A stretch of 64,000 nucleotides of DNA from Microterricola gilva (GTDB taxonomy: Bacteria > Actinomycetota > Actinomycetes > Actinomycetales > Microbacteriaceae), in NCBI RefSeq assembly GCF_004217495.1, contig NZ_SHLC01000001.1, positions 248,001-312,000 on the forward strand, in the 5' to 3' direction. Shown one piece after another: positions 1 through 64,000 of the stretch; the first letter of the stretch is position 1, and each line of letters starts with the position of its first letter. A program made the position numbers and the translations under genes. The notes below the pieces were generated by a model. That model saw only the letters and a list, made by a program, of their open reading frames with translations. It did no database searches and was not told the origin of the DNA.

Positions 1-390
1 GACTCCGCCGAACGCCGGCTGCACGGCATCGTGAACGCCGTCGGCCCGGTTGTGCCGCTCGGGGAATGGATCGAGGAGAGCCGCAGGATCGGCGGCCACG
101 GCGGGGAGCTCGTCGTCGCGTCCTCGGCCTGGCTCCTGGCCAATGGCGTCGAGGAGTTCATGGGGGAAGAGTCGCTGGCGCTCTGGCTTCCCGACCCGGA
201 TTACCTCGGGTTCTCGGCCCGGTCGGGGCGGGCCGCGGAGGCCGAAGGGCTCACGCACAGGCCGCGCTCCGAGCTGCTCGGGGATGTGCTCGAGTGGGAA
301 CGGAGCCGTGGCCTTGACCGCCCGCGGCGAGCGGGCCTGAGCGCCGAGCGGGAGGCGGAGCTGCTGCAGCGCCACGCCGCGTCCGACTGA
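1..390 (+). CDS. NAD(P)-binding reductase, C-terminal part (5' end outside window)
   Basis: The frame is open from base 1 and ends in TGA at 388-390, so only about 129 C-terminal residues are present. The segment reads like the substrate-side tail of an extended SDR (NAD-dependent epimerase/reductase-like) protein: an I-V-N-A-V-G-P strand, a helix, a stretch ending LPDPDYLGF, then the R-A-x-x-E-G-L-T-x-R-P element and a final AGLSAEREAELL helix common in actinobacterial members. The nucleotide-binding N-terminus cannot be seen, so the exact reaction is unknown. The GTG at 31 is in frame, but upstream codons (AERRLHG) fit the same domain, so I treat it as internal. Confidence 0.6.
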   Translation, partial: DSAERRLHGIVNAVGPVVPLGEWIEESRRIGGHGGELVVASSAWLLANGVEEFMGEESLALWLPDPDYLGFSARSGRAAEAEGLTHRPRSELLGDVLEWERSRGLDRPRRAGLSAEREAELLQRHAASD

Positions 391-410
391 GAACCAACCG
401 CCCCGCTTCG

Positions 411-469
411 GCGAGTTGGCGCGAACGGCCCCATGGGCGGGCGCGAAGGGGCAGTTTGCGCCAACTCGC
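411..469. repeat. Intergenic long inverted repeat (hairpin family 1, divergent copy)
   Basis: Arms 411-432 and 448-469 pair over 22 bp with two mismatches around a 15-nt loop. The outer GCGAG...CTCGC and the inner GGCCCC...GGGGC recur in the copies near 18.7 kb and 32.7 kb. It lies between the end of the reductase and hutG. No U-tract follows. It could act as a terminator for the upstream gene or be a REP-like element. Confidence 0.6.
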
Positions 470-508
470 TGGCGCCGGAGCGAGCCGAGCGTGTGCGGGC
501 GACGGGGC

Positions 509-524
509 GTCTGGGGGAGCAGAC
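509..524. promoter_or_regulatory. Candidate HutR operator upstream of hutG
   Basis: GTCTGGGGGAGCAGAC has the same 16-bp frame (GTCTGG-N5-CAGAC) as the sites upstream of hutU/hutR and hutH. It starts 70 bp before the hutG start. The central bases deviate from the symmetric form GTCTGGAATTCCAGAC, so it should be the weakest of the three sites. Confidence 0.5.
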
Positions 525-578
525 AGGCAGCGTCGCGGATGCCTGTTGTTGCGGCATCCGCGTTGCTAACGTCGAGCT

Positions 579-1526
579 GTGACGACGCAGACGCCCCACT
601 CGCCCACCCTCCCGCACGACCCGCTCTGGCCGCGAACGGGCGGCTGGCCCGCACCGGACGCGCTCATGCCCGGCGCGCACGTCGACCTGGCCATGATCGG
701 CCTCCCCGCCTGGCGCACCTCTCTCTCCACCACCAACGCGGGCGAGACGCCTGACGCCATTCGTGCGGTGCTGCCGCGCTACTCCGACGCGATCATCGGC
801 GACCGCGGTGTGCGCGATGGGATCCGTTCGATCGCCGACCTCACCATCGTCGACTGCGGCAATGTGCACGAGCCGGACGGGCCCGAGGGCGAGAAGCGCG
901 CGCTCGCCGCGGTGGCGCGGGCCGCAGGGCTCGCCGACATGGTCGTCGCACTCGGTGGAGACAACTCCGTGACCGTCGCCTCCGCGCTCGGCACCTGGGG
1001 CGGCGCACTGCCGAGCGCCGGGCTGGTGACGCTCGACGCGCACTACGACCTGCGCGACGGGGTCAACAACGGCTCCCCGGTGCGCCGCCTCGTCGAGGCG
1101 GGCCTCGCCGGAACCCGGATCGTGCAGATCGGCATCGCCGACTTCGCGAACTCGCGTCGCTACGCCGAGCGCGCCCGCGACTACGGCATCACCGTCGTGC
1201 ACCGCGATGAGCTGCACCGCCGTCCGATGAGCGACGTGATGGCCGAGGCACTCGACATCGCCGGCTCAGGCGGTGGGCCGGTGCACGTCGACCTCGACGT
1301 CGACGTCTGCGATCGTTCCGTCGCCCCCGGCTGCCCCGCATCGGTTCCCGGCGGCATCTCCGCCTACGAGCTGCGACTGGCCGCCCGCGCCGCCGGCGCC
1401 GACCGGCGCGTGCGCTCCGTCGACATCGCCGAGGTCGACTCCACCGCGGATGCCGAGGACGGCCGCACGGTCCGCCTCGCCGCGCTCTGCGTGCTCGAGG
1501 TGGCGGCCGGGCTCGCGCTGCGCTGA
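579..1526 (+). CDS. hutG: Formimidoylglutamase / ureohydrolase (arginase-agmatinase family)
   Basis: Ureohydrolase-family protein of 315 residues, near the usual family length, starting at GTG. It probably hydrolyses N-formimino-L-glutamate to glutamate and formamide, the last step of histidine degradation, in the cytoplasm. Visible motifs are GGDN (126-129), DAHYD (153-157) and DLDVDVCD (238-245), which carry the binuclear manganese ligands, plus the D-I-A-E-V-D stretch near the C-terminus. The first ligand motif, GGDH in arginases, reads GGDN here, so one metal-binding His is replaced by Asn. Its place beside hutI, hutU and hutH supports the hut role over agmatinase. A possible HutR site lies 55 bp upstream. 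Confidence 0.82.
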   Translation: MTTQTPHSPTLPHDPLWPRTGGWPAPDALMPGAHVDLAMIGLPAWRTSLSTTNAGETPDAIRAVLPRYSDAIIGDRGVRDGIRSIADLTIVDCGNVHEPDGPEGEKRALAAVARAAGLADMVVALGGDNSVTVASALGTWGGALPSAGLVTLDAHYDLRDGVNNGSPVRRLVEAGLAGTRIVQIGIADFANSRRYAERARDYGITVVHRDELHRRPMSDVMAEALDIAGSGGGPVHVDLDVDVCDRSVAPGCPASVPGGISAYELRLAARAAGADRRVRSVDIAEVDSTADAEDGRTVRLAALCVLEVAAGLALR

Positions 1527-1574
1527 GTCCGAGCGCCCGGATCGCCGAGCGCTCCGTCCACCGGCAGGCCCGCG

Positions 1575-2384
1575 TCAGCCGCCGAGCCGCCGGCGCAGGA
1601 ACTCGACGACCCGCTCCCTGGCGAGCAGGGCGGGGTGGCCTGGTGTCTCGCGCAGCTCGGTGGTGAGCACCGAATGCGCGCGCGGCCGGAAACCGGTCGG
1701 ATTGCCGGCGGAGGAATCGAGCGTGATCACCTCGAAGGCGTCGCCGAGGCGGTCCTTCAGCGTGCGGAAGCGGGCGACGGGCGAGGCCATGTCCTGGCTG
1801 AAGCGCAGGCCGATCGCGCAGAGCTCTCCGGATGCCGCGCGCTCGGCGACCCGGTCGAATTCCGCCGCGCTCATCCCGGGGTCGGCGCGGCGCCGGGCCC
1901 CGATAGGGAAGGGTGCGGATGGCTGGCTCGCCACCGCGGCCAGGACGGACTCATCGACGGCGGTCGCCAAGGCGAAACCACCGCTGAAGCACATGCCGAT
2001 CACTCCGACGCCGGCTCCCGGCGTCCGCGCGGCGAGGTCAGCGGCAACCGCACGCAGGTAGGCCGTGACGGGTCGCTTCGAGTCGAGGGCGAACGCGCGG
2101 AACTCGGCCGAGACGCAGAGCCGCGCGACGACGGGGAGCACGTAGCCGGTGGATGCCGCGCGCCCCGGTTCGCCGAACGGCGACGGCACGACAACGGTGA
2201 AGCCCTGCCCGACGAGGTGCTCGGCGAGGCCGAGGACCTCCGGGGTGATGCCGGGGATCTCGGGGATCAGCACGACACCGGGCCCGCTGCCCTTCTCGAA
2301 GCAGTCGTGGGTGATGCCGGCGCCGGTGAACGGTGAGCGTGTCCAGCCGTCCACGGTGGCCGAGGGTGGGCCGTGCGGTGTCAT
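1575..2384 (-). CDS. Dienelactone hydrolase family protein
   Basis: Alpha/beta-hydrolase of 269 residues with a cysteine nucleophile in the elbow G-M-C-F-S-G-G (Cys132), typical of dienelactone hydrolases, followed by Asp198 and His237 (RPRAHS) as likely triad partners. Start at ATG 2384 is chosen because GAGGAG lies six bases upstream. A longer reading adds 39 residues of Arg-rich, unconserved sequence. Substrate unknown: family members open dienelactones or hydrolyse other small esters and lactones. It is convergent with hutG, 48 bp apart, with a small GAGCGC...GCGCTC stem between. No link to histidine use is evident. Confidence 0.8.
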   Translation of the reverse strand: MTPHGPPSATVDGWTRSPFTGAGITHDCFEKGSGPGVVLIPEIPGITPEVLGLAEHLVGQGFTVVVPSPFGEPGRAASTGYVLPVVARLCVSAEFRAFALDSKRPVTAYLRAVAADLAARTPGAGVGVIGMCFSGGFALATAVDESVLAAVASQPSAPFPIGARRRADPGMSAAEFDRVAERAASGELCAIGLRFSQDMASPVARFRTLKDRLGDAFEVITLDSSAGNPTGFRPRAHSVLTTELRETPGHPALLARERVVEFLRRRLGG

Positions 2385-2575
2385 TGGTCTCCTCGACTGT
2401 GGGTGGATCGTCCGGCCCGCTGCACTGAAGTTGCGCCGCCGTTGCTTCACAGTCTTGCCGCTCCGATCGGTCGAGGCCGGCACATCCGTGTCTGTGTCCA
2501 CCCGAGCCGATGAGAGGAGTGGGGGTGACGGAGCGCGACTCGATGTGTATTCTCGGCGGTGAAAGCGGGGTCATC

Positions 2576-3067
2576 ATGAAGACGCTCCTCCTCATCCGGC
2601 ACGCGAAATCCAGCTGGGACATCCCCAGCCTCGTCGACGAGGCCCGTCCGCTGAACGAGCGCGGGAAACGCGACGCACCGGAAATGGGGAGGCGCCTGGC
2701 GCGGCGCGGCATCGAGCCGGATGCCATCCTGAGCAGCCCCGCCGTGCGGGCCCGCACAACGGCGGAGCTCATCGCGCGTGAACTCGACGCGGACGAGACG
2801 CTGGTCGTCGACCATCGGCTGTATGCGACGAGCGCCGACGGGCTGCTCGAGGTGATCCGTGCGCAGGATGACAGCGTCGGCTGCCTTCTCGTGGTCGGTC
2901 ACAACCCCGAGATGGACACCCTGGCCAGGCGGTTCTCGCCGTTGACCCCGCCGATGTCCACCTGCGCGGTGCTCGAGCTGCACTTCGACGTGAATTCCTG
3001 GCCGGCCATCCGGGCCGGCGCGCTGCTCAACAAACGCTACGACGCCCCGAAGCTCGCCGAGGTCTGA
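2576..3067 (+). CDS. SixA-type histidine phosphatase
   Basis: Histidine phosphatase superfamily (phosphoglycerate-mutase fold), 163 residues, the short form typical of SixA. The N-terminus LLIRHAK holds the phospho-acceptor His9 with Arg8; L-S-S-P-A-V-R-A-R-T-T follows, and V-G-H-N-P-E holds the second catalytic His109. SixA removes phosphate from phosphohistidine in phosphorelay proteins; actinobacterial homologues are mostly uncharacterised and the substrate here is not deducible. ATG 2576 is preferred over an upstream in-frame start at 2510, which adds 22 unconserved residues, because the fold's first strand begins at once after it. It reads away from the dienelactone hydrolase gene. Confidence 0.85.
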   Translation: MKTLLLIRHAKSSWDIPSLVDEARPLNERGKRDAPEMGRRLARRGIEPDAILSSPAVRARTTAELIARELDADETLVVDHRLYATSADGLLEVIRAQDDSVGCLLVVGHNPEMDTLARRFSPLTPPMSTCAVLELHFDVNSWPAIRAGALLNKRYDAPKLAEV

Positions 3068-3086
3068 GCGGTTCGCGCTCCACGTA

Positions 3087-3140
3087 CAGGAGCAGAGCCG
3101 CGCCGGGTCCCCTGAGAGGCCCGGCGGCGCTCAGCTCCTG
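3087..3140 (+). terminator. Terminator-like stem-loop after the SixA gene
   Basis: CAGGAGC (3087-3093) pairs with GCTCCTG (3134-3140), and an inner GCCGGG pairs with CCCGGC with small internal loops. TTTT follows at 3143-3146. It sits between the convergent SixA and hutI genes and can end transcription rightward, and perhaps leftward. Confidence 0.6.
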
Positions 3141-3155
3141 CGTTTTCTCCGGAAC

Positions 3156-4370
3156 TCAGCCGACGACGAGCGTGCCGTCCTTCCAGACGCGCTGCACCAG
3201 CGGAACGCCCGGCCGGTAGGCCAGGTGCACGTAGCCGGGGGTCTTCAGCTGCACGAGGTCGGCGCGGGTGCCGGGCATGAGTCGGCCGACATCCGCGCGC
3301 TCGAGGGCGACGGCGCCACCGGCGGTCGCCGCCCACAGCGCCTCGGCCGGGGTCATGCCCATGTCGCGCACGGCGACGGCGATGCAGAACGGCATCGACG
3401 AGGTGAAGCTCGAGCCGGGGTTCGTGTCGCAGGCGATCGCCACCGTCACGCCGGCGTCGAGCAGACGCCGCCCGCTCGGGTACGGCTGCCTGGTCGAGAA
3501 CTCGACGCCGGGCAGCAGCGTGGCCACGGTGCTCGATGCGGCGAGGGCCGCGACATCCTCATCGCTGAGGTAGGTGCAGTGATCCACGGATGCCGCCCCC
3601 AGCTCGATCGCGAGCCGCACACCGTCGCCAGGGCCCAGCTGACTCGCGTGCACGCGCGGCTTCAGGCCGGCCGTGATGCCGGCCTCGAGCACTCGTCGGC
3701 TCTGCTCCACGCTGAAGGCACCCGTCTCGCAGAACACGTCGATCCACTTGGCGTGCGGGGCGCAGGCCTCGAGCATCGGACCGGTGACCAGCTCGACGTA
3801 CTCGTCGGCGCCGCCCTCCCGTGAGGCGAACTCGGCCGGGACGACGTGAGCGCCGAGGAAGGTGACCTCGTCGGTGACCTCCGACGCGAGCCGCACGAGG
3901 CGTTCCTCGCTCTCGACCGAGAGGCCGTAGCCGCTCTTGATCTCGAGCGTGGTCGTGCCCTGCGCGAGCATCTCGTCGACGAAACCGTAGAGCCGCGCGC
4001 GCAGTTCCTCGTCGCTCGCCGCGCGGGTCGCCGCAACGGTCGAGCGGATGCCGCCGGCCTCGTACGTGCGGCCGGCCATGCGCGCCTCGAACTCGGCGGC
4101 GCGATCGCCGCCGAACACGACGTGGCTGTGGCTGTCGACGAAGCCGGGGATGACGCAGGCGCCGCCCGCGCTCTGCTTGTCGATGTCGGAGAGCGGGCCG
4201 AGGCCGAGCTCGGCGATGGCGGTCGCGGCGTCGACGGCCGCGCCGATCCACGCCACGCGGCCGCCGTCGATGATGACGGCGGCATCCGTCAGTTCACCGG
4301 TCGGCCCGGTGCCCAGTGTCGGGTCGTTGGTGACCAGCAGTCCGATGTCGGTGAGCAGCGTCGTCGTCAT
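3156..4370 (-). CDS. hutI: Imidazolonepropionase
   Basis: Amidohydrolase of 404 residues that hydrolyses 4-imidazolone-5-propanoate to N-formimino-L-glutamate, third step of histidine degradation. Seen: [16 protein letters not shown] with the metal pair His81/His83, [35 protein letters not shown] and CDTNPGSS near the C-terminus, which carries the catalytic Asp. Start ATG 4370 follows GAGAGGA by seven bases. hutU lies 109 bp upstream on the same strand, so the two genes probably share the hutU promoter. The gap between them holds a 20-bp tandem duplication. Confidence 0.95.
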
Positions 4371-4388
4371 GGTGCAATCCTCTCGTTG

Positions 4389-4428
4389 TTTCCTCCCGCC
4401 GGCTGAGGTTTCCTCCCGCCGGCTGAGG
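4389..4428. repeat. Perfect 20-bp tandem duplication plus repeat remnant in the hutU-hutI gap
   Basis: TTTCCTCCCGCCGGCTGAGG occurs twice head to tail (4389-4408, 4409-4428). The following GGCTGAGGGAGGAACGACCG and GAAGCCCCGAGCGG resemble the repeat part near 46.5 kb (GGCTGAGGGAGC...CGAAGCCCTGAGCGG), so this looks like a decayed copy of that intergenic repeat. It fills most of the 109-bp spacer. Confidence 0.65.
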
Positions 4429-4479
4429 GAGGAACGACCGAAGCCCCGAGCGGTGCCAGGGCCTCGCTCGCCGGCTTCC

Positions 4480-6216
4480 TCAGTCGGCGTCGGGGAGCAT
4501 CGGCACGCGGAGCCCGCGCTCGCGGGCGACCTCGACGGCGCGCGGGTAGCCGGCATCCACGTGGCGCATGACGCCGGTTCCCGGGTCGTTCACCAGCACG
4601 CGGGCGATCTTCTCGGCCGCGAGCGGGGTGCCGTCGGCCACGATCACCTGGCCGGCGTGGATGGAGCGGCCGATGCCGACGCCGCCGCCGTGGTGGATCG
4701 AGACCCAGGTGGCCCCGGATGCCGTGTTCAGCAGTGCGTTCAGCAGCGGCCAGTCGGCGATGGCGTCCGAGCCGTCGGCCATGGCCTCGGTCTCGCGGTA
4801 CGGCGAGGCGACGGAGCCGGAGTCGAGGTGGTCGCGCCCGATCGCGAGCGGCGCGCTGAGCTCACCCGATGCGACCATCTCGTTGAACTTGAGCCCGGCG
4901 AGGTGGCGCTCCTTGTAGCCGAGCCAGCAGATGCGGGCCGGCAGCCCCTCGAAGTGCACCTTCTCGCCGGCCGCGGTGATCCAGCGGCGCAGGTGCTCGT
5001 CCTCCGGGAACAGCTCGAGGATCGCCCTGTCGGTCGCGGCGATGTCGGCCGGGTCGCCGGAGAGCGCCGCCCAGCGGAACGGGCCCTTGCCCTCGGCGAA
5101 CAGTGGCCGGATGTAGGCCGGCACGAATCCGGGGAACTCGAATGCGCGCTCGTAGCCGCCGAGCTTGGCCTCGGCGCGGATGGAGTTGCCGTAGTCGAAG
5201 ACCTCGGCCCCGGCATCCTGGAACTCGACCATGGCCTTCACCTGCTTGGCCATCGAGGCACGGGCGCGCTCAGTGAAGCCCTCCGGGTCGGATGCCGCGA
5301 GCTCACGCCACTCTTCGACGGAGACGCCCTCGGGCAGGTAGGAGAGCGGGTCGTGGGCGCTGGTCTGGTCGGTGACGATGTCGATCGGCACCTGGCGGGC
5401 CAGCAGCTCGGGGAAGACCGTTGCCGCGTTGCCGACGAGGCCGACGGAGAGTGCACGGCCCTCCGCCTTGGCGGCGAGCACGCGGGCGATGGCGTCGTCG
5501 ATGTCGTCGGTCATCTCGTCGAGGTAGCCCTTGGAGACACGGCGGGCCAGGCGGGTCGCGTCCACGTCGACGATGAGCACGACGCCCTCATTCATGGTCA
5601 CGGCCAGCGGCTGCGCGCCGCCCATGCCGCCGCAGCCGCCGGTGAGGGTGAGGGTCCCGGCGAGGCTGGCGTTTGCGGCATCCGCTGCGCTCAGCCCGCG
5701 GGCCGTTGCAAGCTTGACGCCGATCGCGGCGAAGGTCTCATAGGTTCCCTGCAGGATGCCCTGGGTGCCGATGTAGATCCAGCTGCCGGCCGTCATCTGG
5801 CCGTACATGGTGAGGCCGAGCGCCTCGAGCCGGCGGAACTCCGGCCAGTTCGCCCAGTCACCGACGAGGTTCGAGTTGGCGATGAGCACGCGGGGAGCCC
5901 ACTCGTGGGTGCGGAACACGCCGACCGGCTTGCCCGACTGCACGAGCAGGGTCTCGTCGCTCTCGAGGGTCTCGAGCGTGCGCACGATCGCGTCGTAGGC
6001 CTCCCAGCTGCGGGCGGCCTTGCCCGTTCCGCCGTAGACCACGAGCTCGTCCGGGTGCTCCGCGACCTCCGGATCGAGGTTGTTCATGAGCATGCGCAGC
6101 GGTCCCTCCGTCTGCCAGCTCTTGGCGCTGAGGGTCGTTCCGCGCGCTGCGCGCACCGGGCGGGGGCCCGCGGCGGTGTCGACGGTGTCTGTCTGTGGCT
6201 GTGCTGGCGTCATCAT
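4480..6216 (-). CDS. hutU: Urocanate hydratase (urocanase)
   Basis: Urocanase, about 578 residues, converts urocanate to imidazolonepropionate with tightly bound NAD+. Motifs seen: [11 protein letters not shown] (NAD-binding glycine-rich loop), [17 protein letters not shown] (family signature), [14 protein letters not shown], and the [18 protein letters not shown] stretch near the C-terminus. Two ATGs are adjacent (6214-6216 and 6211-6213). AAGGA lies four bases before the first and seven before the second, so the second may be the real start. It heads a leftward unit with hutI and diverges from the IclR regulator gene; the operator-like palindrome at 6339 lies in the shared promoter region. 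Confidence 0.95.
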
Positions 6217-6338
6217 GACTTCCTTGTGCTGGAGATGCGGTGTGCGGCGCCTGGATTGCGGCGCGGCACTCGCGAAACTTCGCTTCTTCGATTTCAGCGC
6301 GAACGGATGCCGCGGGCAACGCGCGTCCCGTATCCTTT

Positions 6339-6354
6339 GTCTGGAATCACAGAC
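6339..6354. promoter_or_regulatory. HutR operator between hutU and hutR
   Basis: GTCTGGAATCACAGAC differs from the perfect palindrome GTCTGGAATTCCAGAC at two central positions. It lies 47 bp before the hutR start and 122 bp before hutU. The core matches the motif I recall for the IclR-type HutR of Corynebacterium (TCTGwwATwCCAGA). Confidence 0.75.
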
Positions 6355-6400
6355 GCGATGATCGCAGCAGCCGGCAGGATCGCACGCGGGGATCGGAGAG

Positions 6401-7207
6401 ATGATGGCGTCCAACGGTGACGTGACCCCAGGGGCGACGGTGTCGAGCAAGGTTCCTGCGGCCGAACACACGCTGCGGATCCTCTCGTTCCTCTCGACCC
6501 AGCGCGGACCGGTGCCGGCCGCGACCATCGCGAGTGCCCTCGGCATCCCGCGCTCGACGGTCTACCACCTGCTCGTCGTGCTTGCCCAGCATGGCTTCGT
6601 GCTGCACCTGCCTGAGGCCAAGCGCTACGGGCTCGGCCCGGCCGCCTTTGAGCTGAGCGGTGGCTTCTCGCGGCAGGAGCCGCTCAGCCGCATCGGCCAG
6701 CCACTGCTCGCCGGGCTCGTCGACCGGGTCGGCGAGAGCGGCCACCTCGTCGTGCTGCACGGCCGCGATGTGCTCTACATCGCCGAGGAGCGGGCCCCGC
6801 GCCGGCCGCGCCTGGTCACCGATGTCGGCATCCGGCTGCCCGCCCACCTCACCGCGAGCGGCCGCGCGATGCTCGCGACGCTGCCCCCGGCCCAGCTCCG
6901 TGCGCTCTACCCGGATGCCGCGGCCTTCGTCGACCGGAACGGTCAGCCGCCGCACAACTACTCGCAGCTGAAGGCGGTGTTGCAGACCGTCCGCGAGCGC
7001 GGCTACGCGACGGAGGACAGCGCCGTGACGGCCGACTTCGCCTCGCTCGCCGTCGCGGTGCGCGACCACGTCGGCTGGCCGGCCGCCGGCATCGCGCTCA
7101 CCTTCCCGCGGGACTCGGTCGCGCCTGAGCGCTGGCCGGAGCTCGCCGCGCAAATCGGCGAGGTGGCCGCCGAGCTCGCCCGCCGCATCCGCGGCTCCGC
7201 CCTCTGA
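6401..7207 (+). CDS. hutR: IclR-family regulator of histidine utilisation
   Basis: IclR-family regulator of 268 residues. An N-terminal winged helix-turn-helix (about 20-75; [21 protein letters not shown] recognition region) is followed by an effector-binding domain (about 90-265) with the family stretch [10 protein letters not shown]. Divergent placement from hutU, and repeated GTCTGG-N5-CAGAC sites at hut promoters, indicate that it controls the hut genes. In corynebacteria the IclR-type HutR plays this role. GGAGAG abuts the ATG at 6401; the next codon, ATG 6404, has better spacing. Effector (histidine or urocanate) not deducible. Confidence 0.85.
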
Positions 7208-7232
7208 GTTACCTCCCCGTGGCTCAGCCGCT

Positions 7233-7293
7233 CCCGAACTCGAAGGATCGGCGCATTAGCTGGCGCTGATACCGCCGTTACGTCGAGTTCGGG
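7233..7293. repeat. Intergenic cruciform-like inverted repeat at a convergent junction
   Basis: CCCGAACTCGA (7233-7243) pairs perfectly with TCGAGTTCGGG (7283-7293). Inside, ATCGGCGC and GCGCTGAT form a second stem. The layout (11-bp outer stem, about 39-nt structured interior) resembles the element at 30342-30410, although the sequences differ. It lies between hutR and the M23 peptidase gene. Confidence 0.6.
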
Positions 7294-7338
7294 CTCGCTT
7301 GAGGCGAGCAGGCGAGCGGGCGGCCGTTGTGAGGCGGG

Positions 7339-9006
7339 CTAGCCGACGGAGACGCCGCGGGCCGCGAGGAACGGCAGCGGGTCGGTGCGCACGCCGTCGA
7401 GGGCGACCTCGAAGTGCAGGTGGCATCCGGTGGAGACGCCCGTGCTGCCCGAGAGCGCGATCGCCTCGCCGGCCGCGACGACCTGTCCGGGCGTCACCGC
7501 CAGCCCGCCGTCGGCGATGTGGGCGTACGTCGTCGTGATGCCGTCACCGTGGTCGATGACGACGCGGTTGCCGAGGCCGCCGTACGGCCCGCTCGCGCTG
7601 ACCGTTCCGGCCGCAGCCGCCACGATCCAGGCGTTGCACCCTGTGCCGATGTCGATCGCGTAGTGGAATGGCCCCGCCCCGGCCGGCCGGTCGGGGCGCA
7701 GACCGAATCCATCGGTGATCGGGCCGATTCCCGGTGCCGTCCAGGCCTGATCGCTGAGCCGGCCGTCATCCGTCGGCACGAGGGGGAGCGCCACGATCGA
7801 CGTTGCGGCGGCACTGGCCACGCGGAGCGAATCGAGCACAGCGGATGCCGCGCTCACGGCCTGCTGCGCCGCGGCGAGTTCCTCCCGCGCCTCGTCGAGG
7901 GGGAGTTCCGCTGCGGCCGCCAGCGCCTGCTCGGCATGGCTGCGGGCGGCATCGGCCCGGAGGTTGTCGCGGTCGGCGCGATCGGCGAGGGTATCGAGAT
8001 CGGAGCTGATGTTGTTCAGGCGGTCGACGGTGGAGAGCTCGTCCAGCAGCGCTCCGTCCGAGCCCTTGCCGAAGTAGACGTCGATCGGGCTCACCCCCTG
8101 GCTCGGTGATCCGCTCGGCCGCATCGCCTGCACGAGCACCCGCGTGGATGCCGCCGCCTCGGCTTCCGCTGCGGTCGCGGCGTCGGCCAGGACGGATGCC
8201 GTCAGCATCTCGTCGTCGTACTGCGTCTTCACAAAGGTGTAGCGGTCCTCCGCTGTGGCGAGGGCGGCCCTGCTCTCACGCAGCGCGCTCGCGGCCTTCG
8301 ACAGGGCTGCCGACCGACCGGTCGCCTCCACACGGGCGGCGGAGAGTGAGGAGTAGCCGAATGTCCGCGCGGTCAGCCACTGCGTCCCCGTGACGCGCGG
8401 GCCGCCCGGCCGAGGCGGGACCACCGTCGGCGGTGCGGGCGTCGGGCTGGCGGTCGGTGTCGGGCTCGCGCTGGGTGTCGGCGATGGCGTCGGAGTGGGC
8501 GTCGGAGTGGGAGTTGGCGTGGCCGTGGGACTCGGCGTCGGCGAAGGGCTCGGAGTCGGCTCCGGGGTCGGTTCCGGCGTCGTCGTCGGCGTCGGAGTCG
8601 GATCGGGACTCGGCGTCGGAGTGGGGGTCGGCGTCGGGACGGGGGTCGGTACCGGCGTGGCCGGGGGGACGAGCGGCGGCACCGGTGCCGGTGTTGGCGT
8701 CGGGGTCGGAGTGGGCGTCGGCGTCGGCGTCGGCGTCGGCGTTGGTGTTGCCTCCGGCTCGTCTACCGGAGTCGTCGCATCGCTCGTCGCGTCGCCGGGC
8801 CCCAACAGTTCGGGCGCGACGGGGCTCGGCGTCGAATCCGAGGAGGGGGCGGCATCCACGGCGACATCGACGGCCGTGGCCGCCGAGGGGATGCCGGAGA
8901 AGGCGAGAGTGGCCGTGACCGCGATCGAGAGCGCCAGAGGGGGTCGGTGCCACCGCAGGGGGCGGCGCCGATCCAATCCAGGGTCGTTCGAGAATCGCAG
9001 GGTCAT
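7339..9006 (-). CDS. Secreted M23 (LytM-type) endopeptidase with Pro-Thr linker
   Basis: Exported protein of 555 residues. A signal peptide (about 1-45; [14 protein letters not shown]) is followed by a Pro-Thr/Ser low-complexity linker (about 85-195), an Ala-rich coiled coil (about 215-400) and a C-terminal LytM/M23 domain (about 425-550). In the domain FHYAIDIG supplies the first zinc ligands (His, Asp), then YAHI, and HLHFEV holds the HxH motif, so it should be an active peptidoglycan hydrolase. Coiled coil plus M23 resembles cell-separation proteins. No good Shine-Dalgarno is seen at ATG 9006. It is convergent with hutR and upstream of nothing on its own strand until hutH. Confidence 0.85.
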
Positions 9007-9122
9007 GACGAGTAACCATCCACATTCGGGTTATGGATAGCCGGCCAGTGGGTCAGCCCCGCCAGTCTGTCACTCTGCCCGGGCGCGCACAATGCTTTGC
9101 GCGCGGATTCCCGCAGGGCGAT

Positions 9123-9138
9123 GGCGCCAGGAGGCGCC
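9123..9138 (-). terminator. Short stem-loop downstream of hutH
   Basis: GGCGCC-AGGA-GGCGCC, a 6-bp perfect stem just past the hutH stop on the minus strand. A second weak stem, GCGCGC...GCGCGC, lies at about 9083-9104. No U-tract. Confidence 0.35.
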
Positions 9139-9144
9139 GCGAAC

Positions 9145-10719
9145 TCAGGCCAGTTGGCCTGTTTCGGCGCTCGCCGCGGCCAGCACGCGACCGCTCTGCA
9201 CGAGCTCCACGACCGCCTCGATCTCGGGGGAGAGGTAGCGGTCCTGGCCCGGGCCGCCCGACGCCTCGTTCACCATCCGCATCACGGCGCCCGTCGCAAC
9301 GCCCGGCTGCAGTGGCGCGCGCAGGGCGAGCCCGCGGGCCGCCGTGAGCAGCTCAATCGCGAGCACCCGGCCGAGGCCGTCGATCGAGCGGCGCAGCTTC
9401 CTGGCGGCGGCCCAGCCCATCGACACGTGGTCCTCCTGCATGGCCGAGCTCGGGATGGAGTCGACGGATGCCGGGGCCGCCAGTCGCTTCATCTCGCTCA
9501 CGATGCCCGCGGCGGTGTACTGGGCGATCATCAGCCCCGAGTCGACGCCGACCTCGTGCGCGAGGAACGGCGGCAGGCCCTGGTTGCGCGAACGGTCGAG
9601 GAAGCGGTCGGTGCGGCGCTCGCTCATGCTCGCGACATCGGCGGCGGCGATGGCGAGGAAGTCGAGCACGTAGCCGACCGGTGCGCCGTGGAAGTTGCCG
9701 TTGGACTCGACGCGACCGTCGAGCGTGAGCACCGGGTTGTCGACGGCGCTGGCCAGCTCGGCGAGCGCGACGTTCGTGGCGTGCGCGACGGTGTCACGGG
9801 CTGCGCCGTGCACGATCGGGGCGCAGCGCAGCGAGTAGGCGTCCTGCACGCGCTGGTCCTCCGGCCCGGCGTGGCTGGCCACGATCGGGGAGCCGGCGAG
9901 GATCGCGCGGAAGTTCGCGGCGGCCAGAGCCTGCCCGGCCTGAGGCCGGAGCTTGTGCAGGTCGGCGGCGAACACGGCATCCGTGCCCATCAGGCCCTCG
10001 ACGCTCATCGAGGCGGCGATGTCGGCCGTCCGCAGCAGCGCGGTGAGGTCGTGGATGGCGAGCGAGAGCATTCCGAGCATGCCGTCGGTGCCGTTGATGA
10101 GGGCGAGGCCCTCCTTCTCGCCGAGCTGCAGCGGGGTGATGCCGGCGGCGGCCAGGGCGGATGCCGCGCTCAGCTTGTCGCCGTCGACCCGCACCTCGCC
10201 CTCGCCCATCGCCACGAGCGCGCAGTGCGCAAGCGGGGCGAGGTCGCCGGAGCAGCCGAGCGAGCCGTACTCCCGCACGACCGGGGTGATGCCGGCGTTC
10301 AGGATTGCCGCGTAGGTCTCCGCCGTCTCGCGGCGCACGCCGGTGCGCCCCGTCATCAGGGTGCTGAGGCGCAGCAGCATGAGGGAGCGCACGACCTCGC
10401 GCTCGACCTCCGCGCCGGATCCGGCGGCGTGGGAGCGCACGAGGCTGGCCTGCAGCTGGGCGCGGCGGTCCGACTCGATGTACGTGGTGGCGAGCGCCCC
10501 GAACCCGGTGGAGATGCCGTAGTGCGCTGCGGGGTCGGCGGCGAGACCGTCGATGATGGTGCGGCTGGCCGCGACGGCATCCAGCGCGGCCGGGTCGAGC
10601 ACGATGTGTGCGTCGTGGCGGGCGACGGCCACGACCTCGGCGATGCTGAGCGGCCCCTGGCCGACGGTGACGGGTGCTGTGGTCGTGCCGACTGCTGCGG
10701 ATGGCGCTGAAATGCTCAT
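9145..10719 (-). CDS. hutH: Histidine ammonia-lyase
   Basis: MIO-type ammonia-lyase of 524 residues that deaminates L-histidine to urocanate, the entry step of the pathway. YGISTGFG (67-74) has the catalytic Tyr67, and GSLGCSGDLAPLAH (152-165) contains the cofactor-forming tripeptide. That tripeptide is Cys156-Ser157-Gly158 where most HutH enzymes have Ala-Ser-Gly. Other conserved regions (N-F-H-G-A-P, Q-E-D-H-V-S-M) are intact. Start ATG 10719 is the first plausible codon; the long upstream frame is not conserved. It has its own promoter region with a HutR-like palindrome 54 bp upstream, apart from the other hut genes. Confidence 0.95.
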   Translation of the reverse strand: MSISAPSAAVGTTTAPVTVGQGPLSIAEVVAVARHDAHIVLDPAALDAVAASRTIIDGLAADPAAHYGISTGFGALATTYIESDRRAQLQASLVRSHAAGSGAEVEREVVRSLMLLRLSTLMTGRTGVRRETAETYAAILNAGITPVVREYGSLGCSGDLAPLAHCALVAMGEGEVRVDGDKLSAASALAAAGITPLQLGEKEGLALINGTDGMLGMLSLAIHDLTALLRTADIAASMSVEGLMGTDAVFAADLHKLRPQAGQALAAANFRAILAGSPIVASHAGPEDQRVQDAYSLRCAPIVHGAARDTVAHATNVALAELASAVDNPVLTLDGRVESNGNFHGAPVGYVLDFLAIAAADVASMSERRTDRFLDRSRNQGLPPFLAHEVGVDSGLMIAQYTAAGIVSEMKRLAAPASVDSIPSSAMQEDHVSMGWAAARKLRRSIDGLGRVLAIELLTAARGLALRAPLQPGVATGAVMRMVNEASGGPGQDRYLSPEIEAVVELVQSGRVLAAASAETGQLA

Positions 10720-10773
10720 GAGTCCAGTGCACAGCACGCGAGGGCGATCGGCAATCCACGGCGCCCCGTTGCC

Positions 10774-10789
10774 GTCTGGAATGCCAGAC
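10774..10789. promoter_or_regulatory. HutR operator upstream of hutH
   Basis: GTCTGGAATGCCAGAC is one base from the perfect palindrome and the best of the three hut sites. Flanking CGCCCCGT and ACGGGGCG extend the symmetry, giving a hairpin that could also end transcription from the DedA gene upstream. Confidence 0.8.
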
Positions 10790-10811
10790 GACGGGGCGGA
10801 TGCTGGCGAGC

Positions 10812-11465
10812 TCAGGCGACGGGTTGCTCGCACGGTGCTGCGTGCTGCGCGGCTGCCGCTTCGCGCCTCCGGGCAACGGCCGTCGTCAGCCGGTCGATGA
10901 CCAGGCCGAGCCCGAGGGCGATGACGACGCCGATGGCGGCCCCGAGGAGCGGCTGCTCCTTCACCCAGTGCCCGGCGAGCACTCCGATCAGCACGGAGTA
11001 GACGGCCCAGCACGTCCCGGCCAGCACGGTCAGCGGCCAGAATCGGCGGTGGGAGAACCCGGTCGCCCCCGCCGTCATGTTCACCGCAATGCGGCCGACC
11101 GGGATGTAGCGGGCGACGAGCAGCATGCTGGCGGCGCTGCGGCTGAGCCCCCTGTCCGCCCAGTCGAGCGCGGAGACGGCCCTGGCGTGCCGCATCCACC
11201 TGAACCGGTTCGTGCCGACCCTGCGGCCGAGCCAGTACGCGATGTTGTCGCCGACCGCCGCGCCGATGGCGGCAAGCACGACGATCAGAACCGGGTTCGG
11301 GGCGCCGGTGCTCACACCGACGGCGGCCGCGACGACGACGATGCTCTCGCTGGGCACGGGAGGGAAGAAGCCGTCGATCACGACGATCGCGAAGACCACC
11401 AGGTAGACGAAAGGCGAGCTCACCGTCGCGAGCAGGAAGTCTGTGAGCAGGTCCATGGGTGACAT
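10812..11465 (-). CDS. DedA-family membrane protein
   Basis: Integral membrane protein of 217 residues in the DedA/SNARE-associated family. Family marks are IDGFFPPVPSE near the first segment, GDNIAYWLGRRVG, and the re-entrant loop region L-V-A-R-Y-I-P-V-G-R-I-A-V-N-M-T-A-G. About four to five hydrophobic segments are visible. DedA proteins take part in envelope and proton-motive-force homeostasis, some as undecaprenyl-phosphate flippases; the role here is unproven. ATG 11465 is used, although a TTG sits just before it and ATG 11456 is also possible; none has a clear Shine-Dalgarno. It reads toward hutH, 92 bp away, but the operator in between suggests separate control. Confidence 0.85.
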   Translation of the reverse strand: MSPMDLLTDFLLATVSSPFVYLVVFAIVVIDGFFPPVPSESIVVVAAAVGVSTGAPNPVLIVVLAAIGAAVGDNIAYWLGRRVGTNRFRWMRHARAVSALDWADRGLSRSAASMLLVARYIPVGRIAVNMTAGATGFSHRRFWPLTVLAGTCWAVYSVLIGVLAGHWVKEQPLLGAAIGVVIALGLGLVIDRLTTAVARRREAAAAQHAAPCEQPVA

Positions 11466-11509
11466 CAATTCGAGTCGGATGACGGAGGGGAAATCGGGGC
11501 ATTCTCAGG

Positions 11510-12955
11510 CTAGGAATCGGCCAGTGCGCGGGCATCGCCCGCAGGTCGTGCCTGCGTCATCCGTGTGGATGACGTTGTCGTAGGCCGAGCGGCCCACCCG
11601 GCTCGGAGCGCAGCGCCGATGCGGCCGCTGCCGAGCAGCGCAATGCCCAGCATCGTCAGGGCCGCGGTGGCCGGCAGCGGTCCGAACCCGGCGATCAGCA
11701 CGACCGCGACACCGCCGGCCCCGAGCAGCGCGTCGAGCGCGACGGAACGGGACGTCGGCAGGGCGGCGCTGCCGCTGCGCCGGCCACGCTCGAAGCGGGC
11801 GAAGAGCGAGACAGCAGGGGCCACCGCGACGCCGACGAGGAGCAGCCACATCGCCCTGCTGCTCCACCACTCGGCGCTGAGCGGCTCTGGCAGGGCGATC
11901 CCCGTTGCCGCGTTGACGATCAGCAGAGCCGCCGCCAGGGCAATGAGCACCGGCATGTGCCAGATGTAGACGGTCATGCCCCGCTTGCCGAGCCCGTCGA
12001 TCGCGCGCCGCACGCGTTCGCGCTCGGCCAGAACGGAGATGCGGCCGCGCAGCAGCGAGAACACCATCAGCTGGGCGGCGCCGAGCAGCACCAGGCAGAC
12101 GGTCGGCGGGTTGAGGTTCACGAACATGTCCGCCGGGTACGGCCCGGCCGTGAGGGCGAGCAGCGCGGTGATGGCGGCGACGATCACCCCGGCCTTGGCG
12201 CGAGGCGCGAGCGTATCGACGAGGCCGTCTGCGAGCCAGAATCCGAACTGCTGCACCAGCAGCCAGACGAACAGCAGGTTGAGGAAGCCGATCGCCTCGA
12301 CGCCGCTGCTCATGCGCGCGACGTCAACGGCCACGACGGCGGCCAGCAGGAGCCCCGGGGCGGCGACCCTGGCGCGTTCGTGTGCGGCGACCATGAGCGG
12401 GACGAGCGCGGAGCAGAGGATGTAGACACCGAGGAACCAGAGCGGCTGCCCGATGCGGAACCCGGCGGTCGCCACGAGCTCGGCCGGCATGCCGACCATG
12501 GCCAGGCCGAGCAGCACAGCGCCGACGACCGCGACGAGTGCGAGTGCCGGCCGCACCAGGCGATCGATCCGGCCGCGCACATACGACGCCGGGGAGACCC
12601 CACGGGCGCGCAGCCCGCGCCACTGGGTGATGCTCGCGAAGCCGCCGATGACGAAGAAGAGCGGCATGACCTGCACGATCCAGCTGACCGGAGCGAACCA
12701 GGCCTGGTGCTCGAGCGCGTTCTGCAGAACGGGGCCGCCGGCGCCGACGCTGACGCCGACCATCATCGCGTGCAGGGCGACGACGGCCACGAGCAGCACC
12801 GCCCGCACCGCATCGACGCTCGCGTCTCGGCCACTTCGAACTCGTGCGGTGACGTCGCGCCCGGCGAGCACGGCGCCGTTGGGGCCGGATGCCGCGGCGC
12901 CCCCGGCCCGCGGCTGCGGCGTTGTGCCGCTCGGTCGTTCTGGCGCGATCGTCAC
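11510..12955 (-). CDS. Membrane acyltransferase (acyltransferase-3 family)
   Basis: Polytopic protein of 481 residues with about ten membrane segments. The start region SVDAVRAVLLVAVVALHAMM carries the conserved His after the first helix, and MPLFFVIGGF is the family's second motif. Acyltransferase-3 proteins O-acylate sugars or lipids at the cell surface; the substrate is not deducible. Start is GTG 12955 with AAGGGG eight bases upstream. The 121-bp space after the response-regulator gene holds a perfect 18-bp palindrome, so the two-component system just upstream may control this gene. The N-terminal 40 residues are Ala/Gly/Pro-rich and probably disordered. Confidence 0.8.
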   Translation of the reverse strand: MTIAPERPSGTTPQPRAGGAAASGPNGAVLAGRDVTARVRSGRDASVDAVRAVLLVAVVALHAMMVGVSVGAGGPVLQNALEHQAWFAPVSWIVQVMPLFFVIGGFASITQWRGLRARGVSPASYVRGRIDRLVRPALALVAVVGAVLLGLAMVGMPAELVATAGFRIGQPLWFLGVYILCSALVPLMVAAHERARVAAPGLLLAAVVAVDVARMSSGVEAIGFLNLLFVWLLVQQFGFWLADGLVDTLAPRAKAGVIVAAITALLALTAGPYPADMFVNLNPPTVCLVLLGAAQLMVFSLLRGRISVLAERERVRRAIDGLGKRGMTVYIWHMPVLIALAAALLIVNAATGIALPEPLSAEWWSSRAMWLLLVGVAVAPAVSLFARFERGRRSGSAALPTSRSVALDALLGAGGVAVVLIAGFGPLPATAALTMLGIALLGSGRIGAALRAGWAARPTTTSSTRMTQARPAGDARALADS

Positions 12956-13023
12956 GATGAATCCCCTTGTCAGGGCGGCGCTTCCGCCCGTGACGGCAGG
13001 CTAAGGAGACGGTGTGCGCGCCG

Positions 13024-13067
13024 GCATCACCCCGCGGAGCCGTTCGTTGCCCCTACCGCGGTAGGGG
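13024..13067. promoter_or_regulatory. Palindrome-containing element upstream of the acyltransferase gene
   Basis: CCCCTACCGCGGTAGGGG (13050-13067) is a perfect 18-bp palindrome. The adjoining GCATCACCC-N-GCGGAG-N2-GTTC (13024-13045) is nearly repeated upstream of the histidine-kinase gene at 15113. Candidate binding region of the response regulator encoded at 13076. Confidence 0.55.
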
Positions 13068-13075
13068 TCGGGCGG

Positions 13076-13771
13076 CTAGGCGCCAGGCGCGGAGGGGGAG
13101 CCGCCGCCCGGCTGCACCAGGGCGACGTCGTAGGCGAAGACCACGGCCTGCACCCGGTCGCGCAGGTTCAGCTTGCCGAGCACCTTGCTGACGTGGGTCT
13201 TGACGGTCTGCTCCGCGATGAACAGCGCCGCCGCGATCTCGGTGTTCGAGAGTCCGCGGCCGACGAAGGTCAACACCTCGATCTCGCGCTCGGTGAGCCC
13301 GGAGAGCAGGGCGGCGTCGGTGCGCGGCGGAGGGCCGGAGCGGGCGAAGTCCTCGATCAGGCGCCTGGTCACACTGGGGGCCAGCAGGGCGTCTCCGCCG
13401 GCCACGATGCGCACGGCCGCGATGAGGTCCTCCGGCAGCGCATCCTTCAGCAGGAATCCGCTCGCGCCGGCACGCAGCGCCTCGTAGACGTAGTCGTCGA
13501 TGTCGAAGGTCGTCAGCATGAGCACGTGCGGAACATAGTCGCTGCTGCGCGGCGGAGTCTGCAACGCCCTGGTGGCTTCGAGACCGTTCATGACCGGCAT
13601 CCGCACGTCCATCACGACCACGTCGGGGCGCAGCTCGTGGGCGAGGTCAACGGCCTCGCGGCCGTTGGCGGCCTGGCCGAGCACGGTGATGTCCGGCTGG
13701 GAGTCGAGCACTGCGGCGAAGCCGGCGCGCACCATCGCCTGGTCATCGACGACGAGAACTGTGATCGTCAC
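13076..13771 (-). CDS. NarL/LuxR-family response regulator
   Basis: Response regulator of 231 residues. The receiver domain (1-120) has VVDDQ, the phospho-acceptor Asp55 in VVVMDVRMP, and the Lys of FLLKDA. The C-terminal LuxR-type helix-turn-helix (about 150-215) has LTEREIEVLTFVGRGLSNTEIA and VKTHVSKVLGKL. It overlaps the kinase gene by four bases (ATGA), so the two are co-translated and form a pair. Signal unknown. Likely targets are its own operon and the acyltransferase gene, given the shared upstream element. Confidence 0.93.
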   Translation of the reverse strand: MTITVLVVDDQAMVRAGFAAVLDSQPDITVLGQAANGREAVDLAHELRPDVVVMDVRMPVMNGLEATRALQTPPRSSDYVPHVLMLTTFDIDDYVYEALRAGASGFLLKDALPEDLIAAVRIVAGGDALLAPSVTRRLIEDFARSGPPPRTDAALLSGLTEREIEVLTFVGRGLSNTEIAAALFIAEQTVKTHVSKVLGKLNLRDRVQAVVFAYDVALVQPGGGSPSAPGA

Positions 13772-15078
13772 GGCCGCGCCGCCCCTTTCCTGTCGTCACT
13801 CACCGCTGCCCCGTTGGGTGCGGATGCCGCGATCGGCAGCGTCGCGAGCACGCGGTATCCGCCATCGGCCGTCGGGCCGGCGTGCAGCTCCCCACCCAGC
13901 ATGGTGCACCGTTCGCGCATGCCGATCAGGCCATGCCCACCGCTCGGTGGCCGGGAACCCCCTCGAGCGCCGGCGGGCGGTGCGGCGTTCTCGACGCTGA
14001 GCACGATGGCGCCGTCGATCAACTCGGCGCGCACGACGGCGGGGGCGCCTGGGGCGTGCCGCACGACGTTGCTGAGCGACTCCTGCGCGATGCGGTAGGC
14101 CGCGGTGCCGGCGAGCCCGTCGTCCGGCAGCTCCGGCGCGATGTCGATCGCGACCGCGACGCCCGCGCGCTCGATCGAGGGCAGGAGCTCGGCGATCTGC
14201 CGGATTCCTGGCTGCGGCATCGCCTCGCGCTGGGTGTCCTCGCTGCGCAGCACGCCGAGGAGCTGGCGCATCTCCTGCATGGCCGCACGGGCCGATGCGG
14301 CGATCTCGCCGAACTCGGTCCTGGCCGCATCGTCGAGCTCCGGCAGCCGGTACGGGGCACTGGACGCCTGCACCTGGATCACCGACATGCTGTGGGCGAC
14401 GACGTCGTGCAGCTCGCGAGCGATGCGGTTGCGCTCCTCGACGAGTACCCGGCGCTGCTGCTCCGCGGCGCTCTGCTGTCGCTCGATGGCGAGCTCCCCG
14501 CGCATCCGCATGCTCTGGGCGAGGAGTCGGGCCAGGAGCAGCGCGAAGGCGCTGATCGCCGTCGTCGTGACCACGTTGGCCACGATTCCCTCGACCGTGG
14601 CGACCTTGCTCTCGCCTGCGCCGGAGTACAGCAGAATCTGCAGGGAGGTCGCGGCGGCGATGGCCCAGGCGGCGACGCCGATCACGATCGGGCGGAGCAG
14701 CCCGAGCACCACAAGCATGCCGCAGAGCGTGAGCAACCCGGGCACGGCGAGGGGCCACGGCACGCCGGGAGCGACGGTGCCGAACGCGATGAACAGCGAC
14801 GTGCCGGCGACCCAGCTCGCGATCGACCACTGCGGCGCGATGATGGCCAGCGGGATGCTGCCGCTCTGCAGGATGCCGACTGCGAAAGCGGCGAGAACCG
14901 GAAGCTTGTAGATCGTGGCCGAGAGCGGAACACCGACGCAGAAGAGCACGATCGCGAGCGCGCAGGAGGCCACCCAGAGCAGGAATCGTTCTTGCTCGGG
15001 GGTTCGCGGCATTCGCGGCGCTCTCAGCGGCCGCGGTGCGCGCGGCGTCGCCGGCTGTCGTGGGTGTCGTGCCATCAT
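13768..15078 (-). CDS. Sensor histidine kinase (HisKA_3 type)
   Basis: Kinase of 436 residues with four to five membrane helices in residues 33-185, a HisKA_3 dimerisation domain with ERNRIARELHDVVAHSMS (His224 phospho-acceptor), and a HATPase domain whose G-box reads GGHGLIGMRER. No large extracellular sensor domain is visible, so it probably senses within the membrane or through a partner, as DesK/LiaS-like kinases do. Two ATGs (15078, 15075) start the frame. It is the first gene of a kinase-regulator operon. Confidence 0.92.
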   Translation of the reverse strand: MMARHPRQPATPRAPRPLRAPRMPRTPEQERFLLWVASCALAIVLFCVGVPLSATIYKLPVLAAFAVGILQSGSIPLAIIAPQWSIASWVAGTSLFIAFGTVAPGVPWPLAVPGLLTLCGMLVVLGLLRPIVIGVAAWAIAAATSLQILLYSGAGESKVATVEGIVANVVTTTAISAFALLLARLLAQSMRMRGELAIERQQSAAEQQRRVLVEERNRIARELHDVVAHSMSVIQVQASSAPYRLPELDDAARTEFGEIAASARAAMQEMRQLLGVLRSEDTQREAMPQPGIRQIAELLPSIERAGVAVAIDIAPELPDDGLAGTAAYRIAQESLSNVVRHAPGAPAVVRAELIDGAIVLSVENAAPPAGARGGSRPPSGGHGLIGMRERCTMLGGELHAGPTADGGYRVLATLPIAASAPNGAAVSDDRKGAARP

Positions 15079-15112
15079 CGTGCTGCAACTCTGACACGGC
15101 GTGGCGGGGCCC

Positions 15113-15152
15113 GCATCACCCGGCGGAGTGGTTCCGCCCCGTACCGGCGTAC
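15113..15152. promoter_or_regulatory. Element upstream of the kinase operon resembling 13024-13067
   Basis: GCATCACCCGGCGGAGTGGTTC matches 19 of the corresponding bases at 13024, written here as GCATCACCC then GCGGAG then GTTC, and is followed by the imperfect palindrome GTACCGGCGTAC where the other copy has CTACCGCGGTAG. Position before the kinase start suggests autoregulation. Confidence 0.45.
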
Positions 15153-15165
15153 TGTCTGCGGACCG

Positions 15166-15738
15166 TCAGCTGCGCGGGGCCAGCCAGCGGCGCAGCAGCC
15201 TCGTCACGGTCGGCAGCATGACGTACGTCATGATCGGCGTCAGGCAGAGCGTCGTGATGAGCACGCGGAGCACGGTCGGCAAGCCGTCCCAGCCGGGCAC
15301 CAGCCACGCGACGAGGTAGGCGAAGGCGACGTTGAGGGGGAAGAAGCCGAGCCAGATGGTGACCGCCTGCTTCCAGCGCGGCGGAACGGGGGAGCCGGTG
15401 CCGGCGTGCTCGACCGTGATGGCGGTCGGCTCGTCGAACCAGCCCTCGATCCCGGTGCGGCGCTCGGTCTTCTGCTCGTGCACGAAGCCGCTGCCGGTCT
15501 CGAGCCACCAGGCGCGCTCCGGTGATTGCTCCCAGTGCAGCAGGGCAGCGGCATCCGCGAATCGGTAGAGGATGTGCCAGCGGGTGCGGTCGGAACCGGA
15601 GCGGACCCAGCCGGATCCGAGGAAGCCGGGGTAGGTCGTGGCGAGGTTGATGCCGGTCTGCATCCAGGCCGTTGCCTCGGTGATGCGCGCCGGGTCGACG
15701 GTGCGCTCGATCGAGACGGTGATGGGGGTGTTGTCCAT
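15166..15738 (-). CDS. Antibiotic-biosynthesis-monooxygenase-like domain with two membrane helices
   Basis: Protein of 190 residues. Residues 1-105 form a ferredoxin-like ABM domain (VSIERTVDPARITEATAWMQ, then G-F-L-G-S-G-W-V-R, WHILYRF), a fold seen in small cofactor-free monooxygenases and heme-degrading proteins. Residues about 125-180 hold two hydrophobic helices (AVTIWLGFFPLNVAFAYLVAW and VLRVLITTLCLTPIMTYV). This ABM-plus-membrane form occurs in many bacteria and has no firm function. Start ATG 15738. It is on the same strand as the MarR gene but separated by a stem-loop. Confidence 0.75.
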   Translation of the reverse strand: MDNTPITVSIERTVDPARITEATAWMQTGINLATTYPGFLGSGWVRSGSDRTRWHILYRFADAAALLHWEQSPERAWWLETGSGFVHEQKTERRTGIEGWFDEPTAITVEHAGTGSPVPPRWKQAVTIWLGFFPLNVAFAYLVAWLVPGWDGLPTVLRVLITTLCLTPIMTYVMLPTVTRLLRRWLAPRS

Positions 15739-15754
15739 AGTTCTAAGCCAAGCG

Positions 15755-15770
15755 CACCGAGCTTTCGGTG
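15755..15770 (-). terminator. Stem-loop between the MarR and ABM genes
   Basis: CACCGA-GCTT-TCGGTG forms a 6-bp perfect stem, 42 bp past the MarR stop on the minus strand. Confidence 0.4.
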
Positions 15771-15811
15771 ATGTGTCGTGGTGGTCGTGGTGATGCGTGC
15801 GGCGGCGCGCG

Positions 15812-16288
15812 TCAGGCGGGGACGGGCTCCGCCGCGGGTGCGAGTGCGGGGTAGAGCGCGTCGAGGGCGTCGACGAGCGGAGCGAGCTCCGGCACCTGCT
15901 TCGCCTGCTCGATGGCCTCGTGCAGCGTCGCGTCGTGAGTGGGGCGGGCCTGCTCGAGCACGGCGTCGCCGGCGGCCGTGAGCTCCGTGTAGATGCCGCG
16001 GCGGTCGTCGACGCACAGGATGCGGGTGAGCAGGCCGCGGTCCTCGAGTCGGGTGACGAGGCGGGTGGTCGCGCTGCTGGAGAGTGCGGTCGCGCGCGCG
16101 AGCTGCTGCATGCGCATGTGCCAGCCGTGTTGGCGGCTGAGCGCGTCGAGAACGGTGTACTCGACGACGGAGAGCCCGTGCTCATTCTGCAGCGCCTTCT
16201 CCAGCGCTGACTCGATGATCCCGTGCACGGCGGCGAGCGCGCGCCAACCCTGGGCGCGGATCTCTACTGCGTCGTCGGCGATTCCCAT
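15812..16288 (-). CDS. MarR-family transcriptional regulator
   Basis: Winged-helix regulator of 158 residues: SVVEYTVLDALSRQHGWHMRMQQLARATALSSSATTRLVTRLEDRGLL is the recognition region (about 40-88; quoted only to mark its extent, key part S-S-A-T-T-R-L-V), then the wing D-D-R-R-G. Start ATG 16288 follows GGAGGGAG by seven bases. It diverges from an MFS exporter gene; this pairing and the inverted repeats between them point to repression of the exporter and of itself, relieved by a small ligand. Ligand unknown. Confidence 0.9.
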   Translation of the reverse strand: MGIADDAVEIRAQGWRALAAVHGIIESALEKALQNEHGLSVVEYTVLDALSRQHGWHMRMQQLARATALSSSATTRLVTRLEDRGLLTRILCVDDRRGIYTELTAAGDAVLEQARPTHDATLHEAIEQAKQVPELAPLVDALDALYPALAPAAEPVPA

Positions 16289-16377
16289 GGGCGTGCTCCC
16301 TCCGTGTCCGTTCGTACTGCCTGCGGCAACTATAGCAGCTTGCGCCGATAGAAAGCGTGTGCAACTATTTATGCAGC

Positions 16378-16412
16378 GCGTGCAATTACTGCGCACGCGG
16401 CTAATTGCACGC
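16378..16412. promoter_or_regulatory. Candidate MarR operator
   Basis: GCGTGCAATTA (16378-16388) and TAATTGCACGC (16402-16412) are a perfect 11-bp inverted repeat with a 13-bp spacer. A related half-site, GTGTGCAACTAT, lies at about 16358-16369, and GGCAACTATAGC at about 16325. All lie in the low-GC gap between the divergent MarR and MFS genes. Confidence 0.7.
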
Positions 16413-16486
16413 GTCACCCGCTGGGCGCGTCGCACCCATCGCAGCGTCATCCGACGCACACTCCCGCCACGTCTTGGAGAAATTGC

Positions 16487-17722
16487 ATGCCCATCGCCCT
16501 CTACGCCCTCGCCATCGGTGGCTTCGGCATCGGCCTCACCGAATTCGTCATCATGGGGCTGCTGCCCGAGGTGGCGGCCGACTTCGCGGTCTCCGAGACC
16601 GCGGCCGGCTACCTCATCTCCGGGTACGCGCTGAGCGTGGCCGTCGGCGCCATCGCGCTCACCGCCGCACTCACCCGGGTCGACCGCAAGAAGGCCCTGC
16701 TCGGCCTGATGGTGCTGTTCATCGTGGGCAACCTCGTGTCGGCGCTCGCGCCCGACTACTCCACGATGATGATCGGCCGCGTGATCGCGGCGCTCTGCCA
16801 CGGCGCGTTCTTCGGCATCGGCGCGGTCGTCGCCGCCCAGCTCGTCGCGCCGACCAAGCGGGCCGCCGCGATCTCGGTGATGTTCGCCGGCCTGACCATC
16901 TCGAACGTGCTCGGGGTGCCCCTCGGCACTCTGCTCGGCCAGGCCGCCGGGTGGCGCTCGACCTTCTGGGCGATCACCGTCATCGGCGTGTTCGCGCTCA
17001 TCGGCATCGCCGCGCTCGTGCCAGCGCGCACCGGGGCGGATGCCGCGGGCAGCCCCGGATCGCTGCTGCACGAGTTCCGCGCATTCCGTAGCCCGCAGGT
17101 GTGGCTCTCCATCGCGATCACCGTTCTCGGCTACGGCGGCATGTTCGGCGGATTCACCTACATCGCCTTCACCCTCACCGAGGTCGGCGGCTTCGCCTCC
17201 TCCGCCGTGCCGTGGCTCCTCATCCTCTTCGGCGCCGGGCTCTTCGTCGGCAACGTCCTCGGCGGCCGGGCGGCCGACCGGAATCTCGGCGTCACCCTCA
17301 TCGTGCTCCTTCTCGTGCTGACCGCCGTGCTCGTCGTCTTCGCGCTGACCGCGGGCAACCAGCTCATGGCGATGATCAGCCTCGTGCTCATGGGCGGCTT
17401 CGGCTTCGCCACGGTGCCGGGGCTCCAGATGCGCGTGATGGCGCACGCAGAGGCCGCGCCGACCCTGGCATCGGGGGCCAACATCGCCGCGTTCAACATC
17501 GGCAACGCGCTCGGCGCCTGGATCGGCGGCCTCACCCTCGCCGCCGGGCTCGGCTACACCTCGCCGCTCTGGGCCGGCGCGGCCGTCACGCTCGGCGGCC
17601 TGCTCGTGCTGCTCATCGCGGTGTTCTCTCGGGGCGGCGAATTCGCCAGGGAGCCCCGCCCGGCCGCCGCTGCAGCCGCCGGCCCCACGTCGCCGACGGC
17701 CGTCGTCGCCGCCCAGTCCTGA
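16487..17722 (+). CDS. MFS efflux transporter (DHA1 type)
   Basis: Major-facilitator protein of 411 residues with 12 predicted helices. Seen: FGIGLTEFVIMGLLPEVAADF in helix 1, the loop-2/3 motif with R-V-D-R-K-K-A-L-L, GRVIAALCHGAFFGIG in helix 4, and a second half beginning about residue 205. These are marks of AraJ/ProP-like DHA1 drug or sugar exporters. The Ala-rich tail is not conserved. It is divergent from the MarR gene and is probably its target. The aldo-keto reductase gene follows 29 bp downstream, so the three may form one response unit. Confidence 0.87.
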   Translation: MPIALYALAIGGFGIGLTEFVIMGLLPEVAADFAVSETAAGYLISGYALSVAVGAIALTAALTRVDRKKALLGLMVLFIVGNLVSALAPDYSTMMIGRVIAALCHGAFFGIGAVVAAQLVAPTKRAAAISVMFAGLTISNVLGVPLGTLLGQAAGWRSTFWAITVIGVFALIGIAALVPARTGADAAGSPGSLLHEFRAFRSPQVWLSIAITVLGYGGMFGGFTYIAFTLTEVGGFASSAVPWLLILFGAGLFVGNVLGGRAADRNLGVTLIVLLLVLTAVLVVFALTAGNQLMAMISLVLMGGFGFATVPGLQMRVMAHAEAAPTLASGANIAAFNIGNALGAWIGGLTLAAGLGYTSPLWAGAAVTLGGLLVLLIAVFSRGGEFAREPRPAAAAAAGPTSPTAVVAAQS

Positions 17723-17751
17723 CCCCTCCACCCCAACAAGCAAGGAACCCC

Positions 17752-18639
17752 ATGTCTCTGAACCATTCCTCTCTGGCACACTCCTCTCTGGCCCACTCCT
17801 CTCTGGCACAGACCATCCCGACCGTCACACTGAACAACGGCGTCACGATTCCGCAGCTCGGCTTCGGCGTCTTCCAGGTGCCGGACGCCGAGACCGAGGC
17901 CGCCGTGAGTGCCGCGCTCGAGGCGGGCTACCGCAGCATCGACACCGCGGCGATCTACGGCAACGAGCGGGGTGTCGGGCGGGCGCTCGCGGCATCCGGC
18001 ATTCCCCGCGAGGAGCTCTTCATCACGAGCAAACTGTGGAACAGCGATCAGGGTGCAGGCACAAGCGCCGCGGCAGAAGCCAGCCTCGACAAGCTCGGCC
18101 TCGATGCCCTCGACCTCTACCTGATCCACTGGCCGGCCCCGGCGAACGAGCGCTACCTGCAGAGCTGGACGGCGCTCGAGGAGCTCGCGGCCGCCGGGCG
18201 CACCCGGGCGATCGGCGTCTCGAACTTCCTGCCGGAGCACCTCGAGCGGGTGATCGCGCTCGGCGGAACCGTCCCGGCCGTCAACCAGATCGAGCTGCAC
18301 CCCGCACTGCGGCAGACGGAAACCGTCGCGTTCAACGCGGCGCACGGCATCGCCACCGAGGCGTGGAGCCCGCTCGCGCAGGGCGCGATGCTGAGCAACC
18401 CGGTGATCGCAGCGCTGGCCGAGGCGATCGGGCGCACGCCGGCCCAGGTGATTCTGAACTGGCACCTGCAGCAGGGCCGCATCGTCATCCCCAAGTCGGT
18501 GACGCCGACGCGGATCGCCGAGAACCTCGCCGCGTTCGACTTCGAGCTGGATGCCGCGGCGCTCGCCGCGATCGACGCACTCGAGCCGGCCGACGGCGCC
18601 GGCCGCGTCGGCCCGCACCCCGCCGAGTTCATCGGCTGA
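17752..18639 (+). CDS. Aldo/keto reductase
   Basis: NADPH-dependent oxidoreductase of 295 residues with the full catalytic tetrad: Asp64 (SIDTAAIYGNE), Tyr69, Lys94 (ITSKLW) and His126 (LIHWP). IPKSVTPTRIAEN binds the NADP phosphate. It is closest in form to 2,5-diketo-gluconate-reductase-like AKR5 enzymes; substrate unknown. Start ATG 17752 follows AAGGAA. The first 20 residues contain S-S-L-A-H three times, coded by a 15-bp tandem repeat, an extension outside the barrel. Co-directional with the MFS gene, 29 bp away, so probably co-transcribed and under the MarR protein. Confidence 0.92.
   Translation: MSLNHSSLAHSSLAHSSLAQTIPTVTLNNGVTIPQLGFGVFQVPDAETEAAVSAALEAGYRSIDTAAIYGNERGVGRALAASGIPREELFITSKLWNSDQGAGTSAAAEASLDKLGLDALDLYLIHWPAPANERYLQSWTALEELAAAGRTRAIGVSNFLPEHLERVIALGGTVPAVNQIELHPALRQTETVAFNAAHGIATEAWSPLAQGAMLSNPVIAALAEAIGRTPAQVILNWHLQQGRIVIPKSVTPTRIAENLAAFDFELDAAALAAIDALEPADGAGRVGPHPAEFIG
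17767..17811 (+). repeat. 15-bp in-frame tandem repeat at the AKR N-terminus
   Basis: TCCTCTCTGGCACAC-type unit, three copies (17767-17781, 17782-17796, 17797-17811), one or two base differences, coding S-S-L-A-H/Q. Likely a site of copy-number slippage. Confidence 0.75.
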
Positions 18640-18688
18640 GCGCCCCGCCCGCTCGCCCCGCAGCTCCCGCGCTCGCCGCGCGGCCGCG

Positions 18689-18747
18689 GCGAGAAGCCAC
18701 AGATGGCCCCTTCGTGCCAGACGAAGGGGCCATCTGTGGCAACTCGC
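18689..18747. repeat. Long hairpin, intergenic repeat family 1
   Basis: GCCACAGATGGCCCCTTCGT (18696-18715) pairs perfectly with 18721-18740 around loop GCCAG. The stem resumes as GCGAG/CTCGC past an A-A mismatch pair. A near-identical copy lies at 32704-32760. It sits between the convergent AKR and esterase genes and could act as a two-way terminator. Confidence 0.8.
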
Positions 18748-18772
18748 GGGGAGTGGGAGCTGCGGGGGCCGG

Positions 18773-19930
18773 CTAGCCGAGCTCGGTGTGCAGGAAGGCG
18801 GCGACGCGGGCGCGCATCGCCTCGTCCAGGATGCCGATGGAGTGGTCGTCGCCTGGCACGACGGCGTACTCGACGCCGATGCCGGCGGCATCCAGCACCC
18901 CCGCGAAATTCTGGGCCTGCGCCAGCGGGATGAACTCGCTCGCGGCATGCCCGATGAAGAAGGGCGGGTCGCTCCGGTCGACGAAGGTCGACGGCGAGGC
19001 GTCCTCGGCCTGCGGGCAGAGCGTCCACTCCTCGCAACCGAGGTAGCGCGTGATGATCGTCTGCAGCAGCTCGTTGCCGCCGTCGCGGAGCACCGCCTCC
19101 CGGCGCAGGTCCGTCGGCGCCGAGAGCTCGGCGACGGCGGCGACACGGCTGCCCTCGTCGAGCGGCCCTGTTCCACGCGTGCCGAGCAGCGCGGCCAGGT
19201 TGCCGCCGGCCGATCCGCCGAACGCACCGATCCGCGCCGGATCGATGCCGAAGCGCGAGGCGTTGGCCGGCGTGCGCATCCACTCGACGGCCAGCGCCAC
19301 GTCGTCGATCGCCGCCGGGAAGAGCGCCTCGGGAACGAGCCGGTAGTTCAGCGAGTAGGCAACGAAGCCCTCGCTGGCCAGCCACCGGCAGACGTTGCGC
19401 CAGTCGTCGTTGGCCTTGTCGCCGCGGGCCCAGCTCCCGCCGTGGATGGAGACGACCGCGGGCAGCCCCGCCTGTGCCGGGATGACGGCCGCGCCATCGG
19501 CGCTCGGCAGCGTCGCGGCCGGTTCTGGCAGCGGTGCGCCCGGCACGGCTGTGTCCGGCAGCGGTGCGTCCGGCAACGGCGCATCCGCCGTGATCGCATC
19601 GGCCTGCGCCGCCTCCGCCGCGGTCGTCTCCGTCGCGGTCTCTTCCGGGCGGCAGACATCCAGGGTCAGCAGGGTTCCGTCGTCGCGGGTGCCGTACGTC
19701 ACGTCTTCGGTCACCCGGATGCCGCTCGGCGCGGTGAAGGTGCGGATGCCGATGACCTCCGGCGTCGTGAGTTCCGAGACCGCGATGTCACCCGGATCGC
19801 CGAGCTCGCGCACGCCAATGTGGAAGCCGCTGAGCAGCAACGTCGTGACCACTCCGGCGCTGAGCGCGGCGAGCACGGTGAACACCCGAGTGCGGCGCGA
19901 ACGGCCGAGCACGGCAGGCTTCGAATTCAC
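18773..19930 (-). CDS. Membrane-anchored alpha/beta hydrolase (esterase/lipase)
   Basis: Hydrolase of 385 residues. An N-terminal signal anchor (about 15-37) follows basic residues; residues 95-150 are Ala/Pro/Asp-rich with A-P-L-P repeats; the catalytic domain begins near 155. HGGSW forms the oxyanion hole, GGSAGGN holds the Ser nucleophile, and the D-D-H near the C-terminus supplies the His, as in hormone-sensitive-lipase-type esterases. It should act outside the membrane. GTG 19930 is chosen for GGAG five to six bases upstream. The substrate is unknown. Convergent with the AKR gene across a long hairpin. Confidence 0.82.
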   Translation of the reverse strand: MNSKPAVLGRSRRTRVFTVLAALSAGVVTTLLLSGFHIGVRELGDPGDIAVSELTTPEVIGIRTFTAPSGIRVTEDVTYGTRDDGTLLTLDVCRPEETATETTAAEAAQADAITADAPLPDAPLPDTAVPGAPLPEPAATLPSADGAAVIPAQAGLPAVVSIHGGSWARGDKANDDWRNVCRWLASEGFVAYSLNYRLVPEALFPAAIDDVALAVEWMRTPANASRFGIDPARIGAFGGSAGGNLAALLGTRGTGPLDEGSRVAAVAELSAPTDLRREAVLRDGGNELLQTIITRYLGCEEWTLCPQAEDASPSTFVDRSDPPFFIGHAASEFIPLAQAQNFAGVLDAAGIGVEYAVVPGDDHSIGILDEAMRARVAAFLHTELG

Positions 19931-20025
19931 TTGTTCTCCGAGTTCGGGTCAGAGCGAGTGAACTGAGCGTAGGCCATGGCTGAAGCGCCGCACGAATCCC
20001 CGGTCGAATGGCCCAGCGAATCGCG

Positions 20026-20550
20026 TCACACAACGGCCGTTCGTGCAGGCATCACGGCATCGAGCGGCTTCGCCATGCAGACGCTGTACCGCTCGCCGAT
20101 GTACTGCCCGAACTGCGCGATCTCGGTGTAGCCGTGCCTGGCGTACAGGGCGAGGGCTGGTGCGTGCAGCGGCCCGGTCTCCAGCACGATCCGACGGATG
20201 CCGCTGGCACGCGCATCACTCTCGAGCCGTCGCAGCAGCGCGCCTGCGACGCCCTGCCCGCGCGCAAAATCGCTCACGAACATGCGCTTCAGCTCGGCGT
20301 CACCCGGACTGCTGCCGTTGGCCTGCGGGTCGAGCAGCACGAGCGCGGCGATGCCGAGGGGCGCACCGGAGCTGTCCCTGGCGACATAGACGTCGACGTT
20401 CGTCTTCTCGAGGTCCTCGACGTCGAGCAGGAAGTTGCTCTCCGGCGGGTAGCCGAGGCTGCGGGCGTATGCGCTGCTCTGCTCGAGCAGCGCGATCAAC
20501 TGCGGCTGGCGGGGCGCTTCTACGCCGATGATCGGTGCGGCTGGGCTCAT
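20026..20550 (-). CDS. GNAT-family N-acetyltransferase
   Basis: Acetyltransferase of 174 residues. The acetyl-CoA-binding motif A reads KRMFVSDFARGQGVAGALLRRLE (R-x-x-G-x-A type) and motif B Y-A-R-H-G-Y-T-E-I. The family transfers acetyl from acetyl-CoA to amines; the acceptor cannot be told from sequence. Start ATG 20550. It is divergent from the helicase gene and separated from the esterase gene by 95 bp on the same strand. Confidence 0.85.
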   Translation of the reverse strand: MSPAAPIIGVEAPRQPQLIALLEQSSAYARSLGYPPESNFLLDVEDLEKTNVDVYVARDSSGAPLGIAALVLLDPQANGSSPGDAELKRMFVSDFARGQGVAGALLRRLESDARASGIRRIVLETGPLHAPALALYARHGYTEIAQFGQYIGERYSVCMAKPLDAVMPARTAVV

Positions 20551-20881
20551 GCCGTGAGCCTAGGGCGCGCAGGTTTCGAGGCCGTTACGTGGAGCGAGCA
20601 CGGCCGGCCTCCGCGGCATCCGTCGATCGTGCCTCGCCTTTCATGGCGACTTCTCAGGCGGCGTACTGTAACGTAGACAAGTCGGCTCTAGGCACCGCAT
20701 GTGTAATGCGGATGGGTTTGTAAGTCTGGTGGGCCGGTTTCGCAACAATTCTGTTGGCGAAAAATCACAATGTATGTGAACGGCCCCGGTCAAGACTTCC
20801 CCGGGTTCTCAGTTGCGATGCGCTCATTCTGGCGCAGCGTCGTTCTGCCATGTACTCGAACACAACCCAGGAACATCTTCG
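20551..20881 (+). promoter_or_regulatory. 331-bp non-coding region with the putative long 5' leader of the helicase gene
   Basis: No gene is visible. The region is AT-richer than its surroundings and holds several small stems: CCGCAT/ATGCGG (20695-20711), TTTCGCAACA with TGTTGGCGAAA (about 20738-20762, one bulge) and TCACA/TGTGA (20766-20780). A weak promoter (TTCTCA-N17-TAGACA) ends near 20680, which would give a leader of roughly 190 nt. Long structured leaders are common on cold-induced RNA helicase genes; here that is inference. Confidence 0.45.
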
Positions 20882-23137
20882 ATGCCCAAGAACCACAATT
20901 CTTCCGGCCGCACGGCCAAGAACTACGACCCGTCCTACGCAAAGGGCGGCGCGAAGGGCGGCCCCAAGCAGGGTGCCCGCAGCCCGGGACACCGCGGCTA
21001 CCGCGCCGACGAGGCCGGCGCCGCCCCCAAGAAGAACCGCTGGAACGCCGACGAGCGTGCCGCTCGCGCGGCCGGCGGCTCCGAGCGCCCCGCCTACGGT
21101 GACCGCCCGCAGCGCAGCAACGACCGTCCCTCCTACGGTGACCGTCCGGCGCGCGGCAACGACCGCCCGTCCTACAGCAACGACCGCGGCGACCGCCCGG
21201 CCCGTGGCAACGACCGCCCCGCCTACGGCGACCGCGCGGCCGGTGGCCAGCGTGGCGAGCGTCCCTCCTACGGACAGCGCAGCGAGCGTCCCTCCTACGG
21301 CGACCGCCCGCAGCGTGGCAACGACCGTCCCTCCTACGGTGACCGTCCGGCCCGCGGCAACGACCGTCCGGCATACAACAACGACCGCTCCGAGCGTCCG
21401 GCTTACGGCCAGCGCAGCGAGCGTCCCTCCTACGGTGACCGCCCGCAGCGTGGCAACGACCGTCCGTCGTACAACAGCGACCGTGGCGAGCGTCCGGCCG
21501 ACGGCCAGCGCAGCGAGCGTCCCTCCTACGGTGACCGCCCGCAGCGTGGCAACGACCGTCCGTCGTACAACAGCGACCGTGGCGAGCGTCCGGCCTACGG
21601 CCAGCGCAGCGAGCGCCCCTCCTACGGCGACCGCCCCCAGCGCAGCGAGCGCCCCTCCTACGGCGACCGCCCCCAGCGCGGCGAGCGCCCGGCATACGGC
21701 GCAGGCAGCGAGCGCCCCGCGTACAACGCGGACCGCGCGCCGCGTCGCGACTTCGCCGACCGTGCAGACCGTCCGCGTCGCAACTTCGACGAGCGCCCGC
21801 CGCGCCGCGACAACTTCGACCGCCCAGGATTCCAGAAGTCCGAGCGCAGCGACTCGAGCTTCTACCCGTCCCGTGAGGGCAAGGGCCACTTCACCCCGCA
21901 GGACGACGTCGTGCTCGAGCGCCTCGAGGCCGAGGCGATTCAGGCCTCGGATGTCGTCGGCATGAGCTTCGGCGACCTGGGCCTCGGCGGCAACATCGTC
22001 GCAGCCCTCGCCGAGCTCGGCGCGGCGTCGCCGTTCCCGATCCAGGCCGCAACCATCCCCGACGTTCTCGCCGGCAAGGATGTCCTCGGCCGCGGCAAGA
22101 CCGGCTCGGGCAAGACCATCGCCTTCGGCGCTCCCCTCGTGGAGAAGCTGATGGAGAACGGCGGAGGCAAGAAGCGCGCGATGGGCCGCAAGCCCCGCGC
22201 CCTGATCCTCGCCCCGACCCGCGAGCTCGCACTGCAGATCGACCGCACCGTGCAGCCCATCGCCCGCTCCGTCGGCCTGTTCACCACGCAGATCTACGGC
22301 GGCGTCCCCCAGCACCGTCAGGTTGGTGCGTTGCAGCGCGGCGTCGACATCATCGTCGGCACGCCCGGCCGCATCGAAGACCTGATCGAGCAGGGTCGCC
22401 TCGACCTCAGCCAGGTCACCATCACGGTCCTCGACGAGGCCGACCACATGTGCGACCTCGGCTTCCTCGAGCCGGTGCAGCGCATCCTGCGCGAGACCGC
22501 CGACGACGGACAGAAGCTGCTCTTCTCCGCGACCCTCGACAAGGGTGTCGCCCAGCTGGTCAAGGAATTCCTGCCTGAGCCCTCCGTGCACGAGGTCGCC
22601 GGTGAAGACCAGGCCTCCTCGACGATCGACCACCGCGTGCTCGTCATCGAGCAGCGCGACAAGGGCCGCATCATCGAGCAGCTCGCCGACCGCAACGGCA
22701 AGACCCTGGTCTTCGCCCGCACCCGCGCCTTCGCCGAGCAGCTCGCCGACCAGCTCGACGACGCCGGCATCCCGGCCGTCTCGCTGCACGGTGACCTCAA
22801 CCAGGCCCGCCGCACGCGCAACCTGGCGCAGTTGACCTCTGGTCGCGTCAGCGTGCTCGTTGCCACGGATGTCGCAGCCCGCGGCATCCACGTCGACGAC
22901 ATCGACCTGGTGATCCAGGCCGACGCCCCCGACGAGTACAAGACGTACCTGCACCGCTCCGGCCGCACCGGTCGCGCCGGCAAGCAGGGCATCGTCGTGA
23001 CGCTCATCCCCAAGCAGCGTCAGCGCCGCATGGCCGAGCTGCTCGAGCGCGCCGAGATCGAGGCCGACTTCGTCGTCTCCTTCCCTGGCGACGAGCTCGT
23101 CTCCGAGATCGCCGGGCACACGCCGGTCAACGCCTAA
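20882..23137 (+). CDS. DEAD-box ATP-dependent RNA helicase with long repetitive N-terminus
   Basis: RNA helicase of 751 residues. Residues about 1-320 are disordered and rich in Arg, Gly, Tyr, Asp, Pro and Asn, with repeats of the type YGDRPQRGNDRPSY and RSERPSYGDR. The helicase core follows: Q-motif region PFPIQAATIPDVL, motif I GKTGSGKT (about 405), Ia PTRELALQI, TPGR, motif II DEAD (about 518), SAT, and motif VI HRSGRTGRAG. The core should remodel structured RNA or ribosomal precursors. Most bacterial homologues carry such Arg/Gly tails at the C-terminus; here the tail is N-terminal and unusually long, suited to RNA binding or condensate formation. Start ATG 20882 follows AGGAA. Confidence 0.93.
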   Translation: MPKNHNSSGRTAKNYDPSYAKGGAKGGPKQGARSPGHRGYRADEAGAAPKKNRWNADERAARAAGGSERPAYGDRPQRSNDRPSYGDRPARGNDRPSYSNDRGDRPARGNDRPAYGDRAAGGQRGERPSYGQRSERPSYGDRPQRGNDRPSYGDRPARGNDRPAYNNDRSERPAYGQRSERPSYGDRPQRGNDRPSYNSDRGERPADGQRSERPSYGDRPQRGNDRPSYNSDRGERPAYGQRSERPSYGDRPQRSERPSYGDRPQRGERPAYGAGSERPAYNADRAPRRDFADRADRPRRNFDERPPRRDNFDRPGFQKSERSDSSFYPSREGKGHFTPQDDVVLERLEAEAIQASDVVGMSFGDLGLGGNIVAALAELGAASPFPIQAATIPDVLAGKDVLGRGKTGSGKTIAFGAPLVEKLMENGGGKKRAMGRKPRALILAPTRELALQIDRTVQPIARSVGLFTTQIYGGVPQHRQVGALQRGVDIIVGTPGRIEDLIEQGRLDLSQVTITVLDEADHMCDLGFLEPVQRILRETADDGQKLLFSATLDKGVAQLVKEFLPEPSVHEVAGEDQASSTIDHRVLVIEQRDKGRIIEQLADRNGKTLVFARTRAFAEQLADQLDDAGIPAVSLHGDLNQARRTRNLAQLTSGRVSVLVATDVAARGIHVDDIDLVIQADAPDEYKTYLHRSGRTGRAGKQGIVVTLIPKQRQRRMAELLERAEIEADFVVSFPGDELVSEIAGHTPVNA
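21091..21730 (+). repeat. Coding tandem repeats in the helicase N-terminal region
   Basis: Units of about 42-66 bp coding Y-G-D-R-P-Q-R-G-N-D-R-P-S-Y and S-E-R-P-A-Y-G-Q-R variants are repeated roughly ten times with high DNA identity. A 96-bp block near 21421-21516 is almost copied at 21517-21612. Likely unstable in copy number. Confidence 0.8.
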
Positions 23138-23153
23138 CCACGCAGCGCCTCTG

Positions 23154-23187
23154 GGCCCGCTCGACCTTCCGGTCGGGCGGGCCTTCT
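23154..23187 (+). terminator. Intrinsic terminator of the helicase gene
   Basis: GGCCCGCTCGACC-TTCC-GGTCGGGCGGGCC gives a 13-bp stem with one G-U pair, followed by TTCT. It starts 17 bp after the helicase stop. Confidence 0.75.
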
Positions 23188-23278
23188 GCATGCCGCCCCG
23201 CGGATCTGGGCGGAACTCTCGCCCTGCGTCTGGCGCACCGCTATGCTCGCCGACAACCGCGCTGCGAAGGAGCCAACC

Positions 23279-23968
23279 GTGACCGAAGCGAACGAGCAAG
23301 CAGAACCCGCCGCCCCGCCCGCGTCCGCCGGTGTTTCGGCGCCCGCCCCGGACGGCGGGAAGCCGGCCGCGACGGTGACACGGGGCATGCTGCTCTGGGT
23401 CGGTGCCGGCGTCGTCCTGCTGGCCTTCGTCGCGTCGTTCCTCGGTGCCAGCATGGCCGGGGCGGCCGCCCCGGCGCCCACGCCAACGCCCGTTCCAACC
23501 GTCTACGTGACGCCGGGGCCGAGCGAGGAGCCGCTGGACCAGGCGGAGCTCGAAGCGATGATCGCCGAACTCATGCCGACCGGCTCGGTCGTGCGGGCCG
23601 GCGTCGGGGCGCCGTCGGTCGACGCCGGGCTGGACGGTGACCTCTACATCGACCTCGAGAGCGCCAACGTCTACCTCCGCCAGGACGGGGTGTGGGTGTC
23701 GGTTGGCAACATCAGGCAGAACGCCGCGGAGAACCTCACCGGCGAGCAGGGCGAGCAGGGCGAAACCGGAGCGACGGGGGCGCAGGGCGAACCGGGCAAG
23801 CCAGGGAAGCCAGGCGAACCCGGCGTCGCAGGCACGCAGGTCTCGCTCGGGACGGGGAGCCCGGACCCGGCGGCCGACTGCGGCGCGGACGGGGACATCT
23901 ACCTCGACACCAGCAACATGGCCTTCTACACCTGTGCGGCGGGGGTGTGGACTCCGCAGGAGCAGTGA
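23279..23968 (+). CDS. Single-pass membrane protein with collagen-like Gly-X-Y segment
   Basis: Protein of 229 residues, unrecognised as a whole. An acidic Pro/Ala cytoplasmic part is followed by a hydrophobic helix (about 38-62; MLLWVGAGVVLLAFVASFLG), a Pro/Thr stretch, a domain containing GDLYIDLESANVYLRQDGVWV, nine to ten collagen triplets (GEQGEQGETGATGAQGEPGK and so on, about 155-190), then a second copy of the small domain (GDIYLDTSNMAFYTCAAGVW). The two GD-x-Y-x-D modules flanking a collagen stretch resemble phage-tail and exosporium trimeric proteins. GTG 23279 is chosen for AAGGAG eight bases upstream. Probably a surface-exposed trimer; partner unknown. Confidence 0.7.
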   Translation: MTEANEQAEPAAPPASAGVSAPAPDGGKPAATVTRGMLLWVGAGVVLLAFVASFLGASMAGAAAPAPTPTPVPTVYVTPGPSEEPLDQAELEAMIAELMPTGSVVRAGVGAPSVDAGLDGDLYIDLESANVYLRQDGVWVSVGNIRQNAAENLTGEQGEQGETGATGAQGEPGKPGKPGEPGVAGTQVSLGTGSPDPAADCGADGDIYLDTSNMAFYTCAAGVWTPQEQ

Positions 23969-24229
23969 TCCGGCCCGTCAGCGCTCGCGGTGGGAGTGCC
24001 GGCGGCGCGCTGTCGGCGACCCGGTCGACGGGCCTGCGCGGTCGGGGAATTCCCGCGCGACCGGCAGTGTTATGTCAATAGTCGGGCATCTGAGTGCGTC
24101 CAGCGTAGTCTCAGCGCACATGCAGCGAGAATGCAGCGTGGAGTGATGTGCTCGGCACAACACAGAGTTCTCGACACCGGCCTCTCGACAGAGTTTCGAC
24201 GCAGAGGCCGCGGGAGCAGAGGGGGAGCG

Positions 24230-24682
24230 ATGAGCACCAACTACGTGGACATTGAAGACGCGGCCGGAGTGACGCGGCGATACCGCCACCACGCCAACGG
24301 GCGCGGCTTCGTCTCGGCCGAGGCGACCGTGCACCGCAGCGCATTCATCGCGCGCGGAAGCTACGTCGACCCGGGCGCCGAGGTGCACGCTGAGGCGCAG
24401 ATCGGCCCGGACAGTTGGATCGAGCCCGGCGCGATCGTCGGTGCGGGCGCGACGCTCGGCTCCCGTGCGCACCTGGCGCAGCGCGCCGTCGTCGGCGTCG
24501 GCTCACGCCTCGGCAACCGCGTCACGATCGGTGTCGCCGCCCGCGTCGGGGCCGGCGCTCGCCTCGGTGACGATGAGACCGTTCCGGCGGGAGCCGTCAT
24601 CCCCGGCCTGAGCCCGGCCGCGCCAGGGGCCCCCGGGGCCCCGAGCGGCGCTCGCGCCGAGCACCTCGGCCTGGCCGCGTAG
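24230..24682 (+). CDS. Left-handed beta-helix (hexapeptide-repeat) protein
   Basis: Protein of 150 residues made of hexapeptide turns such as A-x-V-H-x-S, G-A-x-V-x-x, GPDSWIEPGAIVGAGATLGSRA, repeated about eight times, forming a left-handed parallel beta-helix. Such helices occur in acyl/acetyltransferases, gamma-carbonic anhydrases and LpxA-like enzymes; no catalytic signature identifies which, and an LpxA-type lipid role is unlikely in an actinobacterium. A Gly-Ala-Pro tail (PGAPGAPSG) follows. Start ATG 24230 is preceded by GGGGGAG. It stands alone; the 261 bp before it hold no gene and presumably its promoter. Confidence 0.75.
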   Translation: MSTNYVDIEDAAGVTRRYRHHANGRGFVSAEATVHRSAFIARGSYVDPGAEVHAEAQIGPDSWIEPGAIVGAGATLGSRAHLAQRAVVGVGSRLGNRVTIGVAARVGAGARLGDDETVPAGAVIPGLSPAAPGAPGAPSGARAEHLGLAA

Positions 24683-24706
24683 CCACCCTCTCGTACCGAA
24701 CCGATT

Positions 24707-24770
24707 CGCGCCAGAAACCCGCGTTCCGCGCCAGAAACGTCTGCCGCGCAACGTGGGTTTCTGACGCGCG
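24707..24770. repeat. Intergenic repeat family 2, copy a
   Basis: CGCGCCAGAAACCCGCGTT (24707-24725) pairs with AACGTGGGTTTCTGACGCG (24750-24768) with two mismatches, and GCGCCAGAAAC is repeated inside. The whole 64 bp aligns at roughly 70 percent with the reverse complement of 33851-33912. It lies between convergent genes. Confidence 0.7.
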
Positions 24771-24801
24771 TCTCCGTCGGGCGTCGCGCTCGGGCCCGCG
24801 A

Positions 24802-24843
24802 AAAGTGTCGGGGCCCGGTGTATTCACCGGGCCGGCGCACTTT
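24802..24843. terminator. Two-tier stem-loop before the sbcC end
   Basis: GGCCCGGTG-TATT-CACCGGGCC forms a perfect 9-bp stem, extended past an internal loop by AAAGTG/CACTTT. Symmetric, so it could serve both converging transcripts. No U-tract. Confidence 0.55.
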
Positions 24844-24954
24844 GCCCGGGCCACGAACCGAGACGGATGCTGCCGAGCACCGTCGCCGCGCGCCCTCGAC
24901 CGCGCCCGCGGGCATGTGACGGTCACGCCGCGCGCCGCGTGTCGCGAGCCGCGA

Positions 24955-27900
24955 CTACGCCGCCTCCTGCGTGATCGTGCTCCAGCCGTGCTCGCCGACG
25001 CTCACCTGCAGCGAGGCGTGGATCTGCTCCTTCATGGCCTCGACGTGGCTGATCAGGCCAATCGTGCGGCCGCCGGTGCGGAGGCTGTCGAGCGTCGCCA
25101 TTGCGATCTCGAGGGTGTCGGCATCCAGCGAGCCGAAGCCCTCGTCGATGAACAGCGTGTCGAGCGTGATGCCGCCGGCCCGCCCGGTCACCACCTCGGC
25201 GAGCCCGAGCGCGAGCGCCAGCGAGGCCAGGAAGGTCTCGCCACCCGAGAGGGAGTGCGTCGCCCGTTGCTGGCCGGTGTGCCCGTCGAGGATGGCCAGC
25301 CCGAGCCCGGACTGGGCGCCGCGGTGGGCGATGCCGTCGTCGTGTTCGAGCGTGTACCGCCCGCCGCTCATCTGGCGCAGCCGGGCGTTCGCCGCCGCCA
25401 CGATCTCCTCCAGCTCGGCCGCCAGCACGAAGCTCTCGAGGCGCATCCGCCTCTCGTTCGGGGCGTCGCCCTTGAGCGTGGCCGCGAGGCGGGCGACCAC
25501 CTCGTAGCGGTCGAGCAGTTCGGCGGATGCCGCGAGCAGTCGGCTGGCGCGAGCGATGAGCTCGTCGAGCGCGCCCGCCTGCCCGTGCACCGTGGCGTGC
25601 CGGGCGAGCGCGTCGTCACGGGCGTCGCGGGCGGTGGCCAGCGCGGCCGCCGAGGCGTCCAGTTCGACCAGTTCGGCCGGAAGCTCGGCCAGTTCCGGCT
25701 CGCCGAGCGTCGCCGTCGCCGCGGCGACGGCATCGTCGTGTGACCGCACGCGCGACTCGATCGCGGTGCGGGCGTTGGCGTCGAGGTGGGCGGAGCTGAC
25801 CGCCTCCGCCGAGTCGAATCCGTGCGCAAGCAGTTGTCCGGCGAGGGCGGCATCCGCGTCGACGATGGCAGCGGCGGCCGCAGTGTCGGCGGTGATCGCC
25901 TCGGCGAGCCGGCGGGCCTGCAGGAGCAGCTCCGCGAGGGCGGCGCTGCGCTCGGCGACCGTCGTGTAGCCGGCGCGCTGGGCGGCGAGCCGCTGCTCGG
26001 CGGACTCTCGCCTGGCACCCGCCGTTGCCAGCGCCGTCGTGGCGAGGGCGAGCTCGTCCCGGAGCGAGGCGACGAGGGCCTCAGCGCTCTCGTGCTCTGC
26101 GCGCCGCGCCGCGAGCACGGAGCCCAGCAGCTCGGCCTCGCTCTCGGCTGCGGCTGCGGTGTCGCGGGCCGCCGTCGCCGCAGTGATCAACCCGGCGAGC
26201 TCCGGAGCGGTGCGACCTCCGGCGCTGGCCGTTGCCGCCGCCAGCTTCTCCGCGAGCGCGCCGGCGGCACGCCTGGCCTCCTCCGCTCGCTCGCGCCGCA
26301 CGGCCAGCACGGCCTCGGCCGCCTCGATGTCGGCTTCGGTCACGGCGTCGGCCGAGGGCTGCGCCGGATTCGGGTGCTCGGTCGCGCCGCACACGGCGCA
26401 GGCATCGCCGTCGCGCAGTGCGATGGCGAGCTCGGCGGCATGGCCGTTCAGCCGGGCAGCGCGCAGCCGGTCGAGTTCGGCGGATGCCGCGGTGCTCTCC
26501 TGACCGCTGGTGAGTTCGAGTGCTCGGGCGGCGGCGAGTCGGGTTTCGAGCGTCGCGGCGAGCTCGGCGTGCTCCCGTGCCGTGGTCAGCCGGCTGCACT
26601 CCGCGGCGGTTCCCTCGAGCGTGGCGGCGACCGCCACCAACTCTCCGAGACGAGCATTGTCTGCCGCGATCAGCCCGGGCAGGGCCGCCGTATGTTCGAG
26701 TGCCTCGGCGAGTGCCGTCTCCGCGGTCTCGTGCGCACTCCGTAACCGTTCGACCTCTGCACGCTGCGCGGGCATCTCGCGTTCGAGTTGCAGGGCATCG
26801 TCGAGTGCGCCCTGCTGCAGCGTCGCGCGCTCGATCACCGCGTCGATCTCCGCAGGAGTTGTGGCGACGGCGGAACCCGCCGAGCCTGTGGCGGCCGCGG
26901 ACGCGGCAGCACCAGTGGAGCCAGACGAGCCAGACGAGTCGGCAGCGCCGGCAGAGTCACCAGGGGCAGCAGGCGTGGGGACCGCCGCGGCAGACGTGGC
27001 GAAGGCGCGCTGCGCCCCGGCCAGTGATGCTGCGGCGTGCTCGGCCGCCGCCCGCGCGCGGTGCGCCGCCGTGACGGCGCCGATCGCGACATCGGCGCGG
27101 CCGGCCGCGGTGAGCGCGGCCCGGTCGGCGTCGACGGCCTGGGCCGCCGTGCGAAGAGCCTCCAGCCGATGCTCGGCGTCCGCGCGGCGCAGCTGCGCAC
27201 TCCGTCGGGCAACGAGCGCGTCGTGCGCGCCGTCGGCGAGCGTGAAGGCGGAGTCGGCGGCATCCGCCTCACGTGCGGCGCCCGATACCCGTTCGTGAGC
27301 GGCATCGCTCAGCGCGGCGAGCCACGGCGTCACCTGTTCCGGCACGGGCGGCTCCGGAATGCGCACCAGATCGGCGCCGAGCGCGGGCGGCTCGTCGACA
27401 CCCGCGGAACCCTCCGCCGCGCCCGACGCGGGGCTCGCGAACGCCGCACGCTCGCCCTCAGCTCCGGCCGCGGCGCCCGGCGCCGCTTCGTCGTCCGCCC
27501 CGAGGCCGAGCGAACGGGCGATCGTCACGGCCTGTTCGAGCATCTGGGCGAGCGTGGTGCGCTGCGAACCGAGTTCGCCGTCGAGGGCCTTGCGCTGCTC
27601 GGTGATCGCGAGCTCGTAGTCCTGGAAGCGGCGCGTGCCGAAGAGCGAGCGCAGCACGTCCTGGCGGGCCTCACTCTTGGCCAGCAGGAACTGCTGGAAA
27701 CGGTTCTGGGCGAGCAGGATCACCTGCAGGAACTGGTCGCGGTTGAGCCCGACGAGCTCGGCGACGCGCGGGCCGACGGTGCGGGGGCCGGCATCGATGC
27801 CGACCCAATCGCCGCCACGCAGCTCGAACAGCTCGGCGGTCGGCTTCTGCGTGACGGTCCCGACGCCCCGCGCCTTCTGCCGTTCGTACTCCGGCGCGCG

Positions 27901-28179
27901 CTCGACCCGGTAGCGGGTGTCGCCTGCGGTGAACTCGAGCGTGACCAGGCTGGGGTCGTCTGGCCCGCAGTGGTCGCTGCGCAGCCGACCCTTGGTGCCG
28001 TCGTAGCGCGGGACGCCGTCGTAGAGCGCGAAGCAGATCGCGTCGAGGATGCTCGACTTGCCCGCACCGGTCTTGCCGCCCATCAGGAAGATGCCGTCGT
28101 CAGCGAAGGCGTCGAAGTCCACGTGCTGCGCGGTCTTGTACGGGCCGAAGCCCTGCACCGTGAGTCGGTTGATCCTCAT
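24955..28179 (-). CDS. sbcC: Exonuclease SbcC, ATPase subunit
   Basis: SMC-like ATPase of 1074 residues, normal for SbcC. With SbcD it cuts hairpins and protein-blocked DNA ends. The N-terminal half-site has GGKTGAGKSS (Walker A, about 34-43); long Ala/Glu-rich coiled-coil arms follow; the zinc-hook motif CAVC lies near the centre; the C-terminal half has SLSGGETFLASLALAL (signature) and LDTLFIDEGFGSLD (Walker B). A Ser/Gly/Ala/Pro-rich insertion lies in the first arm. It starts at ATG 28179, overlapping the sbcD end by four bases. The nuclease may matter here because long genomic palindromes, common in this window, are its substrates. Confidence 0.95.
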   Translation of the reverse strand: MRINRLTVQGFGPYKTAQHVDFDAFADDGIFLMGGKTGAGKSSILDAICFALYDGVPRYDGTKGRLRSDHCGPDDPSLVTLEFTAGDTRYRVERAPEYERQKARGVGTVTQKPTAELFELRGGDWVGIDAGPRTVGPRVAELVGLNRDQFLQVILLAQNRFQQFLLAKSEARQDVLRSLFGTRRFQDYELAITEQRKALDGELGSQRTTLAQMLEQAVTIARSLGLGADDEAAPGAAAGAEGERAAFASPASGAAEGSAGVDEPPALGADLVRIPEPPVPEQVTPWLAALSDAAHERVSGAAREADAADSAFTLADGAHDALVARRSAQLRRADAEHRLEALRTAAQAVDADRAALTAAGRADVAIGAVTAAHRARAAAEHAAASLAGAQRAFATSAAAVPTPAAPGDSAGAADSSGSSGSTGAAASAAATGSAGSAVATTPAEIDAVIERATLQQGALDDALQLEREMPAQRAEVERLRSAHETAETALAEALEHTAALPGLIAADNARLGELVAVAATLEGTAAECSRLTTAREHAELAATLETRLAAARALELTSGQESTAASAELDRLRAARLNGHAAELAIALRDGDACAVCGATEHPNPAQPSADAVTEADIEAAEAVLAVRRERAEEARRAAGALAEKLAAATASAGGRTAPELAGLITAATAARDTAAAAESEAELLGSVLAARRAEHESAEALVASLRDELALATTALATAGARRESAEQRLAAQRAGYTTVAERSAALAELLLQARRLAEAITADTAAAAAIVDADAALAGQLLAHGFDSAEAVSSAHLDANARTAIESRVRSHDDAVAAATATLGEPELAELPAELVELDASAAALATARDARDDALARHATVHGQAGALDELIARASRLLAASAELLDRYEVVARLAATLKGDAPNERRMRLESFVLAAELEEIVAAANARLRQMSGGRYTLEHDDGIAHRGAQSGLGLAILDGHTGQQRATHSLSGGETFLASLALALGLAEVVTGRAGGITLDTLFIDEGFGSLDADTLEIAMATLDSLRTGGRTIGLISHVEAMKEQIHASLQVSVGEHGWSTITQEAA

Positions 28180-29417
28180 GCCGCGTCGCCGGCCAGTCTG
28201 GCGTCGTTCAGCGCGATCACCTCGGCCAGCAGCGCGCGTTCGGCGTCGCTGGCACCGACGCCGTTGCGCACGTGCTCGAGAAAGCCGCCGACGATCTCGC
28301 CGTCGCTCTTGGCCTTGATGCGTTCGGAGTAGCTGGCCCCGGATGCCGCCGCGACGACGCTCGGGCGGTGGTCGAGCGTCGCGCACCAGCGGAACCGCGT
28401 CTGCAGCGTGCGCATGGCGTCGAGCGGACGGGACTGGTCGGTGAGCACCGCGAACACCCAGTCCTGCTCGGCGTGCTCGTGCGCGGCATCCGTCATCAGC
28501 TCGTCGAGCGTTCCGGTGAGGATGCTGAGCCGGCGGGGAGTCGGCAGCTCGAGCCACTCCACCGACTCGAGGCCGTCGGCGCCGAGCTCGACGAGCCAGC
28601 CGCCGCGCGGCTTGCCCGCCTCGCTGAAGGAGAAGTGCAGCGGGGCGCCGGAGTAGCGGGCCCGCTCGCTGAGGGTCGAGCGGCCGTGGATGTGGCCGAG
28701 GGCCACGTAGTCGGGGCCGTCGAAGGTGGACAGCGGAACGAGGTCGAGCCCGCCGGCGGTGATGTCGCGCACGACGTCATCGGAGACCAGGCCGGAGCAG
28801 TCGGGCATGCCGTCGGCGCCCGCTGCACCCGCCGCGTCCAGACCCGTCGCTGCGCCGACGGTGGCGCCGCCGACGTTCACCGCGAAGCAGTGCGACATGA
28901 CGACGCTGCGGCCGCCGCGTGCCGCCAGGTCGGCGCGCACGCGGTCCATCGCGAAGTCGAGCACCTGCGCATGGCTGCGCAGCGGGACGCCGGGGTAGAT
29001 GCCGCGCACGAGCGCCGGCTCGAGATAGGGGATGCCGTATATGTGCACGGCGCCGTGCTCGTCGCTGAGCGTGACGGGTCGGTCGTGCAGCTCGGTCTTG
29101 GCGAGCACGTGCACGCCGCCGAAGGCCGCGAACTCCGACTGGAAGCCGAGGCGGGTCGCGGAGTCGTGGTTGCCGCTGCTCAGGATGACGGTGGCGCCGG
29201 CCTCGCGGATCGCGCTGAGCGCCCGGCCAAGCAGTTCGTAGCTGTCGCGCGACGGCACGGCAGAGTCGAAAACGTCCCCGGCGACGAGCACGACGTCGAT
29301 CGCCCGCTCGCGCACGAGCGCGGCGAGTTCGCGCAGCACCTCGTCGAGCGCCGCGAGCGTTGAATGCCCGTGAAAGGTGCGCCCGACGTGCCAGTCCGAG
29401 GTGTGCAAGATCCGCAT
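28176..29417 (-). CDS. sbcD: Exonuclease SbcD, nuclease subunit
   Basis: Mre11-like metallophosphatase of 413 residues. Dimanganese-site motifs in order: SDWHVGR (7-13), LVAGDVFDSA, SSGNHDSA, then the C-terminal ligands in V-M-S-H-C-F and ALGHIHGR. This gives the 3'-5' exonuclease and hairpin endonuclease of the SbcCD complex. It is first in a two-gene operon and overlaps sbcC by ATGA. Start ATG 29417 is at the conserved M-R-I-L-H-T-S-D beginning, so it is well fixed. Confidence 0.96.
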   Translation of the reverse strand: MRILHTSDWHVGRTFHGHSTLAALDEVLRELAALVRERAIDVVLVAGDVFDSAVPSRDSYELLGRALSAIREAGATVILSSGNHDSATRLGFQSEFAAFGGVHVLAKTELHDRPVTLSDEHGAVHIYGIPYLEPALVRGIYPGVPLRSHAQVLDFAMDRVRADLAARGGRSVVMSHCFAVNVGGATVGAATGLDAAGAAGADGMPDCSGLVSDDVVRDITAGGLDLVPLSTFDGPDYVALGHIHGRSTLSERARYSGAPLHFSFSEAGKPRGGWLVELGADGLESVEWLELPTPRRLSILTGTLDELMTDAAHEHAEQDWVFAVLTDQSRPLDAMRTLQTRFRWCATLDHRPSVVAAASGASYSERIKAKSDGEIVGGFLEHVRNGVGASDAERALLAEVIALNDARLAGDAA

Positions 29418-29537
29418 GCTTCAACGGTAGCGGTGGCCGCTGACACGACCGTGTACGGCGCGGGCGGCGGGGTGAGTAGCAGGGTGAACTGCACGCCGAC
29501 CGGCAACGGTCTCAGGGGCCGGACGTACGCTCATCTC

Positions 29538-30323
29538 ATGAATCGCACATATGTCGTCACAGGCTCAGCATCGGGAATCGGCGCCGCTACGGCCGAACTG
29601 CTGCGGGAGCGCGGCAACCGGGTGATCGGCGTCGATCTGCGGGACGCCGAGGTCGTCGCAGACCTCTCGACCTCGGCCGGTCGGGTCGCGGCCGCGGAGG
29701 CCGTGCTCGCGGCATCCGATGGCCAGATCGACGCCGTCATCGCCGCCGCCGGAATCTCGGCCCCGCGCGCGCTGACCGTCTCGGTCAATTTTTTCGGTGT
29801 CACGGAGTTCCTCGAGGCTCTCGCCCCCGCCCTCGCCCGCAGCACGGCGCCCCGCGTCGCGGCCGTCAGCTCGATGGCGTCGCTGCAGCCGAACTCGGCC
29901 GAGCTCGTCGAGGCGCTGCTTGGCGGCGACGAGGCTGCGGCGATCGCCATCGGCACGGCGCTGGCGGAGGACGGTCCGGAGACGGGCTACCTCAACTACC
30001 CGTCGAGCAAGCGCGCCCTCAGCCGCTGGATCCGCCGCGAGTCGATCACGCCGCGCTGGGCCGGCGCCGGCATCCCGATGAACGCGGTCGCCCCCGGCAC
30101 CGTCGTCACCCCCATGACCCGCGAGCTGCTGGCGAGCGAGGAGGGGCGTGCCATGGTCGACGCCGCCGTGCCGATGCCGCTGAACGGCCACTCCGAGCCG
30201 ATCGTGATCGCGCGCCTGCTGGCCTGGCTGACGAGCGAGGAGAACACGCACACCACCGGGCAGACGATCTACACCGACGGCGGGGCGGATGCCTCGCTGC
30301 GTGGCGACAACATCTGGGACTGA
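29538..30323 (+). CDS. Short-chain dehydrogenase/reductase
   Basis: SDR of 261 residues. TGSASGIG (8-15) binds the nucleotide, D-L-R after strand 2 (Asp33) favours NAD(H), and the active site is Ser111/112, Tyr154 and Lys158 (YLNYPSSK). The long segment between the Ser and Tyr and the sequence N-A-V-A-P-G-T-V-V-T-P-M resemble 3-alpha-hydroxysteroid-dehydrogenase/carbonyl-reductase-like SDRs. Substrate unknown. ATG 29538 begins exactly at the fold; the upstream extension is unconserved. It diverges from sbcDC. Confidence 0.88.
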   Translation: MNRTYVVTGSASGIGAATAELLRERGNRVIGVDLRDAEVVADLSTSAGRVAAAEAVLAASDGQIDAVIAAAGISAPRALTVSVNFFGVTEFLEALAPALARSTAPRVAAVSSMASLQPNSAELVEALLGGDEAAAIAIGTALAEDGPETGYLNYPSSKRALSRWIRRESITPRWAGAGIPMNAVAPGTVVTPMTRELLASEEGRAMVDAAVPMPLNGHSEPIVIARLLAWLTSEENTHTTGQTIYTDGGADASLRGDNIWD

Positions 30324-30341
30324 AACCGCGGTCGTTCCGCG

Positions 30342-30410
30342 ACTCGGAGATTCTTGTCGCTACGGGTCGAATCCCGCTGCGGGTGGCTGTTCCACCACGA
30401 ATCTCCGAGT
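30342..30410. repeat. Intergenic hairpin with structured interior at a convergent junction
   Basis: ACTCGGAGATTC (30342-30353) pairs perfectly with GAATCTCCGAGT (30399-30410) around a 45-nt interior that has its own stems (GTGG/CCAC, CGGG/CCCG). It has the layout of the 7233-7293 element. Between convergent SDR and LLM genes. Confidence 0.65.
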
Positions 30411-30424
30411 AGCGGTCCGGCGCG

Positions 30425-31510
30425 CTACCCCGCGAGCAGGCGCAGCGTCTGCTCGCGGCCCGGCGTTCGGTCAGCCGGTTCGTGCGCGTAGGAGCCGCCG
30501 ATCGCCGACACCATGACCTCGTCGACGCCGTGTCGGGCGGCGAAGGCGGCGAGCTCAGTGCGGGCCGTCTCCGGGGTGCCGATGAGCCAGCGGGCCTCTG
30601 CGGCCGCGATGAACGAGGCGCGGGCGGCATCCGGGGCACTCAGCTCGGCCGCCGCGGCCTCCTCCACCGTTTCGAGCGCCGTCAGCCGCTGGCCCATCCG
30701 CAGGCGCGCCATCATGCGCAGCTGCGGCAGGGCGCGGGCGCGGGCCTCCTCGAGCGTCGGCGCGACCGAGGCGTTGAGTGTGAGGAACGACTGCGGCGCC
30801 GGGTACCCGTCGCTCGGCTGGTACTCGCCGCGGTAGATGCGCATCGCGGTGTCGAGGCCCTCGCCGCTGAAGTGGTTCGCGAACACATAGGGCAGGCCGA
30901 GCCGCGCGGCGAGCCTCGCGGAGTACTCGCTCGAGCCGAGCAGCCAGATCGTCGGGGCACCGGATGCCGCTGGCGTCGCGTGCACCGTGTACTCCTGCCC
31001 GCTGGTCAGCGAGAAGGCGGCGCCGTCCGGCTGCAGCAGCGCCTGGATCTCGCTGATGTTCTCGGGAAAACGCTCGACGTCGCTCGTCGCGCCGCTCTGT
31101 CGCAGCAGCGCGGAGATCACCGGGTCGCTGCCTGGCGCACGACCGAGACCGAGGTCGATGCGGCCTGGCGCGATCGCCTCGAGCGCCGCGAACTGCTCCG
31201 CCACGATCAGCGGCGCGTGGTTCGGCAGCATCACACCGCCGGAGCCGACGCGGATCCGCTCGGTCCGGCTGGCGATCGCGGCGATCAGCACGGGCGGCGC
31301 GGTCGATGCGACGGCCGGCATGTTGTGGTGCTCGGCCAGCCAGTAACGCTCGTAGCCGAGCGCGTCGGCCGTCTGTGCGAGTGCGACGGATGCCGCAACC
31401 GCCTGTGCGCTGCTCTGCCCGGTGCGCACGGGCACCAGATCGAGCACGGAGAGGCGGGGAGACGGTGTGGCGGTCGGGGTGGACTCGGGGGCGTCGGCTG
31501 CAGAAGTCAT
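30425..31510 (-). CDS. LLM-class flavin-dependent oxidoreductase
   Basis: Luciferase-like monooxygenase of 361 residues: RLSVLDLVPVRTGQS at the N-terminus, RYWLAEHHNMPAVASTAPPVLI, RVGSGGVMLPNHAPL and RIDLGLGRAPGSD mark the group often annotated as YhbW/alkanal-monooxygenase-like proteins. It binds reduced flavin in a TIM barrel; substrate unknown. ATG 31510 is chosen as the nearest start before the conserved region; no Shine-Dalgarno is visible, so the start is less certain. It is divergent from the FKBP lipoprotein gene. Confidence 0.88.
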   Translation of the reverse strand: MTSAADAPESTPTATPSPRLSVLDLVPVRTGQSSAQAVAASVALAQTADALGYERYWLAEHHNMPAVASTAPPVLIAAIASRTERIRVGSGGVMLPNHAPLIVAEQFAALEAIAPGRIDLGLGRAPGSDPVISALLRQSGATSDVERFPENISEIQALLQPDGAAFSLTSGQEYTVHATPAASGAPTIWLLGSSEYSARLAARLGLPYVFANHFSGEGLDTAMRIYRGEYQPSDGYPAPQSFLTLNASVAPTLEEARARALPQLRMMARLRMGQRLTALETVEEAAAAELSAPDAARASFIAAAEARWLIGTPETARTELAAFAARHGVDEVMVSAIGGSYAHEPADRTPGREQTLRLLAG

Positions 31511-31668
31511 CACAGGGGGGAACCCGTGAGGCCGCGCGGCTATTCCGCGCCGGTATTCGGCATCCGTCCGGCGCGCGTACAGCCAAGCCCAAGTTCGAGC
31601 TGCCAGACTCGACGAGGCCGTTCGCGGCACTCCGAATTGCACCCACACGGAATCGAGAACCTTCCAGC

Positions 31669-32628
31669 ATGAAAATGACCACACCGTTGCGCCGCATGGC
31701 GCCGTTGGCGCTCCTCGCAGCGAGCGCCCTCATTCTCACGGGATGCGCGGCTGGCAGCGACTCCGATTCCAAGGCCACCGCGACGCCGGCGGCCGATGCG
31801 TGCACGACGTACACCTCCGGTGACGAGAGCAAGTCGGTCAAGGTCAGCGGTGACTTCGGCAAGGAGGTCACGGCCGAGTTCACGACCCCGTTCGAGGCGA
31901 CCGAGCTGCAGCGCACGATCGTCGACAAGGGCGACGGCGATGTGACGGCCGCCGGCGACAGCGTCGACCTGCGCATCAACGTCTTCAAGGGCACCACCGG
32001 TGAGGCGGCAATCGCCGAGGACGCCACCTTCACGGTCGGCGACCCGCAGATCTTCCCGGCGTTCCTGGCTGGAATCGACTGCGTGCCCGTCGGCTCGCGC
32101 GTCGTGACGACGATCCCCGCCGCCGAACTCTTCGGCGACGCAGGCAGCGAGGGCCTCGGCATCGCGGCCAACGAGAGCGTTGTCGTCGTGACCGACGTCA
32201 CCAAGATCGTTCCGCCGCTCGCCGCGGAGGAGTGGACCGAGAACCCGCCGACCGTCAAGTTCAACGGCGAGGAGCCGCCCGTGCTGACGCTGCCGGAGGG
32301 TGAACCAGCCACCAAGCTCCTGATCGACGTGATCGAGGAGGGCGACGGCAAGACGGTCAAGCCCGGCGACTCTGTCACCGTCAACTACCAGGGCACGAAC
32401 TGGAACACGGGCGAGATCTTCGACCAGAGCTACGGCAAGCAGCCGGCCACGTTCGCAACGACCGGCGTCGTCGAGGGCTTCGGCGCCGCGCTGGTCGGCC
32501 AGAAGGTCGGCACCAAGCTCGTCGTCTCGATCCCGCCGGAGTACGGCTACGGCGTCGCGGGCAGCAGCGAGCACGAGCTCGCCGGCCAGACCCTCGTCTT
32601 CGTGATCGAGATCCTGGACGTTGCGTAA
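31669..32628 (+). CDS. FKBP-type peptidyl-prolyl isomerase lipoprotein, tandem domains
   Basis: Exported lipoprotein of 319 residues: signal peptide with lipobox L-T-G-C (Cys26). The C-terminal domain (about 230-319) is a clear FKBP: VKPGDSVTVNYQGTNWNTGEIFDQSYG, then F-G-A-A-L-V-G-Q-K-V-G-T and IPPEYGYG. Residues about 77-180 repeat the plan in degenerate form (VDKGDGDVTAAGDSVDLRI, IPAAELFG) and lack several active-site aromatics. It probably assists folding of exported proteins at the outer face of the membrane. Start ATG 31669. A strong terminator and a repeat hairpin follow. Confidence 0.9.
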   Translation: MKMTTPLRRMAPLALLAASALILTGCAAGSDSDSKATATPAADACTTYTSGDESKSVKVSGDFGKEVTAEFTTPFEATELQRTIVDKGDGDVTAAGDSVDLRINVFKGTTGEAAIAEDATFTVGDPQIFPAFLAGIDCVPVGSRVVTTIPAAELFGDAGSEGLGIAANESVVVVTDVTKIVPPLAAEEWTENPPTVKFNGEEPPVLTLPEGEPATKLLIDVIEEGDGKTVKPGDSVTVNYQGTNWNTGEIFDQSYGKQPATFATTGVVEGFGAALVGQKVGTKLVVSIPPEYGYGVAGSSEHELAGQTLVFVIEILDVA

Positions 32629-32655
32629 ACAGCGCGTCGAATAGACAGCACCACC

Positions 32656-32689
32656 ACCGCAGGCCCGCTCGAGAGAGCGGGCCTGCGGT
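32656..32689 (+). terminator. Strong stem-loop after the FKBP gene
   Basis: ACCGCAGGCCCGCTC-GAGA-GAGCGGGCCTGCGGT, a perfect 15-bp stem 27 bp past the stop; a weak GTGTGTG tail, no U-tract. Confidence 0.8.
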
Positions 32690-32703
32690 GTGTGCACCCG
32701 CCC

Positions 32704-32760
32704 CGAGAAGTCAGAGATGGCCCCTTCAGAGCGTCTGAAGGGGCCATCTGTGGCATCTCG
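32704..32760. repeat. Long hairpin, intergenic repeat family 1
   Basis: AGATGGCCCCTTCAGA (32715-32730) pairs perfectly with 32734-32749 around a 3-nt loop. Flanks GAGAAG and TGGCATCTCG match the copy at 18689-18747. It lies right after the FKBP terminator, in the convergent gap. Confidence 0.8.
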
Positions 32761-32799
32761 CCCGGAACTGCGGCGGGGCGCGAGGGCTGTCCGGACCGG

Positions 32800-33087
32800 C
32801 TAGATCGCGGCGAGCTCGCCGAGCTTCGCGTGCAGCTCCGAGTCGCGCGGCTCCACCATGTGCGTGGCATCCGGGAACACGATCACGGGGATGTTGGTGC
32901 GGCCGCTGATGGCCTTGGCGCGGTCGGCACCGTCGATCTCGACCTCGAGGTCGACGTAGTCGTAGTCGACTCCGAGGGTGTCGAGCAGCGACTTGGAGCG
33001 GCGGCAGTCGCTGCACCAGGTCGCGCCGAACATCGTGATGCGGTCAAAGGTCTCGGCGGATGCGGAAGCGTCAGTCATGTCACCCAT
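32800..33087 (-). CDS. Glutaredoxin-like (mycoredoxin-type) protein
   Basis: Thioredoxin-fold protein of 95 residues with redox motif W-C-S-D-C-R-R near residue 22 and the conserved cis-Pro in N-I-P-V-I-V-F-P. The length and W-C-x-x-C-R form match actinobacterial mycoredoxins/glutaredoxin-like NrdH relatives, which reduce mixed disulfides with mycothiol. ATG 33087 and ATG 33078 are both possible; neither has a strong ribosome site. It overlaps nothing, but the next gene diverges only 86 bp away. Confidence 0.82.
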   Translation of the reverse strand: MGDMTDASASAETFDRITMFGATWCSDCRRSKSLLDTLGVDYDYVDLEVEIDGADRAKAISGRTNIPVIVFPDATHMVEPRDSELHAKLGELAAI

Positions 33088-33173
33088 GCTAAAGCTCGAG
33101 GCTGGGCGATACGCTGGAGGCAGGCCGCCGGTGCGGCCGACACCGAGGTCGAAGACGAGTACGGCAGGGCAAG

Positions 33174-33776
33174 ATGGCACGTCGCAGGCGCAAGGGATTC
33201 ACGCCGTTCGACGATGAGGCGATCCCCAAGCGTGAAGAGGTCTCCCTCGACGAGCAGATCGAGGAAGGCGTGATGCTGGCCGAGTTCGGCGCCAGGATGG
33301 CGCTGAAGAACCAGATCATCATCGGCGTGCTGACCGAGCCGGACGCGTTCGACGACGAGCGCGTGCGCGAGGCCGCAAGGGCCGCCCTCTATGAAGAGGT
33401 GCAGCAGGAAGACGAGTCGGCCTCGATCGCCGAGGATGAGCGCGGCTCGGCCGCCAACCGCGAGGGCAAGGCGCTGCACCACCACGACTACCGCACCGAC
33501 GATGTCGCCAATCTGCGGCGCAGGGAGAAGGTGCACGCCGCCGTCGCCGAACGCCTGTGGCGCCTGCGCGAGGATCGCGAGTATCTCGACTCCTTCGTCG
33601 CCAGGGCCAGAGCCGATGCGTGGAGCGAGATCTCCGCCGTGATCGAGACGAAGCTCGACGACGTGTGGCCGCCGCTCGTGGTCGAAGACAAGTCGGGTGG
33701 CCCGCAGGAGAAGCGCGTGAAGCAGCTGCGCAAGGAGCTCCGCCGCGAGGTGCGTGCCGCCAACCGCCGCTGGTAG
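33174..33776 (+). CDS. Conserved hypothetical basic/acidic helical protein
   Basis: Soluble protein of 200 residues that I cannot assign. It begins with the basic M-A-R-R-R-R-K-G-F-T-P-F-D-D, has an acidic middle (QQEDESASIAEDERG), an HHHDYRTDD stretch, a charged helix (RREKVHAAVAERLWRLREDREYLDSFVARARADAW; extent only), and a strongly basic end. No signal or membrane segment. Actinobacterial relatives exist in my memory only as uncharacterised proteins. Predicted helical, possibly nucleic-acid-associated. It diverges from the glutaredoxin-like gene. Confidence 0.65.
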   Translation: MARRRRKGFTPFDDEAIPKREEVSLDEQIEEGVMLAEFGARMALKNQIIIGVLTEPDAFDDERVREAARAALYEEVQQEDESASIAEDERGSAANREGKALHHHDYRTDDVANLRRREKVHAAVAERLWRLREDREYLDSFVARARADAWSEISAVIETKLDDVWPPLVVEDKSGGPQEKRVKQLRKELRREVRAANRRW

Positions 33777-33850
33777 CCGCCGCCGCCGTCGGCAGTCGCC
33801 AGCCGAACCGTCGTCGGGAGCGGGCGGATGCCGCGGCTCCGCTCGCGGGT

Positions 33851-33912
33851 CGCGCGCCAGTTACCGCGCTTTGCCGCAGAAACTACTGGCGCGAAACGCG
33901 GTTTCTGGCGCG
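33851..33912. repeat. Intergenic repeat family 2, copy b
   Basis: CGCGCCAGTTACCGCGCTTT-type left arm pairs with GAAACGCGGTTTCTGGCGCG on the right, 16 of 20 positions. Its reverse complement begins CGCGCCAGAAACCGCGTT like copy a at 24707. It lies between the convergent hypothetical genes at 33174 and 33967. Confidence 0.7.
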
Positions 33913-33966
33913 GAACGCGCGCCGGAGCCACCAAGCGAGCCAGGGCCGGAGCCGCCAGCGCTGAGC

Positions 33967-34428
33967 CTAGGCGGCGGATGCCGAGGCGCCGCGCGCCTTC
34001 AGCAGCGTCGTGCTGACCCAGCCGAGCAGGATCGACACGACGCCGACGCCGATCGCAAACAGCGCGATGCCGAAGGAGATCACCGAGGTGAAGAGCGAGG
34101 CGCGCAGGAACGAGGCGTTCATCACGGTCGCGCGCATCGGGTCGTCCTGCGCGAGCTGCGCGTACGTCAGCCCGTCGGTCATGGCGAGGGCGTGGGTGTT
34201 GATGATGTCGGCCTGAGCGAACGCGGTCAGCGGGCCGGCGACCTCCCAGCCTTCCAGGAACGGTGCCCCCTCGCTCACGGTGATGCCCTCTGCGCGCAGC
34301 TTGATGCTCACCGCGATCCAGGCCACGACGCCGACGACGATGAAGAGGATGCCGAGGACGATGACGCCGATGCTCGCGATGCGCGCCAGGCGCAGTGACT
34401 TGTCCAGATTGCTGCTGATCGTCGACAT
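33967..34428 (-). CDS. Small membrane protein with two transmembrane helices
   Basis: Protein of 153 residues. Helix 1 is at about 15-43 (IASIGVIVLGILFIVVGVVAW), helix 2 at about 115-142 (SVISFGIALFAIGVGVVSILLG), with an external loop of about 70 residues containing D-I-I-N-T-H-A-L-A-M-T-D-G-L-T-Y. ATG 34428 has GGAGGA six bases upstream. I do not recognise a function; similar actinobacterial proteins are sometimes misnamed LigA-like. No conserved charged residues inside the helices suggest transport. Confidence 0.7.
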   Translation of the reverse strand: MSTISSNLDKSLRLARIASIGVIVLGILFIVVGVVAWIAVSIKLRAEGITVSEGAPFLEGWEVAGPLTAFAQADIINTHALAMTDGLTYAQLAQDDPMRATVMNASFLRASLFTSVISFGIALFAIGVGVVSILLGWVSTTLLKARGASASAA

Positions 34429-34578
34429 CGATCGTCCTCCCCCAAGCGAATGATGTCTGCAGCGTATCGGCATCCCGCGGCCGCGCGATAGTGCAGGCGC
34501 ACGGCCGGGCGCGCCGAACGTTACGGTGTTGGTCGCGGCCGCCACGGTCGCGGCAGCCGCTGTGGGAGATTGTCAGCC

Positions 34579-35283
34579 ATGACCGACGCCACCGCTGACA
34601 CCCGCCCCGCACCACTTGACGCGCCACTGGCCGAGGCGCTCGCCGCGGCCATCGACCACCTCGTCTTCGCAGGTCCTGACCTCGCCGCCGCCGTCGCGCA
34701 CATCGCCGAACGCACCGGCGTCACCGCAGCACCCGGAGGGCGCCACGCCATCGGAACCGCCAACGCCCTCATCGCCTTCACGGTGGCCGGCGCCCGCGGC
34801 CCGCACTACCTCGAGATCATCGGGCCTGACCCGGACGGGGAGCGCGCGGCATCCGGGATCGAGATCTTCGGCATCGACACGCTGCAGACTCCAACCCTCA
34901 GCAGCTACGCGGTGCACCTCGCCCCGACGAGCATCGAGGATGCCGCAGAGCGCGCCCGTGCCGCAGGGCTCGCGCTCGGCGACATCGCGGCGCAGTCCCG
35001 CACGAAGCCGGACGGCTCCGTGCTGGCGTGGAGTTTCACGGCACCGCCCGGCCACGTCTCGCCGATCGTGCCGTTCCTGATCGACTGGGGAACGACCGCC
35101 CACCCCGGGCTGAGCGAGCTCCCGACGCTGGAACTCGTCGCGCTCCGCGGCGAACACCCGCACCCGGCCGAGCTGCAGGCGCAGCTGGCGGAGCTCGGCG
35201 TGCCGCTCGACATCGTGCTGGGCGATACGCCGGCACTGATCGCGACCGTGCGCGGCACGCTCGGCGAGGTCGAACTGCGCTGA
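34579..35283 (+). CDS. VOC-superfamily (glyoxalase-like) protein
   Basis: Protein of 234 residues. AIDHLVFAGPDLAAAVAHIAERTG is the typical first beta-alpha unit of a glyoxalase-like domain, with the metal-ligand His in D-H-L-V; R-G-P-H-Y-L-E-I-I-G-P-D then gives the Glu-containing strand. The second half, W-S-F-T-A-P-P-G-H-V and the I-D-W-G segment, fits the 'glyoxalase-like domain' group of long single-chain VOC proteins with unknown substrate. ATG 34579 is preferred over the TTG at 34570. Stand-alone gene. Confidence 0.78.
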   Translation: MTDATADTRPAPLDAPLAEALAAAIDHLVFAGPDLAAAVAHIAERTGVTAAPGGRHAIGTANALIAFTVAGARGPHYLEIIGPDPDGERAASGIEIFGIDTLQTPTLSSYAVHLAPTSIEDAAERARAAGLALGDIAAQSRTKPDGSVLAWSFTAPPGHVSPIVPFLIDWGTTAHPGLSELPTLELVALRGEHPHPAELQAQLAELGVPLDIVLGDTPALIATVRGTLGEVELR

Positions 35284-35447
35284 CCGCGCGAGCGGATGCC
35301 GACAGGCCCAATCACCGCGCGTCGGGCCCGTCGAGGCCCGCCGCGGGTCCGGCTCCGGCAGTCGGCGCTCGGCGCTCGGCGACGTCGATAGTATTCGAAG
35401 GTGCGCCGCGGCGCGTGCACGGTGAAGCGGCGAGGGGCGAATAGGCG

Positions 35448-36377
35448 ATGGAAGCAGGCCTCGGCGGCGTCGGGACCGCCCTCGCCGTCATCATGCTGCC
35501 GATCCTGATCGGCTACATCGTCGGGCGCAGCACCGTGCTCGGCGAGCACGCCCGCCCCGTGCTCAGCCGGCTCGTGTTTTTCGTGCTCTCGCCCCTGCTG
35601 ATGTTCAGCGTGCTCTCCGGCGCCGATGTGCACACACTGTTCTCCGCGCTGCTCCCGGTCTCGGCGATCGCGGGGACGCTCATGATGGCGCTTTTCGCGC
35701 TGTTCGCCCGGATCCGGCGCCGCCCGCTCGCCGAGACGGTCATCGGCTCTGTGGCGTCCGGCTACGTCAACGCCAACAACATGGGCATCCCGATCGCGCT
35801 GTACATGCTGGGCGACGCCGCCTATGCGGCTCCGATCGTTCTCCTGCAACTGCTCGTCTTCACCCCGATCGCACTCGCGATCCTCGACGCCTCGGCCACC
35901 GGCTCCACCTCGCTGCCGCGGATCCTCGGCCAGACTTTCCGCAATCCGATCATCATCGGCTCGCTCGCCGGCCTGTTCGTTGCACTCGCCGGAATCGCAC
36001 TGCCCCCGATCGTGCACGACCCGATCGCCAGGGTCGGCGAGGCGGCGATCCCGCTGATGCTGATCAGCTTCGGGCTCTCGCTCGCCGGCCAACGGATGTT
36101 GAGCCCGGGGAGCGGGCGCACGCTCGTACTTGTGGCCTCGGCGCTCAAGCTGATCGTGATGCCAGTGGTGGCCTGGCTGTTCGGTGCCTTCGTCTTCCAC
36201 CTCGACCAGGCTGCGCTCTACGCCGTTGTCGTGCTCGCCGCGCTGCCGACCGCCCAGAACGTGTTCAACTACGCGCAGCGCTACGACAGCGGAGAGATCC
36301 TGGCGCGCGACACCGTCTTCGTGACGACACTCGGCTGTGTGCCGGTGCTGCTCGGCATCGTGCTGCTGTTCGCGTAG
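35448..36377 (+). CDS. AEC-family membrane transporter
   Basis: Protein of 309 residues with about ten helices in two halves. Family marks: LPILIGYIVGR and SRLVFFVLSPLLMFSVL at the start, ANNMGIPIALYMLG in the middle, then PLMLISFGLSLAG and AALPTAQNVFNYAQRY at the end. Auxin-efflux-carrier relatives in bacteria export or import carboxylates such as malate or malonate; the substrate here is not clear. Start ATG 35448; G-C-G-A-G-G-G-G-C precedes it. Convergent with the SDR gene at 36456. Confidence 0.9.
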   Translation: MEAGLGGVGTALAVIMLPILIGYIVGRSTVLGEHARPVLSRLVFFVLSPLLMFSVLSGADVHTLFSALLPVSAIAGTLMMALFALFARIRRRPLAETVIGSVASGYVNANNMGIPIALYMLGDAAYAAPIVLLQLLVFTPIALAILDASATGSTSLPRILGQTFRNPIIIGSLAGLFVALAGIALPPIVHDPIARVGEAAIPLMLISFGLSLAGQRMLSPGSGRTLVLVASALKLIVMPVVAWLFGAFVFHLDQAALYAVVVLAALPTAQNVFNYAQRYDSGEILARDTVFVTTLGCVPVLLGIVLLFA

Positions 36378-36455
36378 GCCGGCACGGCCCGAGCCCCAGG
36401 CCCCAGGCCCGGCCGCGGCCCACACCCCGCGGCCCACAGCCCGCGGCGCCGCGCG

Positions 36456-37190
36456 CTAGGCGAGCTCGCGCCGGGGGCGGACCGCGATGTCGGTGATGTG
36501 CACATCGGCCGGTGCGTCAACGACGAAGCGCACCGCGTCGGCGACCGAGCTCGGCCGGATGTACTTCTCCGGTTCGTATGGTTCGCCGGCGCTCGCATTG
36601 CCGGAGCGCAGCAGGGGAGTGTCGGTCTGCCCCGGCGCGACGGTGGCCACGCGCAGTCGCGTCGACGCCTCGTCGATCCGCAGCACATCGGCGATGGCCT
36701 TGAGTGCGTGCTTGCTCGCCGTGTACACCGCGCTGCCCGGAATCGCCCGCGTCCCGGCGCCGGAACCGATGAAGACGACCGTGCCCTCCGCGGCGCGCAG
36801 CTGCGGCAACAGCACGCGGGTGAGCTCCGCCGGCGCGATCACGTTGCTGCGCAGCACGAGTTCCCAGTCGTCGACGGATGCCGCGGCCACCGCCAGGCGG
36901 GGAGCGATCGCCGCCGCGTGCACGAGCACGTCCACGCGGGGGAGAGCGGTGGCGACGGAGGCGAACGCGGCGAAGTCGGTGAGCTCGAGCAGCTGCGTGC
37001 GGCATCCCGTCGTCGCCGCCAGCGCATCGAGCGCCGCGGACGAGCGCCCGAGCGCGACGACGTCGTGCGTCGAGGAGAGCTCGGCGACGATGGCCGTCCC
37101 CATGCCGCCCGTCGCGCCGGTGACGACGGCCACCGGGCGCCCGGCGGCCGAGTGCTGAGTGGGTCCGTCGGCGGTGGCTGCGGTGGGCAT
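36456..37190 (-). CDS. Short-chain dehydrogenase/reductase
   Basis: SDR of 244 residues. TGATGGMG (25-32) is the cofactor loop, N-V-I-A-P follows, FIGSGAGTRAIPGSAVYTASKHAL contains the catalytic Ser, Tyr and Lys (YTASK), and V-A-P-G-Q-T-D-T-P closes the site. Classical type, substrate unknown. Start ATG 37190 has GAGGAG upstream. It diverges from the ArsR operon, but the operator lies close to the other gene. Confidence 0.88.
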   Translation of the reverse strand: MPTAATADGPTQHSAAGRPVAVVTGATGGMGTAIVAELSSTHDVVALGRSSAALDALAATTGCRTQLLELTDFAAFASVATALPRVDVLVHAAAIAPRLAVAAASVDDWELVLRSNVIAPAELTRVLLPQLRAAEGTVVFIGSGAGTRAIPGSAVYTASKHALKAIADVLRIDEASTRLRVATVAPGQTDTPLLRSGNASAGEPYEPEKYIRPSSVADAVRFVVDAPADVHITDIAVRPRRELA

Positions 37191-37312
37191 GGGGCTCCTC
37201 TGGTTCGGGTGGTTCTGTTGGTCTGCCTGGCTTGGTTGCGGCGCGGGCCGGGGATGTCATGCTGTCACGCCGGCCGGCGGCATCCGGGGCGATGACGATT
37301 TGCGTCGAGGCC

Positions 37313-37341
37313 TTGACGAGCCGCGCGACGCGGCGTACATT
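37313..37341 (+). promoter_or_regulatory. Sigma-70-type promoter of the ArsR operon
   Basis: TTGACG (37313-37318), 17-bp spacer, TACATT (37336-37341). The best housekeeping promoter visible in the window. It lies 40 bp before the ArsR start. Confidence 0.8.
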
Positions 37342-37343
37342 CA

Positions 37344-37365
37344 TGATCAACAAATCAGTTGATCA
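37344..37365. promoter_or_regulatory. ArsR-family operator
   Basis: TGATCAAC-AAATCA-GTTGATCA, a perfect 8-bp inverted repeat immediately after the -10 element, where a bound repressor would block transcription. A further half, GTTGATTA, lies at about 37374. Confidence 0.75.
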
Positions 37366-37380
37366 AGCAAAGGGTTGATT

Positions 37381-37773
37381 ATGAGCGTTGATCTCCTCAC
37401 CGATGGGCGTCTCGACCGGGCCTTCATGGCGCTGGCCGACCCCGTGCGGCGGGAGATCATCGCCAGGCTCAGCCGCGGGCCGGCAACGGTCAACGAGCTC
37501 GCCGCACCATTCGAGATCTCCAAGCAGGCGGTGTCCAAGCACATCCAGGTGCTCGAACATGCCGGGCTCGTCACGCGCAGTCGTGACGCCCAGCGCCGCC
37601 CGGTGCACCTCGATGCCGGCGCCCTCGAGAGGCTCACGGCCTGGATCGATGGCTACCGGCTCATCCACGAGGCGCAGTTCCGTCGGCTCGACACCCTGCT
37701 CGGATCACTGACGAGCACCGACACCGGCGTGAGTGGCGCCGGCGCCACCGAATCCAAGGAGAAAGAACAATGA
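37381..37773 (+). CDS. ArsR-family transcriptional regulator
   Basis: Winged-helix regulator of 130 residues: LADPVRREIIARLSRGPATVNELAAPFEISKQAVSKHIQVLE (about 18-60, extent only; core S-K-Q-A-V-S-K-H) and R-R-P-V-H-L in the wing. No metal-binding Cys box, so it belongs to the non-metal ArsR group usually paired with SRPBCC proteins. ATG 37381 follows AAAGGG. It overlaps the SRPBCC gene by ATGA, and an operator lies at its promoter, which indicates autoregulation of the operon. Confidence 0.92.
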   Translation: MSVDLLTDGRLDRAFMALADPVRREIIARLSRGPATVNELAAPFEISKQAVSKHIQVLEHAGLVTRSRDAQRRPVHLDAGALERLTAWIDGYRLIHEAQFRRLDTLLGSLTSTDTGVSGAGATESKEKEQ

Positions 37774-38255
37774 GTACCACCACCAACGCTCTCACCGTCA
37801 CTGCTCCGGAAGGCGTGCAGTACGTCGACTTCGTGCGCGAGTTCGACGCCCCCGTCGCCGCGGTCTTCCGCGCCCACGCGGAACCGGAGCTGATCAAGCA
37901 GTGGCTCGGACCAGACGGCTACGACGTCGAAATCGAGCACTTCAGCTTCGTGACGGGCGGCGGCTACCGCTACATCCACCGCGCCCCTGACGGCGAGGAG
38001 TACGCGTTCAACGGCGTCTATCACGTCGTCCGACCGAACGAGTTCGCCATCCAGACCTTCGAGTACGAGGGGTACCCGGATGTCGTCAGCGTCGAGTCCA
38101 TGCGCTTCGAAGACCTCGGCGACGGGCGCACCCGCCTCGTCGGGCACTCCGTCTACCCGAACCAGGAGGCGCGCGACGGCATGGTCTCCAGCGGCATGGA
38201 ACGGGGCATGTCCGAGGGCTACAACCGCCTCGACACGCTCCTGACGACGCTCTAG
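37770..38255 (+). CDS. SRPBCC (AHSA1-type) protein
   Basis: START-fold protein of 161 residues with the AHSA1 pattern: FDAPVAAVFRAHAEPELIKQWLGPDG, G-G-G-Y-R-Y-I-H, FNGVYHVVRPNEFAIQTFEYEG, and the helix G-M-E-R-G-M-S-E-G-Y-N-R-L. Such proteins bind hydrophobic ligands in a deep cavity. Translation is coupled to the ArsR gene by a 4-bp overlap, the arrangement in which the SRPBCC protein and regulator act together. The physiological ligand is unknown. Confidence 0.9.
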   Translation: MSTTTNALTVTAPEGVQYVDFVREFDAPVAAVFRAHAEPELIKQWLGPDGYDVEIEHFSFVTGGGYRYIHRAPDGEEYAFNGVYHVVRPNEFAIQTFEYEGYPDVVSVESMRFEDLGDGRTRLVGHSVYPNQEARDGMVSSGMERGMSEGYNRLDTLLTTL

Positions 38256-38355
38256 GCGGAGCGGTGCGGGCGGATGGCGCCGGCACTGGCGCGCGGCATC
38301 CGCCCGCCGCTCGCAGCACTCACAACCACACCCACCAGCAGTCAGGAGAAGCACC

Positions 38356-38790
38356 ATGGATTGGACACTCGAAGTCATCGTTCTGCCGGTCAGCGACATC
38401 GGCCGCGCGGTGGCGTTCTACCGCGACCAGGTCGGATTCCACCTCGACCACGACACCCAGACCGAGCAGATGCACGTCGTGCAGTTGACCCCGCGGGGCT
38501 CTGGCTGCTCGATCGTGATCGGCGACCTCCCTGCGCAGAACGAGATGGCGCCCGGCTCGATGCGCGGTCTGCAGCTGGTCGTCTCCGATGCCAAGGCGGC
38601 CCGCGAGGAGCTGCTCTCCCGCGGAGTCGAGGCGAGCGAGATCGTGACCTTCGACGCGCGCGACGGTGGCACATTCTTCGGCTTCTCCGACCCCGACGGC
38701 AACAGCTGGGCCGTGCAGGAGCTGCGGGTGCGGGCCGAGAAGCCGCTCATCCCGCTCGAGGCGCGTGGCCGCTTCGGAGGCGATGACTGA
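38356..38790 (+). CDS. VOC-family (glyoxalase/bleomycin-resistance-like) protein
   Basis: Protein of 144 residues, one VOC domain pair: EVIVLPVSDIGRAVAFYRDQVGFHLDHDT, G-S-G-C-S-I-V-I-G, FGFSDPDGNSWAVQEL. The canonical first metal ligand, His in most families, is not obvious, so it may bind rather than convert its ligand. It follows the SRPBCC gene by 100 bp on the same strand and probably belongs to the ArsR-controlled unit. ATG 38356 follows CAGGAG. Confidence 0.85.
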   Translation: MDWTLEVIVLPVSDIGRAVAFYRDQVGFHLDHDTQTEQMHVVQLTPRGSGCSIVIGDLPAQNEMAPGSMRGLQLVVSDAKAAREELLSRGVEASEIVTFDARDGGTFFGFSDPDGNSWAVQELRVRAEKPLIPLEARGRFGGDD

Positions 38791-38812
38791 GCCGAGCGCC
38801 TAGAGTTTTGAG

Positions 38813-39667
38813 ATGCCGATTCTCAACAAGGACATGACCCTCTGCATCTCCCTCTCGGGCCGCCCGAGCAACATCGGCACGCGTTTTCACAACTACCTCT
38901 ACGACGCGCTCGAGCTGAACTACATCTACAAGGCGTTCAGCACGGGTGATCTGCCCGCCGCCATCGCCGGCGTGCGCGGTCTCGGCATCCGCGGCTGCGC
39001 CGTGTCGATGCCGTTCAAGGAGGCGGTGATCCCGCTGGTCGACGAGCTCGACGCCTCGGCCGCCGCGATCGAATCGGTCAACACGATCGTCAACACCGAC
39101 GGGCACCTCAAGGCATACAACACCGACTACCTCGCGATTCAGCGCCTCGTCGAGCGGCACGCTGTCGCCCCGTGCCCCGTCGTCGTGCGCGGCAGCGGCG
39201 GCATGGCCAAGGCGGTCGTTGCCGCGCTCCGCGATGCCGGCTTCACCGACGGCACCGTGCTCGCCCGCAACGAGGCGGCCGGCCGCGCGCTGGCCGAGCA
39301 GTACGGCTGGCGGGTTGCCGCGCAGGCGGCGTCCTGTGCCGAGTCGGATGCCGGCCAGAGCAGCGACGTCGCCGTCGGTGCCGGGCTGCTCGTCAACGTG
39401 ACACCGATCGGCATGGCCGGCGGCGCAGAGAGTGCGGAGCAGTCGTTCTCGGATGCCGCGATCGCCGCGGCATCCGTCGTCTGGGACGTCGTCGCGATGC
39501 CCAGTGAGACCCCGCTGATCCGCGCGGCGCGGGCGGCGGGCACGCGCGTCATCACGGGCGCAGAGGTCATCGCGATCCAGGCAGAGGAGCAGTTCGTGCT
39601 CTACACCGGTGTGCGCCCGAGCCCGAAACTCGTGGCAGAGGCCTCCGCCTTCTCGCTCCAGGAGTAG
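38813..39667 (+). CDS. Shikimate-dehydrogenase-like protein
   Basis: Protein of 284 residues with the AroE plan. The catalytic Lys69 (S-M-P-F-K-E-A) and Asp105 (YNTDYLAI) and Asn90 (ESVNTIVN) are present, and RGSGGMAKA starts the NADP-binding half. The shikimate-binding S-x-S region is altered (SLSGRPSNIGTRFHN instead of the usual N-P-I-x-H-S-x-S-P), so this is probably an AroE paralogue that uses quinate or another ring substrate. The genome's main aroE is likely elsewhere. It follows the VOC gene by 22 bp and may be the last gene of that unit. Confidence 0.8.
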   Translation: MPILNKDMTLCISLSGRPSNIGTRFHNYLYDALELNYIYKAFSTGDLPAAIAGVRGLGIRGCAVSMPFKEAVIPLVDELDASAAAIESVNTIVNTDGHLKAYNTDYLAIQRLVERHAVAPCPVVVRGSGGMAKAVVAALRDAGFTDGTVLARNEAAGRALAEQYGWRVAAQAASCAESDAGQSSDVAVGAGLLVNVTPIGMAGGAESAEQSFSDAAIAAASVVWDVVAMPSETPLIRAARAAGTRVITGAEVIAIQAEEQFVLYTGVRPSPKLVAEASAFSLQE

Positions 39668-39716
39668 GTGCTGCCACCCATGCGGCGCGCGGTGCCCGCT
39701 GCGTAGAGTGGCCGCC

Positions 39717-40991
39717 ATGAACGCCGCAGTGAACGCTGCCGAGCCTGGGCCCGAGTCGGGTCAGCTCCCGCGCAACTACCTGTTCGCGCTCACCGACGGC
39801 GGCGGCACCGTCCCCCCTGAACTTGGCGTCGTCAGGCGGCTCCGCGCCCGCGGCCACGCGGTGCGGGTGCTCGCCGAGCCCTCGATGGCCGAGCAGGTGC
39901 TCGGCACGGGGGCGGCGTTCCTGCCCTGGTCCTGGCGGCCGGCCGAGCCCTTCCACGACTGGGACCTGCGCACCCCGACGAGCCTCGCCCGCGGCATCGC
40001 CACGCAGATGATGACCGATCCGGCCCCGAGTCAGGCGCAGGACACCCTCGCCGCCATCGAGGCGAGCCGGCCGGACCTCGTGCTGACCTCGTCCTTCGCC
40101 GTCGGCGCGATGATCGCGGCCGAGGCGCGCGGGGTGCCGTTCGACGTGCTGTTCCCGAACGCCTACCCGTTGCCGGCGCCGGGTATGCCGCCGTTCGGCG
40201 CGGGGCTCACACCCGCGCGCGGCTCGCTCGGGCGGATCCGGGATCGGGTCGCGACCGCCATGAGCGGCACGCTCTTCGACCACTACGCGCTCGCGCCGAT
40301 CAACCGGGTGCGGGCCGCGAACGGCCTCGGCCCGATCGTGCACACCTGGGATCAGATGCACCACGCCCGCCGCCAGCTCGTGCTCACCTCTGCCGCGTTC
40401 GACTTCCCGGCCGCGCTGCCGCCCAACGCACGCTACGTCGGCGCCGTGCTCGACGACCCGAGCTGGGCCGCCGACGAGGCGTGGACGCCGCCGGAGGGCG
40501 GGGCGCCGCTCGTGCTCGTCGCCCTCTCCTCGACCTTCCAGAACCACGTGGGTTGTCTGCAGCGCATCACCGATGCACTCGGGAGCCTGCCCGTGCGGGG
40601 CCTCGTGACGACGGGGCCGGCAATCCGCCCCGAGGCGATCCACGCGCCGACGAACGTCACCGTCGTCGCCTCCGCTCCGCACGGCGCCGCGATGCGCGGG
40701 GCCAGCCTCGTCGTCACGCACGGCGGCCACGGAACCGTCGTCAAGGCGCTCGCGGCCGGCCTGCCGCTCGTCATCCTGCACCACGGGCGGGATCAGGCCG
40801 ACAACGCCGTCCGTGTCACCAGTCGCGGCGCCGGGATCGCGGTACCTCGCTCCGCCTCGGCAGAGCGGATCGCCGGCGCGGTGCTCACGGTGCTCGCCAA
40901 TGAGGACTACCGTTTCGCCGCACGGAAGCTCGGCCGGGCCGTCGCGCGGGACGCCGCAGGGGGAGCGCTGCTCGCGGAGCTCGAGGCCTAG
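39717..40991 (+). CDS. GT1-family glycosyltransferase (MGT/UGT type)
   Basis: GT-B-fold protein of 424 residues. The N-terminal acceptor half begins YLFALTDGGGTVPPELGVVRRLRARGHAVRVL; the C-terminal half has VALSSTFQNH, V-V-A-S-A-P-H, and the donor-binding VVTHGGHGTVVKALAAGLPLV followed by D-Q-A-D-N-A, as in macrolide and flavonoid glycosyltransferases. In place of the typical catalytic His after the first strand there is D-G-G-G. It may glycosylate a small hydrophobic compound; the acceptor is unknown. ATG 39717 is set by GAGTGG upstream and fold start. Confidence 0.87.
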   Translation: MNAAVNAAEPGPESGQLPRNYLFALTDGGGTVPPELGVVRRLRARGHAVRVLAEPSMAEQVLGTGAAFLPWSWRPAEPFHDWDLRTPTSLARGIATQMMTDPAPSQAQDTLAAIEASRPDLVLTSSFAVGAMIAAEARGVPFDVLFPNAYPLPAPGMPPFGAGLTPARGSLGRIRDRVATAMSGTLFDHYALAPINRVRAANGLGPIVHTWDQMHHARRQLVLTSAAFDFPAALPPNARYVGAVLDDPSWAADEAWTPPEGGAPLVLVALSSTFQNHVGCLQRITDALGSLPVRGLVTTGPAIRPEAIHAPTNVTVVASAPHGAAMRGASLVVTHGGHGTVVKALAAGLPLVILHHGRDQADNAVRVTSRGAGIAVPRSASAERIAGAVLTVLANEDYRFAARKLGRAVARDAAGGALLAELEA

Positions 40992-41017
40992 CGCCCGCTC
41001 CCGCTTTGGCACGGCAC

Positions 41018-41073
41018 CGGGTTCGCAGTTTGACGCCTTCCCGGCGGCCGGAAGACGTCGAAGTGCGATCCCG
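41018..41073. repeat. Long imperfect hairpin between convergent genes
   Basis: Arms 41018-41041 and 41050-41073 pair over 24 bp with four mismatches around an 8-nt loop. The sequence is unlike families 1 and 2. It fills most of the gap between the glycosyltransferase and the EamA gene. Confidence 0.6.
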
Positions 41074-41083
41074 ACCGCAGTAC

Positions 41084-42019
41084 TCAGGCGAGGGCGAGCA
41101 GCCCGGCCGCGGTGATGGCCAGGGCGAGCCCGACCCACTGCACGGGAGCGATGCGTTCCTTGAGCACGAGCGCGGCGAGCAGGACCGTTCCGGCCGGGTA
41201 CATCGCCACGAGCACGCTCATCACGCTGAGCTCGCCGAGCCGCAGGCCGATCAGCATGAACACGTTGGCGACGGCGTCCACCGCGCCGGCCGCGGCGGCG
41301 AGCAGCAGCCCGGTGCGCACCGTTGTCGCGGAGGGGCGCAGCGCTCGCCGCGTGAAGTCGACGGGGCCGGCGGATGCCGCATCCTCCTGCACCCCGCCGG
41401 CCGAGCCCCCGCGCACCCGGCGCGCCCCGATTCGCCAGAGCAGCAGCACGACGGCGAACATGATCGCCGCATTCACGCCGCGGTTGAACAGCAGCGGCAC
41501 GATCCCGCTGTCCTCCGGCGTGAGGTCGATCAGGACCATGAACATGCCGATCGCCGCCCCGCTGCCGACCGCCATCAGGATGCCGCGCAGGCTGGGCCGA
41601 ACGGCACCCTGCTCGGGGACGAAGCCGACGAGTACGACCGCGAGGAGGGCGAGGCCGAGCGCCCAGTAGCCGATCGGGGAGAACGCCTCGCCACGCAGCA
41701 GTCCGACCGTCATCGGCACGATCGCAGAGACGACGGCGGTGAGCGGCGAGAGGATGCTCATCGGGCCGATCGCCAGGCACGCGTAGAGCAACGAGATCGC
41801 CAGCGCGCCCGTCACGCCGGAGAGGGCGCCCCAACCGATCGCGGATGCCGACCACGCCCCGCCCAGCCACGGCAGCGTGACGAGCAACACCGCGAGCCCG
41901 GCCGTGGCCGTGACGGCCGTCGTCAGCACCGCGCTGATGCGCCTGGCGGAGAGCCCGCCGAGGAAGTCGGCGGCGCCGTAGACGAGCGCGCCGGTCAGGC
42001 CGAGCAGTGCGATGAGCAT
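41084..42019 (-). CDS. EamA-family (DMT) transporter
   Basis: Protein of 311 residues with ten hydrophobic helices formed by two EamA repeats: LLGLTGALVYGAADFLGGLSARR at the start, P-L-T-A-V-V-S-A-I-V-P-M-T-V-G at the end of the first, and M-Y-P-A-G-T-V-L-L-A-A-L-V-L-K-E at the end of the second. The family exports amino acids or metabolites; substrate unknown. A cytosolic loop (about residues 195-235) holds Arg/Pro-rich sequence. Start ATG 42019 with GGAG upstream. Confidence 0.9.
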   Translation of the reverse strand: MLIALLGLTGALVYGAADFLGGLSARRISAVLTTAVTATAGLAVLLVTLPWLGGAWSASAIGWGALSGVTGALAISLLYACLAIGPMSILSPLTAVVSAIVPMTVGLLRGEAFSPIGYWALGLALLAVVLVGFVPEQGAVRPSLRGILMAVGSGAAIGMFMVLIDLTPEDSGIVPLLFNRGVNAAIMFAVVLLLWRIGARRVRGGSAGGVQEDAASAGPVDFTRRALRPSATTVRTGLLLAAAAGAVDAVANVFMLIGLRLGELSVMSVLVAMYPAGTVLLAALVLKERIAPVQWVGLALAITAAGLLALA

Positions 42020-42112
42020 GAGGGCTCCAGACTAGACCGGCCCGGCGCCTGCTCATATGAGCAGCGAAGGTAACAATCTGCTTAAGCGCAGGAGAAAAAC
42101 AATCACACCCCC

Positions 42113-42165
42113 TTGGCAGTGTCTGTGCACTTCCCTAGGCTGCGACTGACCCCCGCAGGGGGGTC
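42113..42165 (+). promoter_or_regulatory. Promoter and leader hairpin of the nuclease/nucleotidase gene
   Basis: TTGGCA (42113-42118), 17-bp spacer, TAGGCT (42136-42141). GACCCCC-GCAG-GGGGGTC (42148-42165) forms a perfect 7-bp hairpin at about the transcript start, which may protect the 5' end. The leader would be about 105 nt. Confidence 0.65.
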
Positions 42166-42253
42166 GAACAGTCGCCCTGCTTGGCGCCACACCGCGGTCA
42201 CATCGCGGTCTTCGGCGCGCCAACAGGCGGGCACCCCATCGACAGGAGATCTC

Positions 42254-45200
42254 GTGCACCAGCAACACAGCTCCCGCTCGCGGAGGCTCGCAGCGCTCGC
42301 CGTCACGACGACGGCCGCGCTCGCCTTCACGGCGTTCGGTTCCACACCGGCATTTGCAGAGGACGCCGTCGCAGCGGCCGCCACCCACACGATCGCGCAG
42401 ATCCAGGGGACGGGCGCAGCCAGTCCGCTGCCGAACAACACCGCCGTCACCGTCGACGGCATCGTCACCGCCGACCACCGCGTCGGCGGGTTCGGCGGCA
42501 TCTTCGTGCAGACTCCCGGCGTCGGGGGCGACGTCGACCCGAGCCCAGGAGCCTCTGACGGCATCTTCGTCTTCCTCGGGGCCAACGCCGCAGCCGGCAT
42601 CGCCATCGGCGACCAGGTCACCGTGAGCGGCCTCGCCGGTGAGCGCAACGGACAGACCCAGATCAACGCGAGCGCCGGATCGGTCGCGCTCGTCACCGCC
42701 GGCGTCGGACTGCCCGCCCCCGTCGCCCTGCCGGACACCGTGCGCGGAGACGCCCGCGAGCCCTTCGAGGGCATGCTCGTCGCCCCGAGCGGCAGCTACG
42801 CGCTCAGCTCCAGCCACAACCTCTTCTCCTTCGGTGAGCTCTGGCTGAACGCCGGTGAGACCGCGGCGGTCAAGAGCACAGAGCTGGTCGGCCCCGGTGC
42901 GGAGGCCGACGCGATCACCGCAGCCAACAAGGCCGCGCGCGTGCTCGTCGACGACGGCTACAGCGTGCGCGTCACCGACGCGTCGCACAACGGCGATCAG
43001 CCCTACTTCACCAAGGACAACGTCGTGCGCAACGGCGACACCGCCGTGTTCCCCGCAGCCGGCATGGTCCTCGGCTACGGATTCAACGAGTGGCGCCTGC
43101 AGCCGCAGCTGCCGCTGACGGATGCCAGCGACGCCGCGGGCAAGGTGAGCTTCACCCCGGTGAACCTCCGCGCCGACGCACCGCCGGAGGTCGGCGGCGA
43201 CGTGAAGCTCGCCAGTTTCAATGTCTTCAACTACTTCACGACCCTCTCCAGCGTGAACTCCGCCGCCCGCGGCGCCGCGACGCAGCAGGAGTTCGACATC
43301 CAGAAGTCCAAGATCGTCGCAGCCATCAACGGCCTCGACGCCGACGTCGTCGCGCTGATGGAGATCGAGAACTCGGTCAAGCTCGGCACACCGGCCGACA
43401 TCGACGCGGCGCTGAATGACCTGGTCGCCGGCCTCAACGCCGCGGCCGGCTCGGAGATCTGGGCGGCCGTGCCGACCCCGACGGCGCTGAACGACGCCGC
43501 GATCACCGACTTCATCACGAGCGCCATCATCTACAAGAAGGATGCAGTGACCCCGGTCGGCGCGAGCAAGACCGTGATCGACGAGACCGTGTGGGACATC
43601 GCGCGTGAGCCGATCGCACAGACCTTCACCTTCGAGGGCAAGACGATCACCGTGGTCGCCAACCACTTCAAGTCCAAGAGCTCGCCCGGCGGCACCCCCG
43701 CGCCGCCGGAGCCGGCCGACGGGCAGGGCTTCTTCAATGCGGAGCGCACGGAGCAGGCCCAGTCCCTCCTCGCCTTCAGCCAGCAGCTGCAGGCGGAATC
43801 CGGCAGCGGCGACGTGTTCCTGATCGGTGACTTCAACGCCTACGCGCACGAGGACCCGATCAACGTCTTCACCGCGGCAGGCTGGACGGATGTCGTGCCG
43901 ACGCACGCCGCCGGCCAGTACACCTACACTTTCAACGGTGAGCTCGGCTCGCTCGACCACGTGCTCGCATCGCCGTCGGTGGCCCCGACGGTCACGGGCG
44001 CCGGCGTCTGGAACATCAACTCGCCGGAGTGGAGCGACCGCGGCTACGAGTTCGGCGCCACGGAGGCCGGCACCCCGTTCCGGTCCAGCGATCACGACCC
44101 GATCGTCGTCGGCGTCTCGCGGGAGGTGCAGCCCGTCGACATCAACGTCGTCACGGTCAACGACTTCCACGGCCGGCTCGAGCAGGCGGCACCCTCCGGC
44201 GGAGCCGCGGTTCTCGCCGGAGCGGTCAAGCAGATCCGCGACGCGAACCCGAACACGGTCTTCGCCGCGGCGGGCGACCTGATCGGTGCATCCACGTTCA
44301 CCTCCTTCATCCAGCAGGACAACCCGACGATCGACGCGCTGAACGCGGCGGGACTCGACGTCAGCTCCGTCGGCAACCACGAGTTCGACCAGGGCTGGGC
44401 CGACCTGAGCGGGCGTGTGCTCGACCGGGCCAACTGGGAGTACCTCGCGGCGAACGTCTACGACAAGACGACGGGGAAGCCGGCCCTGCCGGAGTACTTC
44501 ACCGAGACGTTCGAGGGCGTCACGGTCGGCTTCGTCGGCGCCGTCACCAACGAGCTGCCATCGCTGGTCAGCCCGGCTGGCATCGCCAACCTCGAGGTGC
44601 GCGATGTGACAACGGAGGTGAACCGCGTTGCCGACCAGCTGCGCGACGGTGATGCGGCCAACGGCGAGGCGGATGTCGTCATCCTGCTCGTCCACGAGGG
44701 CGCAGCCACGACCGCGATCGAGTCGGCAACCGACCCGAACTCGCCGTTCGGCAAGATTGTCACCGGCGTCGACTCCGACGTCAACGCGATCGTGTCTGGT
44801 CACACCCACCTCGCCTACAACCACGTGATCGACGGTCGCCCGGTGATCTCGAGCGGCCAGTATGGCGAGAAGTTCGGCCTGATGGATCTGCAGGTGAACC
44901 CGCAGACGAAGGAGCTGGTTTCGATCAGCAACGAGACGCTGCCGCTCATGAGCGCACCGATCCCGGCCACGCCGACGACGCCGGCCGTTCCCGCCAAGCC
45001 GCTCTACCCCGCGGTGCCGGAGGTCCAGGCCATCGTCGCCGATGCGGTCGCCGTCGCTGACGTGCTCGGTGCACAGAAGCTGGGCGACATCACGGCCCCG
45101 TTCAACCGCGCCAAGCTCTCCAACGGCACGACGGAGAACCGCGGCGGTGAATCCACGCTCGGCAACTTCGTGGCCGACGTGCAGCTGTGGGCAACGCAGA

Positions 45201-46321
45201 GCGCCGGAGCCCAGATCGCGTTCATGAACCCCGGCGGCCTGCGCACCGACATGCCGTTCGCCAGCTCGGGTCCGAACGACCCGGACGGCAACGTCACGTA
45301 CAAGGAGGCGGCCGTCGTCCAGCCGTTCGCCAACACGCTCGTGGCCATGGACATCACCGGCGCGCAGCTGAAGACGCTGCTCGAGCAGCAGTGGCAGCCG
45401 GCCGGAGCGAGCCGACCGTTCCTCAAGCTCGGCGTCTCGGAGGGACTGGAGTACAGCTACAACCCCGGCGCGGCTGCCGGTGCGCGCATCGGCGCCATCA
45501 CCCTGAACGGTGAGGCGATCGATCCGGCCGCCAGCTACCGCATCGCGGTGAACTCCTTCCTGGCATCGGGCGGCGACAACTTCGCCGTCCTCGCCTCCGG
45601 CACCAACCGCGCCGACACCGGCAAGGTCGACCTGGCGGCGATGGTCGACTACCTCGCCGTCAACTCGCCGGCCTCGCCCGACTACGCGCAGCGTGCCGTC
45701 GGTGCGGTGCTGAGTGCACCGGCGGATGCCGCTGGCTACAAGGCCGGTGAATCCGTCACCGTCACGCTCAGCTCGCTGGCCTTCGGCGACAGCACAACGC
45801 CGGCGCCCGGCACCGTTGAGCTCTCGCTCGGCGGCGCCGCCGTGGCATCCGCCCCCGTCGACGCGACGGTGACGGACGCCGTGTTCGACGAGACCGGAAC
45901 CGCAACCGCGCAGTTCACGGTGCCGGTCGGCCTCGACGGCGTGCAGCAGCTCGCGATCTCCGTCGCCGCGACGGGAACGGCGGTCTCGGTGCCGATGACG
46001 ATCCAGAGCGTCGTGGTGCCGGAGAAGATCGCCAGCATCACGCTCGGGGTTCCGAACAAGCTGCTGGCCAAGGCCGGGTCGGCCGTCAAGTACAACGTCA
46101 CTGTCGCGGCGGCCTCCGGGCCGCGTGCAACGGGAACGGTCGAGGTGCGTGACGGAGGAAAGGTCATCGCCACGATCGAGCTGACCGCAGCCGACAAGGG
46201 CAAGGCCAGCGTCAAGCTGCCGAAGCTCAAGCCGGGCATTCACCTACTGACGGCGCACTACCTCGGTTCGGACACCGTCAAGGCTTCACGAAGCCTGCCG
46301 GTTCCCCTGATCCTCTGGTAA
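42254..46321 (+). CDS. Secreted ExeM/NucH-type nuclease fused to 5'-nucleotidase
   Basis: Exported protein of 1355 residues. Signal peptide (about 1-35, A-F-A cleavage); an OB-like N-terminal domain (about 45-200, TIAQIQGTG, VTVDGIVTAD); an endonuclease/exonuclease/phosphatase domain (about 310-610: KLASFNVFNYF, A-L-M-E-I-E-N, VVANHFKSKSS, LIGDFNAY, SSDHDPIV); a metallophosphatase (about 630-900: VNDFHGRLEQ, AAGDLIGAS, GNHEFDQGW, GHTHLAYN); a 5'-nucleotidase C-terminal domain (about 930-1140: NPGGLRTDM, G-G-D-N-F-A-V-L); and two Ig-like repeats. It can degrade extracellular DNA and dephosphorylate the nucleotides. It ends without LPxTG or anchor helix. GTG 42254 follows AGGAG. Confidence 0.9.
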   Translation: MHQQHSSRSRRLAALAVTTTAALAFTAFGSTPAFAEDAVAAAATHTIAQIQGTGAASPLPNNTAVTVDGIVTADHRVGGFGGIFVQTPGVGGDVDPSPGASDGIFVFLGANAAAGIAIGDQVTVSGLAGERNGQTQINASAGSVALVTAGVGLPAPVALPDTVRGDAREPFEGMLVAPSGSYALSSSHNLFSFGELWLNAGETAAVKSTELVGPGAEADAITAANKAARVLVDDGYSVRVTDASHNGDQPYFTKDNVVRNGDTAVFPAAGMVLGYGFNEWRLQPQLPLTDASDAAGKVSFTPVNLRADAPPEVGGDVKLASFNVFNYFTTLSSVNSAARGAATQQEFDIQKSKIVAAINGLDADVVALMEIENSVKLGTPADIDAALNDLVAGLNAAAGSEIWAAVPTPTALNDAAITDFITSAIIYKKDAVTPVGASKTVIDETVWDIAREPIAQTFTFEGKTITVVANHFKSKSSPGGTPAPPEPADGQGFFNAERTEQAQSLLAFSQQLQAESGSGDVFLIGDFNAYAHEDPINVFTAAGWTDVVPTHAAGQYTYTFNGELGSLDHVLASPSVAPTVTGAGVWNINSPEWSDRGYEFGATEAGTPFRSSDHDPIVVGVSREVQPVDINVVTVNDFHGRLEQAAPSGGAAVLAGAVKQIRDANPNTVFAAAGDLIGASTFTSFIQQDNPTIDALNAAGLDVSSVGNHEFDQGWADLSGRVLDRANWEYLAANVYDKTTGKPALPEYFTETFEGVTVGFVGAVTNELPSLVSPAGIANLEVRDVTTEVNRVADQLRDGDAANGEADVVILLVHEGAATTAIESATDPNSPFGKIVTGVDSDVNAIVSGHTHLAYNHVIDGRPVISSGQYGEKFGLMDLQVNPQTKELVSISNETLPLMSAPIPATPTTPAVPAKPLYPAVPEVQAIVADAVAVADVLGAQKLGDITAPFNRAKLSNGTTENRGGESTLGNFVADVQLWATQSAGAQIAFMNPGGLRTDMPFASSGPNDPDGNVTYKEAAVVQPFANTLVAMDITGAQLKTLLEQQWQPAGASRPFLKLGVSEGLEYSYNPGAAAGARIGAITLNGEAIDPAASYRIAVNSFLASGGDNFAVLASGTNRADTGKVDLAAMVDYLAVNSPASPDYAQRAVGAVLSAPADAAGYKAGESVTVTLSSLAFGDSTTPAPGTVELSLGGAAVASAPVDATVTDAVFDETGTATAQFTVPVGLDGVQQLAISVAATGTAVSVPMTIQSVVVPEKIASITLGVPNKLLAKAGSAVKYNVTVAAASGPRATGTVEVRDGGKVIATIELTAADKGKASVKLPKLKPGIHLLTAHYLGSDTVKASRSLPVPLILW

Positions 46322-46334
46322 CCGATCCATGATC

Positions 46335-46374
46335 GACGGCCCTCCCGCTCCGGCGGGAGGGCCGTCGTGGTTTT
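46335..46374 (+). terminator. Intrinsic terminator of the nuclease/nucleotidase gene
   Basis: GACGGCCCTCCCGC-TCCG-GCGGGAGGGCCGTC, perfect 14-bp stem, then GTGGTTTT. It begins 13 bp after the stop. Confidence 0.92.
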
Positions 46375-46387
46375 CCGCCGCCGCCCC

Positions 46388-46560
46388 CGCTGGTTGAGCC
46401 AGTCGAAACTTTCGCTGGTCGAGTAGCGAGGAACGAGCGTATCGAGACCTCGCGGGCAGGAGCTGTCGCGCGGGCGTGATGTCGATACGGCCGTGGACGG
46501 CCTACTCTCCGCACCACGCTGGCTGAGGGAGCGCCAGCGACCGAAGCCCTGAGCGGCTCC
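46388..46560. repeat. Composite intergenic repeat (GGTTGAGCC.GTCGAAAC family)
   Basis: No gene here. From left to right: GCTGGTTGAGCCAGTCGAAA, then GCTGGTCGAGTAGCGAGGAA followed by CGAGCGTATCGAGACC, later GATGTCGATACGGCCG, and finally GCTGGCTGAGGGAGCGCCAG with ACCGAAGCCCTGAGCG. Parts recur at 4409-4455, 54674-54813 and 60546-60658. It separates the nucleotidase terminator from the copper-linked genes. Confidence 0.7.
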
Positions 46561-46606
46561 GCGAAACGGCGGCCGGTGGTTTCTCGTGGCACCGTAGACT
46601 GGTGGC

Positions 46607-47290
46607 ATGACGAACTCACGCTGGGCGCGGTTCACGCGCGGGTGGGTCGTCGCCGCATTCTCCGTCTTCGTCGCGGCGCTCTCGCACAGTTTCGCCGGCG
46701 GCTCGACGCCGAGCTGGCTCGCGCTCGCGCTGGCCCTGGCATTCGCCTCGATGCTCAGCATTGCGCTCAGCGGTGGCCGTGCCCGCCCGGCATCCGCTCG
46801 CAGCACGGGCCGTGCGGCCCTCATCGGCACGGTGTTCTCCGTCGCCGGAAGCCAGGTCATCTTCCACGGTCTCTTCAGCCTGCTCGGCACCCTGCCTGCG
46901 CAGGGAACGGTGGTGCAGGCCGCGGCACTTGGCACGCACTCCGGGCACCAGCTCAGCCCCGTCCAGATCGCGACCCAGCTCGCGGCCATCGCGCCGCAGG
47001 GCACCGCGCTGCCGAGCGGCACGCACCACGACGCCTGGATGCTCGTCGGCCACACCATCGCCGGCCTGCTCACGATCGCGGCCCTGCTGCACGGCGAGCA
47101 GGCGCTGCGCGGCCTCGCCCGCACTGCCGGCCTCGCGCTCCGCGGCCTCGCGGTGCGTTCGATCGTGATCACCCCGATCACGGATGCCGCGCCCCAGCGC
47201 CCCGCGAGCACCGTCTGGATCCCGCGCCCGCTCGACGTCGTGCACGCGGCGCTGCGCCACCGCGGCCCGCCGCTCACCGCGGCCGCCTAG
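46607..47290 (+). CDS. Polytopic membrane protein upstream of ycnI-copC
   Basis: Membrane protein of 227 residues with about four hydrophobic helices (14-32, 36-55, 67-92, about 145-166). Between the third and fourth lies a loop with His-rich sequence (GTHSGHQLSP, GTHHDAWMLVGHT) that could bind metal. I recognise no family with certainty, but a membrane protein of this sort often precedes YcnI in actinobacteria, so copper handling is the likely context. The tail is Arg/Pro-rich and cytosolic. Start ATG 46607. Leads a co-directional cluster with ycnI (168 bp on) and copC. Confidence 0.7.
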   Translation: MTNSRWARFTRGWVVAAFSVFVAALSHSFAGGSTPSWLALALALAFASMLSIALSGGRARPASARSTGRAALIGTVFSVAGSQVIFHGLFSLLGTLPAQGTVVQAAALGTHSGHQLSPVQIATQLAAIAPQGTALPSGTHHDAWMLVGHTIAGLLTIAALLHGEQALRGLARTAGLALRGLAVRSIVITPITDAAPQRPASTVWIPRPLDVVHAALRHRGPPLTAAA

Positions 47291-47458
47291 CCCACGCAGA
47301 GCGTGAGGCCCCGGCCACCTCATCGCGCGCACCCCACGCACATCGCGTCGACCGCGCCCGCACCTTTCTCACCCATTCGCCGATCGTTCACGGCCATCCG
47401 GGCGGGTTCAGACCCGCGTCCGGAGCAACGGCCGCATCGGCTGCACACAAGGACTCTC

Positions 47459-48229
47459 ATGACCACTCGATCCACCTCCCCCTCCGCCCGCACGCGCACG
47501 CTGGCCGTCGCCGGCCTGGCCGCCGGCGCGCTGCTCGCGATCGGCGCCCCGCTGGCGGCATCCGCGCACGTTACCGTCACACCCAGCGACACGGCAGCAG
47601 GCGCGTACACGCTGCTCACCTTCTCTGCCGCGCACGGCTGCGAGGGATCGCCGACCACGAAGATGACGATCGACATTCCCGAGGGCATCATCTCGGTCAG
47701 CCCGACGGTGAACCCGAACTGGACGATCGAGAAGATCAGCACCGGTGAGGGCGACGCCGCCCGCGTGTCGCAGGTCGTCTACACGGCCATCACCCCGCTG
47801 GAGGACGGCTACCGCGACACCTTCGTGCTCTCGGCCAAGCTGCCGGATGCCGCAGCGGGCGAGACCCTCGAGTTCCCCGTGCTGCAGAGCTGCACCGTCG
47901 GCGAGACCAGCTGGAGCGAGACGAGCGTCGCCGGTGAGGACGAGCCGGAGCTGCCGGCACCCTTCATCGTGCTGACTGAGGCGGCCGCAGACGGCGACGG
48001 ACACGGGCACGCGGCAACCGGCACGGATGACGCGCACGCCGAGAGCGGCGAGGAGACCGCGGTCTCGCCCGAGGCGCCGAGCTCCGACCTGGTCGCTCGC
48101 ATCCTCGGCGTCGGTGGCCTGATCGTCGGCGCCATCGGCGTCACGCTGGCCGTCGTCACCCGGCGCTCCGCAAAGGCGACCGGCGCGGCCGGCACCGACC
48201 AGACGGCCGGCGACAAGGCCGCGAAGTAG
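47459..48229 (+). CDS. ycnI: YcnI-family (DUF1775) copper-linked membrane protein
   Basis: Protein of 256 residues. Signal peptide (about 1-37, ending A-S-A), so the mature chain begins H-V-T-V-T-P-S-D; this N-terminal His and the Trp of N-P-N-W are the known copper-binding brace of YcnI. The DUF1775 domain (about 38-175) has CEGSPTTKMTIDIPEG and YRDTFVLSAKLPD. A Gly/His/Asp/Glu-rich linker (DGDGHGHAATGTDDAHAE) and one C-terminal helix (about 215-238) follow, giving an outward-facing anchored domain. AAGGA lies six bases before ATG 47459. The copC gene follows after 9 bp. Confidence 0.9.
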   Translation: MTTRSTSPSARTRTLAVAGLAAGALLAIGAPLAASAHVTVTPSDTAAGAYTLLTFSAAHGCEGSPTTKMTIDIPEGIISVSPTVNPNWTIEKISTGEGDAARVSQVVYTAITPLEDGYRDTFVLSAKLPDAAAGETLEFPVLQSCTVGETSWSETSVAGEDEPELPAPFIVLTEAAADGDGHGHAATGTDDAHAESGEETAVSPEAPSSDLVARILGVGGLIVGAIGVTLAVVTRRSAKATGAAGTDQTAGDKAAK

Positions 48230-48238
48230 GCTGCCGTC

Positions 48239-48874
48239 ATGACGCGAAACCGGTTCTCCTCTGGCCGCGGCCTGCGGCAGCGCGCCGCGTGCGGTGCGGC
48301 CATCGCAGCGCTCGTACTCGGCACCGCCGTGTTCGGCGCGGCGGCACCGGCCTCGGCGCACAACCAGGTGCTCGACACGGTTCCGGCCGCCGACGCCGTC
48401 GTGACCGAGCAGCCAGGAACGTTCTCGGTGACAACGAGTGACGCCATCCTCGATGCCGAGACCGGCAACGCCATGGTGGTCAGCGGGCCGGCATCCGCCC
48501 CGCGCTACTACGGCGAGGGCTGCGGCGTCGTGACCGGGCCCACCCTGTCGCTCGACGCGCAGCTCGGTGAGCCGGGAATCTACACGGTGACGTGGCGGGC
48601 CATCTCGGTCGACTCCCACGTGATCTCGGAGTCGTACGAGTTCGAATGGGCCCCGGATGCCGGCGTGCAGCTGGCCGAGGGAACGGTCGAGCCCTCGTGC
48701 GCGGCCGCGAGCGGCCAGACGGGTGACGCCCCCGAGTCCGGCTCGGATGCCGGCACGGAGGGTGAGACGGCTCCGGCCGCCGAGCTCAGCAACCTGCTCT
48801 GGATCGGCGGCGCCCTCGGCGCCGCACTGATTGCCGTGCTCGTGACGGTGCTCGTGCTGCGCCGACGCCAGTAG
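48239..48874 (+). CDS. CopC-domain copper-binding membrane protein
   Basis: Protein of 211 residues: signal peptide (about 1-40, A-S-A), mature start H-N-Q-V-L-D-T-V-P-A with the N-terminal copper-ligand His, then a CopC beta-sandwich with YTVTWRAISVDSHVISESYEFEW, which carries the second His pair region. A Gly/Ser/Glu linker and a C-terminal helix (about 182-204) with R-R-R-Q anchor it. It probably carries copper at the outer face with YcnI. No CopD follows, unlike many copC loci. Translationally close to ycnI (9 bp). Confidence 0.9.
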   Translation: MTRNRFSSGRGLRQRAACGAAIAALVLGTAVFGAAAPASAHNQVLDTVPAADAVVTEQPGTFSVTTSDAILDAETGNAMVVSGPASAPRYYGEGCGVVTGPTLSLDAQLGEPGIYTVTWRAISVDSHVISESYEFEWAPDAGVQLAEGTVEPSCAAASGQTGDAPESGSDAGTEGETAPAAELSNLLWIGGALGAALIAVLVTVLVLRRRQ

Positions 48875-48893
48875 CCGGCCAGAACTGCGCACA

Positions 48894-48929
48894 GAGAAAC
48901 GGCTCGGGTTCACACCCGAGCCGTTTCTC
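48894..48929. terminator. Bidirectional stem-loop between copC and the fasciclin gene
   Basis: GAGAAACGGCTCGGGT-TCAC-ACCCGAGCCGTTTCTC, perfect 16-bp stem. It lies midway between converging genes; the A-run and T-run of the stem base (GAAAC/GTTTC) give weak tails in both directions. Confidence 0.85.
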
Positions 48930-48962
48930 ATGCGGTGCCAGGCCGCACGGGCGGCCGCACGC

Positions 48963-49628
48963 TCAGCTGCTCGGCAGCAGCACGGCGTCGATCAGGTACA
49001 CGGTGGCGTTGGCCGTGTGCACGCCGCCGCAGATGACGTTGGCGCCGTTGACCATGAGCTCGTCGCCGCTGCCGGTGACCTCGACGGTTCCCCCCTGCAC
49101 GGTGGTCTGCGTGCCGACGATGGCGTCGGGCGCGATCTGGCCGGGCACCACGTGGTACGTCAGAATCGAGCTGAGCAGGGCCGGGTCGGTCTTGAGCGTC
49201 TCGATGGTGGCGGGGTCGATCGCGGCGAAGGCGTCGTCAACGGGGGCGAAGACGGTGAACTCCGAGCCGTTCAGTGTGTCGACGAGGTTGACGTCGGGGT
49301 TCAGCTGCCCGGAGACCGCTGCGACGAGGGTCTTCAGGAGCGGGTTGTTCGAGGCCGCGACGGCGACGGGGTCTGACGACATGCCGACGATCGATCCGGC
49401 TCCGGACGGCACGGCGTCGGCGTAGGCCGCGCAGCCGGGGCCGACGAGGTTGGCTGCCGGGTCTGCCGTCATCGCGTCCGGCGTCGCACTGGGCGCCGAC
49501 TCCTCTGACGAACTCGAGTTCGAGTTGGAGTCGCCGGCGGCGGAGCCCATCGAACAGCCGCTCAGGGCGAGGGCGGCGATGGCGGCGACGCCGAAGGCAG
49601 TGAGCGTGGTGCTGGTGAAGTGACGCAT
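48963..49628 (-). CDS. Fasciclin (FAS1) domain lipoprotein, MPT83-like
   Basis: Lipoprotein of 221 residues: lipobox A-L-S-G-C at about 22-25, a Ser/Asn/Glu linker, then one FAS1 domain (about 85-220) with [20 protein letters not shown] (H1 region) and [11 protein letters not shown] (H2 region) and a final [10 protein letters not shown]. The form matches the mycobacterial MPT83/MPT70 group, which are secreted or anchored adhesion-type proteins. Start ATG 49628 follows GGAG. It diverges from a dipZ-like gene with a 172-bp gap holding two similar promoters, a link also seen at mpt83-dipZ-mpt70. Confidence 0.92.
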
Positions 49629-49693
49629 GGAAGTTCTCCTTCGATTGATCGGCTGGATGCCGTGGCCCACGCGCTGTGAGGGCTCAAGAGGGC

Positions 49694-49721
49694 ATTCGGC
49701 GGCATCCGCGGATCGGATTGG
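49694..49721 (-). promoter_or_regulatory. SigK-like ECF promoter of the fasciclin gene
   Basis: On the minus strand: CCAATCC (49721-49715), 15-bp spacer, CCGAAT (49699-49694), 65 bp before the ATG. It resembles the -35 CCATCC / -10 CCGAAT consensus I recall for mycobacterial SigK. Confidence 0.6.
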
Positions 49722-49745
49722 TCGTTTCCGAAACTGGCCTCGGCA

Positions 49746-49773
49746 CCAATCCCGATCGGGCCTGGCACCGAAC
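49746..49773 (+). promoter_or_regulatory. SigK-like ECF promoter of the dipZ-like gene
   Basis: CCAATCC (49746-49752), 15-bp spacer, CCGAAC (49768-49773), 27 bp before the GTG start. It has the same form and spacing as the opposing promoter at 49694-49721. Confidence 0.6.
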
Positions 49774-49800
49774 CCTCTGCAATCGCATCGAGAGGACATC

Positions 49801-51537
49801 GTGCTCACACTCGCTCTCATCGGCTTCGCCGGAGGCCTGATCACCGGCATCTCGCCGTGCATCCTGCCCGTTCTGCCCGTCATCTTCCTGTCCGGTGGCG
49901 TGCAGAGCGCACGCACGCAGCGCTCAGGCGGTGCCGTAGAGCTCGCCCAGGAGCCGTCGCGTTGGCGCCCCTACCTCGTCATCCTCGGCCTCGTCGTCAG
50001 CTTCAGCGTCTTCACGCTGATCGGCTCGCTGCTGCTGGCCGTGCTCGGGCTGCCGCAGGACGTGCTGCGCTGGGCCGGGATCGTGGTGCTCGTGCTGATC
50101 GGCATCGGCCTGATCGTTCCCCGCTTCGAGGCGATCCTCGAGAAGCCGTTCGCGTGGATCCCGAAGAGGGATGTCGGCACCGAGCGCGGCGGCTTCGTGC
50201 TCGGCATCGCCCTCGGCGCCGTCTACGTGCCCTGCGCCGGGCCGGTGCTCGCCGCGATCACGGTGGCTGGATCCACCGGCCGGATCGGCGTCGAGACCAT
50301 CGTGTTGACGGCGAGCTTCGCCATCGGCGCGGCCCTGCCGCTGCTGATCTTCGCCCTCGCCGGGCGGCGGGTCGCCGAGCGGGTGCGCGGCTTCCGCACG
50401 CATCAGCGCGGCATCCGCATCACGGGGGGCATCGTCATGATCGCGCTCGCGGCCGGGCTCGTCGTCAACCTGCCGCAGCTGCTGCAGCGACTCGTCCCCG
50501 ACTACACGAGCGCGCTGCAGGACCGGTTCGGCAACTCGGAGCAGATCACGGAGGCGCTCGACCTCGGCGGTCTCGTCACCGAGCAGAACAAGGACCTCGA
50601 CCAGTGCACGAACGGGGCGACCGAGCTGCAGAGCTGTGGGGTCGCACCCGACATCCGGGGCATTCAGGAGTGGTTCAACACGCCGGGCAACGCCCCCATC
50701 GCCCTGGACGAGCTGCGCGGCCAGGTCGTGCTCGTCGACTTCTGGGCATACTCCTGCATCAACTGCCAGCGCTCGATTCCGCACGTCGTCGCCTGGGACG
50801 CGGCCTACCGCGACGCCGGCCTCACGGTGATCGGGGTGCACGCGCCCGAGTACGCATTCGAGAAGGAGCCACGCAATGTGCGGGCGGGCGCCCAGGCCCT
50901 CGGCATCGAATACCCGGTCGCCCTCGACAACAGCCTCGCCACCTGGACCAACTACCGAAACCGCTACTGGCCTGCGCACTACCTGATCGACTCGGACGGC
51001 GTCGTGCGCCACATCCGCTTCGGTGAGGGCGGATACTCCGACACGGAGAAACTCATCCGGGAGCTGCTCACGGCGGCCGACCCGACGGTCAGCCTCCCCG
51101 CCCCGACGGACGTGGCGGACGCGACACCGCTCTCCGGCGCGACGACGCCGGAGAGCTACCTCGGCACGACGAAGCAGGTGAACTTCGCCGGGGCGGAGAA
51201 GTACTCGGCCGCGACGAGCCGCTTCCGGCTGCCGTCGGAGCAGCCGGCCGACAGCTTCGCGCTCGGCGGGCAGTGGACGCTCGGCACCCAGTCGATCGAG
51301 GCGGCACCGGGCACAGGCAACGGTGAGATCCGGCTGAACTACACGGCAGCAGAGGTGCGGATGGTGCTGGCAGGCAGCGGCACGGTGACGGTGAACGTCA
51401 ACGGCGAGCGGTCGAGCATCGAGGTGAGCGGGGTGCCGCGCTCCTACGAGCTGCTGGGCACGGATGCCGTGGCAACCGGAGCGCTCACCGTCACCCTGCC
51501 GCCCGGCGTGCAGGCGTTCTCCTTCACCTTCGGCTAG
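49801..51537 (+). CDS. dipZ: DipZ-like protein: CcdA/DsbD membrane domain plus thioredoxin and C-terminal domains
   Basis: Membrane protein of 578 residues. A CcdA-type domain (1-230, six helices) carries the electron-transferring cysteines Cys20 ([11 protein letters not shown]) and Cys145 (YVPCAGPVL). A TlpA/AhpC-like thioredoxin domain (about 285-430) has Y-S-C-I-N-C (Cys319, Cys322) in [11 protein letters not shown] beta-rich DipZ C-terminal domain (about 440-578) follows. It passes reducing power from cytosolic thioredoxin across the membrane. Two extra cysteines (about 269, 279) lie before the thioredoxin domain. GTG 49801 follows GAGAGGA. It diverges from the fasciclin lipoprotein. Confidence 0.92.
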
Positions 51538-51572
51538 CGGGGCCTGTCAGAAGCCCCGGTTACACTCGACGG

Positions 51573-53588
51573 GTGACTGATTACGCGGAGCCGGCCTGGG
51601 CAGAACCTGTCTGGGACGGCGAGGATTTCCCGCCGCCGCCCGAGGACGACTGGGCTCCGCCGGAGGACCCGTACTTCGCCAGCGCTGCGCCGTTTGACGC
51701 CGGGCGTCCCGCCGCGGCCCAGGCCGGCTACGCCGCCCCGCCGCCCGCGCAGGCGCGGCCGGCATCCGCCAAGTTCGCGAGCGCCGCCGAGGCGCTGCAC
51801 ACGGTCTTCGGCTACGACAGCTTCCGCGGTGAGCAGGCCGCCATCATCGACCAGGTCTCGGCAGGCGGCGACGCCGTCGTTCTCATGCCGACCGGTGGCG
51901 GCAAGAGCCTCTGCTACCAGATTCCCGCGCTCCTGCGCGAGGGAACCGGCATCGTCGTCTCCCCGCTGATCGCGCTGATGCAGGACCAGGTCGATGCGTT
52001 GAACGCCGTCGGCGTGCGCGCCGCCTACCTCAACTCCACCCAGGACCCGGGCACCCGGGCGGCCGTCGAGCGTGCCTACCTGGGCGGCGATCTCGATCTG
52101 CTCTACATCGCGCCGGAGCGCCTCGGCACCGAGCAGGCGAAGCAGTTCCTCGCCCGCGGTCACATCGCGCTGTTCGCGATCGACGAGGCGCACTGTGTCT
52201 CGCAGTGGGGGCACGACTTTCGGCCCGACTACCTCGCGCTCGGCGAACTGGCGGAACGCTGGCCGGACGTCCCGCGCATCGCGCTCACCGCCACGGCGAC
52301 CGAGGCGACGCACAAGGAGATCACCTCCAGGCTGCACCTCGAGCGGGCGGAGCACTTCGTCTCCAGCTTCGACAGGCCGAACATCCAGTACCGCATCGTG
52401 GAGAAGAACGAGGTGCGCAAACAGCTGCTCGACTTCATCCGCACCGAGCATGCCGGCGACGCCGGAATCGTCTACGCGCTCTCCCGTGCAACCACCGAGA
52501 AGACGGCGGCGTTCCTGCAGGCGAACGGCCTGAACGCGCTGCCGTACCACGCAGGCCTCGACGCCGGTGTGCGCGCCCGCACCCAGTCCCGCTTCCTCCG
52601 CGAGGACGGCGTGATCGTGGTCGCGACGATCGCATTCGGCATGGGCATCGACAAGCCCGATGTGCGCTTCGTGGCCCACATCGACCTGCCGAAGTCCGTC
52701 GAGGGCTACTACCAGGAGACGGGTCGTGCCGGCCGCGACGGCGAGGCCTCGACCGCGTGGCTCGCCTACGGCCTGCAGGACGTGGTGCAGCAGCGCCGCA
52801 TGATCGACCAGTCGCCAGGTGACATCGCGCACCGCCGCCGCATGTCCGCCCACCTCGACGCCATGCTCGCGCTCTGCGAGACGGTCGAGTGCCGCAGGGT
52901 CAACCTGCTCAGCTACTTCGGCCAGCCCAGCCGGCCGTGCGGCAACTGCGACACCTGCCTGGCCCCTCCCGCATCGTGGGACGGCACGGTACCGGCCCAG
53001 AAGCTGCTCTCGACGGTCGTCCGGCTGCGCCGCGAGCGCAACCAGAGCTTCGGCGCCGGTCAGATCATCGATATCCTGCGCGGCAAGCAGACGCCGCGCA
53101 CCACACAGCACCAACACGAGACCCTCGCCACCTGGGGCATCGGCGGTGACCTCGGCGACCAGCAGTGGCGCGGAGTGGTGCGCCAGCTGCTCGCACAGGG
53201 CCTCGTCGCGTCCACCGGCGATTACGGCACCCTGGCCATGACGGAGGCCGGCGGCGAGGTGCTCTCCGGTGCCCGCACGGTGTCGTTGCGGCACGAGCCG
53301 GAGCGCACGGCCTCCCGCAGCACCCGCTCAAGCAAGCAGACGGCCGCACTCGCCGATCTCAGCCCGGCCGATGTCGAGCTGTTCGAGGCGCTGCGCGCCT
53401 GGCGCGGGGCGACGGCGAAGGAACTCGAGGTGCCCGCCTACATCGTGTTCGGCGACGCAACGCTGCGCGCCGTCGCCGCAGCCAAACCTCGCTCGCTCGC
53501 CGAGCTCGACGGCATCAGCGGCATCGGCGCGAAGAAGCTCGAGTCCTACGGCGACGCCCTTGTCACCGTGGTCACCGCCTTCGGCTGA
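51573..53588 (+). CDS. recQ: ATP-dependent DNA helicase RecQ
   Basis: 3'-5' DNA helicase of 671 residues. An unusual N-terminal 65 residues are Pro/Ala/Asp-rich. Then motif 0/I ([14 protein letters not shown] at about 105-112), DEAH (204-207) with C-V-S-Q-W-G-H-D, motifs IV-VI ([24 protein letters not shown]), the zinc-binding Cys set (C-x-n-CGNCDTC), a winged helix and a C-terminal HRDC domain (about 600-668, with [16 protein letters not shown]). It acts in recombination and fork repair. GTG 51573. The spacing to dipZ is 35 bp, but co-regulation is doubtful. Confidence 0.95.
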
Positions 53589-53643
53589 GCGGCCGAGCCG
53601 GGCGCCTGTTGCCCGTGTCGGTGCCGCACCGTAGCCTCGGTGC

Positions 53644-54204
53644 ATGCACGAGACGATCACACTCCGCCCCTGGGGTCACGGGGATCTCGCGGTTCTGGAG
53701 CGCAGCAACACCCAGGAGGCCACACGCTTCCTCGGCGGTCCCGAATCCGCCGAGGCGTTGGCGAATCGGCACGCCCGCTTCCTCCGCCTCTGGCGGGAGG
53801 GCGAGGCGCGCATGTTCGCCGTTGAATCCTCGCGTGAGGCCGAAGCGGTCGGCTCGATCGGCTACTGGAAGAAGAGCTGGCAGGGCGAGGACGTCTACGA
53901 GACGGGGTGGAGCATCGCGACCCCGTACCAGGGCCGCGGCCTCGCCACTCAGGCGCTGGCCGCCTGTGTCGCGGATGCCGCACGGCACGGTGAGCGCCGC
54001 TGGATGCTCGCCTTTCCGCGCATCGACAACGCCGCGTCGAATGCGCTCTGCCGAGCGGCCGGATTCACCCTCCGCGGCGAGGAGGACTTCGAGTACCCGA
54101 AGGGCACGCCGATCCGCTCGAATGTGTGGGCTTTCGACCTCGCGCAGACCGCGTCAGTCGAGCTTCTTGCTCATGTTCACCGCGGCGATGCCGTAGCCGA
54201 GTGA
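53644..54204 (+). CDS. GNAT-family N-acetyltransferase (RimJ/RimL type)
   Basis: Protein of 186 residues: TITLRPWGHGDLAVL start, G-S-I-G-Y-W, and the acetyl-CoA loop YQGRGLATQAL, then N-A-A-S-N-A-L-C-R-A-A-G-F. It resembles the RimJ/RimL group that acetylates protein N-termini or small molecules. The last ~17 residues (after F-D-L-A) run beyond the usual family end and overlap the 3' end of the opposite GNAT gene by 51 bp. Confidence 0.85.
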   Translation: MHETITLRPWGHGDLAVLERSNTQEATRFLGGPESAEALANRHARFLRLWREGEARMFAVESSREAEAVGSIGYWKKSWQGEDVYETGWSIATPYQGRGLATQALAACVADAARHGERRWMLAFPRIDNAASNALCRAAGFTLRGEEDFEYPKGTPIRSNVWAFDLAQTASVELLAHVHRGDAVAE

Positions 54205-54630
54205 CTCGTAGAGCGCCTGCGCACCGGAGTTGAAACCGAAGACGTTGAGGCCGATCGACGCGGCTCCAAGCGCCCGTGCCTCCGCCTCACCGAGCAGCAG
54301 CGCCTGACGCGCGTGGCCCTTCCTCCGATGCGCCTCGTCGATCTCGACGTCCCACACCCACCACTCGGTCGTGCTGTCGTTCTGTGGGCCGATCCAGAGA
54401 TACCCGACAACCGTGTCGCCGTCCTGCTGTGCGTCCACGACATCGAACACCTGGTGCAACGGCAGAGGAACGCCGTCCGGAAAGTACTGTGCGTTCGAAT
54501 CCGCCGCACGCTTGGCGGCGAGCTCCGGCGATTCCCCTGCGGCTATGCGCGACAGTCGGTATGCCTCGTTCGAGGAGACGATCCAGCTGGCGAGGCTGTC
54601 GGCGGGCATCGGGCGCAACGCGGTTGTCAT
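54154..54630 (-). CDS. GNAT-family N-acetyltransferase
   Basis: Protein of 158 residues: D-G-V-P-L-P-L-H-Q, YLWIGPQNDSTTEWWVWDVEID, RKGHARQALLLGEAEARALG (acetyl-CoA loop, R-x-x-G-x-A type), and LNVFGFNSGAQALYESLGY. It is a MarR-free, small-molecule-type GNAT; acceptor unknown. ATG 54630. The stop lies inside the end of the convergent GNAT gene (51-bp overlap). Upstream lies a block of tandem intergenic repeats. Confidence 0.85.
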   Translation of the reverse strand: MTTALRPMPADSLASWIVSSNEAYRLSRIAAGESPELAAKRAADSNAQYFPDGVPLPLHQVFDVVDAQQDGDTVVGYLWIGPQNDSTTEWWVWDVEIDEAHRRKGHARQALLLGEAEARALGAASIGLNVFGFNSGAQALYESLGYGIAAVNMSKKLD

Positions 54631-54673
54631 GTCATCGATGATGCCACGGCGGGCCGGGCCGCGGGTGCTCTGA

Positions 54674-54813
54674 TCTCGACAGGCTCGATCAACGGGCGCA
54701 GCACCGGGACCACGTCGGTTGCGCCTGTCGAAACCACCGAGGGGACTCCGCTGGTTGAGCCTGTCGAAACCACCGACGGCACTCCGCTGGTTGAGCCTGT
54801 CGAAACCCGCTAG
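54674..54813. repeat. Three tandem 36-bp repeats with an inverted partner
   Basis: Units 54709-54744, 54745-54780 and 54781-54813 carry GCTGGTTGAGCCTGTCGAAA (first unit degenerate) and ACC(A)CCGA(G/C)GG. TCTCGACAGGCTCGATCAAC at 54674-54693 is the same core inverted. The last unit runs into, and supplies, the TAG stop of the membrane-protein gene at 54810. Confidence 0.85.
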
Positions 54814-55424
54814 GGCTTGAGGATCTTGATGCGCGTCACCGCGTAGGCGCCGTAGCCGAAGAGGATCGTGATCGCCGAGATGATCATGGCGTACACCGCG
54901 ACCGAGGCGTAGCCGCTGGCCGGGTCGAGGAACGGGTACGGCACCCAGCCGTCGTTCGCCCCGCGGATCAGGACGACGACGAGCCAGATGACCGGGTAGA
55001 TCAGCATCACCCAGAGCCGCGCGAACGGCAGCTTGATGCGATCGCCGAAGAGCACCCAGTCGGCGACGGCGTAGATCGGGATCCAGATGTGCAGGATGTC
55101 GTTGGACCACGGCACGTTGAACGCGCCATCGAGCCCGGCGTCGGCGAGCAGCGTGTTGTAAACGATGCCGACGATGGCCATGATGACCGTTGCGAGGGCC
55201 CGCAGATACGAGAGCCACCTCGGCTGCGCACGCTTGCCGAAGATGAAGATCGCCGACAGGGCGAACGCCGCCGCGGCGATGATGTTGCCCTGGATCGTGA
55301 AGTACCCGAAGAAGTTGAACGGATTGATCTCCGTCCCCGACGCGGTGCTCATGAACTGCGCGACGATCGCGACCACGATCGCGGCGGCGGCGATGGAACG
55401 GAGGCTGGCAAACAGTATCTTCAC
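54810..55424 (-). CDS. Pr6Pr-type polytopic membrane protein
   Basis: Integral protein of 204 residues with about six helices. Seen: NPFNFFGYFTIQGNIIAA, GIVYNTLLADAG, W-S-N-D-I-L-H-I-W-I-P-I-Y-A-V-A-D-W-V-L-F-G, and GWVPYPFLDP, which match the uncharacterised 'Pr6Pr/FAR-17a-like' membrane family of actinobacteria. Conserved His, Asp and Trp residues lie inside helices. GTG 55424. Its stop codon comes from the adjacent repeat block. Confidence 0.78.
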   Translation of the reverse strand: MKILFASLRSIAAAAIVVAIVAQFMSTASGTEINPFNFFGYFTIQGNIIAAAAFALSAIFIFGKRAQPRWLSYLRALATVIMAIVGIVYNTLLADAGLDGAFNVPWSNDILHIWIPIYAVADWVLFGDRIKLPFARLWVMLIYPVIWLVVVLIRGANDGWVPYPFLDPASGYASVAVYAMIISAITILFGYGAYAVTRIKILKP

Positions 55425-55604
55425 GGATCCACTCTCTGGTGTGCGGAGCGCCCGTCGCGCACCCACGAGCTTGAGCGTAGCGAACAGTGTCCACCACGGT
55501 GCCAGAGTGCATGCCGTCGGCCGGCCTCTGTTGCTCCGCGGCGCGTCAGCACTACGCTGAGCGCAGCGGGAGCCGCCCGCGCAGAGTGGTTGAGGGAGCA
55601 GCGC

Positions 55605-56012
55605 ATGAACAGCACATCCTTGAATCGTCGCCCGGGCGGGGTCACCCTCGTCGCGGTGCTCGCCTGGATCTCGGGCGCCCTCGACATCGTCGGCGGGGTC
55701 CTCCTGCTGTTCATGCAGAACGACAAGGATATGCAGGCAGCCTTCGGCGGCTCGGCCGGTCTTCTCACCACGGCGATCGTCGGAATCCTGTTCGGCGTCA
55801 TCGTCGTGGCTGTGGCGAACGGCCTGCTGCGCGGCCGGAACATCGCCCGCCTGATCGTCACCGTCGTGCAGGTGCTCTCCATCACGGCAGGCATATTCAC
55901 CTCTATTGCCGCACCGACGCTGATCTCCACCGAGCTCGTCGGAGTGATCATCGCCGTGATCGTGCTGATCCTGCTCTGGACGCGGTCCGCCAGCGCCTAC
56001 TTCCAGCCGTGA
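55605..56012 (+). CDS. Small four-helix membrane protein
   Basis: Hydrophobic protein of 135 residues with four helices (about 12-36, 48-70, 80-100, 108-128); no family motif recognised. ATG 55605 has AGGGAG seven bases upstream. That ribosome site lies in GTGGTTGAGGGAGCAGCGC, which resembles the C part of the 46.5-kb and 60.6-kb repeats, so the translation start may have been built on a repeat remnant. Divergent from the Pr6Pr gene (180 bp). Confidence 0.7.
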   Translation: MNSTSLNRRPGGVTLVAVLAWISGALDIVGGVLLLFMQNDKDMQAAFGGSAGLLTTAIVGILFGVIVVAVANGLLRGRNIARLIVTVVQVLSITAGIFTSIAAPTLISTELVGVIIAVIVLILLWTRSASAYFQP

Positions 56013-56015
56013 CGG

Positions 56016-56055
56016 CGACCGCTTGAGACGCAGCGTGCTCCGTCTCAAGCGGTCG
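56016..56055. terminator. Bidirectional stem-loop between convergent genes
   Basis: CGACCGCTTGAGACG (56016-56030) pairs perfectly with CGTCTCAAGCGGTCG (56041-56055), 15 bp, 10-nt loop. It fills nearly the whole 52-bp gap. Confidence 0.85.
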
Positions 56056-56064
56056 TTGAACGGC

Positions 56065-57015
56065 TCAGTCCGATGCGCCCGTTCGTCGCATCCGGGTCAC
56101 CAGCATCGCGGCACCGAATGCGAGCAACAGGAGCGCCGCGAGCCCGGCGGGGAACGGGTCGCTGCCCGTCTCGGCCAACGCTGCGACGGGTGCCGTTGTG
56201 GGCGGAACACTCGGCGTTGCCGCCGCGGTCACGGTGAGCGTGATGGCGGTGGCGGAAGACGGGGCGTTCCTCTCGTCGCCGGCGTAGCGGGCGGTGATCG
56301 GGTGGTCGCCCACCGCGAGCGTCGTGGCCGTGAGGGTCGCGATGCCCGCCGCGCTCGCCGCGGTGCCCAGCGAGGTGGCGCCGTCGAAGAACTCGACGTT
56401 CCCGGTGGGGCTGTCGCCGGTGACGGTCGCCGTGAGCTCGACAGCCGTGCCGACGGTCACCGAGGCCGCACTGGCCGAGAGAGTCGTGGTGGTGGCAGCG
56501 GGAACGAACGCGCCGAGCACGATCGTTCCCGGGCCGGACACATCGAAGCCGAATGACCCAACGGTCGCCGGAGCCGAGGTGCTCTGGAAGAGGAAGTAGG
56601 TGGTGTTGACGTTGAGGGCGACGGTGCGCCCGATCCCGTCGTCGGTGCCGAACAGGCAGGAATCCTCAAGGTCGGCGGTGTCCGGGGCGGCCGTGTAAAT
56701 CGCCAGTGCGCCATCGCCGAGGAGGCCGCCGGTCGGCGTCCACACCCGGTCGACCGGTGCGTAGTCACCCGCGACATCGACGTGGAATGGCTCGACCGTG
56801 TAATAGCGAAGATCAGCACCTGGGGCAATGGTGCACTCGGTTGACACGCCGCCGTCGGCGAAATTGCCACCCGTGTACTGCGAATCGCTCGCGTCCAGGG
56901 AGTAGTCGATGTACGAGACGGGGTCGGCCGCGTAGGCGGGGGCGGCGATGCCGACGCTCAGAATCGTGGCCAGGGTAAGCGTTGCGATGACGGGTAGGCG
57001 CATTTGGCCGAGCAT
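56065..57015 (-). CDS. Cell-wall surface protein with Ig-like domain and LAETG sorting signal
   Basis: Secreted protein of about 316 residues: signal peptide (about 1-29, A-Y-A), an N-terminal beta domain with GGNFADGGVSTEC and CLFGTDDGIGRTV (two Cys, possible disulfide), one Ig-like repeat (about 185-270; SPTGNVEFFDGATSLGTA, ITARYAGD), a Thr/Pro linker, then L-A-E-T-G, a hydrophobic helix and R-M-R-R. LAxTG is the motif of class E sortases, so the protein should be linked to the wall. The start is uncertain: ATG 57015 or 57003; neither has a Shine-Dalgarno. No sortase gene is in the window. Confidence 0.82.
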   Translation of the reverse strand: MLGQMRLPVIATLTLATILSVGIAAPAYAADPVSYIDYSLDASDSQYTGGNFADGGVSTECTIAPGADLRYYTVEPFHVDVAGDYAPVDRVWTPTGGLLGDGALAIYTAAPDTADLEDSCLFGTDDGIGRTVALNVNTTYFLFQSTSAPATVGSFGFDVSGPGTIVLGAFVPAATTTTLSASAASVTVGTAVELTATVTGDSPTGNVEFFDGATSLGTAASAAGIATLTATTLAVGDHPITARYAGDERNAPSSATAITLTVTAAATPSVPPTTAPVAALAETGSDPFPAGLAALLLLAFGAAMLVTRMRRTGASD

Positions 57016-57249
57016 AGCAACGTCAATAGGTGCGCGGCGTTCTGCAATGCCCCCAGTGAGAGGGATGCTTTCTACCCAGTGCCCTCCCCGAGGCGAGCGT
57101 GTTCCCGGGGCGCCTCTTGTCGATGACCTCCGGATGGCGCGGGCAGCTCTTGTGGGATTAACACAGTTCTGCGGCATCCGCCCGCCGAGTTCTTTGTAGG
57201 CCGTTGACGCAGCATTTCACTGCCATGCCTCCTGCTCGTAGCGTGAAGT

Positions 57250-57271
57250 CAGACCTGTCACACAGACCTGT
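57250..57271. promoter_or_regulatory. Direct repeat upstream of the acyl-CoA oxidase gene
   Basis: CAGACCTGT occurs at 57250-57258 and 57263-57271, 13 bp apart, ending 26 bp before the start codon. Possible regulator-binding site. No confident promoter is visible in the rest of the 282-bp gap (57016-57297). Confidence 0.35.
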
Positions 57272-57297
57272 TTCACAGCGAAGAATGAGGACCAACG

Positions 57298-59499
57298 ATG
57301 GTTGACACCGCTCGCACCATGACCGACGGCACCACCGCAGACGGCGCACCCGCGCCGATCGAAGCGCCGGCAGATTCCAGCGCAGTGCGCGTCGACACCG
57401 AGGCACTCGGGCGACAGCTGCTCGGCACCTGGGCCGACGCCCGCCTGGCCTCGCGAAAGCTGGCAGGGCGGCCGGAGATGCAGCGCATCGAGGGTCAGAG
57501 CAAGGAAGAGCACCGCGAGCGCGTGTTCGGCCAGCTCAAGCTGCTCGTCGAGAACGGCCAGGTGCTGCGCGCCTTCCCGTCCGCCCAGGGCGGGCAGGAC
57601 GACCACGGCGGCAACATCGCCGGATTCGAGGAGCTCGTCTCTGCCGACCCGAGCCTGCAGATCAAGTCCGGTGTGCAGTGGGGTCTCTTCGCCGCCGCGA
57701 TCCTGCACCTCGGCACCGAGTACCACCACGAGGCCTTCCTTCCCGGCGCGATGAACCTCGACGTGCCAGGCGCCTTCGCCATGACCGAGATCGGCCACGG
57801 CTCCGACGTCGCGAGCGTTGCGACCACCGCGACGTACGACGAGGCCACGCAGGAGTTCGTCATCAACACCCCGTTCCGCGCGGCCTGGAAGGAGTTCCTC
57901 GGCAACGCCGCCGTGCACGGCACGGCCGCAACGGTGTTCGCCCAGCTCATCACCAAGGGCGTCAACCACGGTGTCCACGCGCTCTACGTGCCGATCCGCG
58001 ATGAGAACGGTGAGTTCCTGCCCGGCGTCGGCGGTGAGGATGACGGCCTCAAGGGCGGTCTGAACGGCATCGACAACGGCCGGCTGCACTTCAGCAACGT
58101 CCGCGTCCCGCGGGTCAACCTGCTCAACCGCTACGGCGACGTCGCCGAGGACGGCACGTACACCAGCCCGATCGCCAGCCCCGGCCGCCGCTTCTTCACG
58201 ATGCTCGGCACGCTCGTGCAGGGCCGAGTCTCCCTCGATGGGGCCGCAACGGCGGCATCCGCCATGGGTCTCGCCATCGCGATCACCTACGGCAGCCAGC
58301 GCCGTCAGTTCACCGCGGGCAGCGACACGGACGAAGAGGTGATCCTCGACTATCAGCGCCACCAGCGCCGACTGCTGCCGCTGCTCGCGACCACGTACGC
58401 TGCGACCTTCGCGCACGACGAGTTCCTCGTGAAGTTCGACTCCGTCTTCAGCGGCACGGCCGACAGCGACGCCGACCGTGAAGACCTCGAGACGCTGGCG
58501 GCCGCGCTCAAGCCGCTGAGCACCTGGCACGCGCTCGACACCCTGCAGGAGGCCCGTGAGGCCTGTGGCGGCGCCGGGTTCATGGCCAGTAACCGGCTCG
58601 TGGGGTTGCGCGCGGACCTTGACGTGTTCGTCACCTTCGAGGGCGACAACAACGTGCTGCTGCAGCTCGTGGCCAAGCGGCTGCTCACCGACTACTCGAA
58701 GAAGTTCGCCAAGGCCGATCCGGCCGCGCTCGCCCGGCTCGTGGCCTCGCAGGCTGCCGACCGCGCCTACCACGGCAGCGGTCTGCGCAGCCTCGCACAG
58801 ACCGTCGCCGACTTCGGATCGACGGCGCGCTCCGTCGACCACCTCCGCGACGAGAACTCGCAGCGCGAGCTGCTGACCGACCGGGTCGAGACGATGATCG
58901 CCGGGGTGGCCGGTGCCCTCCGCGAGGCCCGCCACATGAGCAAGGCGGACGCCGCCGCCGCATTCAACGCTCAGCAGAACGAGCTGATCGAGGCCGCTCG
59001 TGCCCACGGCGAGCTCCTGCAGTGGGAGGCGTTCACGCGCGCGCTCGACAAGTGGGACGAGAGCACCGATCCGGGCACGACCCAGGTTCTGACCTGGCTG
59101 CGCGACCTGTTCGGCCTCGGCCTGATCGAGAAGCACGCAGCCTGGTACCTCATCAACGGTCGCCTCTCGCCGCAGCGCGCACAGTCGCTCACGGCCTACA
59201 TCGACCGCCTGCTCACCCGGATCCGCCCGCACGCCGTCGACCTCGTCAACGCCTTCGGCTACGGCCCCGAGCACCTGCGCGCGCCGATCGCGAGCGGCAT
59301 CGAGCAGGAGCGCCAGGACGAGGCGCGCGCCTACTACGCCGAGCAGCGGGCGTCCGGCACGGCCCCGCTCGACGAGAAGGTGCTGGCCAAGCAGGCGGCG
59401 AAAGCGGCGAAGGCCGCGGCCGCGGCATCCGTACCGAAGAAGCAGGGCAAGCCGAGCTCGAAGCCGGGCCGACCGACCGCAACCGCGGCCGCGAAGTAG
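57298..59499 (+). CDS. Acyl-CoA oxidase
   Basis: Flavoenzyme of 733 residues, the long oxidase form (about 650 plus), so it oxidises acyl-CoA with O2 rather than passing electrons to ETF. FAMTEIGHGSDV, the FAD-binding TTATYD stretch, GRLHFSNVRVPRVNLL, QGRVSLDGAA, and EACGGAGFMASNRLVGLRADLDVFVTFEGDNNVL with the catalytic Glu are visible. The last ~45 residues (AKQAAKAAKAAAAA, then Lys/Pro/Ser) are an unstructured basic tail. ATG 57298 follows GAGGA. The next gene is 9 bp downstream and may be co-transcribed. Confidence 0.92.
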   Translation: MVDTARTMTDGTTADGAPAPIEAPADSSAVRVDTEALGRQLLGTWADARLASRKLAGRPEMQRIEGQSKEEHRERVFGQLKLLVENGQVLRAFPSAQGGQDDHGGNIAGFEELVSADPSLQIKSGVQWGLFAAAILHLGTEYHHEAFLPGAMNLDVPGAFAMTEIGHGSDVASVATTATYDEATQEFVINTPFRAAWKEFLGNAAVHGTAATVFAQLITKGVNHGVHALYVPIRDENGEFLPGVGGEDDGLKGGLNGIDNGRLHFSNVRVPRVNLLNRYGDVAEDGTYTSPIASPGRRFFTMLGTLVQGRVSLDGAATAASAMGLAIAITYGSQRRQFTAGSDTDEEVILDYQRHQRRLLPLLATTYAATFAHDEFLVKFDSVFSGTADSDADREDLETLAAALKPLSTWHALDTLQEAREACGGAGFMASNRLVGLRADLDVFVTFEGDNNVLLQLVAKRLLTDYSKKFAKADPAALARLVASQAADRAYHGSGLRSLAQTVADFGSTARSVDHLRDENSQRELLTDRVETMIAGVAGALREARHMSKADAAAAFNAQQNELIEAARAHGELLQWEAFTRALDKWDESTDPGTTQVLTWLRDLFGLGLIEKHAAWYLINGRLSPQRAQSLTAYIDRLLTRIRPHAVDLVNAFGYGPEHLRAPIASGIEQERQDEARAYYAEQRASGTAPLDEKVLAKQAAKAAKAAAAASVPKKQGKPSSKPGRPTATAAAK

Positions 59500-59508
59500 G
59501 CTGCGGCC

Positions 59509-60543
59509 ATGCGATTCGGGTACAACATCGGTTACTGGCGGCAGGGCCCGCCCGCCGGAGCGCTCGAGGCCGTGCAGGAGGCGGAGCGTCTCGGCTTCGA
59601 CTCGGTGTGGACCAGCGAGGCCTACGGCTCGGATGCGCTGACCCCGTTGGCCTGGTGGGGCGCGCAGACCGAGCGGCTGAAGCTCGGCACCGCGATCATG
59701 CAGATGTCGGCGCGGGCGGCGACGGCGACAGCCATGGCCGCGATCACGATGGACCACCTGAGCAACGGCCGTTTCATCCTCGGCCTCGGCGCCTCGGGCC
59801 CGCAGGTCGTCGAGGGCTGGTACGGCCAGCCGTACCCGAAACCGCTGGCGCGCACGCGCGAGTACATCGACATCGTGCGTCAGGTGCTCGAACGCTCAGC
59901 CCCGGTCACGAGCGACGGCCCGTTCTACCCGCTGCCGTATCCAGGCGAGGACGGCACAGGGCTCGGCAAGCCGCTCGTGTCGACCGTGCACCCGCTCCGC
60001 CGCGAGCTGCCGATCTACCTCGCCGCCGAAGGGCCGAAGAACGTGGCCCTCTCCGCCGAGATCGCCGACGGCTGGCTGCCATTCCTGTTCTCGCCTCGGC
60101 AGAACGCGGAGTTCGCGGCCCAGCTGGCCGAGGGTTTCGCGCGCCGGGCCGTCGAGCGCTCGCCGCAGTCCGCCTTCGAGGTGGCCGTGACGGTCCCCGT
60201 CGTGCTGAACGACGACGTCGAGAAGGCGGCGGACGCCGTGCGCCCGATGATTGCGCTCTACGTGGGCGGTATGGGCGCCAAGGGTGCCAACTTCCACCGC
60301 GACGTCGTCGCGCGACTCGGCTACGAGGCGGAGTGCGACCTGATTCAGGAGCTCTACCTCGGCGGGCGCAAGGAGGAGGCGATCGCCGCGGTTCCGACCC
60401 GCCTGGTCGAGGAGATCGCGCTCATCGGGCCAGCAGCCAAGATCCGCGACGAGCTCGCCCGTTGGGAGGAATCGGTCGTCACGACGATCCTCGTGCAGGG
60501 CGATGTGCGCACGGTGCGCGCCGTCGCCGACCTCCTCGGCTGA
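59509..60543 (+). CDS. LLM-class F420-dependent oxidoreductase
   Basis: TIM-barrel oxidoreductase of 344 residues. GYNIGYW at the start, DSVWTSEAYGSDALTPLAWWGAQT, A-I-M-Q-M-S-A-R-A-A-T-A-T-A-M-A-A, FILGLGASGPQVVEGWYGQP, and D-G-W-L-P-F match the F420-dependent 'F420_MSMEG' type (methylene-H4MPT-reductase-like). It should use reduced F420, made by many actinobacteria. Start ATG 59509, 9 bp after the acyl-CoA oxidase; partnership in lipid turnover is inference. Its stop lies at the edge of a repeat hairpin. Confidence 0.87.
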   Translation: MRFGYNIGYWRQGPPAGALEAVQEAERLGFDSVWTSEAYGSDALTPLAWWGAQTERLKLGTAIMQMSARAATATAMAAITMDHLSNGRFILGLGASGPQVVEGWYGQPYPKPLARTREYIDIVRQVLERSAPVTSDGPFYPLPYPGEDGTGLGKPLVSTVHPLRRELPIYLAAEGPKNVALSAEIADGWLPFLFSPRQNAEFAAQLAEGFARRAVERSPQSAFEVAVTVPVVLNDDVEKAADAVRPMIALYVGGMGAKGANFHRDVVARLGYEAECDLIQELYLGGRKEEAIAAVPTRLVEEIALIGPAAKIRDELARWEESVVTTILVQGDVRTVRAVADLLG

Positions 60544-60545
60544 TG

Positions 60546-60658
60546 TCGACAGGCTCAATCAGCGGTCACCCGCTGGTTGAGCCTGTCGAACCCACGCTGG
60601 CTTGAGGGAGCAGCCGAGGAACGAGGCCGCCCCCGAAGCCCTGACACATTCGAACCGT
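60546..60658. repeat. Inverted pair of the GGTTGAGCCTGTCGA repeat plus C-type remnant
   Basis: TCGACAGGCTCAATCAGCGG (60546-60565) pairs with CCGCTGGTTGAGCCTGTCGA (60570-60589), 19 of 20, around TCAC. GCTGGCTTGAGGGAGCAGCC and CCGAAGCCCTGACAC follow. It starts 2 bp after the stop of the upstream gene, at a convergent junction. Confidence 0.82.
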
Positions 60659-60731
60659 TAAGCACTGCTGACGGACCCGAGATTCCCTTGGCCGGGGCTG
60701 CCGCCTTTCGCGACGCTACGCGTCGCGCGCG

Positions 60732-61322
60732 TCAGCCTTTCGCAGCTTTCGCGGCGGCCTTCGCCGCCTTCTTCGCCTCGCGCACGAGGCCGAGTGAATC
60801 GGCATCCGTGATGTCGGCGACCGAGCGGTAGGAGCCCTCCTCGCCGTACGGCGCCGACGCCTCGCGCCAACCTGCGGCGTCCAGCCCGCGCTGCTTGCCG
60901 AGCAGAGCCAGGAAGATGCGCGCCTTCTGCTCGCCGAAGCCCGGCAGCTGCTTCAGCCGGCGCAGCACCTCCGCGCCGCTCGGGGCGGCGCCGTCGCTGC
61001 CTGGACTCGTCCAGATCGCCGCCGCATCGCCACCCCACTCGCGCTCGATGATCGCACAGAGCTCCTGCACCCTGGCCGCCATCGACCCGGGGAAGCGGTG
61101 AACGGCCGGGCTCTGCCTGCAGATCTCGACGAAGGCCTCCGGCTCGGTGTGAGCGATCGTCGCGGCATCGAGCGTTCCGAGGCGCTGGCGCAGCTTCTCC
61201 GGTCCGGCGAAGGCGGTCTCCATCGTCACCTGCTGGTCGAGCAGCATGCCGAGCAGCAGCGCGAGCGGGCTGTCATCCAGGAGCGCGTCGCTGGCGGCAT
61301 CCCCGGTCAGATAGATGGTCAT
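60732..61322 (-). CDS. HhH-GPD-type base-excision-repair-like protein
   Basis: Protein of 196 residues. L-L-L-G-M-L-L-D-Q-Q-V resembles the Q-Q-x-S helix of HhH-GPD glycosylases, and LKQLPGFGEQKARIFLALLGK is the helix-hairpin-helix. It lacks the Fe-S cluster Cys set and the usual catalytic Lys/Asp pair after the hairpin cannot be placed, so it may be a non-catalytic or divergent form. The end is an Ala/Lys tail (KKAAKAAAKAAKG). ATG 61322. Confidence 0.78.
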   Translation of the reverse strand: MTIYLTGDAASDALLDDSPLALLLGMLLDQQVTMETAFAGPEKLRQRLGTLDAATIAHTEPEAFVEICRQSPAVHRFPGSMAARVQELCAIIEREWGGDAAAIWTSPGSDGAAPSGAEVLRRLKQLPGFGEQKARIFLALLGKQRGLDAAGWREASAPYGEEGSYRSVADITDADSLGLVREAKKAAKAAAKAAKG

Positions 61323-61361
61323 GTCACTCGCTTTCGTGGTGGCGGGTCAGAGCTGGGCAGG

Positions 61362-62393
<1,032 letters not shown>

Positions 62394-62455
62394 TCAGCCT
62401 AACCACGCCGGGCCTCACCGGTGCGGGGAAGTCGCACAACATCTACGCTCGATGC

Positions 62456-63412
62456 ATGCGTGAGTTCTATCCGGAGATCCAGCCGTACGAGACCGGCCTG
62501 CTCGATGTCGGCGACGGCCAACAGATCTACTGGGAGGTCTCCGGCAATCCAGACGGCAAGCCTGCTGTGTATGTGCACGGCGGGCCGGGTGCAGGCAGTG
62601 GCCCGGCACAGCGGAGGGTGTTCGACCCGGAGAAGTACCGCATCGTGCTCTTCGACCAGCGCGGATGCGGGAAGAGCCTGCCGCATGCGAGCGACCCGGA
62701 TGCCGAGCTCACGGCGAACACGAGCTGGCACCTGGTCGCCGACATGGAGAAGCTGCGCACCCACCTCGGCATCGAGACCTGGCTCGTCTGCGGTGGTTCC
62801 TGGGGCAGCGCCCTCGCGCTCGCCTACGCCCAGACCCACCCGGGCAGTGTCAGCGAACTCGTGCTGCGCGGCATCTTCACCCTGCGTCGGACGGAGCTCG
62901 ACTGGTTCTACCAGGGCGGCGCGAGCGCCCTGTTCCCCGATCTCTGGGAGAGCTTCCTCGAGCCGGTGCCCGTCGAGGAACGCGGCAACATGATCCGCGC
63001 GTACAGCCGCCTGCTGAACGACCCTGACCCGGCCGTGCACGGCCCGGCGGCCGTCGCCTGGGCGCTCTGGGAGTCCTCGACGATCACGCTCCTGCCGCAG
63101 AAGCACACGATCGACCACTTCACCGAGGAACGCTTCGCGGTCGCCTTCGCCCGCATCGAGAACCACTTCTTCATGAACGGCGGGTGGTGGGAGGACGGGC
63201 AGCTCATCCGTGACGCCGTGAAGCTCCGCGACATCCCGGCCGTCATCGTGCAGGGGCGCTACGACGCGTGCACCCCGGCGATGACGGCCTGGGACCTGCA
63301 CACGGCGTGGCCGGAGGCGGAGTTCCACATGATCCCGGATGCCGGACACGCCTTCGACGAGCCCGGAATCCTCGACGCACTGATCATGGCGACGGACCGC
63401 TTCGCGGCGTAG
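62456..63412 (+). CDS. pip: Proline iminopeptidase
   Basis: Alpha/beta-hydrolase peptidase of 318 residues (family S33) that removes N-terminal proline. HGGPG (41-45) is the oxyanion element, DQRGCGKS (67-74), the nucleophile Ser115 in C-G-G-S-W-G-S, Asp of R-Y-D-A-C-T, and His of D-A-G-H-A-F. Cytosolic. ATG 62456, divergent from mdh by 65 bp. The next gene starts 9 bp after its stop. Confidence 0.94.
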   Translation: MREFYPEIQPYETGLLDVGDGQQIYWEVSGNPDGKPAVYVHGGPGAGSGPAQRRVFDPEKYRIVLFDQRGCGKSLPHASDPDAELTANTSWHLVADMEKLRTHLGIETWLVCGGSWGSALALAYAQTHPGSVSELVLRGIFTLRRTELDWFYQGGASALFPDLWESFLEPVPVEERGNMIRAYSRLLNDPDPAVHGPAAVAWALWESSTITLLPQKHTIDHFTEERFAVAFARIENHFFMNGGWWEDGQLIRDAVKLRDIPAVIVQGRYDACTPAMTAWDLHTAWPEAEFHMIPDAGHAFDEPGILDALIMATDRFAA

Positions 63413-63421
63413 CGTGCAGGC

Positions 63422-64000
63422 ATGACGTTCAACGACAAGGCGGACATCTCCGGAGGCAAGGTCTCCAAGCGCGGCCGCAACACCGGCATCGCCGTCGGCG
63501 GCGGTGTCGGCGTGATCGTGCTCTTCGTGCTCTCGCAGTTGTTGGGTGTCGACCTCACCGGCCTGGCTGGCGGCGAGCAGAGCGGCCAATCGCAGAGCGA
63601 GGAGGGCGACAGCCTCGAGGCCTGCCAGACCGGTGCGGACGCCAACACGGACGTCGAGTGCAGGATGAAGGGCGCGGCGGCCTCGCTCGAGGCGTACTGG
63701 AGCGTGGAGTATCCGCTGCTCGGCGGCAGCTACGTCTCGCCGAACGACATGCAGCTCTTCACCGCGTCGACGCAGACCGGCTGCGGTGCGGCGTCGAGCG
63801 CGACCGGCCCGTTCTACTGCCCACCGGAGCAGGCGATCTACCTGGACACGAGCTTCTACGACGAGCTCCGCGGCCGCTTCGGTTCCAGCGGGGGGCCTCT
63901 CGCCGAGATGTACGTCGTCGCCCACGAGTGGGGCCACCACATCCAGAACATCGCCGGGATCCTGGAGCAGGCGCAGGACGGCCAGACCGGGCCGGCCTCC
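63422..64000 (+). CDS. Neutral zinc metallopeptidase (YpfJ-like), 3' end outside window
   Basis: The frame is open from ATG 63422 to the last base (193 residues). N-terminal basic part, one helix (about 22-40; IAVGGGVGVIVLFVLSQLLG), a Ser/Gln/Glu linker, then the peptidase start with EYPLLGGSYVSP, TGPFYCPPEQAIYLDTSFYDEL and the zinc motif HEWGHH (168-173; His168, Glu169, His172). This is the 'neutral zinc metallopeptidase' family, anchored with the domain outside. The missing part should hold the third zinc ligand. Confidence 0.85.
   Translation, partial: MTFNDKADISGGKVSKRGRNTGIAVGGGVGVIVLFVLSQLLGVDLTGLAGGEQSGQSQSEEGDSLEACQTGADANTDVECRMKGAAASLEAYWSVEYPLLGGSYVSPNDMQLFTASTQTGCGAASSATGPFYCPPEQAIYLDTSFYDELRGRFGSSGGPLAEMYVVAHEWGHHIQNIAGILEQAQDGQTGPAS

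Follow-up and report, generated by a model that had tools for sequence, protein, structure and literature searches.

The question raised by this locus is what reads the short space between a fasciclin gene and dipZ in Microterricola gilva, and whether the two proteins encoded on either side of it are tied in function as well as in position. In the window (the whole 64-kb stretch of DNA analysed), a FAS1 (fasciclin) lipoprotein gene similar to MPT70/MPT83 (48963..49628, minus strand) and dipZ (49801..51537, plus strand) diverge from a gap of 172 bp, with the FAS1 ATG at 49628 and the dipZ GTG at 49801. The gap holds two back-to-back elements of the SigK promoter type. The element directed toward FAS1 (49694..49721, minus strand) is composed of a -35 CCAATCC (49715-49721), a 15-nt spacer and a -10 CCGAAT (49694-49699); the one directed toward dipZ (49746..49773, plus strand) consists of a -35 CCAATCC (49746-49752), a 15-nt spacer and a -10 CCGAAC (49768-49773). 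Both had been proposed in a sequence-only reading of this DNA, and both are present with zero mismatches, each oriented toward its own gene. The 3' edge of the -10 element lies 65 nt from the FAS1 start and 27 nt from the dipZ start, and ribosome-binding-like sequences are found 5' of the two start codons (AAGGAG, 49636..49641, minus strand; GAGAGGA, 49790..49796, plus strand). As argued below, the two elements are very probably read by the SigK of the organism itself, and production of FAS1 and DipZ would be joint, whenever RskA permits it.

The proteins are of the mycobacterial kind, as had been supposed. The FAS1 protein (Pfam PF02469, 96.2 bits) matches the structure of MPT70 (1nyo, E 5.7e-60) and is encoded by the sole fasciclin gene of the genome; besides the lipobox Cys25 it has Cys66 and Cys200, which are aligned to both MPT70 cysteines and whose equivalents in MPT70 we take to form a disulfide. 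DipZ (578 aa) shows the fused architecture of a CcdA-like membrane part, covered by Pfam DsbD_TM, a thioredoxin-like part with the sequence SCINC and a C-terminal domain (Pfam AhpC-TSA and Thioredoxin_10); residues 242/246-578, comprising the last two parts, match the structures 2hyx and 5cyy (E 1.2e-113). The nearest named dipZ loci, among the best 80 of 426 relatives, are those of Leifsonia sp. Root4 (87%) and Microterricola pindariensis (83%), both Microbacteriaceae. The genome also contains sigK and rskA: SigK passes the NCBI model NF007228 (275.8 bits, cut-off 226) and has SigK 4nqw as its best match among solved structures (E 9.9e-50), and the rskA gene, which overlaps the end of sigK, is the only one in the genome with a RskA_C domain (PF10099, 96.3 bits). 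Neighbouring genes in the window code for a large nuclease/5'-nucleotidase fusion (42113-46321) and a RecQ-type helicase (51573-53588).

The exact pattern occurs three times in the 3.67-Mb genome (one contig) and its reversed control not once. The third copy (C1:2697336-2697363) is upstream of a gene coding for a DUF4383 membrane protein (Pfam PF14325). When one mismatch is allowed three more places appear, two of them with no evident role and one (C1:2701063-2701090, minus strand) upstream of the sigK-rskA pair, 153 nt 5' of the assumed sigK start; this start is uncertain because the copy lies within a longer open frame. A degenerate pattern gives six places (one in the control), four of which precede FAS1, dipZ, DUF4383 and sigK. 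Three identical copies in the genome of a 28-mer near the motif (G000:C1:2142385, 2401030, 3105717), and similar exact matches found twice each in G079 and G006, are likely false positives from repeated, possibly rRNA-linked, sequence.

It could be held that both motifs are chance matches, since with two mismatches allowed the window contains two matches against 2.16 expected from shuffles, no more than chance gives; at that stringency the search is uninformative, as it is for the whole genome (112 matches against 49 for the reversed control). Exact copies are nevertheless rare in the genome and the pair is conserved, which leaves coincidence a negligible probability. What supports the motif pair as putative promoters is its exactness, pairing, position and conservation. 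A matrix built from sites of the family, with both window sites in the training set, finds, over the 64 kb of the window, one site scoring at least 13 on each strand; when the tested genome is left out, the FAS1-side site scores 28.1 and the dipZ-side site 22.7, each with p at the floor of 200 shuffles. An RNA element in the gap was also considered, and it was dismissed on its single, sub-threshold Rfam match (20.4 bits against 50, E 0.71); the DNA fold of the gap has a z of -1.5.

The conservation of the gap was followed in 150 genomes of Microbacteriaceae, from which three protein sets were defined. SigK was detected in 96 genomes at E 1e-20, and 94 were kept after the weak matches of G006 and G089 had been dropped. 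Fasciclin matches amounted to 64 in 56 genomes, and the 44 with 89-103 bits that match the FAS1 of the window were retained; 13 higher-scoring and seven lower-scoring ones, some of them from SigK-less genomes, were set aside as other groups. Only full-length proteins were admitted to the DipZ set (28 genomes); excluded were CcdA- or TlpA-like matches that are shorter or weaker, and also a 36%-identical full-length match in G088. All 44 genomes with an MPT70-like FAS1 bear SigK, and none of the 56 SigK-less genomes has such a FAS1. Full-length DipZ is likewise accompanied by SigK in 28/28 genomes, and in 27 of them FAS1 is adjacent and divergent; the reverse does not hold, dipZ being missing from 17 of the 44 FAS1 genomes. 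As the genomes are related, p values attached to this co-occurrence are not to be taken literally. In 18 of the 28 dipZ genomes the sigK-rskA pair is found downstream of dipZ, in the same orientation and no more than about 2.3 kb away; in the genus of the window (three genomes) it lies elsewhere in the genome. In several dipZ-less genomes of the family (e.g. L193, L194, L195) FAS1 is divergent from sigK-rskA.

Site conservation was measured with a matrix of 63 consensus-chosen sites, always leaving out the tested genome and using 200 dinucleotide shuffles per test; the resulting p values are not literal, given how these sites were chosen and that the genomes are related. A site precedes FAS1 in 44/44 cases, all at the shuffle floor (p 0.005) and 43-96 nt before the start. 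Upstream of dipZ it is found in 26/29 genes at p <=0.05, that is, in 26 of the 27 beside FAS1 and in neither of the two away from it; the three exceptions are G021 (p 0.10), G087 and the second copy of G057, of which the latter two are not adjacent to FAS1. The motif pair is thus kept in the relatives of the organism, as the proposal of a SigK-type module demands. The same site stands before 4/5 DUF4383 genes and 30/45 sigK genes, being missing at p 0.05 from 15/45, including six stand-alone sigK genes. Scored with the full matrix (at least 13), sigK has its own site in 23/29 stand-alone loci versus 5/16 loci where it comes directly after dipZ/FAS1 (Fisher p 0.003). Sites in the opposite direction are significant 5' of 33/44 FAS1 genes, which is expected where the gap also holds the partner's site. 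In eight loci (L166, L176, L178, L179, L184, L185, L199, L215) the coding strand of sigK itself contains, within the gene, a copy of the motif with one mismatch, perhaps as a coding coincidence.

A de novo count of all gapped 5+5 words, in which no motif was supplied and three mononucleotide shuffles served as control, ranked ATCCG-N14-CCGAA and TCCAA-N18-CCGAA first upstream of FAS1 (21/44 genes each, shuffled maximum 3). For dipZ the opposite site came first (12/29), followed by CAATC-N16-CCGAA (11/29), and upstream of sigK the count did not return the motif, other words ranking first.

Several ECF sigma factors are encoded in each of these genomes of the family, with as many as 36 first-look candidates in one genome, so the elements might be read by one of these, or be operators of an unrelated regulator. 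This is improbable on several grounds. The exact copies with a 15-nt spacer stand out in the SigK-bearing genomes only: the 94 genomes with SigK have 97 copies with this spacer versus six with 14 nt and 16 with 16 nt, and the 56 without SigK have 11, 10 and 4 copies with spacers of 15, 14 and 16 nt, respectively. The same element is located 5' of sigK itself. Besides, in locus L369, of another family (f10), FAS1, dipZ and a second FAS1 follow one another in the same orientation, and each of them is preceded by a site (18.6, 20.6 and 26.7, scored with the matrix trained on Microbacteriaceae only), and the mycobacterial counterparts of these genes are reported to be SigK-dependent (PMC9861118, from an excerpt).

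The breadth of the arrangement was explored in the best 80 of 426 dipZ relatives in genomes of named species, a set that partly overlaps the family genomes above and in which two entries come from a single assembly of Mycetocola lacteus. FAS1 is divergent from dipZ in 73 of these best 80 loci, and both sites are present in 73/73 at no more than 5 of 100 block shuffles; a score of at least 13 is reached by 64/73 FAS1 sites and 60/80 dipZ sites, and sigK lies within the 4-kb flanks in 48/80. At FAS1 in these named loci the -35 most often reads CCCATCC (30/73), and CCATCC/CCGAAT is what we take to be the SigK consensus. The seven loci of the best 80 that are not divergent include two of Actinokineospora (FAS1 after dipZ on one strand), two of Microbacterium (FAS1 past sigK-rskA) and three with no visible FAS1, for one of which the record has almost no upstream sequence. 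Within the 73 loci, the first -10 base of one promoter does not covary significantly with that of its partner (Fisher p 0.07). Among the best 80, 24 loci are from outside Microbacteriaceae, going by the titles of their records, and 20 of them are divergent; site scores are lower there, with at least 13 at 12/20 FAS1 and 16/24 dipZ genes. These 24 belong to Lentzea, Amycolatopsis, Actinokineospora, Actinophytocola, one further member of Pseudonocardiaceae, 'Nocardia' NRRL S-836, Demequina and its kin, and Arthrobacter; the lineage was looked up for Demequina, Lentzea and Arthrobacter and is presumed for the remaining genera.

At class level DipZ was found at 1e-60 in 25 of 296 genomes. Apart from L369, G393 (family f8) has a divergent FAS1-dipZ pair with both sites. 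DipZ also occurs outside the module, as the DipZ loci of families f19, f20, f24 and f39 have no FAS1 within 1.5 kb; among them, G234 has a single site (17.1), upstream of dipZ. In G359 (L383, L388) dipZ is read in two overlapping frames and lies between two FAS1 genes. The divergent arrangement, as judged from gene order and predicted sites, recurs in at least four bacterial families. The proposed SigK-type module in divergent form is therefore borne out at the level of prediction, given the presence of SigK and RskA, the conserved sites and the 73 of the best 80 loci that are divergent with both sites. The regulatory reading is carried by the co-occurrence, the leave-one-genome-out sites and these divergent loci, and we infer from them that SigK polymerase would start at both elements, that sigK would be autoregulated and that RskA would gate the system.

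Other candidate targets emerge from 64 of the 108 exact sites with a 15-nt spacer in the family, which were read together with their surroundings. The genes that follow are sigK (9), DUF4383 (8) and a lipoprotein of 225-229 aa (6, in four genomes), with two each for CHRD-like, cupredoxin-like, YcnI-operon and ABC-ATPase genes and for one group more; another 22 occur singly, several of these inside other genes, and nine have no gene call. This set is a mixture of likely and chance sites. DUF4383 is a likely member of the predicted regulon. The 225-229-aa lipoprotein (loci L037, L228, L238, L240, L242 and L243; one member has no Pfam match) occurs in genomes G052, G122, G043 and G115, where SigK is present and the MPT70-like FAS1 is absent, and it is possibly a stand-in for FAS1. 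In L017 (G142) an exact site is found 46 nt 5' of a gene whose product is a membrane protein containing a molybdopterin oxidoreductase domain.

In the genus of the window, a membrane-protein gene with no Pfam match, YcnI (DUF1775) and CopC adjoin FAS1 (46607-48874 in the window), and YcnI is also near FAS1 in G050, G116 and G045. Exact sites precede, in single relatives, the YcnI operon (G052, G075) and a cupredoxin-like gene (L018, L253; Pfam run on L018 only). A copper regulon as a general rule, suggested by CopC and YcnI beside FAS1, was rejected: in 30 loci drawn from 100 YcnI genomes a site of at least 13 was found in 3/26 SigK-bearing and 0/4 SigK-less cases, and upstream of the window's own YcnI operon there is no SigK-type site.

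A functional tie between FAS1 and DipZ is supported only in part. The sequence-only reading had suggested that FAS1 lipoproteins are clients or partners of DipZ, and in mycobacteria it has already been proposed that DipZ may form the disulfides of MPT70/MPT83 (PMC9861118, from an excerpt). The genomic company of the two genes is strong and favours this, in one direction: 27 of the 28 dipZ genomes have FAS1. The cysteines do not add to it. The pair is kept in 44/44 FAS1 proteins of the family, 27/27 with dipZ and 17/17 without it, and in 76/77 named loci among the best 80 of 426, the exception being clipped by the locus end; as a mark of DipZ dependence it was consequently rejected, being invariant, and since it is constant without DipZ the client step is not required. 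The step from DipZ to FAS1 is the weakest link of the explanation, with a probability slightly below even. Nearly an even chance is likewise given to the alternative that the sites are SigK promoters and FAS1 and DipZ are merely co-induced in an envelope-stress regulon, with no client or partner tie. Such co-induction would agree with the 17/44 FAS1 genomes that lack dipZ, every one with the cysteine pair, with sites preceding unrelated genes (DUF4383, the 225-229-aa lipoprotein), and with the report on Mycobacterium kansasii, where light raised both fasciclin genes and not dipZ (PMC9861118, as excerpted). It agrees less well with dipZ being without FAS1 in just 1/28 family genomes and with the two genes being neighbours in 27 genomes, although members of a regulon could sit anywhere.

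In its SigK the family differs from mycobacteria. In M. tuberculosis the Cys133-Cys183 pair of SigK is needed for activation by RskA, and the same source states that these cysteines are not universal among SigK proteins and that RskA is more often absent or shortened where SigK lacks them (PMC7509140). Among 66 of the 94 SigK-bearing family genomes, none of the 66 SigK proteins has both equivalents and 65 have neither, the SigK of G142 having the first cysteine only. The SigK of this family would thus be unable to use the M. tuberculosis Cys133-Cys183 pair. Contrary to the reported trend, cysteine-free SigK is combined here with a long RskA, of 233-331 aa in the 44/44 proteins read, 42 of which have no cysteine.

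According to the explanation favoured for the promoters, RskA would hold SigK until a signal from outside releases or activates it; polymerase carrying SigK would then fire both divergent promoters, DUF4383 and sigK itself. An envelope thiol-redox response would follow, in which DipZ may deliver electrons to the outside while the FAS1 lipoprotein, which probably has a disulfide itself, may work on the surface of the cell. In its discussion, PMC7509140 describes what triggers SigK as unknown, and excerpts of PMC10449499 report that SigK does not matter for iron homeostasis in M. tuberculosis. Leads on light as a trigger come, in partial accounts, from the fasciclin response of M. kansasii already mentioned, from a soil actinobacterium in which RskA fell under UV (PMC8965627) and from a table of photo-oxidation in Rhodobacter sphaeroides that includes a fasciclin gene (PMC7074977).

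A SigK regulon with mpt83-like FAS1 and dipZ is already known. In the mpt83-dipZ-mpt70 locus of mycobacteria each gene is described with a SigK-dependent promoter (PMC9861118), and the FAS1-dipZ-FAS1 layout lies on a single strand (PMC9861118, PMC10540498); L369 resembles this triad in layout and promoter set. The M. tuberculosis complex shares with M. gilva homologues of MPT70-like FAS1, DipZ, SigK and RskA, and a sigK that lies apart from the FAS1-dipZ locus (PMC10540498). It differs in that two FAS1 genes flank dipZ on one strand, whereas here a single FAS1 is divergent from dipZ, SigK has no equivalents of Cys133/Cys183 and DUF4383 is a likely regulon member. The mpt83-sigK-rskA cassette, for which PMC7509140 cites Veyrier 2008, likewise joins FAS1, sigK and rskA under a common promoter code, but here dipZ comes between the FAS1 promoter and sigK-rskA, or the cassette is split. 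The cskE-sigK-dipZ island of Corynebacterium pseudotuberculosis unites sigK, an anti-sigma gene and dipZ, and no FAS1 gene figures in the excerpted account (PMC3078919). The same excerpts confine full-length actinobacterial dipZ to pathogens, in contrast to its presence in 28/150 Microbacteriaceae genomes. The literature search returned no publication describing, for these families, FAS1 and dipZ diverging from SigK promoters, and priority is not claimed; likely to be new are the divergent arrangement and how widely it occurs, DUF4383, and the combination of cysteine-free SigK and long RskA that marks the family.

A wider interpretation is offered only tentatively, and we consider it less probable than not by some distance: mpt83-dipZ-mpt70 of the tubercle bacilli might be a rearranged version of an envelope thiol-redox circuit that is widespread among actinobacteria. 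In this circuit a bidirectional block of SigK promoters would couple the production of a FAS1 disulfide protein at the surface to that of the protein supplying its electrons, under the control of RskA and an outside signal (possibly light or photo-oxidation) and with no cysteine switch in SigK. For Microbacteriaceae, the results indicate that this switch is outside the conserved core of the system. The complete SigK-RskA-FAS1-DipZ module of the family would provide non-mycobacterial, non-pathogen hosts for studying the signal, the client relation and the promoter code, and those Demequinaceae, Micrococcaceae and Pseudonocardiaceae that have the FAS1-dipZ promoter block may likewise offer further hosts outside the mycobacteria.
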